Below are positions 1 through 38,989 of a stretch of DNA of 38,989 nt, one piece after another. Both the position numbers and the translations under genes were made by a program. How positions within the stretch are numbered: position 1 is the stretch's first letter; every line of letters begins with the position of its first letter. The notes under the pieces were generated by a model. That model did no database searches, was not told where the DNA came from, and saw only the letters and a program-made list of their open reading frames with translations. This stretch comes from an uncultured Desulfobulbaceae bacterium (lineage in GTDB: Bacteria > Desulfobacterota > Desulfobulbia > Desulfobulbales > CALZHT01): NCBI GenBank assembly GCA_945787445.1, contig CALZHT010000017.1:1-38989 (forward strand), given 5' to 3'.

Positions 1-2399
1 GCAAATCCCGTAAATAAACCAAAATAGATGGTGGGTATGAAATTCGACAGGACCAGGATGGAAAAGCCAATGGTGATGGTCACCGAAGTATAGTACATGG
101 CCCTGCCTATGCTGCTATGACAACGGAAGACCGTGGCCAGGTAGTTTCGGTCCTTGCTGAATTCCTTTTGAAAGCGGTGGATATAGTGAATTGTATCATC
201 CACCGCGATGCCGATGGTAATTGATGCGATGGTAATCGTCATCATATCAAGTGAAATACCAAACCATCCCATTGTTCCCAACACCATGGCCACAGGCAGG
301 ACATTGGGGATAACCGCAATGGCCGCCAGATAAAGGGAGCGAAAGAGGATTATAAACATCACAAATATCCCCAGAAACACCATCCCGATCGTGAGGATCT
401 GAGACCGGAACAAACTTTGCAGCATGTTATTGTAAAGAACATACATATTGGTGAAGTGGATCTGCTCATCAGCAATATCCATTGTGCCCTTGAGAAAATT
501 GCGAATCTCTTTCAGCAGGACCCTTCTTTCCAAATTTTTATCGGATTCAATAATCCGCATGGTGAACCTGGCCTGGGTTATATCCTCGGACACATAAGGA
601 TGTATCAACAACTCCTTTATGTCAGGAGGGGCCTTTTTATGCAGGATGGCAAGTTCGAAATTATCAAGCGGCACATTTTTGTTAAGCTTGGTGGCTATTT
701 TCCCCGCGGTGGCAAGGGACAGGACCTCTCCGGTTTCAGGCAGGTCAACCAGGTAATCATGAATTTCTTCAAACTGGTCCATTGCAGTAACATCGGCAAA
801 CCAGTAAGTAGCCGTGTCCTCAACGCCGAAATCATCCAAGAGATCATCGTCTTCTTCAAACTCGTCGTAGGACTCCGTCTCTTCCTTAAAATCTATGATG
901 AGATCTAATGGTGTGGTACCCCCCAGTTTCTGGTCGATCAAGTGCATTCCCTGATAGATCTCCGTCTTTTCACGAAAATAATCTATAACCCTGTTTTCCA
1001 CCTTGAGTTTGGTAATTCCGACGCCACTCAGAATCGCCAGAAAAATGCTTAATAGCAGGATCTTGCCGCCATGGGCCTTGGTAAGGCGGGCAAAGCTGAG
1101 AGTAAAGGGGTGGGAAAAATCCTCCCCGGCTCCGGAGGTGTCTTTTTCGAGAAGCACGACGGTGGCCGGAAACAGAACAAAGGCAAGGAAAAAAGAGACA
1201 ATAAGCCCGATGGTCATCATCATGCCGAAATCCATAACCGGCCTGATATCGCTGACCAGGAGGGAAATAAAGGCGACCATTGTTGTGAGGGTGGTATAGA
1301 GACAGGGCAAGGCAATGGTGCGCACGGTTTCAAGGACCAGCTCCCTCTGGCCGGTATGGGGTGATTGGGCATGGACTTCCAGATAGCGTTCGATCAGATG
1401 GATGGTGAGCGACATGGTCAGGATCAGCATCAGCGAGATAAAGTTTGACGATATGACGGTTACCCGCCAATCCAGCATACCGAGCCAGCCCATCATAAGC
1501 AAAATCGCCCCGGAACAGCAGAAAATGGAGAGCATGACCCAGCGCGGTTTTCGGAAAATAACGGTCAAGGTTATGATCAGGAAGATGAGAACCCCCACCC
1601 CGAAGACTACAAGATCACCCTTGATGAATGAGATCATGTCGGCGGCAATCATCGGTACGCCGCCGAGATAAAGGTCGGCCTGGCCGCGGTGGCGATCCAT
1701 GATGGCCCTGACAGCCTCAACCAGGCGGCTTTGTTTATGCTGAAGCTTTGTTAACTGCTGCCGGTATTGTTGCGATACTTCCTGCAGCTCCTTGTCATCT
1801 TCAGGAGAGAGTTCGTTTTTATATTTCTTCTCACGAAGCTCATAGCGCCGCTTTAACAAGGCCTTGTAGGTTTTGTCTATGGGAAGATTTAGTAAAATTG
1901 CTGTGGTCTTTTTATCACTGCTCAGCAGCCTGCCGCTATAGAGGGGATTGTCTCTGAGTTCTGCCAGGACCTCCTTTTTGTCGACCTTCGATTTTTCCAG
2001 TGTTTTGATATTTTCTTTTTCCGCCAGATCCTCAATAGAGACGTTGGTGCTGAGCAGCAAGGGAACATCAAGAATGGTGGTAACCGAAGCTACCCCTTCC
2101 AATCCGCGCAACTCATTCCGCAGCTCTTTGAGATCCGCAAGTGTTGGAGTGGAGAAGAGATCTCCTTTGGCTGTATAGGTCAGGACCAAGACGGCTTGTG
2201 TCCCGTAACGTTCGGTGATGCTCCGGTGATAATAGAGGTCGATATCGTTTTCCAATACCAGGGAATCGCCTGAGGCATCCAGCTTGAATTTTGGAATTTG
2301 CCAGACAAAAAAACCGATAACCGCTATGGTAAGGAAAAGCGTTACAACAGGCCGTTGCAGGATGAGTTTGTCGTAAATACGCAGCAAGGTAGAGTTCAT
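1..2399 (-). CDS. RND/MMPL-family exporter (3' end cut by window edge)
   Basis: The frame stays open for about 799 codons from the ATG at 2399-2397 to the left edge, so the C-terminus is missing. The protein has the two-half layout of single-subunit RND exporters (COG1033 type). TM1 lies near residues 18-34, followed by a large periplasmic loop opening with DASGDSLVLENDIDL. A multi-helix block includes SLTIHLIERYLEV and MGMMMTIGLIVSFFLAF. A second periplasmic loop follows, then a second helix block with IGIAVDDTIHYIHRF, a charged motif typical of proton-coupled RND and MMPL proteins. These proteins sit in the inner membrane and export lipids, hopanoids or hydrophobic compounds; the substrate cannot be read here. 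It is separated from the downstream-oriented metabolic block by about 360 bp and is probably its own transcription unit. Confidence 0.9.
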   Translation of the reverse strand, partial: MNSTLLRIYDKLILQRPVVTLFLTIAVIGFFVWQIPKFKLDASGDSLVLENDIDLYYHRSITERYGTQAVLVLTYTAKGDLFSTPTLADLKELRNELRGLEGVASVTTILDVPLLLSTNVSIEDLAEKENIKTLEKSKVDKKEVLAELRDNPLYSGRLLSSDKKTTAILLNLPIDKTYKALLKRRYELREKKYKNELSPEDDKELQEVSQQYRQQLTKLQHKQSRLVEAVRAIMDRHRGQADLYLGGVPMIAADMISFIKGDLVVFGVGVLIFLIITLTVIFRKPRWVMLSIFCCSGAILLMMGWLGMLDWRVTVISSNFISLMLILTMSLTIHLIERYLEVHAQSPHTGQRELVLETVRTIALPCLYTTLTTMVAFISLLVSDIRPVMDFGMMMTIGLIVSFFLAFVLFPATVVLLEKDTSGAGEDFSHPFTLSFARLTKAHGGKILLLSIFLAILSGVGITKLKVENRVIDYFREKTEIYQGMHLIDQKLGGTTPLDLIIDFKEETESYDEFEEDDDLLDDFGVEDTATYWFADVTAMDQFEEIHDYLVDLPETGEVLSLATAGKIATKLNKNVPLDNFELAILHKKAPPDIKELLIHPYVSEDITQARFTMRIIESDKNLERRVLLKEIRNFLKGTMDIADEQIHFTNMYVLYNNMLQSLFRSQILTIGMVFLGIFVMFIILFRSLYLAAIAVIPNVLPVAMVLGTMGWFGISLDMMTITIASITIGIAVDDTIHYIHRFQKEFSKDRNYLATVFRCHSSIGRAMYYTSVTITIGFSILVLSNFIPTIYFGLFTGF

Positions 2400-2761
2400 G
2401 CCCTGTTGTCATGCTCCCTGTTTTTGTTGACGCCACAGCAGAATTGCAGGTTTTTCAAAACTGTATAACAGAAAAACAGGAAAAGGAAGGCCGCAAGGAC
2501 AAATTCAGATAACTTTATCTCGGCAGATCTGTGGTTGACACCAAAAATACGAGCGTAAAACGAGTGCCTAAATTTTGAAGTGCCTAAAGTTATGGTACTT
2601 TTTGATCCATAGGTTTTATCTCCTTCCAAGGCATGGACACCTTCTAGCAAAAGTGCTCTTATAATACAAAAAAAGTGTTCCCGATGTCTTTAAACAGTGT
2701 AGGCGCCGAATTGGTAGAATTTATCCGGGTCCACAACCAGAGGTGGCGGGTCTCGTCAAAA
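2400..2761. other. intergenic region upstream of the RND gene, with a 10-bp direct repeat
   Basis: No convincing gene is seen. On the plus strand agtgcctaaa occurs at 2563-2572 and again at 2579-2588, a direct repeat with a 16-bp period, about 165-190 bp upstream of the RND start codon. It could be a regulator site or chance. A minus-strand open frame at 2396-2650 overlaps the RND start as ATGA, but its composition does not look protein-like. Confidence 0.4.
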
Positions 2762-3169
2762 CTAATCCTCCGGGTCCGCGCAGAATTCCGTGAGCACCCC
2801 GCCGGTGGATTTAGGATGCAGGAAGGCGATCTGCTTGTTGCCGGAACCTTCAACCGGTTCCTCATGTATAAGGGAGACGCCGGCAAGCCGCGCCTTTGTT
2901 AAGCACCCTTCAATATCATCAGTCAGATAGCCCACATGGTGGATGCCTTCGCCCTTTTTCTGCAGGAATTTGGCAATGGGGCTTGTTTCGGAAAGAGGCT
3001 CCAACAGCTCTATATGGGTGTCGCCGATTGCAAAAAAGGCTGTTTTTACCTGTTGGGACTCCACCACTTCGATTTTTTCACAGACCAGGCCGAGGACCTT
3101 CTCGTAAAAATCTCGGGCCTGGTCGATGGAATGGACGGCAATGCCCAGATGGTCTATTTTTTTCACCAT
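2762..3169 (-). CDS. mce: methylmalonyl-CoA epimerase
   Basis: A 135-residue VOC-superfamily protein, the usual length for this enzyme, which interconverts the (S) and (R) forms of methylmalonyl-CoA so that the B12 mutase can act. Metal ligands expected for the family are visible: His in DHLGIAV near the N-terminus, Glu in HIELLEP, His in GIHHVGY, and Glu in VLTEFC near the C-terminus. The ATG lies 4 bases after the stop codon of the mutase catalytic subunit, so the two are almost certainly co-transcribed and probably translationally coupled. It closes the propionate-to-succinate gene block. Confidence 0.95.
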   Translation of the reverse strand: MVKKIDHLGIAVHSIDQARDFYEKVLGLVCEKIEVVESQQVKTAFFAIGDTHIELLEPLSETSPIAKFLQKKGEGIHHVGYLTDDIEGCLTKARLAGVSLIHEEPVEGSGNKQIAFLHPKSTGGVLTEFCADPED

Positions 3170-3172
3170 ACC

Positions 3173-4822
3173 CTACCCCCTGTCCCTATATTCGCCGAAC
3201 ACGCTGCGCAGGACATTGCAGATTTCACCCAGCGTCGCATAGTGTTTCACTGCTGCAAGAATATGGGGCATCAGATTATCGTCGCTCCTTGCCGCATCAC
3301 GCAACCGTTGCAGATCGCTATCGACCTCCGTCTGATCGCGCTGCTCCCGGACGAGGGCAAGATTGGCGATCTGGGCCTCTTCAACCTGGGGATTGACGCG
3401 CAGCAATTCAGGCGGATTTTCTTCCTCACTCTGAAATTCGTTGACACCGACAATAATGCGCTCGCCCTTTTCGATTTCCTGCTGATACGCATAGGAGGCG
3501 TTTTCGATCTTGCGTTGAATAAAGCCGTTTTCAATACAGGCCACCACCCCACTGCTCTTGTCAATTGTATCGATGAGTTCCAGAGCCTGCTGCTCGATTC
3601 TGTCGGTCAACTGCTCGATATAGTATGATCCGGCCAGAGGATCGACGGTGTTGGCCACTCCTGATTCATGGGCGATTATCTGCTGGGTGCGCAAGGCGGT
3701 ACGCACCGAAGCTTCCGTAGGCAGGGAAAGAGCCTCGTCCCTGGAGTTGGTATGCAGGGACTGGGTGCCCCCCATCACGGCGGCCAAAGCCTGGATGGTA
3801 ACCCGGACGATATTGTTGTCAATCTGTTGCGCGGTCAAGGTGTGGCCGGCGGTCTGGGTATGAAAGCGGAGCATGAGACTGGCCGGCTTTTTGGCCCCGA
3901 AACGCTCTTTCATCAGCCGGGCCCATAATCTGCGGGCCGCACGAAACTTGGCCACCTCTTCCAAAAGATCGGATGAACTGTTGAAAAAAAAGGCCAGCCG
4001 CCGTGCAAAGACATCAAGTTCCAGCCCGGCATCAAGAGCGGCCTGCACATAGGTGCACCCATTGGCCAGGGTAAGCGCCACTTCCTGCACTGCGGTCGAA
4101 CCTGCCTCCCGGATATGATAACCGGAAATTGAGATGGTATTGAAGGCAGGGGTATGTTCGGCGCACCACTTGAAAATATTGGTGATCAAACGTAGGCTGG
4201 GCCGGGGTGGAAAGATATAGGTGCCGCGGGCGACATACTCCTTGAGCACATCATTCTGAATGGTGCCTTGGAGCTTTTCCAGAGCCACCCCCTGTTTCTC
4301 CGCCACTGCCACATACATGGCCAGGAGGATGGCAGCCGGCGCATTAATGGTCATGGAGGTGGAAACCTTGTCAAGGGGGATGGCGTCAAAAAGCATTTCC
4401 ATGTCGGCAAGCGAGTCAATGGCCACCCCCACCTTGCCGACTTCCCCACTGCTCAGAGGATCGTCCGAGTCATAGCCGATCTGGGTTGGCAGATCAAAGG
4501 CCACGGACAATCCTGTGGTCCCCTGGTCCAGCAGATAGCGATAGCGCCGGTTGGAGTCGGCGGCAGTGGAAAAACCGGCATACTGCCGCATGGTCCAGAG
4601 ACGGCCTCGGTACATGGTGGGCTGCACCCCGCGCGTAAAGGGATAGCGGCCCGGGAAACCAAGTTTCTTAACATACTCGTCATTAATGGTATCCGGCAGG
4701 GCCACTCTCGGGATTTCCTGGCCGCCGTGATTGACGAACTTCGCCTTTCTCTCCGGGAAACGGCTGAGACTTTTCTGCAGTTCGTTTTCCTGCCAGCTAT
4801 CCAATTGCGGATGTTTAGTCAT
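3173..4822 (-). CDS. mcmA1: methylmalonyl-CoA mutase, catalytic (large, N-terminal) subunit
   Basis: 549 residues covering only the TIM-barrel substrate-binding part of methylmalonyl-CoA mutase; the cobalamin domain is a separate gene (5921-6349). The enzyme rearranges (R)-methylmalonyl-CoA to succinyl-CoA by a radical mechanism. Visible family features are [16 protein letters not shown] (Tyr71 matches the active-site Tyr89 of the Propionibacterium enzyme), [24 protein letters not shown] (Arg199, matching the substrate-carboxylate Arg207), GYHIREAG around His236, and [15 protein letters not shown]. The Tyr and Arg pair argues for methylmalonyl-CoA rather than isobutyryl-CoA as substrate. A GAGGTG ribosome site lies just upstream of ATG 4822. 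It is preceded by meaB with a 172-bp gap that holds a repeat hairpin. Confidence 0.95.
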
Positions 4823-4923
4823 GCTGTCACCTCGACATCCAGCCTTTACAAGTTCTTATGATTACCACCATTTCTCAGTTACCATAACTATACGAAGCAT
4901 AACCTGTTGACTTTCACTAAGTC

Positions 4924-4953
4924 TGTCATTTCGAACGAACGTGAGAAATGACA
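4924..4953. repeat. short palindromic repeat (REP-like hairpin)
   Basis: The 30 bases fold as a hairpin with a TGTCATTTC arm pairing with GAAATGACA. The core TCGAACGAACGTGAGAAAT matches one arm of the larger palindrome at 12354-12438, so both belong to one dispersed family. It sits inside the operon between meaB and the mutase catalytic gene and could affect mRNA stability; that is inference. Confidence 0.7.
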
Positions 4954-4994
4954 AAGGATTCTATAATGAAAAAATAACTGCTTTTCATTGGTAA

Positions 4995-5921
4995 TCAGTT
5001 AATTTTTTTGAGAATTTCCATGGCCTTCACTCTGGGATCACTCACCGGATCGTCAGTCTCGCTGGAGATCAATTCAAGCAGCCTGGGCCTGAGCATCTCC
5101 ATGGCCCAGTCAAGAATTTCCAGGTGCTGCGATTGCCGGCGGCGCAGGAGATGTCTGGCGCTCGCCCGGCAGGCCGCATCCAGGCGGGCTATTTCCTCTG
5201 CAAGTTCACCTATTCCCTTGCCTTCAGAGGCTACAGTCATACATACCTTGGGGATCAAGTTGTCCGGTGCTTTTTGCCTCTCCCGCACAACCCCATCCAG
5301 GTCCATGGCCAAAGATTCGGCGCCTGGACAATCCGCCTTGTTCACCACCAGGATATCCGCGACTTCCAGCAGCCCTGCCTTCATGGCCTGGATATCGTCG
5401 CCAAGCCCGGGCGCCAGCACCAGTGCAGTTATATCGGCAAGCCGCACGATATCCATTTCAGATTGGCCAACGCCAACGGTTTCGATGATTACTATATTGC
5501 AGCCTGAACCAGCCATAACCCGGACCGCGGCACCGGCTGCCGCACACAAACCGCCAAGCCGGCCCCGGGTAGCCATGGAGCGTACCACAACATGCTGATC
5601 CGGCGCATGGGCCATCATCCTGATGCGGTCACCCAGCAAAGCGCCACCGGAAATGGGCGAAGAGGGATCAATGGCAATGATACCGATCCTTTTTCCCTGG
5701 GAACGGTAATGGGCAATGAGCTGGTTGGTAAGGGTTGACTTGCCGGCACCCGGCGGCCCGGTGAGGCCGACTACGGTTGCCGCCTCAATACGCTCGACAT
5801 CAAGTGCTGCCAGGATGGAATGCCCATGCACCCCGCCATCCTCGACAATGGAAATCGCCCTGCCAATGGCGCGTGGTTCGCCGTTCTTGATTCCGGCTAT
5901 AAGTTCGGCAATTGATGTCAT
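4995..5921 (-). CDS. meaB: MeaB-type GTPase, methylmalonyl-CoA mutase chaperone
   Basis: G3E-family P-loop GTPase of the MeaB/ArgK group, which guards methylmalonyl-CoA mutase, gates adenosylcobalamin loading and helps remove inactivated cofactor. From the chosen start, the Walker A GPPGAGKS is at residues 55-62; IIAIDPSSP, IIETVGVGQSE and VVNKADCPGA (G4, base recognition) follow. I choose the ATG at 5921-5919 (308 residues) because it overlaps the stop codon of the upstream cobalamin-binding subunit as TGATG, a coupling signal. An in-frame ATG at 5957 would add 12 residues lying within the previous gene. Its place between the two mutase subunit genes supports the role. Confidence 0.93.
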   Translation of the reverse strand: MTSIAELIAGIKNGEPRAIGRAISIVEDGGVHGHSILAALDVERIEAATVVGLTGPPGAGKSTLTNQLIAHYRSQGKRIGIIAIDPSSPISGGALLGDRIRMMAHAPDQHVVVRSMATRGRLGGLCAAAGAAVRVMAGSGCNIVIIETVGVGQSEMDIVRLADITALVLAPGLGDDIQAMKAGLLEVADILVVNKADCPGAESLAMDLDGVVRERQKAPDNLIPKVCMTVASEGKGIGELAEEIARLDAACRASARHLLRRRQSQHLEILDWAMEMLRPRLLELISSETDDPVSDPRVKAMEILKKIN

Positions 5922-6349
5922 CAGCCGATGTTTCTCTTTTGATAATGGGCTTCGCACGCATCGGAAAAGGCGGCGATAATTTTCTCAACAGGAGTGCCTG
6001 GAGTAAAAATCTCCGCAATGCCCGCCTCTTTGAGGACGGTAAAATCTTCTTCCGGGATAACTCCGCCGCCAAGCACCGGGATATCCGGGGCGGCAACTTT
6101 TCGCAACGCTTCGACCACGGCCGGGAACAAGCGCAAGTGTGCGCCGGAAAGTGATGACAGTCCTATGGCTGCCACATCCTCTTGCACGGCGGCTGCGGCA
6201 ATTTCCTCCGGTGTCCGACGAATTCCCGTATAGACCACTTCAAAGCCGGCATCCCGCAAAGTGCGGGCAATATATTTTGCGCCCCGGTCATGGCCGTCAA
6301 GGCCGGGCTTGGCGATAAGCACCCGGTGTTTTCGCGTCTCTTTTGTCAT
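5921..6349 (-). CDS. mcmA2: methylmalonyl-CoA mutase, cobalamin-binding (C-terminal) subunit
   Basis: 142 residues forming a stand-alone B12-binding domain. The base-off/His-on signature DxHxxG is intact (Asp18, His20, Gly23 in GLDGHDRG), with GLSSLSGAH and [12 protein letters not shown] further along completing the Rossmann-like cobalamin fold. It pairs with the 549-residue catalytic subunit, as in archaea and several anaerobes where the enzyme is split. A GAGGAG ribosome site lies directly upstream of the ATG. The stop codon shares its last base with the meaB start. Confidence 0.95.
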
Positions 6350-6494
6350 ATGGTCTCCTCTTCAGGATCAGTCCTGCCTGTTGATCAAGCCAGCGACCAC
6401 CCTTAGAAGGGCTGTCATAAAATATGAGCATAAAAGTAAATTGTTTTGAAATTCTCCTGGTGTATGGCATAGCAAAACTTGGACCATCAGCATA

Positions 6495-7379
6495 TCAGCG
6501 CTTGTTCTCTAAAAATATATCTGCACAAAACGCACCAAGCGTGGCCAGATTCTCACATACATGCACGCCACTCTGGCGCATGGCCTCGATTTTCGCCGCG
6601 GCCGTGCCGCTCCCGCCGCTCACTATAGCGCCGGCGTGTCCCATGCGCCGGCCGGGTGGCGCAGTCAAGCCGGCAATAAATCCTACCACCGGTTTACTGA
6701 AGGATTCGGTAATGAAAGCACAGGCCTCTTCTTCAGCAGTGCCGCCGATTTCGCCCACCAGAACGACCCCTTCCGTCTCAGAATCCTTTGCAAAGGCGGT
6801 AAGACAATCAATAAAAGAGGTGCCGGGGACGGGATCGCCGCCGATACCGATACAGGTTGTTTGTCCTATGCCGTGCAAGGTGAGCTGATGAACAACCTCA
6901 TAGGTCAAGGTGCCGGAGCGGGAAACCACTCCCACCGGCCCGCCGAACTTATGGATGGATCCGGGCATAATGCCGATCTTGCACTGGCCGGGACTGATTA
7001 TTCCAGGGCAATTCGGACCAATAAGTCTGGACTTTGTGGTGGCAAGATAATTTTTCACTGTAAGCAAGTCCAGTATGGGAATACCCTCGGTGATCGCCAC
7101 AATTAAGGCGATACCTGCATCAGCCGCTTCCATGATGGCATCGGCCGCAAAGGGCGGCGGGACCAAAATCATGCTGCAGTTTGCTCCGGTGGCCTGCACC
7201 GCTTCCCGGACAGTATTGAACACCGGTACACCATCCATCTTCCGGCCGCCTTTTCCAGGAGTAACGCCGGCCACCACCTTGGTGCCGTATGCCATGCACT
7301 GTCGGGTGTGAAACTGCCCTTCCTTGCCGGTTATCCCCTGCACCAACAGGCGGGTGCTGCTATCGACAAAAATACTCAT
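6495..7379 (-). CDS. sucD: succinate-CoA ligase (NDP-forming), alpha subunit
   Basis: 294 residues, close to the usual length. This CoA-binding subunit carries the phosphohistidine: [13 protein letters not shown] places it at His248, matching His246 of E. coli. The N-terminal Rossmann CoA site is seen as VQGITGKEG, and [12 protein letters not shown] follows. With SucC it converts succinyl-CoA to succinate with substrate-level phosphorylation, or runs in reverse. It lies 59 bp after sucC and 145 bp before the mutase subunit gene, in the same orientation, so succinyl-CoA made by the mutase is handed to this enzyme. Confidence 0.96.
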
Positions 7380-7438
7380 CGTCCCTATCCAAACTCGTAA
7401 AACCTGCAGACCTTTTCCCGCCTAAATTCTTCATGCAT

Positions 7439-8602
7439 TTAGCCTTGAACAATATGGGCAATCTTTTGGGCCGCATCCTGCAGATCAACGGCTGTAACGA
7501 GATTCAATCCTGATTCGGCCAGAATCTCTCTGCCCGCCTCCACATTGGTCCCTTCCATGCGCACCACGACAGGTACATGGATGGCTATTTTCCGAGCCGC
7601 CTCCACTACCCCTGCCGCCAGCACATCACACCGCAAAATGCCGCCGAAAATATTAATCAGCACGCCTTTCACCTTTGGATCACTCAAAATGATGCGGAAC
7701 CCGTTTTCCACCATTTCCGCGTCGGCGCCGCCGCCCACATCAAGAAAATTGGCGGGTTCCGCCCCGGCTCCCTTGATAATATCCATGGTGGCCATTGCCA
7801 GACCGGCGCCGTTCACCATGTTGCCGATATTGCCGTCCAGGTTGATATAGTTGAGATTAAATGTAGCCGCTTCAACTTCCAGAGGATCCTCCTCATCAAA
7901 GTCACGCATCTCATGCAATTCAGGGTGCCGGAAGAGACTGTTGGAGTCGATATCCACCTTTGCATCCAAAGCGAGCAGATCCCCCTGGGCGGTGATGACA
8001 AGAGGATTGATTTCAAGCAGGGAACAATCATTTTCAACAAAAAGTTGATAAAGCCCTTTGAGCAAGGGGCTGAACTGTTTTATCAGAGCGGAGGGCAGGC
8101 GCAGACCAAAGGCAATTTCACGGCAATGGTAGTCTTGCAGGCCGATCAAGGGATTGACCGGAACTTTGACAATTTTTTCCGGCGTCGCAGCGGCAACCTC
8201 CTCAATATCCATGCCGCCGGCTGTGCTGGCCATGATAACCAAGCAGGCGGAAGCCCGATCCACGACAATGCCGAGATACAGCTCTTCCAAAACGGCAACT
8301 CCCTGCTCGATGAGAACTTTTTTTACCAATTGGCCGGCCGGGCCGGTCTGCGGGGTGACCAGGGTCATGCCCAGAATCTCCGCAACCCGCTCTTTTACTT
8401 CCTGGGCAGAACGGGCAAGTTTGACCCCGCCCCCTTTGCCGCGCCCGCCCGCGTGGATTTGTGCCTTCACCGCCACAGGAAAAACAGCCAAATCCTTGGC
8501 CAGATGGGCAGCGCTCTCAACATCGAAAGCAACTCCGCCGGCCGGGACCGGCACAGCATATTTTTTCAGTAATTCTTTTGCCTGATATTCATGGATCTTC
8601 AT
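7439..8602 (-). CDS. sucC: succinate-CoA ligase (NDP-forming), beta subunit
   Basis: 387 residues, matching the about 388 of E. coli SucC. The N-terminus MKIHEYQAKELLKKY is characteristic, followed by the ATP-grasp fold (VAVKAQIHAGGRGKGGGVKL), LLEINPLV for the metal site and NIFGGILRCD in the C-terminal flavodoxin-like ligase domain. It binds nucleotide and succinate and forms a heterotetramer with SucD. An AAAGGAG ribosome site is well placed before the ATG at 8602. It sits between prpE and sucD in one co-directional block. Confidence 0.96.
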   Translation of the reverse strand: MKIHEYQAKELLKKYAVPVPAGGVAFDVESAAHLAKDLAVFPVAVKAQIHAGGRGKGGGVKLARSAQEVKERVAEILGMTLVTPQTGPAGQLVKKVLIEQGVAVLEELYLGIVVDRASACLVIMASTAGGMDIEEVAAATPEKIVKVPVNPLIGLQDYHCREIAFGLRLPSALIKQFSPLLKGLYQLFVENDCSLLEINPLVITAQGDLLALDAKVDIDSNSLFRHPELHEMRDFDEEDPLEVEAATFNLNYINLDGNIGNMVNGAGLAMATMDIIKGAGAEPANFLDVGGGADAEMVENGFRIILSDPKVKGVLINIFGGILRCDVLAAGVVEAARKIAIHVPVVVRMEGTNVEAGREILAESGLNLVTAVDLQDAAQKIAHIVQG

Positions 8603-8718
8603 GACCCGAGACTCCTTTGCTAACAGATGCCCCGCTTAAGCGAATTCTCTGTTTTACTCCGACAAGCTTATGGGGGATGCACATTTTCAAAGCATGCAAA
8701 AATGTTCGCTGTGCATAT

Positions 8719-10614
8719 TCAACTTTTTGGATAGCCGAGTCCTTTCAACGAATCAGTGATCTCTTCGAGGGTCACAGGGTCATCAATGGTTGAGGGCATA
8801 CGATACTCTTTCCCGTTGGCAATTGCCCGCATCGTTCCCCTGAGGATCTTGCCGGAGCGTGTTTTAGGAAGTCGCTTTACCACAGCGGTCTCCTTATAAC
8901 AGGCAATGGGGCCGATTTGCTTCCTGACCATCCTGACCAGGTCCTGTTTGATCTCTTCGGGATCGGTCTCCACCCCGGCCTTGAGAACCACGAGTCCCAC
9001 CGGCAATTCCCCCTTCAGTTTATCCGCAGTGCCGAAAACCGCACACTCGGCAACATCGGCATGGGTAGCGACCACTTCCTCCATGGCCCCGGTGGAGAGG
9101 CGATGGCCGGCAATATTGATGACATCATCAATGCGGCCCATGATAAAGAGGTAGCCGTCCTCATCCATATAGCCCCCGTCACTGGTATGGTAATACCCCT
9201 CAAAATGACTCATATAGGAAGTGACAAATTTCTCATCCGCTTTCCACAGTGTCTGCAGAGTGCCAGGGGGCAACGGCAGCTTGATGACCACACTGCCTTC
9301 TGCATGGGAACCAAGCTCCTTGCCGTTGTCATCCAAGATCCGGACATCATATCCGGGAACCGCCTTGGTGGGGGAACCCGGCTTAATGGGAAACTGTTCA
9401 ATTCCCATACAATTTGATGCAATGGGCCAGCCAGTCTCTGTTTGCCACCAGTGGTCGATCACCGGCCGCTGTAAAATTCTGCTGGCCCAGTGATAGGTAT
9501 CCGGGTCAAGCCTCTCACCGGCCAAAAAAAGATACTTAAAATTGGAGAGATCGTATTGCTTGCAATGGTGCCCGTCGGGGTCCTCTTTTTTAATGGCTCG
9601 GAAGGCTGTCGGTGCGGTGAACAGCACCCGCACGCCATGCTGCGAAATCACGCGCCAGAAGGCCCCGGGATCAGGGGTACCCACCGGTTTGCCCTCATAA
9701 AGCACGGTGGTGCAGCCCATGAACAAGGGTGCATAAACGATATAGGAGTGACCTACCACCCAGCCCACATCCGAAGCGGCCCAGAATACATCACCGGGCC
9801 GAACATCATAAATATTTTCCATGCTCCATTGCAAGGCAACGGCATGTCCGCCGTTGTCGCGGAGAACCCCTTTAGGTAAGCCGGTGGTTCCTGACGTATA
9901 GAGGATATACAGCGGGTCGGTAGCTTGCACCGGCACACAGTCAACCGGTGCAGCCTTTGTTGTCATGTCCTGCCAGTCTAGGTCACGATCTGTCTTCAGT
10001 GAGGCCTTGATATTGGGTCTTTGATAAATGACGCATTTCTCCGGCTTGTGGCCGGCGAGATCAATTGCCTCGTCGAGGAGGGGCTTGTATTCGATTATTT
10101 TTTTGCCCTCGATGCCGCCGGAAGCTGAGACAATAACCCGGGGCTTTGAATGGTCAATCCTGATGGCGAGTTCGTTTGGCGCAAATCCGCCGAACACAAC
10201 GGAATGCACCGCACCAAGCCGGGCACAGGCAAGCATGGCGACAGCCGCTTCCGGTATCATCGGCATGTAGATAACAACGGTATCACCCTTACCGACTCCA
10301 AGATTTTTGAGGCCTCCGGCAAAAACAGCCACCCTGTCCCGCAGTTCCCTATAACTTATTCTCTCTATCGTATTGGTTACCGGGCTGTCATAGATCATGG
10401 CAATCTGGTCGGCGCGCCCCTTCTCCACATGCCGGTCCAGGGCATTATGGCACGTATTAAGCTCACCACCCACATACCAGCGATAAAAAGGCGGATCAGA
10501 GTCGTCTAACACCTTGTCCCATTTCTTTTGCCAATCAATGGCCTCGGCCGCCGCGTCCCAAAAACTTTCCGGATCACTTACGCTTTTTGCAAAAATCTCA
10601 TCATACCGGCCCAT
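8719..10614 (-). CDS. prpE: propionyl-CoA synthetase (acyl-AMP forming)
   Basis: 631 residues, the PrpE length. It belongs to the ANL superfamily: the phosphate-binding loop is LYTSGTTGLPKG, WWQTETGWP is the A5-type motif, GYMDEDGYLFIMGRIDD holds the hinge region, and TRSGKILRGTM contains the catalytic lysine. N-terminal YVGGELNTCHNALDRH and IIEYKPLLDEAI resemble PrpE more than acetyl-CoA synthetase. It activates propionate with ATP and CoA. It is the first gene of the block, with a GAGGA ribosome site, and provides the entry of propionate into the methylmalonyl-CoA route. An acetate or broader short-chain substrate range cannot be excluded. Confidence 0.9.
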   Translation of the reverse strand: MGRYDEIFAKSVSDPESFWDAAAEAIDWQKKWDKVLDDSDPPFYRWYVGGELNTCHNALDRHVEKGRADQIAMIYDSPVTNTIERISYRELRDRVAVFAGGLKNLGVGKGDTVVIYMPMIPEAAVAMLACARLGAVHSVVFGGFAPNELAIRIDHSKPRVIVSASGGIEGKKIIEYKPLLDEAIDLAGHKPEKCVIYQRPNIKASLKTDRDLDWQDMTTKAAPVDCVPVQATDPLYILYTSGTTGLPKGVLRDNGGHAVALQWSMENIYDVRPGDVFWAASDVGWVVGHSYIVYAPLFMGCTTVLYEGKPVGTPDPGAFWRVISQHGVRVLFTAPTAFRAIKKEDPDGHHCKQYDLSNFKYLFLAGERLDPDTYHWASRILQRPVIDHWWQTETGWPIASNCMGIEQFPIKPGSPTKAVPGYDVRILDDNGKELGSHAEGSVVIKLPLPPGTLQTLWKADEKFVTSYMSHFEGYYHTSDGGYMDEDGYLFIMGRIDDVINIAGHRLSTGAMEEVVATHADVAECAVFGTADKLKGELPVGLVVLKAGVETDPEEIKQDLVRMVRKQIGPIACYKETAVVKRLPKTRSGKILRGTMRAIANGKEYRMPSTIDDPVTLEEITDSLKGLGYPKS

Positions 10615-10644
10615 GCAAACATCCTCTTTTGGTTAAGTTTTACC

Positions 10645-10662
10645 AGGTAAATAACTCTACCT
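10645..10662. promoter_or_regulatory. candidate operator upstream of prpE
   Basis: AGGTA-N8-TACCT forms an inverted repeat about 30 bp upstream of the prpE start codon, in the AT-rich leader that also contains TATAAT-like sequence on the minus strand. This is where a repressor of the propionate block could bind. There is no second copy in the window to support a regulon. Confidence 0.3.
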
Positions 10663-10754
10663 AAAATAATTATATTCATCAATTGTCATTTTTTAGGGTC
10701 AAGGAGTCTGGCTTACACCCAAATCAGAGCGAAAAATTACGAAAACAAGCAGAT

Positions 10755-12251
10755 CTATTTCAACGAAATAATTTCCACCTTGATGGTGCCGACCAGATCA
10801 ACAAGGGGGAGTAATTCTGCCAGGCCTTCTCCTTCAATGAGTTTTACATGGGTGGCATCTGCGGCAAGCTGGCCAAAAGTCGGGTCCACCGGAAACCACA
10901 TGCCATTGACAAAAACTTCCACCCAGGTGTGAAAAAGGAACCCATTGTATTGCTCGGAATAGACAATGCCGTTGACAATTTTGGCGGGAATGCCCAAAGC
11001 CCTGGCCAAGGCTGCGAACAGGAATGAATGGCCCTGACATTCCGCCTCTTTCTTATGGAGCACATCAAGGGCGGTGAATACATCCACCGGTTTCTTGGCA
11101 ATGTTTTGCGCAAGCCAGGCAAGGAGCTCTTGAATCTGTACCGGCTGTTCCTCTTTGGCTCCTGCAATATCCAGGGCTGTTTGTAGTATCTTATCATTGC
11201 TGCTCGGCACTATGAATGTCGGGAGCAGAAATCGTTCAGTTTCCTCATTCCTTGCACCTTTCGTTCCTGTCATTTCTTCGGGATCTCTTTTTTCAACCCG
11301 GCAATAAACGGACTCCCCCCGCCACGCACAAACCTGCCATGGACTGTTGGGAACAGAGAATTCCCTATCCACACCTTTCAGATTCAGTTCCATCCGGGAT
11401 ACTTTCCGAGGCAAAGGAACCTCAATGTTCGGCTTGATAAGACTCAAATCAAGTAGAGCATCGAATTTGTTTAGGGCTGATTTGGCAAGGTACTGTTTGG
11501 CGGTCAATTCACTCTCCAAACCGGAGATAATCACGCCCCGCTGTGCCATCTCAAGCAGGGGCCTTCCCAGCATATCTATCCAGGTGGTGACCTTTTGACC
11601 ATACATGGCGGTTTTTACCTTGAATCCCTGTCCGTCAAACAAATCGCTTTCTTCAAAGGCGGTAATTTTTTGACTGACTTCTGAAATTTCTTGGGTTTCG
11701 CCATTATATACAGAGTATGCATATGCCTTGCTGATTTCGAGACCATGGAGAACTGGATAGAGCACGGTTGCGCTTGCGGGATACAGTTTTTCTTCAAGGA
11801 AAAACCGCTTCTCCACTTCTTCTTCTCCAGCGGTGACGTGGACGACAAGCTCATTATCAACAACCTCTCCCCTTTGCTGCATTACATTGCCGTCAAGATC
11901 ATAGTCATAGAAGAAACTGACCAGGGAGAGGTCACTCCGGACCAGATCCACGGACTTCAGCGACACTTTTTTATCAAACATCAGAAAATGAAAGTCTAGG
12001 ACAGCCTCTGAACGCACTTCATATAAATGGGGATTATTCTTGGAAGGACTTATGGCAAGATGGGTAAAACCGATTTTGCTGCCGTTAAAAACGATACCGG
12101 TCCAATATTCTTCATAAGGCCAATGGCCCAGGTCGTAGCTCAAGGTTTCGGGAGGCTTGACAGCGGCATCCCTGAAATATCTGGCGGCACAACCACTCAT
12201 TAACAAAACAGTGAGAATGACTGGTATGGCTTTCCATGCAAAAAACTTCAT
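10755..12251 (-). CDS. lipoprotein with C-terminal transglutaminase-like domain
   Basis: 498 residues. A lipoprotein signal is clear: a hydrophobic stretch and the lipobox LMSGC, with Cys21 as the acylation site, so the protein is anchored to a membrane facing the periplasm. Residues about 40-300 form a region of unknown role. Residues about 355-470 are a transglutaminase-core fold with an apparent catalytic triad: Cys405 in AECQGHSFLF, His441 in FHTWVEVF and Asp456 in WFPVDPTFG. Such domains act as cysteine proteases or cross-linkers on proteins or peptidoglycan; the substrate is unknown. It stands alone, 140 bp downstream-oriented from nothing obvious, and its stop lies 140 bp before the prpE start. 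Confidence 0.88.
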   Translation of the reverse strand: MKFFAWKAIPVILTVLLMSGCAARYFRDAAVKPPETLSYDLGHWPYEEYWTGIVFNGSKIGFTHLAISPSKNNPHLYEVRSEAVLDFHFLMFDKKVSLKSVDLVRSDLSLVSFFYDYDLDGNVMQQRGEVVDNELVVHVTAGEEEVEKRFFLEEKLYPASATVLYPVLHGLEISKAYAYSVYNGETQEISEVSQKITAFEESDLFDGQGFKVKTAMYGQKVTTWIDMLGRPLLEMAQRGVIISGLESELTAKQYLAKSALNKFDALLDLSLIKPNIEVPLPRKVSRMELNLKGVDREFSVPNSPWQVCAWRGESVYCRVEKRDPEEMTGTKGARNEETERFLLPTFIVPSSNDKILQTALDIAGAKEEQPVQIQELLAWLAQNIAKKPVDVFTALDVLHKKEAECQGHSFLFAALARALGIPAKIVNGIVYSEQYNGFLFHTWVEVFVNGMWFPVDPTFGQLAADATHVKLIEGEGLAELLPLVDLVGTIKVEIISLK

Positions 12252-12353
12252 AGTGTTTCATCAAGTAAAAAATCCGGGCCTATAGAATGCAATGCTTTTC
12301 TTTTATCTGATTACCAATTAAATTCAGCCTTATTCTTCTTTGCTTATAAAATC

Positions 12354-12438
12354 TCCTGTTATTTCGACCAAAGGGAGAAATCGTATTGCACAATAAACCG
12401 GATTTCTCACCTTCGTTCGAAATGACAAAAAAACAGGA
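12354..12438. repeat. dispersed palindromic repeat
   Basis: The stretch is a long imperfect inverted repeat. The left arm TCCTGTT, ATTTCGACCAAAGGGAGAAA pairs with the right arm GATTTCTCACCTTCGTTCGA, AATGAC, AACAGGA around a short loop. The GTCATTTCGAACGAAGG-type arm recurs at 4924-4953. This is the general form of REP-like intergenic palindromes found in many genomes. It sits in the divergent spacer between the lipoprotein gene and the THX gene, and no gene is seen in the rest of 12252-12640. Confidence 0.75.
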
Positions 12439-12569
12439 TAACAGCTCATTATAGATCAGCCAAACAACATTGACTGAAAATGAGCGGTAACCAGAATTTT
12501 TTATGAGTACTTTTTGCTTTTTTGCCTTCAGGACCAAATTCTCTCATTACAATTAAAATGGGAATGTTC

Positions 12570-12598
12570 TTAACAAATTTTTGCAAATATACTAATAT
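12570..12598 (+). promoter_or_regulatory. candidate sigma-70 promoter for the THX gene
   Basis: TTAACA at 12570-12575, a 17-bp AT-rich spacer and TAATAT at 12593-12598 form a plausible promoter 43 bp before the start codon at 12641. Confidence 0.5.
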
Positions 12599-12640
12599 AT
12601 TAAGAATATCAGTATCAAAATCAGCAGGGAGGTATAATTA

Positions 12641-12769
12641 ATGGGTAAAGGTGATATCCGCTCAAAGCGAGGTAAAATCTGGCGCGGCACTAAAGGTAAC
12701 ACTCGTCCGAAAAAGAAAAAAAACAAAGATAATGAAGCAAGTAAGGCGGCAAGTTCAAAGAAAAAATAA
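12641..12769 (+). CDS. 30S ribosomal protein THX-type small basic protein
   Basis: A 42-residue, lysine-rich protein beginning MGKGDIRSKRGKIWRGTKG and continuing NTRPKKK to an AT-rich-encoded basic tail. The MGKGD, RGKIWRG and RPKK pattern matches the THX/S31e-like family (bTHX), first known from the Thermus small ribosomal subunit and related to plastid PSRP4. The known homologues bind at the head of the 30S subunit and stabilise rRNA. A strong AGGGAGG ribosome site ends 8 bases before the ATG, and a candidate promoter lies upstream, so the frame is well supported despite its size. Confidence 0.85.
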   Translation: MGKGDIRSKRGKIWRGTKGNTRPKKKKNKDNEASKAASSKKK

Positions 12770-12859
12770 ATGGAAAGAGGACACTCTCAAGAATGGACAT
12801 TTGTCGGCTTGAAAACAGCCCTGCATCAGGAAAAGCTTAGGCGTCCCGCTCATAAATAA
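12770..12859 (+). CDS. possible 29-residue ORF immediately after THX
   Basis: The ATG directly abuts the THX stop codon (TAA then ATG), and the frame runs 29 codons, beginning MERGHSQEWTFVGLKTALHQ. The arrangement would allow translational coupling, but there is no separate ribosome site and I recognise no family. It may be fortuitous. Confidence 0.25.
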   Translation: MERGHSQEWTFVGLKTALHQEKLRRPAHK

Positions 12860-12956
12860 GTAAACTGACACGCAGGAACCTCAGCTGCTTATGTCATGGA
12901 ATGGGAAGATTTGATAGTTTATATTATTTGCTAGCTCACCAATATTCCAGTACTAC

Positions 12957-13601
12957 TCACCCATATTTTTCCATAAAATTATTCAACGCCGTTTTGAGCC
13001 ATTTTAAAGAATCCTGGCTCAAAATCAGGAAAAGGAAACCGCTGACATCATTTTCCTCAAAACTGAAGATCGTGCGCATGAATACGGCTACTTTTTCGGA
13101 ATCTGTCCACTTTTCCTGAAAAGTTTCATTTGAAAGGTTCTTGGTAAAAGCCCTTGGTGGTGAATACGAAACAATGTCTTTTAACAGTTCAGCAATCTTG
13201 CCGACACATGCACCAATGAGAATGTTGCCGATTTCAAGGAGGGTTTCCTTCTCAAACATTACATTTTCAGCGTCCGGGAAAAATTCTTGTTCACTTTCGA
13301 ACATTGAAACCAACCCTTTACTGGCCTGAGTAGGGAAAATCAGCAGAGCAGTTCCTTTGAATTTTCCCCAATAATTCTGTTCGACAATACTTATGAGATC
13401 ATAGATCTTAACTTCATCAACGATCTGCGCGGGTAACTCCGATGCCCTCATCAACCTTATATCCGGGACACTCAGAATCACGCGGATGTCTATTACATCA
13501 GCCAAATCCGCTGAGGCCTTGCCAAAGGCAATATTCATGACTTCCTGGAGAATTGCCGCTTCATCTTCGGGAAAAAGATCATTGAAATTCGACTGGCTCA
13601 T
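12957..13601 (-). CDS. CheC-like chemotaxis phosphatase domain protein
   Basis: 214 residues with the CheC/CheX/FliY fold signature present twice. The E-x2-N pairs are Glu20/Asn23 in ILQEVMNIAFG and Glu123/Asn126 in LLEIGNILIG, the residues used by this family to dephosphorylate CheY-P. Two intact sites suggest a CheC-type rather than CheX-type enzyme. The start is 3 bases from the stop of the CheY-like gene at 13605, so the partner is almost certainly that receiver protein. The pair works in the cytoplasm to terminate the response signal. Confidence 0.85.
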   Translation of the reverse strand: MSQSNFNDLFPEDEAAILQEVMNIAFGKASADLADVIDIRVILSVPDIRLMRASELPAQIVDEVKIYDLISIVEQNYWGKFKGTALLIFPTQASKGLVSMFESEQEFFPDAENVMFEKETLLEIGNILIGACVGKIAELLKDIVSYSPPRAFTKNLSNETFQEKWTDSEKVAVFMRTIFSFEENDVSGFLFLILSQDSLKWLKTALNNFMEKYG

Positions 13602-13604
13602 ACT

Positions 13605-13985
13605 CTATCCCCTATTTTTAAAAGCTATTTCAGCTTGGTTGATTGCATCGTTAACCGTTTCCGACGATGGTGGTTTCCTCACCACCAGGAGAGCCCCTAA
13701 GTCCATAACTTTTTCAATTGTCTTTGTTTGAACGTCGGCTGTCGTAACAATGACAATTGCCTTTGGATCATGTTTCCTAATTTCTTCAATGGCCTCAACA
13801 CCACCCATCACCGGCATGGTCAGGTCCATAAAGGTAAGGTCGGGCTGTAATTCCTTGTACTTTTCAAATCCTTCCAGCCCGTTATTGGCTTCATGTACTT
13901 CATACTGTTCAGCATTGGGAATGCATTTGAGCAGGATCTTGCGAGCAACGGCTGAATCATCAACAAGGAGCAATTTCTTGATCAT
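13605..13985 (-). CDS. CheY-like single-domain response regulator
   Basis: 126 residues, a receiver domain only. Acidic pocket Asp9/Asp10 (LLLVDDSA), phosphoacceptor Asp54 (LTFMDLTMPVMGG), Thr in VIVTTAD, and Lys in VVRKPP are all in place. There is no output domain, so it signals by protein contact, as CheY does with the flagellar switch. Co-directional with a CheC-like phosphatase 3 bases downstream and a PAS protein 119 bases upstream. Confidence 0.93.
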   Translation of the reverse strand: MIKKLLLVDDSAVARKILLKCIPNAEQYEVHEANNGLEGFEKYKELQPDLTFMDLTMPVMGGVEAIEEIRKHDPKAIVIVTTADVQTKTIEKVMDLGALLVVRKPPSSETVNDAINQAEIAFKNRG

Positions 13986-14104
13986 GAATCCCTCACAACT
14001 TTAAGGTAACAACCGAGTGTCACAATATACCAAACGCCAGGTATTGGTTATCGATAAAAAAAATAGTAAAAAAAGGCTTGTCTTCATGTGGATTTTTCTC
14101 CGGC

Positions 14105-14698
14105 TTATTTCCCCTTTTTCTTATCCCTCTGGTCTGCAATCATAGAAAAAAGGGCCTCGATTTGGCCCTCAAAAGATACCGATTCTCCTGCGCTGGCTTG
14201 CGGAGGCGCCTGATGGTATAAGTCAGAAAGTACTGTCTGGGGTTCTACCTTAGTTTCTGCATCAGGATCGAGAAGCGAAAACAAAGCTTCCGTCAACTTC
14301 TTTTCATATACTACTGCTTCAGTCACATCCCTTATTGATATAAAAACATAATTGATCACATTGAATTCATCACGTAATGGCCCCATGGTGCAGCTCTGCT
14401 GCATAGAATCCAATTCCGTTTCAAAAGAGCTGTCCGGCTTGAAGGGGAAAATGTATTCATAGAGTTTGTGGGGGAAGAAATAAAAATTCCCGAACGTTAA
14501 GACAGCTTTGAAGTTTCTGAGAAATTTCGGGTTATTCAAATTTGGATAAAAATCATAAATGATGGTGTTGCAGATTTTTTCGGGATCAATACCGCTGTGG
14601 GATTCAAGCCAGCGGTTCCAGAAACGAACCTTGAATTCCTTATCAAGAATGACAAGGCCAATATCTATCATATCGAATATCTGGGAAAATACTGTCAT
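14105..14698 (-). CDS. stand-alone PAS domain protein
   Basis: 197 residues. Residues about 1-120 look like a PAS fold: FDMIDIGLVILDKEF, VRFWNRWLESHSGI, the later strand INYVFISIRDVTE, then the VYEKKLTEAL helix. The tail from about residue 140 is low in hydrophobic residues and carries no kinase, cyclase or methyl-accepting output domain. It is probably a cytoplasmic sensor or adaptor acting with the adjacent CheY/CheC pair. The ligand or cofactor is unknown. Confidence 0.75.
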   Translation of the reverse strand: MTVFSQIFDMIDIGLVILDKEFKVRFWNRWLESHSGIDPEKICNTIIYDFYPNLNNPKFLRNFKAVLTFGNFYFFPHKLYEYIFPFKPDSSFETELDSMQQSCTMGPLRDEFNVINYVFISIRDVTEAVVYEKKLTEALFSLLDPDAETKVEPQTVLSDLYHQAPPQASAGESVSFEGQIEALFSMIADQRDKKKGK

Positions 14699-14950
14699 AC
14701 CGCTCCAGGAAAATATAGAGGGAGGCTAAAATATGGTGAGAAACGCCCTACTTTTTTCGATTTTTTCTTGCTAATACGAGTAATTACCACCTTTTTTGTT
14801 ATAGAATGGATGGGGAGCGATTGTCAAGCGAAAACCACTTGCGCCCAGCTATAATTATCTGTTTAGAAAATGTTTTTTATAATTTACAATAATCATACCA
14901 GAACAGTAAGCCGCCTCAATATTTTGATTAGTACAGATACAATCGTCACC

Positions 14951-15259
14951 TCATCTGATAATGCAGGGGTGAGCAAATGGATCTTTCACGAAAACAGCAG
15001 AAAATGAAGATGGATCGTGGCAGCACCCTTTGATGAGTTGGAAGATTGCAAAAATCAACCATCCAGCAATTACATCAAAGCTCAATTGCTCGGGAAATTT
15101 TTGGGTGAGAATCCAAGATGATGCGAAGGTAAAAGAAGTTGGTGCAAATAAATAAAATCTTCCGCCTTTTCTTAGTACATCCTTTCGTCCTTCCAGGAAA
15201 AAATTGGAAGACAACCTGGTCCCGACAAACTCATGGCCTGGACCATATGTGGGCCCCAT
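14951..15259 (-). CDS. hypothetical protein, doubtful
   Basis: A 102-codon frame starting 5 bases after the stop of the chemotaxis receptor gene, on the same strand. It has a hydrophobic stretch (FDVIAGWLIFAIFQLIKGC) near residues 60-80 and an RKGGRFYLFAP segment. I recognise no family, and no good ribosome site is seen. If it is not real, the 566 bases between the receptor and PAS genes are empty apart from an AT-rich leader. Confidence 0.3.
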   Translation of the reverse strand: MGPTYGPGHEFVGTRLSSNFFLEGRKDVLRKGGRFYLFAPTSFTFASSWILTQKFPEQLSFDVIAGWLIFAIFQLIKGCCHDPSSFSAVFVKDPFAHPCIIR

Positions 15260-15264
15260 TTGTC

Positions 15265-17331
15265 TTAGCCAGTCAATAGATCTTGCTTTCCATCTCTGCC
15301 GGCCAGCCCGCCGTCAATTTGAAACTTATCAGTTGCTACAATAAGCTGTTGAACATTACTCACATTCTGCTGAGTAACAGTATTAATATTGGCAACTGAT
15401 AGGTTAACCTGCTCAATCCCGTTGGCCTGTTCATCGGATGCCGACACAATTTCGCTCATTAATTCCCGCACCTTGTTAATATTTTCGGTGGACTCGGCAA
15501 AGGCTTCTCTGGTATCCGCTGCCATACGGTCACCCTCTTCAATTTTCTTAACTGTATCATCAATCAATCCTGCGGTGTTCCTTGCTGCTTCCGCCGCGCG
15601 CATAGCCAAGTTCCGCACTTCATCAGCAACCACTGCAAAGCCGGCCCCGGCTTCTCCAGCCCTGGCCGCTTCTACCGCAGCATTCAGAGCAAGAAGATTG
15701 GTTTGAAAGGCAATTTCATCAATGGTTTTTACTATTTTCTGCGTCTGGCTGCTGGAGTCGGATATTTCTTCCATAAACCCAGCAAGCTTGGTCATCGCAC
15801 TATTGGCATCATTTACTGTTTGGTGCGTCCCTGCAATAAGCTTGTCGCCTTCCCTGGCTCCTTCCGCATTCTGTCTGGTCATGGCGGAAAGTTCTTCCAA
15901 AGACGCGGATATCTCTTCGAGTGATGCCGCCTGGTTAGTGGCACCATCTGAAAATTCTTGAGAAAGATCTATAACACCCTCCATGGTTTCCCGAAGATGT
16001 ATTCCCATATCCTTTAGGGATGTCGCTAACTGGCCGACTTCATCCTTGCTTTCGATATCTATGCTGGCGGTGAGATTCCCGGATCCCATGATGCGGGCAA
16101 AATCTGCACATCTGTTTATTGGATTCGTGATTTTACGGGCCAACAACCAAAATCCCAGTAATGCGAACAATGATACCACCACAACAATTACACTTACTTT
16201 AACGAGCAATTTCTTAATCTGCTCATTTACCTTTGCGGTTCTTTGCGCAAGATATGCATCAATGGAGTCAATATACACACCGGTGCCAATGACCCAATCC
16301 AACGGCTCATAAAGCCGCACGTAAGAAAGTTTGGGCTGTTCCTTGGTAAGACCATCCGTGGTCGGCTTGGGCCAGAAATAATCCACAAAGCCTTCACCAT
16401 TCTTTTCCGTGACATCGACAAAGGCCTTGAACAGATTCTCCTGCTTGCCCAGGGCGCAGTTGTATTTTGGATTATCAAGCACCTTGCCGTCCAGGGCCGG
16501 CACGGTCGGATGCATCATCATAGCCGGATAGGGTTTGCCGGTATCGTTTATCCAGAAATATCCGGTGCCATTATCATACCGCATCTTGCTGATATCGAGT
16601 TTGGTCCTCTCAATGGCATCGGCAATGGCGTCATCAACGTAAATGCCTGTTCCGAGAATCCATCCCCACTCGGGAATAATTCTTACAAAGGAAAGCTTAG
16701 GTTGTTCCTCGGTAAGACCGTCCGTGGTCGGCTTGGGCCACAGATAATCCACAAAGCCTTCACCATTCTTTTCCGTGACATCGACAAACGCCTTGAACAG
16801 ATTCTCCTGCTTGCCCAAGGCGCAGTTGTATTTTGGATTATCAAGCACCTTGCCGTCCAGGGCCGGCACGGTCGGATGCATCACCATAGCCGGATAGGGC
16901 TTGCCTGTGTCATTAATCCAGACATAACCCTTACCATCGTCGTAGCGAATTTTCTTTATATTTTCCATGGCCCGTTTCCGTGCCTCTTCAACCGTGATCA
17001 TTCCATTTTCTGAAGCTGCCATGGCATCATCAATCAGCGTCTGGGCCACATCAATGATGTTTCTCAGCCTGTTTCCATATCTTTTTTCCAAATAATCGTT
17101 ATCCTGCGCATTTCTCACATTCGAATCAATTGTTTCAAAAGCTATATCTACGTAATTTTTCAAGTTCGCTTTGACTTTTCCTATCTCATCTTCCTTGAAT
17201 GTTTTCAGTTCCGCCGCAGCATTACTCTTAATCTGCGTAACTATTAAAAAAGTTATCAGTGTTACCGAAGCAAGCATTACAGCATACGAACTGAGCAGAA
17301 ATTTCCACCGGATTTTGAGATTTGAGAGCAT
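15265..17331 (-). CDS. methyl-accepting chemotaxis protein with two near-identical Cache domains
   Basis: 688 residues. TM1 at about 11-32; periplasmic region 33-375 with two tandem single-Cache-type (sCache_2-like) domains at about 129-232 and 251-354; TM2 at about 376-398; HAMP at about 399-450; and a signalling domain with the conserved hairpin tip ([20 protein letters not shown], near 539-558). There is no C-terminal NWETF-type tether. The two Cache cores differ at 6 of 85 aligned residues and are encoded by DNA repeats 366 bp apart. This membrane receptor likely senses small organic ligands and feeds CheA/CheW encoded elsewhere; the downstream CheY and CheC genes may serve it. Confidence 0.95.
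16324..16944. repeat. 366-bp-period tandem duplication inside the chemoreceptor gene
   Basis: DNA at 16324-16578 repeats at 16690-16944, an in-frame offset of 366 bp (122 codons). Over the about 195 bases compared from 16361 and 16727 I count about 10 differences. It encodes the two Cache cores. Confidence 0.9.
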
Positions 17332-17695
17332 ACGTATGTCCTTTACGAAGAGTTAGTTGGGAGGTGGGTGATAATTTTTTTAGCTTCAGGGAATAGTTGT
17401 AATTGACTGGAACAACAGCGACGGTAATAAAAATTTGCTGAGAAGAAAGCGAACATAATCTCTAAAGGCATTACCCTAATGAACAGCAACCACACAATGT
17501 AATATAGAATATATTTTATATTGTAATATTAGGATTATCTAAAATCCATGGCATATTATCAATGAAAATTTCAGATTTTTCTTTAAATAGTACCTTACAT
17601 TTTAATGACTGAGATTCCCCATAATCGTATCTATTCAACAGGTACTCAGGTTAATTTCATGACAAAAAAAACTATTTTCATTTATAGTTAACGCC
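17332..17695. other. divergent intergenic region with an AT-rich dyad
   Basis: This separates the minus-strand receptor gene from the plus-strand methyltransferase gene. At 17501-17522 lies a near-perfect 22-bp AT-only-type dyad centred on ATATAT (one mismatch pair, a G in the left arm and a T in the right). It could bind a regulator or nucleoid protein. No sigma-28 or sigma-54 promoter was evident, and no gene is seen. Confidence 0.4.
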
Positions 17696-18478
17696 ATGGA
17701 CCGTTTTCATGCTTTTGAATTTAATGATAGTGGTTGGTGTCCACCATTTTTGCGTGACGGTATTGTTGAAGCGCTCGGCAAATGCCTCCGATGGGGCAGA
17801 ATCTACGACCAGGCTGCCCCAATTTTCAGGGACTTTTGTTGCGCCGCAGGGAGCGACACGATCCTTGACCTTTGCAGTGGTTCCGGAGACAGCGTTGCTG
17901 CTCTGCTTGATGCCATGGCAAAGCAACATATCTCCTCCCCTAATTTTGTTTTATCAGATCTGTTCCCCAGACTGCATGCCTTGAAGGACATCGCGGCACA
18001 CTATCCCGGCAAAATCAAAGTGATAGACGAGCCGGTGAATGCGGCCGATGTTCCAGACAAGTACGACCGGCCAGCCCGCACTATAATTTCAGCGTTCCAT
18101 CACTTCCCGCCCGAGATTGCTACTGGAATTCTTTCCGACTGTGTACAGAAACGTCAGTCAATTTTTATCTTGGAGCCGTTTACAAGAAATATACGAGAGA
18201 TTATGCCTTTGCTTCTCCCTTATACCATTGCCTCACTGGCAAATCCCCTGTTAACCAAACAGGACCGTCTGCTGAAACTAATCTCCTCCTTTCCTGTGCC
18301 CTTCATGCCAATGCTTGCCTTATGGGACGGGATCATCAGTATTTTCCGAGTGTACACAAAAGATGACCTCATGAAAATGGTTGCGCCCTTTAAGAATATA
18401 TATCACTGGGAATACCACAAAATACCAATCCACCTGGGAGGCACGGTGACCGCCTTCTTTGGGGTACCAAAGAAATAA
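17696..18478 (+). CDS. class I SAM-dependent methyltransferase
   Basis: 260 residues. Motif I is ILDLCSGSGDSVAALL near residues 56-71, followed by an acidic loop (FVLSDLFPR) and a later TIISAFHHFPPE strand-helix; together these are consistent with a Rossmann-fold methyltransferase. The C-terminal half has two hydrophobic stretches (IMPLLLPYTIASLANPLL and FPVPFMPMLALWDGII) that suggest membrane association or a lipid-like substrate. The substrate cannot be assigned. No clear ribosome site precedes the ATG. Confidence 0.75.
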   Translation: MDRFHAFEFNDSGWCPPFLRDGIVEALGKCLRWGRIYDQAAPIFRDFCCAAGSDTILDLCSGSGDSVAALLDAMAKQHISSPNFVLSDLFPRLHALKDIAAHYPGKIKVIDEPVNAADVPDKYDRPARTIISAFHHFPPEIATGILSDCVQKRQSIFILEPFTRNIREIMPLLLPYTIASLANPLLTKQDRLLKLISSFPVPFMPMLALWDGIISIFRVYTKDDLMKMVAPFKNIYHWEYHKIPIHLGGTVTAFFGVPKK

Positions 18479-18633
18479 CAAGCCCTAGCCAATTCAATAA
18501 CTGAGGGTAAATTTGCCAGGCCTACCGCTCATTGTCATTTGTTTTGCCGGTATGGGTAAAAATCCTGCTCTTCTCCACAAAATCATTGTGGGGCGCCTAC
18601 CCTTATGCGACAATCAGTGATGGACGGTTGGCC

Positions 18634-19692
18634 ATGCCTCATGTAAATGCAGAATCTAAATCCAGAAATTTCAACCTGTACCGTGCTGGCGGGTTGGTTT
18701 TACTTTTTTTCCTTATCATCGGAATATTCCTAACCATGGGTGCTACTGATTATTTCATGAAAATGCCCGGGAAATCTTACGCTGGACCATTTCTTCCCTT
18801 AAGCAAAGAAGAAACCGTCGTCCGTAACAATCTCAGCAACCATATTTATACCCTTGCCGGCCATATAGGAGATCGGAACCTTTGGAAGCACAAGGAACTG
18901 GAAAAAGCCGCTGCGTATATCAAGGAAGACTTTGAAAAGGTGGGTTACAAAGCAACATTCGAGGAATTTATAGCACGCGATCATGCGGTAAAGAACATTG
19001 TAGCAGAGAAAAAAGGCCAATCACAGCCTGACGAGATCATCCTTATCGGCGCCCACTACGATTCAGTAAAAGGCTGCCCCGGCGCAAACGACAACGCTTC
19101 AGGAGTGGCGGCCCTGCTTGAGACAGCAAGACTCCTTCGTAACCAGGACCTGGCAAAGACCGTACGTTTTGTGGCCTTTGTCAATGAAGAGCCCCCCTTT
19201 TTTCTGTCCGATGCAATGGGAAGCCGGGTGCATGCTAAACGGGCCCGCAGAATGGGTGAAAAGATCATCGCCATGTTTTCCCTGGAAACCATCGGCTACT
19301 ACTCTGATAAATCCGGCAGCCAGAATTATCCGTTTCCCTTCAGTTTATTTTACCCTGACATGGGCAACTTTATCGCTTTTGTCGGCAATATTGGCTCCCG
19401 AAAACTTGTCCACCAAGCAATTGCATCATTTCGGCGACATGCACACTTCCCTTCTGAAGGGGTTGCTGCGCCCGGCTGGATGACCGGCATAGGATGGTCC
19501 GACCAATGGTCCTTCTGGCGCGAAGGTTTTAAGGCTGTAATGATTACCGACACTGCCCTGTTCCGTTACAGGTATTACCATACCTTGGCCGACACCCCGG
19601 ATAAGATTTCCTACGACCGGATGGCGAGGTTGGTCAGCGGCATTGCAAGCATGGCCGCAGATCTTGCTGGAGAAGTGCGCAAGCCCACATGA
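18634..19692 (+). CDS. M28-family zinc peptidase, membrane-anchored
   Basis: From ATG 18634 the protein has 352 residues; a TTG at 18532 would add 34 residues of doubtful value. One TM segment at about 18-37 (GLVLLFFLIIGIFLT) anchors it, with the catalytic domain outside the cytoplasm. The co-catalytic zinc set of M28 aminopeptidases is visible: His141 and Asp143 in GAHYDSV, Asp153 in GANDNASG, catalytic Glu185/Glu186 in FVNEEPP, the metal-side ETIGYY segment, and His316 in YYHTLADT. It probably trims peptides. It follows the methyltransferase by about 150 bp. Confidence 0.9.
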   Translation: MPHVNAESKSRNFNLYRAGGLVLLFFLIIGIFLTMGATDYFMKMPGKSYAGPFLPLSKEETVVRNNLSNHIYTLAGHIGDRNLWKHKELEKAAAYIKEDFEKVGYKATFEEFIARDHAVKNIVAEKKGQSQPDEIILIGAHYDSVKGCPGANDNASGVAALLETARLLRNQDLAKTVRFVAFVNEEPPFFLSDAMGSRVHAKRARRMGEKIIAMFSLETIGYYSDKSGSQNYPFPFSLFYPDMGNFIAFVGNIGSRKLVHQAIASFRRHAHFPSEGVAAPGWMTGIGWSDQWSFWREGFKAVMITDTALFRYRYYHTLADTPDKISYDRMARLVSGIASMAADLAGEVRKPT

Positions 19693-19739
19693 ACCAACCG
19701 TAAAAACATATGGATAATCCTTACAATTGGGCATAAGAC

Positions 19740-20192
19740 ATGGCGAAAATCGAACCGCAATATCTTTTTGTTTATGGCACCCTGCTCAGGGAGTTGGCAA
19801 GCCCTATGCACTCTCTCCTTACAAGTTTTGCAGAGTATGTAGGCGAAACTGAGATTCAAGGGCAACTCTATGAAGTAGATCAATATCCAGGCTTGATCCT
19901 ATCAAAAAATAGCGAGGACAAGGTCCAAGTAGAAGTATACAGATTAAAAAATCCGGATACGGTAATACAACGGCTTGATGACTATGAAGGATGCAGTCCG
20001 CTGTTCCCTGAGCCCCATGAATTCAGAAGGATAAAAACCAAGGTACTCCTGAAAAAGAATCAGACTGTTTCAGGATGGGTTTACATTTTCAACCTTTCAA
20101 TCCAGGGGCTTGTCCGTATAGAGTCAGGAAATTATGCAGAGTTTGTCAGACAGGAATTGGAAAACAATCTGCACACAAAACAGGATGTCTAG
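19740..20192 (+). CDS. gamma-glutamylcyclotransferase-like (AIG2/GGCT fold) protein
   Basis: 150 residues. The fold signature YGTLL is at residues 12-16, and the expected acidic catalytic residue is Glu83 in LDDYEGC; GWVYIFN matches a late strand. Family members release 5-oxoproline from gamma-glutamyl compounds, but many bacterial paralogues are uncharacterised. The gene begins 48 bp after the M28 peptidase stop on the same strand. Confidence 0.85.
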   Translation: MAKIEPQYLFVYGTLLRELASPMHSLLTSFAEYVGETEIQGQLYEVDQYPGLILSKNSEDKVQVEVYRLKNPDTVIQRLDDYEGCSPLFPEPHEFRRIKTKVLLKKNQTVSGWVYIFNLSIQGLVRIESGNYAEFVRQELENNLHTKQDV

Positions 20193-20211
20193 ATAATGAA
20201 ACATCAGGAGG

Positions 20212-20349
20212 GTGAAACTACCATTTTGCAGGACAAAGGAAATCTTTACCCTCGGGAAGCCTGCTGTCGACCACTACCAAAGCCGCCCGGCGGCTGCCAA
20301 AGGCTTGATTAAAGAACAGGGCATAAACGAATACTGTTACCCCATCTAA
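20212..20349 (+). CDS. possible 45-residue ORF between the GGCT-like and MarC genes
   Basis: A GTG-started frame (GTG 20212) ends at 20349, 7 bases before the MarC start. It contains GKPAVDHYQSRPAAAKGLI and ends NEYCYPI, which looks protein-like. An AGGAGG is present but lies too close to the GTG; a second frame from ATG 20196 is open for 38 codons over the same DNA. It may be a small gene or the tail of a decayed one. I recognise no family. Confidence 0.3.
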   Translation: MKLPFCRTKEIFTLGKPAVDHYQSRPAAAKGLIKEQGINEYCYPI

Positions 20350-20356
20350 GACTGAC

Positions 20357-20974
20357 ATGGAACACATTCATTCATTTCTAACTATCCTCATACCCTTGCT
20401 CATTATCATTGACCCGTTGGGAAACCTGACCCTTTTTCTGCTCTTTACCAAACAAAACACTCCAGCCGAACAGGAAAAGATAGCTATCATTTCCTGTATT
20501 GCCGCCTGCGGCATCCTTGTTTTTTTTGCTCTGACCGGAGATTTTATTTTACAATTCTTTGCCATAAGCCTTCCCGCCTTTCAAATTACCGGAGGATTTA
20601 TCTTTTTCATTTACGCCTTGCAATTGCTTCACCTGATTCCAAGCGGCATCAAAACCAGTGAAGAAGAGAAACAGGAAGGCGTAGCCAAGGAAAATGTCGC
20701 ATTGGTTCCTCTGGCCACCCCAATGCTGGCCGGTCCGGGTGCCATCACTGCTGTGCTTGTCCAGCAGCAAAGTGGTAAACCACTGAATATCCCTTTATTG
20801 CTCAGCGCAATTGTGCTAGCCTGTCTCATCGTTTATTGTGCTTTTCATTTCGGCAAGCAGTTGAAAAAATTTCTCGGCGTGGGCGGCATCAGAGTCCTTA
20901 CCCGCCTTTTGGGACTCCTGCTTGCCGTCATTGCGGTGCAGTTCATGGTGAGTGGATTTCAGCAGATCTGCTGA
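20357..20974 (+). CDS. MarC-family integral membrane protein
   Basis: 205 residues, almost entirely helical membrane segments (about six). Family hallmarks are DPLGNLTLFL near the N-terminus and PLATPMLAGPGAITAVLV in the middle. MarC proteins (UPF0056) are inner-membrane proteins of unclear transport role; the name reflects gene position beside E. coli marRAB, not proven drug resistance. It heads a short co-directional run with the GatB/YqeY and TrmJ genes. Confidence 0.9.
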   Translation: MEHIHSFLTILIPLLIIIDPLGNLTLFLLFTKQNTPAEQEKIAIISCIAACGILVFFALTGDFILQFFAISLPAFQITGGFIFFIYALQLLHLIPSGIKTSEEEKQEGVAKENVALVPLATPMLAGPGAITAVLVQQQSGKPLNIPLLLSAIVLACLIVYCAFHFGKQLKKFLGVGGIRVLTRLLGLLLAVIAVQFMVSGFQQIC

Positions 20975-21036
20975 AATCCGCGGGCATAAAAGTCCGATGA
21001 GGAAAAGAATTTCACAAAGTACCAGGGGAAAAAAAG

Positions 21037-21534
21037 ATGAGTGATATCAAAAAGGAAGGATATGGTTGGGATGATGCAATGGCCGTTTCGCTGCACGATA
21101 AACTCAAGACAGACCTGAAGCAGGCAATGCTCACAAAGAACAGTGACGCCAAAAATGCCATTCGGCAAACCATGAGTGAATATCCTAAACTCACCGTGCC
21201 CCTTACCCTTGAAAGCGGCAAGAAAACCTCCCGACCAAAAAGCCCGGAAGAAATCACCAACGACGATATCCTCCAGGTTATCAGAGGGCTGCTCAAATCG
21301 GAAAAGACTGTATTGGAACTGAAAAAGGAAGCATCTTCACCTTTCCTTGAAATCCTTACAACCTATCTGCCCAAAATGGCCTCACGTGATGAGATTACGG
21401 AATGGATTCAGATGAATATAGACTTCTCAGTATTTAAAAGCCCCATGCAGGCCATGAAACCGATTATGCAGCATTTCGGCAAAAAAGCAGACGGCAATTT
21501 AGTCAAGGAAATCCTGCAAGGAATGGCTGGTTGA
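21037..21534 (+). CDS. GatB/YqeY domain protein
   Basis: 165 residues, the size of stand-alone YqeY proteins. The N-terminus LHDKLKTDLKQAMLTKNSDA, the EITNDDILQVIRG segment and the C-terminal MKPIMQHFGKKADGNLVKEI match the family, which shares the tail domain of the GatB subunit of the tRNA-dependent amidotransferase and is thought to bind tRNA. Its middle insertion (residues about 55-70, PLTLESGKKTSRPKS) is somewhat longer than in short YqeY proteins. Its stop lies 15 bp before the start of a tRNA methyltransferase gene. Confidence 0.88.
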   Translation: MSDIKKEGYGWDDAMAVSLHDKLKTDLKQAMLTKNSDAKNAIRQTMSEYPKLTVPLTLESGKKTSRPKSPEEITNDDILQVIRGLLKSEKTVLELKKEASSPFLEILTTYLPKMASRDEITEWIQMNIDFSVFKSPMQAMKPIMQHFGKKADGNLVKEILQGMAG

Positions 21535-21549
21535 ATTTCTTTAGGTATT

Positions 21550-22293
21550 ATGAGTTTTGCAAATATAAGCATCGTTCTCGTGGAGCCCCAAGGGCCCCGC
21601 AACATCGGCTCAATCTGCCGGGCCATGAAGAACTTCGGTTTTACCGACCTGCGGTTGGTGAATCCAAGCACCGATCATTTGGGCAAGGAAGCACGTGACA
21701 TGGCGGTCAAGGCCAACGAGCTTCTTGACAACGCCACAATATTCAAGGACTTGGCCACTGCCGTGGCAGACTGTCCTGTGGCCCTGGGCACAACCCGCCG
21801 GTATGGAAGATACCGCGTTGATTTCCTCTTCCCCCAAGAAGCGGCAACTCTTATCAACAGATCCTTAGGTGAAACAAAAACGGCCTTGGTCTTCGGCCGA
21901 GAAAAACACGGCCTGCGAACCGAAGAGCTTGAATTGTGCCAACGTTACATCACAATACCTACAAACGAAGAGCATCCATCCATGAATCTGGCCCAAGCAG
22001 TTTGCCTTATGATTTACGAAGTTGCGAAACAGCATCCGGACAAACAAGAGATGCCACCGGGCCGAGAAGATTTGGCTTCCGGCAAAGACCTTGAAATTAT
22101 GTACCTCCACATGCGACAGAGCCTTCTGGACATTGGCTATCTCAATCCACAGAACCCGGATCACATCCTGCGCACTTTCCGCCGCATCTTCGGCCGTGCC
22201 CAACTCGACCATCGGGAGGTTAATATTCTGCAGGGCCTATGGAGCAAGATTGACTGGCTGAATTCAGAGCTTGGTAAAAATAGACAGGAGTAA
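21550..22293 (+). CDS. trmJ: TrmJ-type tRNA 2'-O-methyltransferase (SPOUT)
   Basis: 247 residues. The SPOUT fold signatures are EPQGPRNIGSICRAMKNFGF near the N-terminus, VFGREKHGL in the middle and SMNLAQAVCLMIYE forming the SAM-binding knot. TrmJ methylates the ribose of nucleotide 32 in several tRNAs. A C-terminal extension of about 80 residues (from about 165), present in TrmJ, is retained. It is co-directional with and close to the GatB/YqeY gene, another tRNA-linked protein. Confidence 0.9.
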   Translation: MSFANISIVLVEPQGPRNIGSICRAMKNFGFTDLRLVNPSTDHLGKEARDMAVKANELLDNATIFKDLATAVADCPVALGTTRRYGRYRVDFLFPQEAATLINRSLGETKTALVFGREKHGLRTEELELCQRYITIPTNEEHPSMNLAQAVCLMIYEVAKQHPDKQEMPPGREDLASGKDLEIMYLHMRQSLLDIGYLNPQNPDHILRTFRRIFGRAQLDHREVNILQGLWSKIDWLNSELGKNRQE

Positions 22294-22343
22294 AAATAAT
22301 CCAATGCATGACTATGTCCTTATAGGAGCATAACAACATTCTC

Positions 22344-22373
22344 TTGACTTTGAAAAAAAGAAAAGGGTACATT
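22344..22373 (+). promoter_or_regulatory. candidate sigma-70 promoter
   Basis: TTGACT at 22344-22349, an 18-bp A-rich spacer and TACATT at 22368-22373 lie about 60 bp upstream of the small membrane protein gene at 22433. Confidence 0.45.
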
Positions 22374-22432
22374 GCCCTCTAACTGTTTGTTCTCACTTAA
22401 TCAAAAGATAGAATGGGAAAGGAGGAAAATAC

Positions 22433-22741
22433 ATGAATATCGCTATTGCCATAGTTATTGTCGTATCAACAATAATCCTGGGCAACCCTCAGATAGCATC
22501 GTATCTCGTGGCAAGCTTTATAGCCGGAGTTCTTTTCGTCATATTACATGATAGACTTATAAAACCGGTAAAAGATGCACCAATAGGAATTGCCTATCTC
22601 TTATTCGTCTTAGGAGTTTTAATCGCAATCATGTTTCCAAAGATATCTTCCGGCGCCATACAGATATCTGCTCTATTTCTTGCCGGCACCCTCTTTTATA
22701 CTTCCTTTAGAGAGATTAACAGTAAGGCCCGCGTAGCCTAG
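22433..22741 (+). CDS. small integral membrane protein of unknown function
   Basis: 102 residues with three to four hydrophobic segments: about 3-15, 20-40 (ASYLVASFIAGVLFVIL), 52-70 (IGIAYLLFVLGVLIAIM) and 76-90. A short charged loop (HDRLIKPVKDA) lies between. A very strong ribosome site (AAAGGAGG, 8 bases before the ATG) and its own candidate promoter support expression. I do not recognise the family. Confidence 0.75.
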   Translation: MNIAIAIVIVVSTIILGNPQIASYLVASFIAGVLFVILHDRLIKPVKDAPIGIAYLLFVLGVLIAIMFPKISSGAIQISALFLAGTLFYTSFREINSKARVA

Positions 22742-23062
22742 CCCGGATTATTCATGACTCTGGACTAATATTTTTTTTATTTTGTTAATATTTAGGCGAA
22801 ATCGAATATTTTCTCCGTGCTTTGCAATACGCAGAGTGCTATTTTGTTTGTTCCATAACTGCAATTGAAAAGAGTCACCCTGCGGGGGTGGCGATTTGAC
22901 CGAATCTGCTTCGTCATAGGGCGTTTCGCGTAGCCAACTACAGCGAATCACCCTCTTCCTCGCATCTTCAGCCAACTCACCACCTGAATAATCCAGGCGA
23001 GAATTGAAAAAACTTCCTAATTCCGGTTAGTTCCGATCCTGGAAGTCCTTGCTTGGTCCTGC

Positions 23063-23105
23063 AAAAAAAAAGCAACCGCCTCAAGAAGCGGCTGTTGCTT
23101 TTTTT
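23063..23105. terminator. bidirectional Rho-independent terminator
   Basis: The stem AGCAACCGC pairs with GCGGCTGTTGCT (one bulged C) around a CTCAAGAA loop. It is flanked by an A-run on the left and a T-run on the right, so it can stop transcription from both the plus-strand small membrane gene and the minus-strand reductase gene. Confidence 0.9.
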
Positions 23106-23152
23106 GCCTATCAGTAATTATGACTTATTTACTCATCCTTGATGTACTCGCC

Positions 23153-23279
23153 ATGGCTAAGCATAAAAGTTTGATATACAAGGCGTAGTGGAGTCGAGGA
23201 AGCGGAAGCATACATATGGTATGTTGAGCATTCCGAGAACCCGCTACAACGCAGTAGATCGAACTTTTTGCGACGCCAT
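23153..23279. repeat. 127-bp imperfect palindromic element (MITE/REP-like)
   Basis: The left arm runs ATGGCTAAGCATAAAAGTTT then GATATACAAGGCGTAGTGG. It pairs with the right arm, which ends in ACTTTTTGCGACGCCAT, around a TACATATGGTATG centre. The 17-base right terminus recurs inverted at 32419-32435. It lies between the terminator at 23063 and the end of the reductase gene. The rest of 22742-23062 shows no gene. Confidence 0.8.
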
Positions 23280-23288
23280 GACCGGAAT

Positions 23289-24932
23289 TTATTTTTTAGA
23301 GCCCTGCGTTTCTTTCATCCAGTAAGGGTTTACCATATCTTCAAAAATAGAAAGAGCTGCCTCGGCGCCTTGGCCGGCAGCAGTGACAATCTGCTTATAT
23401 CCGCCTTCCACATCGCCGGCAGAGTAAATGCCGCGAACAGATGTTCGGTGGCGTTCATCCCGCCAGACAAAACCGTCCGGGGTTATATCCGCACCGATCT
23501 TCCTGGCAATATCCACCGTAGGTTCATAGCCAATGGCGACAAAAACCCCGTTAGCCGAGATCGTTGATACCGTGTCTGTGTTGTTGTTTCTTATCTCAAC
23601 CTCTTCCACCATACCATTACCGCGGATTTCAACTACTTCGGTATTAAAAATCGCCGGAATGTTTGCCGCATTGACTTTCTGGATCAAATTTTCCTGGGCC
23701 CTGAAGGAATCCCTGCGATGGACCAGGGTAACATCAACACCGATATTCTGCAGATGCAAAGCCTCAGTCAGAGCACTGTTCCCTCCTCCCACCATTAGAA
23801 CCTTCTTGCCTTGGAAAAGTGGGCCGTCACAGGTGCTGCAATAACTGACGCCCCGGCCGCCATATCTCTCTTCACCAGGAACACTGAGACGGCGGTATTT
23901 GGCTCCGGTGGCAATAAGTACCGCTCTAGCCTTGAACCTTCGCCGGCTGGTCAACACCACAATCTCTTTGCCTGGTTGTATGTCCATTACCTCTTCGCTC
24001 GGAAAGATTGTGACATATTCCAGGGCATGGGTTACCATAATGTCCACCAGTGTTTTCCCCGGCACTCTAGCCAAACCAGGATAGTTTTCCACCATCGGCG
24101 TAGTAGCCACCTGCCCTCCCAGGGCGCCTTTTTCAATCACTACGGTGTTCAATCCACTTCTGGAGGAATAGATTCCTGCCGTGAGCCCCGCCGGGCCGCC
24201 GCCAATGATGACAAGATCAGCTTTCACCTCCTCGGTATCGCTGTCTGGAATAAAAAAGGTCTGTTCTTCAAGTTTCTCTAATGAGGCCATGAACAGTTCC
24301 TCAGGCTGGGCTCCCCTGGCAATCAACTTTTCATTGGCAAAGGCCACCGGAACGCTATGGGCCGAGTACTTTTCAGCCATGAACATATTGGCTTGAATAT
24401 CAATTATCTCGAGAGAGATCTTCTGGGGAGAATAGGCTGCTGCCATAAGCGCGTTAACTGCCTGCTGCGGACAATAGGGGCAGGTCGGGCTGACAAATAA
24501 TTTAATGTTCCGGGGTGAATCAATTTTATCGAGTACTTTCCGGGAGGGATCACTCAAGCGAAGCTTTTTGGTGCCCAGCATGAGCAGCGCTTCGACAAAG
24601 GTTCTGCCTTCTTCGCCGACCGGAGCACCCAGCCAGCGGATATTATACTCTTCAGGACCAAACAATAGAGTGGGAGCAAAGGTTACATTGTATTTTTTAG
24701 CCAGTTCATGATCCAGGCCAAACTCTTTTAAGCTAACAAGAGGAGCAACATTGCGCACTTCCCGAATGACCATCCTCGCTGCCTGAACAAAAACATTATC
24801 TACCTTGGAATCGCTAAAAAGAATAAGAGACACAGGATATTCCATTGCGCTGAATATTTTGGCAAGCTGCTCTTTCTCCTGGCTACTAACGATATCCTGT
24901 TCGGGTATGCCTGGATTCTCAGTGTCTCGCAT
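23289..24932 (-). CDS. AhpF-like FAD-dependent thioredoxin/peroxiredoxin reductase with N-terminal double thioredoxin fold
   Basis: 547 residues from the ATG at 24932, chosen because AAGGAG lies 8 bases upstream; an ATG at 24956 is in frame. Residues about 20-225 form two thioredoxin-like folds. The first lacks a CxxC, the second has CPYC (Cys151/Cys154). Residues about 238-540 are a thioredoxin-reductase core with FAD-binding GGGPAG (244-249), redox pair CSTC (Cys365/Cys368), and NAD(P)-site GGGNS (382-386) with HRRDSFRA. The layout matches AhpF and related NTD-fused reductases, which deliver electrons from NAD(P)H to AhpC or thioredoxin-type partners. No ahpC is adjacent, so the partner is unknown. 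Confidence 0.92.
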   Translation of the reverse strand: MRDTENPGIPEQDIVSSQEKEQLAKIFSAMEYPVSLILFSDSKVDNVFVQAARMVIREVRNVAPLVSLKEFGLDHELAKKYNVTFAPTLLFGPEEYNIRWLGAPVGEEGRTFVEALLMLGTKKLRLSDPSRKVLDKIDSPRNIKLFVSPTCPYCPQQAVNALMAAAYSPQKISLEIIDIQANMFMAEKYSAHSVPVAFANEKLIARGAQPEELFMASLEKLEEQTFFIPDSDTEEVKADLVIIGGGPAGLTAGIYSSRSGLNTVVIEKGALGGQVATTPMVENYPGLARVPGKTLVDIMVTHALEYVTIFPSEEVMDIQPGKEIVVLTSRRRFKARAVLIATGAKYRRLSVPGEERYGGRGVSYCSTCDGPLFQGKKVLMVGGGNSALTEALHLQNIGVDVTLVHRRDSFRAQENLIQKVNAANIPAIFNTEVVEIRGNGMVEEVEIRNNNTDTVSTISANGVFVAIGYEPTVDIARKIGADITPDGFVWRDERHRTSVRGIYSAGDVEGGYKQIVTAAGQGAEAALSIFEDMVNPYWMKETQGSKK

Positions 24933-25356
24933 TTTCACACTCCTTGTCGGTACCATACCATTTCATTAGCAATGAAACCAAGCGATCATGGTTTCTCACC
25001 ATCGATGTATAGTCACTATAATAGAAGTAAACATTACAGACCGGTCAAATCAAGGCCCTTCTGCGAAAAATGGAATCTGAGAAAGGGTTTTTAGGCTTCA
25101 CTCATGCGGCTTTAATTCAAATTTCTTCTGTATTGGAGAGAAGCCCAACCATCCCTGAACCTAAAAACCTTGGCATGTGAGGATCGGTTCTGCCAGAAAT
25201 GCTTGCATCTAATTGGATTGAGACAAATAATTTTTTGAAACGCTCAATTTAGGTGGAAATATCTAATGACATTTTGTATCAATTGCAAGGGACCTATCCA
25301 TCCCCGGAATATATTGTAATCGATTAAACCTATTTTTATTCAGGAGAAAACCAAGA
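24933..25356. other. 424-bp divergent intergenic region
   Basis: Leader DNA for the reductase (minus) and the hypothetical gene at 25357 (plus). No terminator or riboswitch fold is evident by eye. It holds the micro-ORF at 25266 and nothing else I can support. Confidence 0.5.
25266..25319 (+). CDS. possible 17-residue micro-ORF with a CxxC
   Basis: ATG at 25266 preceded by AGGTGG 10 bases upstream; the product is MTFCINCKGPIHPRNIL. The Cys-x2-Cys suggests half of a zinc ribbon or a leader peptide. Too short to judge. Confidence 0.2.
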   Translation: MTFCINCKGPIHPRNIL

Positions 25357-25692
25357 ATGGCAATAGAAACTTTGCTTTCAAAGGCTGAGAAAATTGAATT
25401 GGAGGAATATAAGAGGCCTAAACCTAAAAACCTGCGCGAAACCCATGTTCCATTTTCCGGATCACCTTTGAAACATCCTTACGATATCGAAAAGATCGTA
25501 CTGTTAACAGACCCCTACAGCAGTATCACTACCTATTTGGAATTCAGGATTAATGATATTTCCTTTGTTGAAAAACTGACAAATATTGTCAACATTGAGG
25601 GCGAAGTTGTGACCATGGCCAGGGTCTGGGTGAAAAAAAAGAGTATTGGAATAAGCTGTACGCCCTTTTTGGTTGACGAAATCAAAAGATAA
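25357..25692 (+). CDS. conserved-looking hypothetical protein, 111 residues
   Basis: A soluble protein with no signal or membrane segment. The N-terminal third is charged and Lys-rich (KAEKIELEEYKRPKPKN), then VPFSGSPLKHPYDIEKIVLL and a beta-rich C-terminal half ending in VKKKSIGISCTPFLVDE. An AGGAGAA ribosome site precedes the ATG. I have a weak memory that similar short proteins in sulfate reducers carry an automatic 'inorganic pyrophosphatase' label, but no pyrophosphatase motif is visible. I make no functional claim. It is followed 80 bp later by the TPR lipoprotein gene. Confidence 0.75.
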   Translation: MAIETLLSKAEKIELEEYKRPKPKNLRETHVPFSGSPLKHPYDIEKIVLLTDPYSSITTYLEFRINDISFVEKLTNIVNIEGEVVTMARVWVKKKSIGISCTPFLVDEIKR

Positions 25693-25772
25693 GACGCCGC
25701 CCATTGTTAATGCTTTTTAGGCAAAATACGGTCAATATTAAGGGCACCGAAAAACCATTCAGTAAAATTATT

Positions 25773-27308
25773 ATGAGAGAACGTTTATTCAACGTCATAA
25801 GGCAGTTTGCTGTCCTTGCCTTGTTATCCGGATGCGCACAACAGCCCGCTCCAATTCCCGAAACACCTCTTAAGCAGGGTAACGAATACATGGCCGAAAG
25901 CTTTGTCTCGCATGCCAAAAAAGCATATGAACAGGGGAACTTTACCGAAGCCATTGCCGACTTAAGCAAGGCCATTGACTATCAGCCGGAAAACGCTGAA
26001 ATCTATATTCTTCGTGGCAATGCCCGGGCAAAGAATAATTATCCGGACAGGGCCATTGCGGATTACAACAAGGCGTTAACCATAGAGGGAAACAACGTCA
26101 GGGCACTCCATAACCGTGGTGTAACATGGGATAAACAAGGTGAATATGACCAGGCTATTTCCGACTTCAACCGGGCTATAACAATCGATCCCGATTTTGC
26201 CATGGCCTATCATAGCCGTGGCAACGCTTGGGCCAACAAGGGTATCCACTCCAAAGCCGTTGTTGATTACACTGAAGCGCTGCAGCGTAAACCCGGTGAC
26301 GTTGAAACATATGTCAACCGTGGTTTTGCCAATGTCACTCTGGATGAACCGGAAAAGGCCATTACAGATTTCACCAATGCGATAGAGATCAAATCCGATC
26401 ATGTCAGAGCATATTTAGGCCGCGCCTCGGCCTTGGTTTCCAAGGGCCAACTCGACCAAGCCCTTGCGGATTTCAACAAAATCATCAAACTTACTCCCCG
26501 GGATGCAGACATCTATGTCAAAAGAGCGTATATTTTGGCCAAAAAAGGTGATCGTGACAAGGCTATCGGTGATTATACAAAGGCGATAAACCTCCAGCCT
26601 GAGAATGGTTCCGTCTATTACAGCCGCGGCATCACCTGGTATGAAATGGGCGAACTCGAAAAGGCCATTAACGATTTCAGCAAGGCTATCACCATAAGGC
26701 CACGCTTTGCCGAAGCCTTCTTGAACCGAGGGAATATTTGGGCCAAGAAAGGAAATTTCCCCAAAGCTTTAAATGACTATAATAAGGCCATTATCGTTTC
26801 CCCCCGATTTTCCGAGGCATTTGTAAATCGGGCTTATGTGCAAGAAAAGATGGGAAAATTGGACCAGGCCCTCGCGGACTACAATACAGCTCTCAATTTG
26901 AATTCCGACGATTTCAAGGCCTTAGCCAAACGGGGTTTGGTCTGGGAGAAAAAAGGAAATTTTAAGCGCGCTTTGGCTGACTACAAAAGGGCGCTGAAAC
27001 TTTCACCCACCTACCCTGAGACATATATCAACATGGCCTGGCTCCTGTCAACCTGTCCGGACGGCACATTTCGAAACGGCCAGAAAGCTCTGACCCTTGC
27101 GAAAAGGGCGGTTGAGATCTATCCCAGCCTTCTGAGCATGGATACCCTTGCGGCCGCCCATGCAGAAACAGGGAATTTTCAAGAGGCTATAACCATCCTC
27201 AACCAAATTCTCGATACACTCAAGAAACAAGATCAGGCCACTGGACTCACTGAAATCAAAAAGCGGCTGGACTCGTACAAAGCCGGGCAGCCTTGGCGGA
27301 ACAATTAG
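25773..27308 (+). CDS. TPR-repeat lipoprotein
   Basis: 511 residues from ATG 25773; an upstream in-frame ATG at 25704 would put 23 residues before the signal peptide and is less likely. The lipobox LLSGC places the acylated Cys at residue 21. The rest is about twelve 34-residue tetratricopeptide repeats, each with the W/Y-LG-Y-A-P-like spacing, e.g. AYHSRGNAWANKGIHSKAV and AFLNRGNIWAKKGNFPKAL. The repeat solenoid works as a protein-protein scaffold, here tethered to a membrane facing the periplasm. Partners are unknown. The stop codon lies inside a perfect hairpin. Confidence 0.9.
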   Translation: MRERLFNVIRQFAVLALLSGCAQQPAPIPETPLKQGNEYMAESFVSHAKKAYEQGNFTEAIADLSKAIDYQPENAEIYILRGNARAKNNYPDRAIADYNKALTIEGNNVRALHNRGVTWDKQGEYDQAISDFNRAITIDPDFAMAYHSRGNAWANKGIHSKAVVDYTEALQRKPGDVETYVNRGFANVTLDEPEKAITDFTNAIEIKSDHVRAYLGRASALVSKGQLDQALADFNKIIKLTPRDADIYVKRAYILAKKGDRDKAIGDYTKAINLQPENGSVYYSRGITWYEMGELEKAINDFSKAITIRPRFAEAFLNRGNIWAKKGNFPKALNDYNKAIIVSPRFSEAFVNRAYVQEKMGKLDQALADYNTALNLNSDDFKALAKRGLVWEKKGNFKRALADYKRALKLSPTYPETYINMAWLLSTCPDGTFRNGQKALTLAKRAVEIYPSLLSMDTLAAAHAETGNFQEAITILNQILDTLKKQDQATGLTEIKKRLDSYKAGQPWRNN

Positions 27309-27323
27309 GCGCTTAGCGCCTAA
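27305..27323. repeat. perfect 19-bp palindrome overlapping the TPR gene stop
   Basis: TTAGGCGCTTAGCGCCTAA is an 8-bp stem with a 3-base loop, and its TAG is the stop codon of the TPR gene. No T-run follows, so it is a hairpin of uncertain termination ability. Confidence 0.6.
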
Positions 27324-27419
27324 ATATAACAAAAAATTGTCTATTAAATGATTTATGCTGCAATTCCAGTAAGTTGGATATTCTCTTTAGTTCCGCTTAA
27401 TGGGGTTTGATTAACGCGA

Positions 27420-27660
27420 ACATCGAACATCGAACGTCCAACATCGAACGTCGAATGGAAAAAAATAAAGAAACATACCTATGACCTGATATAAAGGCTG
27501 CTTGATATTCGGTGCGAGTCATCAAGATTGTTGAACAGCTGCCAAATATCAGAGCAGACAACCATATTGCAGACCAGAACGTTTACCCCATTGGGGCACT
27601 GAAAATAGCGTTATTTTTTATTCGATGTTGAACATTCGATGTTCGATGTTGGACGTTCAT
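27420..27660. repeat. inverted blocks of ATCGAAC-type iterons flanking about 190 bp
   Basis: At 27420-27456, CATCGAACATCGAACGTCC and further AACATCGAACGTC-like units are clustered. The reverse complement of the same motif fills 27620-27659. The 18-mer GAACGTCCAACATCGAAC at 27432-27449 is perfectly inverted at 27641-27658. The DNA between shows no ORF, so the whole may be a miniature inverted-repeat element. Confidence 0.8.
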
Positions 27661-27733
27661 ATTTTAATTAGGTAACTTACTGCTGCCCAAAGGGCCTCTT
27701 TTTCCAAGTTTCATCTTAGACAAAGCATAATAT

Positions 27734-29242
27734 CTATTGATACAATGCAGCGGCAGCGTCCTCCCTTGGCAGGCCCAAAAACATCTCGACAAGCTTTGGA
27801 TCCAGATGCGATCCTGCCAATGATTGAAGATGCTCAATAACCTTTTCTTCCGACCATGCCGGGTGATATCTCCGCTTTGAACGCAAGGCGTCATAAATAT
27901 CTGCCACCGCAAATATCCGCGCCGCAATTGGAATCTGCTCCCCCTTCAATCCCCGGGGATATCCGGTGCCGTCCCACTTTTCATGGTGGCAGTAAGGAAT
28001 GTCAAGGGCCGGTTTGAGATAGGTGATCTGGGAAAGCATTTTAAAAGCGTGTTCCGGGTGGAGACGCATAATTTCCTGCTCTTCATCAGTGAAAGTACCT
28101 TCTTTCATAAGAATGGAGTCTGCAATCGCCATTTTGCCGATATCATGCAGCAGTGCGCCCCGCCGTACGTGGATAAGCTCAGCCTCCTTTATCCCGTAAG
28201 ACCGTGCCAGCCGGAGAGTTATTTCGACCACCCTCTGGGTATGCCCTTCTGTTTCCTTGTCGCGCAACTCCAGGGCACGCGCCCACCCCTCAATGGTTGA
28301 ATCATAGGCAATGACCAGCTCAGCATTGGATTTCTGCAGGTCGTCAAATAGGGTCGCATTTTCAATGGCGATTGCCGCTTGCACTGCCAATGCCTCTAGA
28401 AAATCAAACCAGACAGAATCCGCTTCAAAATACCTTCGGTTAAACAGTTCCAACACTCCCTTAATATGCCCTTTTGCCATTAATGGTATGGCATAATAGG
28501 CTGCAAAACCTTCCTCTTCAATCAATTCATCTCGTATAAATAACTTTTCTTCATCATCTGCCAAGTTCGGGATAATGATCAGTCTGCGATCCATTGCCGC
28601 TTTGCCGGCACTACCCTCGCCAAGCCGCTCTTTGGAAGCCTTTATCTTCTGGGAGCTAAACCCGTGACCGGCAACATATTCAAGGGTTAAGGTATGGGGG
28701 CTCAGAATAAGCACATCCATAGCATCCATTCGCAATTCAGGCAGGGCCTGTTCGAAAAGAACCTTAAGGGTCATCCTGAGATCCATGCTGCTGATGATCA
28801 TCATATCAATGGAGTGGAGGGTGGAAATATGCTGGAGGTTTATCCGCGCTTGTTCTTCAGCTTTTTTTCTAGCCTGGATCTCACCTTCAAGAACCACATT
28901 GTTCGCAGAAAGGGTTACATTCAATTCCTTGAGTTGTTGCTCGCTTTCCCTAATCCTGTCAATAATCATTCTGGTAAGGCTCATGACAAGAAATACAAAA
29001 AAGGCGCCGCCCAGGAAAACCGGTCCGGTAATAATCTCCATGGGAAACATGACATTTTTGATCTGGAAAACCAGGAAAGCCAGGTAGCCGGCAATGAAAA
29101 AAAACATCAATAAAACAATGATCTCCCACCTGCTCCTGAGACCTTCCGGCACTACTTGCAATATTTTCGTGCCGACCTTTATTGAGGCCACTAGAAATAA
29201 CAGGCCAAGACCGACCATTATGATTGAAAGTATTTGCAACAT
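27734..29242 (-). CDS. membrane-anchored GAF and HD-GYP domain protein (putative c-di-GMP phosphodiesterase)
   Basis: 502 residues. Three hydrophobic segments at about 1-25, 40-60 and 70-92, a coiled-coil linker (about 95-135), a GAF domain (about 140-300), then HD-GYP (about 310-490). The metal-binding His-Asp pair is His366/Asp367 in ALLHDIGKM, and the GYP motif is intact at 427-429 in WDGTGYPRGL, with CHHEKWDG before it. HD-GYP proteins hydrolyse cyclic di-GMP, so a ligand sensed by GAF or the membrane part probably tunes c-di-GMP. Divergent from feoA. Confidence 0.93.
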   Translation of the reverse strand: MLQILSIIMVGLGLLFLVASIKVGTKILQVVPEGLRSRWEIIVLLMFFFIAGYLAFLVFQIKNVMFPMEIITGPVFLGGAFFVFLVMSLTRMIIDRIRESEQQLKELNVTLSANNVVLEGEIQARKKAEEQARINLQHISTLHSIDMMIISSMDLRMTLKVLFEQALPELRMDAMDVLILSPHTLTLEYVAGHGFSSQKIKASKERLGEGSAGKAAMDRRLIIIPNLADDEEKLFIRDELIEEEGFAAYYAIPLMAKGHIKGVLELFNRRYFEADSVWFDFLEALAVQAAIAIENATLFDDLQKSNAELVIAYDSTIEGWARALELRDKETEGHTQRVVEITLRLARSYGIKEAELIHVRRGALLHDIGKMAIADSILMKEGTFTDEEQEIMRLHPEHAFKMLSQITYLKPALDIPYCHHEKWDGTGYPRGLKGEQIPIAARIFAVADIYDALRSKRRYHPAWSEEKVIEHLQSLAGSHLDPKLVEMFLGLPREDAAAALYQ

Positions 29243-29383
29243 GTATTTCTCACTTTCTTAAATAAGACAATTGCAAGAACACCTTACAGAGTGTCCAATA
29301 TGTGTGCAACTGAAATAGGAAATGTCTACACACTGTCCATGCCTGAGTATACATCTTTTATTCAGGCTGACAAATTTGCATAG

Positions 29384-29397
29384 TTAGGTGTTCCTAA
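29384..29397. promoter_or_regulatory. candidate metal-regulator operator upstream of feoA
   Basis: TTAGG-TGTT-CCTAA is a 14-bp palindrome located 27 bp upstream of the feoA -35 box. TTAGG half-sites are typical of DtxR/IdeR-family iron regulators, though the spacing is shorter than the 19-bp IdeR box. No clear Fur box was found. Confidence 0.4.
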
Positions 29398-29424
29398 TTT
29401 TTTTTGAGCTCCAAAACATACTTG

Positions 29425-29453
29425 TTGACAATGGCATGGCCTATATTTATATA
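29425..29453 (+). promoter_or_regulatory. sigma-70 promoter for the feo operon
   Basis: TTGACA at 29425-29430, a 17-bp spacer and TATATA at 29448-29453 give a near-consensus promoter about 105 bp upstream of the feoA start codon. The rest of 29243-29558 has the palindrome at 29384 and a GCCTGA/TCAGGC hairpin near 29341-29367 but no gene. Confidence 0.7.
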
Positions 29454-29558
29454 TACTTTCTTAAACAAGTTATCTTATTAAAAGGAAATTAACCAATAGG
29501 TAGTATTTCACCGGGAAGTCGAAGACTTTGCGGATACTGGATTAGGTTGTAACAGAAC

Positions 29559-29792
29559 ATGGCCCAATTAATGCTGCGTCAGATGCAACGCAAACAATCA
29601 GGCACAATCACTGCCGTTAAAATCGGCGGCGAACTCGGCAGAAGGATACGCGAGATGGGCCTGGTGCCGGGGACCAAGATAACCATTCAGGGAAGAGCGC
29701 CCCTTTATGATCCTGTCGCTTTACGTGTCATGGGCGGCACCCTTACCCTTCGCAACAATGAAGCTGATTTTATCGAAGTGGAAATTCCTTAG
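29559..29792 (+). CDS. feoA: FeoA-domain protein
   Basis: 77 residues of SH3-like fold typical of FeoA: VKIGGELGRRIREMGLVPG, then TKITIQGRAPLYDPVALRV and a final beta strand. FeoA is a small cytoplasmic protein needed for FeoB-dependent ferrous iron uptake. It is 50 bp upstream of feoB on the same strand. Confidence 0.94.
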   Translation: MAQLMLRQMQRKQSGTITAVKIGGELGRRIREMGLVPGTKITIQGRAPLYDPVALRVMGGTLTLRNNEADFIEVEIP

Positions 29793-29842
29793 TTGCTCAG
29801 TCGAGTAGCCGGATCTCATCACCATATACGTATATAGACCAT

Positions 29843-32065
29843 ATGCCGACCCAAGCAAAAATTGCCCTTGCCGGCAACCCCAATTCCGGCAAAACAACCC
29901 TTTTCAATGAACTTACCGGCTCCCGGCAGCATGTGGGGAATTATCCGGGCGTGACCGTTGAAAAGAAAGAGGGATACTATCTTGTTGATGAGAGTAGGAT
30001 AACCATTGTTGACCTGCCAGGCACATATTCTCTCACCGCCTATTCGGTTGAAGAAGTAGTGGCACGGGATTTTCTTGCCAATGAAAAGCCCGCTGCTGTT
30101 ATCAATATTACCGATGCATCCAACCTGGAGCGCAATCTCTACCTGACCTGCCAATTTCTGGAACTGGGAATTCCTTTGGTCATTGCCCTTAATATGATTG
30201 ATGTTGCCAAGACACGGGGCATTGCAATTGACCACGACAAACTGAGTGCACTCCTCGGGGTGCCGGTAATACCGATAATTGCCCGTTCAGGTAAAGGCAC
30301 GGCAGACCTTATGCGAAAAGCTGTTGCCGTAGCAAAGGAGGAAAGGAACTGGCAGCCGATTCATATTTCATATGGTGAGGATCTCGATGCCACCCTCCTG
30401 GAGATGCAGGATAAAATAGAAAAGGAGAATTTCCTTACAGAAGTCTACCCGGCCAGGTGGGTGGCAATGAAATACCTTGAACAGGACAGCCAGATCCTGG
30501 AAATCGGCCGCCGGCAAAATGTTTCCCTGTCCCAAGAGCTTGAGGCAATGGAGAAAACGGTTTCAGACCATCTTCTCAAGACCATGGAGACGTACCCTGA
30601 AGCGATGATTGCCGACCACCGCTATGGCTTTATTAAATCCATTCTCATTCAAGATGTGATCAACCAGCGCTTTGATGAAGACAGGCTCTATATTTCCGAC
30701 AGGATCGATAAATTAGTGACCAACCGTTTCCTTGGTCCATTGATCATGTTCGGGGTGCTGTTCGGGCTCTACAAGTTCACCTTCACATTCAGCGAAATCC
30801 CGCTAGGGTTCATGGAAACTTTTTTTACCTGGTTGGGCGGCATCGTTGACCGAATACTTCCGGACGGCCAACTTAAATCCTTGTTTCTTTCCGGCATCAT
30901 AGATGGAGTTGGTGGTGTTTTAGGTTTTGTGCCTCTGATTATGTTCATGTTTTTCGGCATCGCCATTCTGGAGGATTCCGGCTACCTTGCCCGCGCCGCC
31001 TTTATGATGGACAGGATTTTCAGGATTTTCGGCCTACATGGCAGTTCGGTCATGCCTTTTATTGTTTCAGGGGGCATTGCCGGAGGCTGTGCGGTTCCGG
31101 GCGTTCTTGCCACCCGTACCCTGCGCTCAAGAAAAGAACGGCTGGCTACTCTTCTCACGGTATCGTTCATGAACTGCGGGGCAAAGGTGCCTGTTCTCGC
31201 CCTGCTGACCGCGGTCTTTTTCTCTGAAAATCAGGCAAGGGTGCTTTTTCTATTAACGTTGCTGGCCTGGGCAGTTGCCCTGCTTGTTGCCAAATTCTTA
31301 AGACTCACCGTTTTAAGCGGCAAATCAACTCCCTTTGTCATGGAACTGCCGCCGTACCGTTTTCCCACTTTCAAAGGCTTGCTGATCCACACCTGGGAGA
31401 GGACCTGGCAGTATATCAAGAAGGCAGGCACTGTAATTCTCGGCATCTCCATTCTTCTCTGGGCCATGATGACCTATCCCGGGCTGCCGGCAACCGAGCG
31501 CGATGCTTTTGAACAACAACGGCAGAACATTGTTTCATCATACGCAATCGAAATAGCGCAAGCCCATCAACAAACAGATAATGTAGACTCTTCTCCTGCA
31601 GCGCTTGAGGAGCAGAGCAAGCTTATAGCCATTGACGGCGCCCAGGCAGAGGCTGCATTACGGTTTTCCTTAGCGGGCCGCATTGGCACCTGGCTCGAAA
31701 ACATCACCTGGCTTACCGGCTTTGACTGGCGCACCAACATCGCTTTGCTCGGCGGCTTTGCCGCGAAAGAAATAATTATATCAACCCTGGGCACGGCCTA
31801 CTCCCTGGGCGAGGTCGATCCGGAGGAAACCGGGTTCCTCAGGGAAACCCTTGCCAACAATCCGTTATGGAATCCAGCCATGGGCATGGCACTTATAGCG
31901 TTTATCATGTTTTACACACCATGTTTCGCCACGGTCATATGTATTGTTCGTGAGGCCGGCTCCTGGAAGTGGGGCCTGTTTTCCATGGTTTTTAACACGT
32001 TTTTCGCCTTTACCCTGGCGGCGCTCATTTACCGCCTCGCCCTGTTCATGGGTTTTGGCGGCTGA
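29843..32065 (+). CDS. feoB: ferrous iron transporter FeoB
   Basis: 740 residues. An N-terminal G-protein domain with GNPNSGKTTLFN (residues 11-22), the switch segment GNYPGVTVEKKEG, DLPGTYS, and NMID for guanine specificity; a helical spacer; then a polytopic membrane domain with two Gate-like motifs (GGCAVPGVLATR and NCGAKVPVLALL) containing the conserved Cys residues. It imports Fe(II) across the inner membrane. Neighbours feoA and a Cys-rich small membrane protein confirm the locus. A region near residues 555-600 (QTDNVDSSPAALEEQSK) is an insert-like polar loop. Confidence 0.97.
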   Translation: MPTQAKIALAGNPNSGKTTLFNELTGSRQHVGNYPGVTVEKKEGYYLVDESRITIVDLPGTYSLTAYSVEEVVARDFLANEKPAAVINITDASNLERNLYLTCQFLELGIPLVIALNMIDVAKTRGIAIDHDKLSALLGVPVIPIIARSGKGTADLMRKAVAVAKEERNWQPIHISYGEDLDATLLEMQDKIEKENFLTEVYPARWVAMKYLEQDSQILEIGRRQNVSLSQELEAMEKTVSDHLLKTMETYPEAMIADHRYGFIKSILIQDVINQRFDEDRLYISDRIDKLVTNRFLGPLIMFGVLFGLYKFTFTFSEIPLGFMETFFTWLGGIVDRILPDGQLKSLFLSGIIDGVGGVLGFVPLIMFMFFGIAILEDSGYLARAAFMMDRIFRIFGLHGSSVMPFIVSGGIAGGCAVPGVLATRTLRSRKERLATLLTVSFMNCGAKVPVLALLTAVFFSENQARVLFLLTLLAWAVALLVAKFLRLTVLSGKSTPFVMELPPYRFPTFKGLLIHTWERTWQYIKKAGTVILGISILLWAMMTYPGLPATERDAFEQQRQNIVSSYAIEIAQAHQQTDNVDSSPAALEEQSKLIAIDGAQAEAALRFSLAGRIGTWLENITWLTGFDWRTNIALLGGFAAKEIIISTLGTAYSLGEVDPEETGFLRETLANNPLWNPAMGMALIAFIMFYTPCFATVICIVREAGSWKWGLFSMVFNTFFAFTLAALIYRLALFMGFGG

Positions 32066-32100
32066 TTTGACTTTTTCCTCTTCGTACTTAAGGTAATGTT

Positions 32101-32304
32101 ATGTGGCAAAACAGCATCATCGCAATCATCATTGTACTCTGTGTATTTTTCCTCGGCCGGCGGTTCTACCGCTTCATCAAGGGTGATAGCTCCGGCTGCG
32201 GGACAGGTTGTTGCAGTTGCCCTCCGAATATGGGCAGCCAGGAAAACCCGTGTCCTTTACCCAAGAATCCATCTGAAAAGTCCTCCTGCGACTGCGGCCC
32301 ATGA
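32101..32304 (+). CDS. FeoB-associated Cys-rich membrane protein
   Basis: 67 residues: one N-terminal TM helix (IIAIIIVLCVFFLG), then a short Cys-rich tail (SGCGTGCCSC, NPCPLP, SSCDCGP) with eight Cys after the membrane segment. This form and its place 35 bp behind feoB match the FeoB-associated Cys-rich family. It may bind iron or an iron-sulfur centre at the pore exit; the role is not settled. Confidence 0.88.
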   Translation: MWQNSIIAIIIVLCVFFLGRRFYRFIKGDSSGCGTGCCSCPPNMGSQENPCPLPKNPSEKSSCDCGP

Positions 32305-32418
32305 ACCTTATCCCTGCAGATTGTTTTACTCCGAATAGCTGCGAGGTATTAGCCCCCTAAAGAGCAACAACGCTATTGCAATTTTCCGAGCCTAGTACCC
32401 TGCTCTCCTAAAATATTG

Positions 32419-32546
32419 ATGGCGTCGCAAAAAGTCGTCATACCCGCGAAAGCGGGTATCCAGATAACATGCAACTTATTGAAAAAACTGGATTCCCGTT
32501 TCCACTGGAATGACGGGAAACATAATTTCCCGACTTTTTCGCGAGT
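32419..32546. repeat. composite palindromic repeat element
   Basis: The outer arms are ATGGCGTCGCAAAAAGTCG (from 32419) and CGACTTTTTCGCGA (32531-32544). Inside them CATACCCGCGAAAGCGGGTA and a matching right arm with ATTCCCGTTTCCACTGGAAT form a second stem, the widespread 'CATTCCCGCGAAAGCGGGAATCC' type. The 17-base left end is shared inverted with 23263-23279. The rest of 32305-32706 shows no gene. Confidence 0.85.
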
Positions 32547-32715
32547 ACATCAAATATTGACCTTTTACGCCTTTCCTGGCATTTTACATTTTTACTTTTG
32601 CTATACCGTTTTGATATGATCGATAGACTCAGATAGAGCTTTACGGTCATTCAAAATTGGGCGTTTCTATACGCTGATCCCATTAATTATTTTTTGTGCA
32701 AAGCAGGTGGTGGCA

Positions 32716-33984
32716 ATGATCAACATCGTAGAGAAATGGCTGGTTGGACAGGGAATGCCTGAAAATGTTGCCCAACTTATCGAAATTACAATCTCTTTGG
32801 TCCTCATACTGATTGCTGCCTTGATGGCGCGATGGATTGCAAAACGCTTTCTCATTCCCATCGCGGAAAAGGCGGTTCATAGTAGTTCCGCCAAATGGGA
32901 TGATACCTTGGTGGGCCGCGGTTTTTTCAACCGTCTCGCCTCTCTCCTGCCTGTTGTGGTGATATACACTTCCGCCGATCTGATGTTTCCTGACCAGAGC
33001 TCCATCAGTGAGTTCATCAAACGGTTGTCCATGACTCTCTTTGTCCTCTTTGGGGTCAGGATACTGGATTCTTTGCTGTTCGCCGCCCGCGACATATACA
33101 CACCGGTGGAAAAAGAAAAGGGCAAATCCATTGGCAGTTATGTTGACGCTGTCAGGATTATCGCCTATGTCCTGGCCGGTATTTTTATGGTCTCCATCTT
33201 GACCGACAAATCGCCATGGGGGCTTCTCAGTGTGTTTGGCGGTCTCACCGCTGTCCTCCTCCTGATTTTCAAGGACACCATTCTGGGATTCATTGCCGGC
33301 ATCCAGCTTTCCGCCCACGATATGATACGGATTGGCGACTGGCTTGAAATGCCCAAATATGAAGCAGACGGCGACGTAATAGATATCTCCATCCATACGG
33401 TCAAGGTAAGGAATTGGGACAAGACCATCACCACTATCCCCACCTATGCCCTGGTCTCCAATTCGTTCAAGAACTGGCGCGGCATGTCCGATTCAGGCGG
33501 CAGACGGATCAAGCGGGCTCTCAATATAGACATGAACTCCATCAAGTTCTGCACCGAGGAAATGCTGGCCCATTATGAAAGATACCACCTGTTGCACGAC
33601 TATCTGACCGAGAAAAAAACCGCCATCGAAGCATACAATAAAGAACATGGTGTGGATGATACTGTCCTGGTGAATGGCCGGCGGCAGACCAACGTCGGAG
33701 TCTTCCGGGCCTATATTGTCGCCTATCTGAAGGCGCACCCCAAGATCCACCGGGACATGACCTTCCTGGTCCGGCACCTGGCCCCGACCGCCCAGGGTTT
33801 GCCCATTGAAATATATGTGTTCAGCAACGACCAGGTCTGGGCCAACTACGAAGCCATCCAAGCCGATATCTTCGACCATATTCTGGCCGTGGCGCCCCAT
33901 TTTGATCTGCGAGTATACCAGTATCCTTCAGGCTACGATCTGAAAGCACTCGCAGCCGCGCTCCCCCTTCCCTCGGCCCATTAA
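32716..33984 (+). CDS. MscS-family mechanosensitive channel, YbdG type
   Basis: 422 residues from ATG 32716, which has AGGTGG six bases upstream; GTG 32707 is in frame. About five TM segments precede the MscS beta domain. The block [20 protein letters not shown] then [19 protein letters not shown] is the distinctive YbdG/MscM-like signature. The long C-terminal domain (about residues 260-422) ends in a proline-poor soluble tail. It releases solutes on osmotic downshock. ZupT starts 20 bp after its stop. Confidence 0.92.
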
Positions 33985-34003
33985 TAAAGCAGGAATTACC
34001 GGT

Positions 34004-34813
34004 ATGGAAAATAATATCCTCTTTGCCTTCGGTCTGACGGCTTTTGCCGGCTTGTCCACCGGGATCGGCAGCGCCCTTGCTTTTTTCACCAAACGGACCA
34101 ACAAGGCCTTTCTTTCTTCATCCCTTGGTTTTTCAGCCGGGGTAATGATTTATGTCTCTTTTGTCGAAATTCTCCAGAAAGCCAGAGACAGCCTGGTGCC
34201 GGTCTATGGGAATATTGCCGGCAACTGGTACACCGTGCTCGCCTTTTTCGGCGGCATTCTGCTGATTCTTATCATCGACAAATTCGTGCCTGAGACGGAA
34301 AATCCCCATGAAGCGCATACCATAGAAGAAATCAGAGGAGAGTCCACCCTTGGTCACGATCACAAACTTTTACGCATGGGCGTCTTTACCGCACTCGCCA
34401 TTGCCATCCATAACTTCCCCGAAGGATTGGCCACGTTCACGGCTGCCCTCACCGATCCGATGCTCGGCATTTCCATAGCCGTTGCCATCGCCATCCATAA
34501 TATTCCCGAAGGCATATCCGTTTCCGTGCCGGTCTATTTCGCCACCGGCAGCAAAAAAAAAGCCTTCTGGCTATCATTTCTGTCCGGCGTGTCGGAACCT
34601 ATCGGCGCCCTCATCGGCTACCTCCTGCTCCGCCCTTTCCTCACGGAAACAACATTCGGCATTCTTTTCGCCGCCGTGGCCGGTATCATGGTTTTCATTT
34701 CGCTGGACGAACTGCTGCCCACGGCCCGTGAATACGGATCAGGCCACAAAAGCGTCTACGGCCTTATCGCCGGAATGGCGGTAATGGCCTTGAGCCTTCT
34801 GTTGTTTATGTAA
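34004..34813 (+). CDS. zupT: ZIP-family divalent metal transporter ZupT
   Basis: 269 residues, the ZupT size, with eight predicted TM segments. The two metal-binding motifs are HNFPEG (136-141) and HNIPEG (165-170); TGIGSAL and SFVEIL near the N-terminus and a His-rich cytosolic loop ([15 protein letters not shown]) fit. It imports zinc and, in E. coli, also iron, cobalt and manganese. Downstream-adjacent to the mechanosensitive channel and about 2 kb from the feo locus. Confidence 0.95.
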
Positions 34814-34842
34814 TTACCACGGTATAATACGGTATAATATTG

Positions 34843-34871
34843 TTGATTGATCTTGTGATTTGCGTTATAAA
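34843..34871 (+). promoter_or_regulatory. promoter of tRNA-Arg
   Basis: TTGATT at 34843-34848, a 17-bp spacer and TATAAA at 34866-34871 lie 14 bp upstream of the mature tRNA 5' end. A tandem 10-bp repeat of ACGGTATAAT sits just upstream (about 34819-34838). Confidence 0.7.
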
Positions 34872-34885
34872 AGCCCTTTCATTGC

Positions 34886-34962
<77 letters not shown>

Positions 34963-35041
34963 TTGACTCCTCGGCTTTAACCTACTTGAAGCTATCAGAA
35001 TATATAGATCTACCAGCGTCCGCGCAGCGAAGCGAGCAGAC

Positions 35042-35060
35042 AATCCTGCCGGGCGCGCCA
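35042..35060 (+). repeat. duplicated tRNA-Arg 3' end, putative attachment-site remnant
   Basis: AATCCTGCCGGGCGCGCCA is identical to tRNA positions 34944-34962. The 79 bp between the copies encode nothing recognisable. The tRNA terminator now lies after the second copy, as expected if a segment was inserted by recombination at the tRNA 3' end and later mostly lost. Confidence 0.85.
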
Positions 35061-35068
35061 GAGATATC

Positions 35069-35104
35069 AAGCCTTTAACTCAAATCGAGTTAGGGGCTTT
35101 TTAT
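35069..35104 (+). terminator. Rho-independent terminator of the tRNA transcript
   Basis: A 13-bp stem AAGCCTTTAACTC with GAGTTAGGGGCTT (two G-U pairs) and an AAATC loop, followed by a T-rich tract. It lies 9 bp after the duplicated tRNA end. Confidence 0.85.
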
Positions 35105-35269
35105 TTGGTTGCGGATTGTTGTGAAAGAATCATCAAGTTTGTTGTAGCGTGACGCGCGGTTTGGAACTAAATGATGCATGGTGTGGAATCATGAATTCGC
35201 TCAGGTTTAATCTGTCAACCTGTAACCTAAAATCTCCCCGCAAAAGATCAATTCATAGCAGGAAGTTGC

Positions 35270-35338
35270 AGGTAGCGGCTCGGCTCAGGGGCTGACAATG
35301 CGTAAGTGCTGGCAGCCACTTGTGGCCGCTTGTTAACC
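35270..35338 (-). repeat. attC-like site 4, terminal and degenerate
   Basis: Minus strand: GGTTAAC (35338-35332) with an AACAAGCGGC arm facing GAGCCGCTACC, and an inner CCACAAGTGGC hairpin. The right-hand core is not recognisable (GCAACTT follows), as expected for the last cassette of an array. The TAA stop of the DUF2007-like ORF overlaps the left core. Confidence 0.6.
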
Positions 35339-35710
35339 ATTATTTTTTGCTATTAATTCATATAGTTTGTAGAGCAACACAAATCCAGTGATTAATAAGA
35401 TGAAAATTGAATAAGTTCTCCATACTTTTTTCTGTTTAGGCTTTGCTCCAAAATGCCATATATCCGGATTAGTCGTAAAATCTGTTGGTAGCTCAGATAG
35501 TATTTTTTCAGCACGTGCTTTTTCTGAAACAGGTACAAGAAGATTCCAAAATGAACCTGGCCCCATAGCAGGAGTATACATGGCAGTTCTTAATCCAGCA
35601 GAACTTTCTTCTTGTCTGTGATGGGGGATACCAGATTCTTTCAATGCATTACATGCCAATTCAAATTCGTGTAAACGGCCTGTTTTTAGTATTACGACAT
35701 GATTTGGCAT
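35333..35710 (-). CDS. cassette ORF: DUF2007-like protein with C-terminal TM anchor
   Basis: 125 residues. Residues 1-75 resemble the DUF2007 'putative signal transducing' fold: HVVILKTGRLHEFELACNAL, GIPHHRQEES, LLVPVSEKARAEKILSEL. A TM helix (YSIFILLITGFVLLYKLYEL) closes the protein, so the domain faces the cytoplasm from a tail anchor. Function unknown. It overlaps the upstream ORF by 19 bases, and its stop codon is part of the attC-like core, placing both ORFs in one cassette. Confidence 0.75.
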   Translation of the reverse strand: MPNHVVILKTGRLHEFELACNALKESGIPHHRQEESSAGLRTAMYTPAMGPGSFWNLLVPVSEKARAEKILSELPTDFTTNPDIWHFGAKPKQKKVWRTYSIFILLITGFVLLYKLYELIAKNNG

Positions 35711-36201
35711 AAGGGAATCAGCTGCTTGGTATTATTATTTTTGGTAATTCCTAACGAATCTGGACTAAAAGTGGTTGAATTTTTAAGAGATGGATCAAAA
35801 CCGGTACCTTGCCAGAACTCCTGAGGCATTTGCAAATCCTTTGGTTTTCCAATCCATCCTCTTTCAACTTCAATGTAATATGACTTTAGGTCATTTCTTG
35901 GTAAATAATAAACACTGTGAGTGTGAATCTTGTCCCATAGACCTAAGAATTTAATATCAGACATTGTTTCTGGATATTTGCCATACCGTGTTTTATGCAA
36001 CTCAATTAGTGCAACTGAAGTTTTAAGATGCTGGTCGCCAAACATATGGTCAGGACCTTTTGTGATACCAGAATCAATGATAGCTTTTATGGAAAAATAC
36101 AATCCACCACATACAAGGGATAAAACAACTACTCCTATAATTATCCTCTTAGCCCATTTGTTTTTTTCTGGTTCAATTTCTAGTTCAGGTATTGATGTCA
36201 T
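35692..36201 (-). CDS. cassette ORF: membrane-anchored protein, pseudopilin-like C-terminal region
   Basis: 169 residues from ATG 36201, 10 bases after the cassette junction; longer TTG-started versions would run into the attC site. One TM segment (IIIGVVVLSLVCGGLYFSI, about 19-37), then an extracytoplasmic domain with LKTSVALIELHKTRYGKYPE and YYIEVERGW, which recalls the helix-strand start of GspG-type pseudopilins but lacks a prepilin leader. No function is assigned. It overlaps the next ORF. Confidence 0.7.
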   Translation of the reverse strand: MTSIPELEIEPEKNKWAKRIIIGVVVLSLVCGGLYFSIKAIIDSGITKGPDHMFGDQHLKTSVALIELHKTRYGKYPETMSDIKFLGLWDKIHTHSVYYLPRNDLKSYYIEVERGWIGKPKDLQMPQEFWQGTGFDPSLKNSTTFSPDSLGITKNNNTKQLIPLCQIMS

Positions 36202-36210
36202 TCTTAATAT

Positions 36211-36300
36211 CCCTAACGATTGAAACAACCTCCTGGCCCCAGACTTGTTCCCGTCAAGGCCGCAGCGCCTTATGGCGTCGGCTTGAATACATGGTTATGT
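36211..36300 (-). repeat. attC-like site 3
   Basis: Minus strand: ACATAAC at 36300-36294 and GTTAGGG at 36217-36211, 90 bp apart outer to outer. Between them an imperfect palindrome carries TTCAAGCCGACGCC on one side, facing GGAGGTTGTTTCAA, with a central GCCATAAGGC hairpin. The upstream ORF stop lies in the ACATAAC core. Confidence 0.75.
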
Positions 36301-36515
36301 TAAAAAAATTTATTTGATCGGTCTGAGTACCACTCATAGTTACATTTAGTGCAACGGAAGTGTTGATCCCTACCACTAGTATTTAATGCACTAGCTCGTC
36401 CCCAAGAAAGCCCTCCGCATTTAGGACATTTCCTTGCAACAAAATACCAAATATAAAAAGCGATAATTGGAGCAAAAACTACAAGTGTTATAAAAAAAGC
36501 TTGAATCTTACCCAT
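36300..36515 (-). CDS. cassette ORF: small TM protein with zinc ribbon
   Basis: 71 residues from ATG 36515; a TTG at 36530 is in frame. TM helix at about 4-28 (FFITLVVFAPIIAFYIWYFV), then a four-Cys ribbon: CPKC and CTKC separated by about 20 residues, with RCTKCNYEWYSDRS at the end. It resembles rubredoxin-knuckle zinc ribbons at the membrane surface. The function is unknown. Confidence 0.7.
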   Translation of the reverse strand: MGKIQAFFITLVVFAPIIAFYIWYFVARKCPKCGGLSWGRASALNTSGRDQHFRCTKCNYEWYSDRSNKFF

Positions 36516-36570
36516 TTGCTTGGATTTCAATTATTATTGTTTTTCTTTTATACGCAATATCATGATTGTA

Positions 36571-36657
36571 ACATAACGCTAAGCTGAGGGACGCACTCAA
36601 AGCCTGCCATTTGAGGCCACCGCAAATCTTCGCGCCTCCTCAACTGACTTGTTAAGC
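36571..36657 (-). repeat. attC-like site 2
   Basis: Minus strand: GCTTAAC at 36657-36651 and GTTATGT at 36577-36571 (87 bp). The arms AACAAGTCAGTTGAGG and CCCTCAGCTTAGCGTT are complementary with bulges, as in folded attC hairpins. This is the clearest of the set. Confidence 0.82.
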
Positions 36658-36670
36658 GCTATTTTCTTTC

Positions 36671-37012
36671 CTAAATGTGGATTACTGTTTCTGAAAAGAA
36701 ACTCTTTATGTTGTTTTCCCTCAAATACCGCAGAGATTTAACCCCAAAATAAGTTCCAATGGGAAAGCTTAAGACCATAATGTAAAGGAAAAATTTGAGT
36801 AGATAGTATCCCCACATTTTTTGCGATAGAATTCCTAAGCCTGTTGAAAGATGCCAGATGAAGATGATTAGAAAAAATATATCAAATGATTTGTCGAAAT
36901 CGGGATCTTTAAAAAAACCGAAGACATGAGCAGCACCGATTACTACCGAAAATAAAATTAAAAATATCCCGGCAGTTTTGACTGGTCTAAATAAGGAGTA
37001 ATCGTGAATCAT
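36671..37012 (-). CDS. cassette ORF: small integral membrane protein
   Basis: 113 residues with three TM segments: GIFLILFSVVIGAAHVFGFF (about 15-34), FDIFFLIIFIWHLSTGLGIL (about 43-62) and YYLLKFFLYIMVLSFPIGTY (about 69-88). A short charged tail follows. Unknown function; size and topology are typical of integron cassette products. The ATG is 9 bases after the GTTGATT core. Confidence 0.7.
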   Translation of the reverse strand: MIHDYSLFRPVKTAGIFLILFSVVIGAAHVFGFFKDPDFDKSFDIFFLIIFIWHLSTGLGILSQKMWGYYLLKFFLYIMVLSFPIGTYFGVKSLRYLRENNIKSFFSETVIHI

Positions 37013-37020
37013 TTTTTGTT

Positions 37021-37113
37021 AATCAACGCTCCGAATAAGCCACGCTACCAATGACCTTGCAGCATAAATGCCGCCAAACTTCCCAGCGTCGGTCTTAACG
37101 CGGTTGGTTATGC
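37021..37113 (-). repeat. attC-like site 1
   Basis: Minus strand: GCATAAC at 37113-37107 and GTTGATT at 37027-37021 (93 bp). The arms AACCAACCGCGTTAAGACC and GGCTTATTCGGAGCGTTGAT are partly complementary. The last codons of the YcxB-like ORF fall inside the left core. Confidence 0.78.
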
Positions 37114-37611
37114 AAGCTCCATCTTAATATTTGTATCTTCGAAGTAATGTTTGAAGGACTCAACGCTTTCAGGCTTCCCGAAGCTTCGCTTTGGGATTAT
37201 GTATGCAGCATATTTGTCCACCATAACGAAAAAGTGATTCTTAGTTTCTACGAGAGAAATGATGCTGTCTAATAAAAGCTCGTTTCGGTAGTTCTCTCCC
37301 TCTTCGATGAACTTGCCATCTGAGAGAATGTACCTTTTTCTGCCTAACGTGATTCCGTTGTTGGAGGGTAAATATTTCTTTCTCGCCATGGAGACATAAA
37401 ATAATAGAATCGCAATGAACACCACACCTGCGCCGATAAAGCTTGGAAGGTGAAAGGGTATGTTCTTAGCACGAATCAAAATTATAGCAGCAAACCCGAT
37501 TATCATTCCGACCAGCATGTTCATAAGAAACGACTTCTTTCTGCCGCGGCTGTAAATATATGAACGAAATGCCTTAAAATCGTTTATGTCTATTTCAGCG
37601 TGTAGGTTCAT
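37108..37611 (-). CDS. cassette ORF: YcxB-like membrane protein
   Basis: 167 residues from ATG 37611, preceded by ACGGAGAAACCG that includes a ribosome site. Two TM segments at about 28-46 and 53-73, then a soluble C-terminal region. DGKFIEEGENYRNELLLDSI, VETKNHFFVMVDKYAAYIIP and KRSF match the YcxB-like (PF14317) C-terminal pattern. The biochemical role of this family is unknown. First cassette of the array, 12 bases after the TTATGC junction. Confidence 0.75.
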   Translation of the reverse strand: MNLHAEIDINDFKAFRSYIYSRGRKKSFLMNMLVGMIIGFAAIILIRAKNIPFHLPSFIGAGVVFIAILLFYVSMARKKYLPSNNGITLGRKRYILSDGKFIEEGENYRNELLLDSIISLVETKNHFFVMVDKYAAYIIPKRSFGKPESVESFKHYFEDTNIKMELA

Positions 37612-37623
37612 CGGTTTCTCCGT

Positions 37624-37770
37624 GCATAACAGGTTATTATAAGGCTTCTGGATAATTCCTTTTCTGGCAAAAATTATTGACAATCAGTTGTATTATTTTG
37701 AACAGAATCCTAACCGGATTACATTACAAATTTCATCTTATCAAGAAAACCGGATAACTTCATTATAAGG
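37624..37770 (-). other. cassette-array boundary with direct repeats (candidate attI-like site)
   Basis: The first cassette begins at GTTATGC (minus strand, 37630-37624), but no attC-type palindrome stands before it. Instead ATAAC-N5-ATTATAAGG (37626-37644, plus) is matched by ATAAC-N3-ATTATAAGG at 37754-37770, about 128 bp away, in direct orientation. attI sites carry direct rather than inverted repeats. No intI is adjacent. Confidence 0.4.
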
Positions 37771-37842
37771 TTCCAACTGATGCCAACTCTGCGTAATAAA
37801 GCCTATCCGATATTTTTATGCAACTTTCTAATGGAAATGAAA

Positions 37843-37863
37843 AGCCCGGTGAGAGTTAGGGCT
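37843..37863 (-). terminator. terminator of the minus-strand gene at 37951-38292
   Basis: The AGCCC...GGGCT stem is followed on the minus strand by TTTTCATTT. It would isolate the upstream gene from the cassette array. Confidence 0.55.
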
Positions 37864-37950
37864 ATTGTTCAGGCAGGAATATGTAATTCAGGTAATTAGT
37901 ATTGTGTCACCGGATTTCGTATCCGTAAAATAAACTGGTAAGAATTGCGG

Positions 37951-38292
37951 CTAATAGTCTATAAACTCTTGCAATTTATCTTTATCGTAAAACACCCTCC
38001 ATTCCCCATACCTTATACCACAGGTAATCATGTCCATTTCCACTATATAAATGGGAAACTGATCAAGGTTTTCCAGTTCAGAAATATTTTCCCTGTAATC
38101 ATCGGCAATACTGGGCACCATTTTGTTAAAGACAGCTAATTCTGTTTCATTCTTGATAATGATCAGTTGAGGATCGTATAAAAATTGTCCTATATCACCA
38201 ATGGAATTTTGGCCACCCTTGAAAGTGACAGCGCGACTCTTGAATCTTGACCCAATAGTAATATCTCTATTCGTATCGTCATTCTGCACCAT
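37951..38292 (-). CDS. hypothetical protein, 113 residues
   Basis: From ATG 38292, which has GGAGGTG about 10 bases upstream; the 38310 start would include the ribosome site in the coding frame. No signal or TM segment. Contains FLYDPQLIIIKNETEL, FPIYIVEMDM and YGEWRVFYDKDKLQEFIDY. Not recognised. It has a terminator about 90-110 bp downstream and no attC-like site, so it is probably not a cassette. Confidence 0.65.
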   Translation of the reverse strand: MVQNDDTNRDITIGSRFKSRAVTFKGGQNSIGDIGQFLYDPQLIIIKNETELAVFNKMVPSIADDYRENISELENLDQFPIYIVEMDMITCGIRYGEWRVFYDKDKLQEFIDY

Positions 38293-38650
38293 AAAAATAT
38301 ACACCTCCATGCAATTGGCATGAATTCCCAGATCTATTTTGTCTCATATTACAATAATAAATCCTGCTTGCTGGTTTATACCGAAAGGTACCAGAATAAT
38401 AAAATGGTTATCAAGTCTGCTTTTGGCTTTTGTCAAATGTTTTCTCGAAGAAAACTGCAGAATCAGAGAGAATCAGAGAGTCAAGAGCAGATCCTTTTTG
38501 ATCCCTCCTAATAATATGGCTTCATTCAAAAATTATTTGAATGGAAGTTGCATCGGATTAGTGATTATTATTATGTTTTATTAAAGATGAGTTACGAACA
38601 GTTGAGGCCATTGGCGCCAGCGCCTTAATGCCCATTGCAGGGAGAACCAA
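38293..38650. other. divergent intergenic region
   Basis: AT-rich, with a short tandem AATCAGAGAG repeated twice near 38461-38481. No gene is supported. Leader DNA for the genes at 38292 (minus) and 38651 (plus). Confidence 0.5.
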
Positions 38651-38989
38651 ATGATAAATTTTGACTTTATGTTTGATGACAAAAAAGAGGACTACGAGGA
38701 AATCCTGCAAGAGTTACGCGGCGGCAAGGCCCAGTTGATTGATATCAGAGAACAGTCGGAATGGGAACAGGGTCGGTTCAAATGCGCAATTCATGTTCCG
38801 CTCTCTGAACTTTCCAGAGGCAAGGGCATTGAAATACTGAAAGAGATCAAACAGGCAAACAAAAAGATTTATCTTCATTGCCGGTCAGGAAACCGGGTCA
38901 GGAAGGCCGAGCAAATTCTCACTCAATATGGCTGCACCGAATTCAGCGTCATCCCATTATCCATGATGCAAATGCTTGAAAAGGGATTT
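38651..38989 (+). CDS. rhodanese-domain protein (3' end cut by window edge)
   Basis: The frame is open for 113 codons from ATG 38651, preceded by AGGGAGA, to the right edge. The rhodanese fold is clear: AQLIDIREQSEWEQGRF near residues 28-44, IHVPLSEL, and the active-site loop HCRSGNRV with the catalytic Cys near 83. Single-domain rhodaneses carry persulfide sulfur or bind phospho/arseno groups. The role here is unknown. Confidence 0.85.
   Translation, partial: MINFDFMFDDKKEDYEEILQELRGGKAQLIDIREQSEWEQGRFKCAIHVPLSELSRGKGIEILKEIKQANKKIYLHCRSGNRVRKAEQILTQYGCTEFSVIPLSMMQMLEKGF

Follow-up and report, generated by a model that had tools for sequence, protein, structure and literature searches.

Cassette arrays that stand apart from an integron integrase gene (intI) are called CALINs. 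Such arrays are common, and their origin has mostly been argued in general terms. Off-target insertion of cassettes, loss of intI and rearrangement have all been proposed as routes to them (PMC8618304), and truncation or loss of intI with retention of the cassettes has been documented in Xanthomonas (PMC12444791).

The window analyzed here is an entire contig (C17) of 38,989 bases from a 4.46-Mb draft genome that comprises 227 contigs and is 95.6% complete. Read on the minus strand from 37,795 to 35,270, it holds a short motif, then an attI-type region, then four cassettes that together contain five ORFs, with attC-like spacers between them. Because a covariance model identified at least two attC sites and no intI neighbors them, the array is a CALIN by definition. 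The kind of locus is already known. We consider a small integron that lost its integrase gene to be the best explanation of this array, and a likely one. All features of the array lie on one strand and are as follows.

37769-37786, minus strand: 18-base motif GTTGGCATCAGTTGGAAC, close to the expected intI start; recurs at or near other intI-less arrays
37603-37760, minus strand: attI-type platform ahead of cassette 1; 77% identity over 159 bases (E 7e-26) to contig C139 of genome G001
37624-37643, minus strand: putative attI recombination core, CTTATAATAACCTG followed by TTATGC, within the platform; assigned by sequence homology
37108-37611, minus strand: cassette 1 ORF (ORF1), 167 aa, two membrane segments predicted from hydropathy; YcxB-like domain (PF14317, Pfam E 3.5e-12)
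37021-37113, minus strand: attC site 1; model R1, 42.7 bits, E 1.8e-9 in 39 kb
36671-37012, minus strand: cassette 2 ORF (ORF2), 113 aa, at least three membrane segments predicted from hydropathy; no Pfam or NCBIfam match
36571-36657, minus strand: attC site 2; R1, 20.4 bits, E 0.003 in 39 kb
36300-36515, minus strand: cassette 3 ORF (ORF3), 71 aa, one predicted membrane segment, CxxC...CxxC zinc-ribbon-like tail
36211-36300, minus strand: attC site 3; R1, 24.0 bits, E 3e-4 in 39 kb
35692-36201, minus strand: first ORF of cassette 4 (ORF4a), 169 aa, one predicted N-terminal membrane segment
35333-35710, minus strand: second ORF of cassette 4 (ORF4b), 125 aa, predicted C-terminal membrane segment; 19-base overlap with ORF4a
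35270-35338, minus strand: terminal attC (site 4), degenerate or truncated; R1, 9.3 bits, E 3.6 in 39 kb and E 0.23 in the 2.5-kb array

Three of the four spacers match an attC covariance model

A home-made palindrome scanner failed to separate attC sites from background and was replaced by a covariance model, R1. To avoid circularity, R1 was trained exclusively on attC sites that adjoin intI in genomes, other than this one, from the same order. Its alignment (A2) contained 15 attC sites with the attC stem assigned by hand, and the covariation score of the stem pairs was 0.355 compared to 0.139 after shuffling, well above both shuffled and slid controls. The entire contig was searched on both strands and unfiltered, with E-values that should be taken as rough. 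Sites 1 to 3 were the top three matches in the contig, all of them located between ORFs, and the next match had an E-value of 2.2. No match at E<1 was obtained in 380 kb taken from 20 further contigs of this genome, and as a positive control R1 recovered intI-adjacent sites in other genomes, some of which had been in the training set. When the window was searched with Rfam, tRNA alone reached the gathering score and the attC family was absent.

We located the core-like ends at 37624-37630 (GTTATGC), 37107-37113 (GCATAAC), 37021-37027 (GTTGATT), 36651-36657 (GCTTAAC), 36571-36577 (GTTATGT), 36294-36300 (ACATAAC), 36211-36217 (GTTAGGG) and 35332-35338 (GGTTAAC). Complementary cores at both ends are expected of integron cassettes. 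The 7-base start and end cores are exactly complementary in cassettes 1 and 3 (GTTATGC/GCATAAC and GTTATGT/ACATAAC, respectively) and agree in GTT/AAC only in cassettes 2 and 4. The terminal spacer has a short stem and, on its left, the core GGTTAAC; a right core of the form GTTRRRY is missing. Stems of attC sites are imperfect by nature. In free folding of the bottom strand as DNA, sites 1 and 2 folded no better than shuffles (z +0.5 and +0.6) and sites 3 and 4 modestly better (z -1.6 and -2.2). For comparison, z-scores ranged from -0.9 to -3.7 in a set of six attC sites that belong to other arrays and include some training sites. We read the weak folding of the spacers as partial decay, for which it is weak evidence.

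A preliminary description of the locus had claimed four spacer palindromes with core-like ends, which it took to mark a cassette array without an integrase. The four spacers and their cores are indeed present on the minus strand, except that the last lacks its GTTRRRY end, and the term palindrome proved too strong. The reading as a CALIN was borne out by the three significant attC sites and the absence of a nearby intI; the fourth spacer was not significant in the same search.

The cassettes carry five small genes with predicted membrane segments

The single-strand arrangement of the ORFs was confirmed, and the spacing that had been described for them held in part. ORF starts had been placed 9 to 15 bases after a core; the measured distances are 12 (ORF1), 8 (ORF2), 55 (ORF3) and 9 (ORF4a) bases, with ORF3 as the exception. 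The stop codons, which had been placed at or inside the next core, overlap a core in ORF1, ORF3 and ORF4b, whereas ORF2 ends 13 bases before its core. Similarly, the count of five genes stands, but a membrane segment is predicted in all five products rather than in four. One product, that of ORF1, has a named domain (YcxB-like); ORF2, ORF4a and ORF4b have no family match, and the zinc-ribbon matches of ORF3 fall below the curated cut-offs.

Relatives of the cassette proteins were rare. We found none for ORF1 in 395 genomes of the phylum, and a single one for ORF4a in 146 genomes of the order (in genome G144, at 55% identity), on a contig without attC hits. Viral contigs, plasmids and a GTDB contig scan limited to close relatives yielded no relatives of the cassette proteins; ORF4b was without a match in that GTDB scan. 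The cassette genes that were tested are not conserved as a block, so the outcome that would have spoken against cassettes, the same ORFs contiguous and conserved in related genomes without the palindromes, was not seen. All genome comparisons used one genome per species.

The array begins at an attI-type platform without an integrase gene

A complete integron has intI adjacent to attI. As had been noted before, C17 contains no integrase: both TIGR02249 and tblastn with three IntI sequences returned nothing on the contig, which ends 1.2 kb beyond attI, and tblastn found no IntI remnant in the window. What the preliminary description had overlooked is the attI-type platform at the start of the array, which we found by its homology to G001:C139, a contig from a genome of the same family. 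The counterpart there extends from the point where the gene for a 432-aa integron integrase starts to the first bases of the first cassette. This homology points to an attI ahead of the first cassette on C17. The platform segment was matched only in the window and in G001 among 194 genomes of the order. The similarity stops ∼4 bases before the ATG of the G001 intI, and the window sequence beyond that point is unrelated. Within the platform, the two loci have in common a core, TATAATAACYTG followed by TTATGY, and GTTATCCGG-like repeats; a core family, TRTAKAATWACYTG followed by TT, is common to C17, to G001:C139 with its intact intI and to contig C46 of the same genome as C17.

Other searches around the platform were rejected or negative. 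The exact attI pattern had three matches in 84,980 genomes, all of them due to chance (in genes or on unrelated contigs), and an apparent synteny of tRNA-Arg with intI on contig C16 of G001 reflected tRNA homology only, as the anticodon and the neighbors differ. A scan for sigma-70 promoters gave fewer matches than shuffles, and we claim no promoter.

The array is flanked on the left by tRNA-Arg (34886-34959) and a ZIP transporter gene and on the right by a 119-aa orphan ORF, without relatives in 194 genomes, and a rhodanese gene. We note that the tRNA-Arg 3′ end, AATCCTGCCGGGCGCGCC (34944-34961), is repeated 98 bases downstream at 35042-35059, ahead of a likely tRNA terminator (35069-35099); this duplication looks like the scar of an element once integrated at the tRNA. 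The rhodanese gene at the contig end (38510-38989) has a copy on C167 (L084 3462-4057) that is 97% identical at the protein level and sits downstream of an IS110-like transposase gene. Contig C78 begins with a 99-base overlap (L085 1-99), and it was probably the repeated rhodanese gene that ended contig C17.

Further attI-like cores without an intact neighboring intI occur in the same genome

A search of the whole genome for intI and further attC sites, which had been suggested as a check, found both. R1 detected 18 attC matches at E≤1 on approximately 15 contigs, and the genome has two intact integron integrase genes, on C198 and C91. The first encodes 347 aa and adjoins a lexA-type gene; its attC sites, at 88-178 and 1582-1671, and its cassettes are separated from the intact intI by an IS91-like transposase together with a split tyrosine recombinase (L015 2622-4388). 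The second encodes 334 aa (L016 10219-11223) and lies beside a peptidyl-tRNA hydrolase-like gene in an In0-like arrangement; R1 found no attC site on C91. The regions upstream of these two genes do not resemble the intI-less attI platforms. An intact long-type intI like that of G001:C139 is absent from the 95.6% complete assembly. C46, however, retains 95 aa from the N terminus of a long-type intI as a stump (L110 2815-3102; 39% identity to the G001 enzyme over residues 1-59), followed by an attI core and then by cassettes from 3338, of which a dioxygenase-like gene is the first.

Three more contigs have attI-like cores (TGTAGAATAACTTG or ATTATAATAACTTG) before cassettes or attC sites, namely C30 (L106 6694), C22 (L109 3746) and C69 (L105 8039), and no intI was found near these leaders within the 2.4 to 5 kb examined. 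Over 108 bases, the leaders on C30 and C22 share 85% identity, and both contain the inverted repeat CTGTATATCA...TGATATACAG. Among the loci of this genome, exact matches to the core pattern occurred only at such leaders, with none in a 456 kb control. The C17 and C69 cores are one base off the pattern, and one-mismatch matches were also found in the control, at chance-like places.

The motif upstream of the C17 platform (TTGGCATCAGTTgaAAC) recurs as well. Copies of GTTGGCATCAGTTGGAAC with at most two mismatches are present on C69 (L105 ∼8054), C30 (L106 ∼6786 and ∼3266) and C22 (L109 2375 and 3652), and another on C31, before a broken tyrosine recombinase gene (L121 4648). In a 446 kb control from the same genome there was one two-mismatch match, in surroundings without resemblance. 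Since the distance from motif to attI core varies, from about 15 to 140 bases, the motif is not a rigid part of attI. On inspection, neither sigma-54 nor sigma-70 spacing fitted the motif TTGGCATCAGTTGAAAC. It may represent an ancient promoter or regulatory element of the integrase genes.

Origin of the array

We propose that a long-type IntI was once encoded at about 37764, on the plus strand and reading away from the array, and that it captured at least four cassettes one by one at the attI core (37624-37643), so that the newest cassette would be the one adjoining attI. Subsequent loss of the integrase gene, beginning immediately ahead of its start codon, would have spared attI and the cassettes, and the last attC would have decayed or been cut. 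Rearrangement of the array in cis would no longer occur. A promoter within the attI region may still drive expression of the cassette genes, and the IntI of C198 or C91 could conceivably act in trans on the better attC sites. Several points count against loss. The platform lies beside mnmG in G001 and beside tRNA-Arg here, and the mnmG locus of the present genome contains no integron. With the contig ending 1.2 kb past attI in the repeated rhodanese gene, there is slight room for a displaced intI further to the right. Independent random deletions of intI do not account for the recurrence of one upstream motif at several intI-less arrays. No related genome was found to have the array with an intact intI at the same chromosomal place, so that the loss is inferred rather than seen.

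It is barely credible that the locus is not an integron at all but a set of ordinary intergenic repeats between unrelated small membrane-protein genes. Although the free folding of the spacers is weak and one spacer fails the attC model, the independent attC matches and the 380-kb control refute this view for three of the four sites, and it is further contradicted by the attI homology, by the complementary cores and by how common integrons are in the order, where 82 of 146 genomes have intI. A different possibility is that an IntI encoded elsewhere added the cassettes serially at a chance secondary site, such that the array never had a platform of its own. This is among the proposed routes to CALINs (PMC8618304), and two IntI genes do exist elsewhere in the genome; however, 159 bases of homology to a real attI beside an intact intI are not what a chance site would show, and we regard the scenario as quite improbable. 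As the array sits on an attI homologous to an intI-attI-cassette junction, it looks like an integron platform minus its integrase instead of an off-target insertion. That several arrays in this genome keep a docking site likewise suggests that the C17 array was built by an integron, not by stray insertion.

Two further readings accept the platform. The array and its attI could have been parted from intI by a chromosomal break or by copying, not by deletion on the spot, as the chromosomal place differs from that in G001 and the neighbors include a rhodanese segment that is repeated in the genome and a tRNA whose 3′ end is duplicated. A parted intI should lie elsewhere, but the assembly has none of the long type, which favors loss over mere separation and makes rearrangement very improbable. 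Alternatively, several intI-less attI-type docking sites might be filled or shuffled by the IntI of C198 or C91, in which case the array would still be in service as an outpost instead of being a relic. A similar attI core heads at least four intI-less arrays (C17, C69, C30 and C22), the upstream motif is common to them and essentially absent from the 446 kb control, and both IntI are intact. On the other hand, attI sites are largely specific for their own integrase, and the integrase of the long type is missing from the assembly. The poor folding of sites 1 and 2, the missing core of site 4 and the non-complementary end cores of two cassettes resemble decay, and the two intact intI have upstream regions unlike these platforms. 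We therefore hold service in trans to be unlikely, and it is slightly less likely still that the genome has an integron system with many scattered attI-type platforms, a common upstream motif, few integrases and cassettes filled in trans. Should attI-type leaders be used by integrases encoded elsewhere, the customary view of a single platform for each integrase would have to be broadened. Loss of the integrase gene from a small integron thus remains our preferred reading.

Comparison with described systems

The C17 array is a useful example of probable intI loss. Its retained attI, which matches that of an intact integron in a relative, speaks for integrase loss in this case, and its sister arrays in the same genome, one of them with an intI stump, form a small series of stages. 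Like other CALINs, it has at least two significant attC sites, cassettes on one strand and no nearby intI. CALINs are defined by attC alone, whereas the C17 array keeps an attI-type platform before cassette 1. With the chromosomal integron of G001:C139 and its long-type IntI, it has in common a homologous attI region and core, and the first cassettes at both loci encode small membrane or zinc-ribbon proteins. The two differ in that intI is intact beside mnmG there, while here it is gone and the site lies beside tRNA-Arg, and in their cassettes. As in the Xanthomonas integrons, intI appears to have been lost or truncated and the cassettes remain; the platform in Xanthomonas is fixed at ilvD (PMC12444791), whereas in the present genome attI-type leaders occur at several scattered places.
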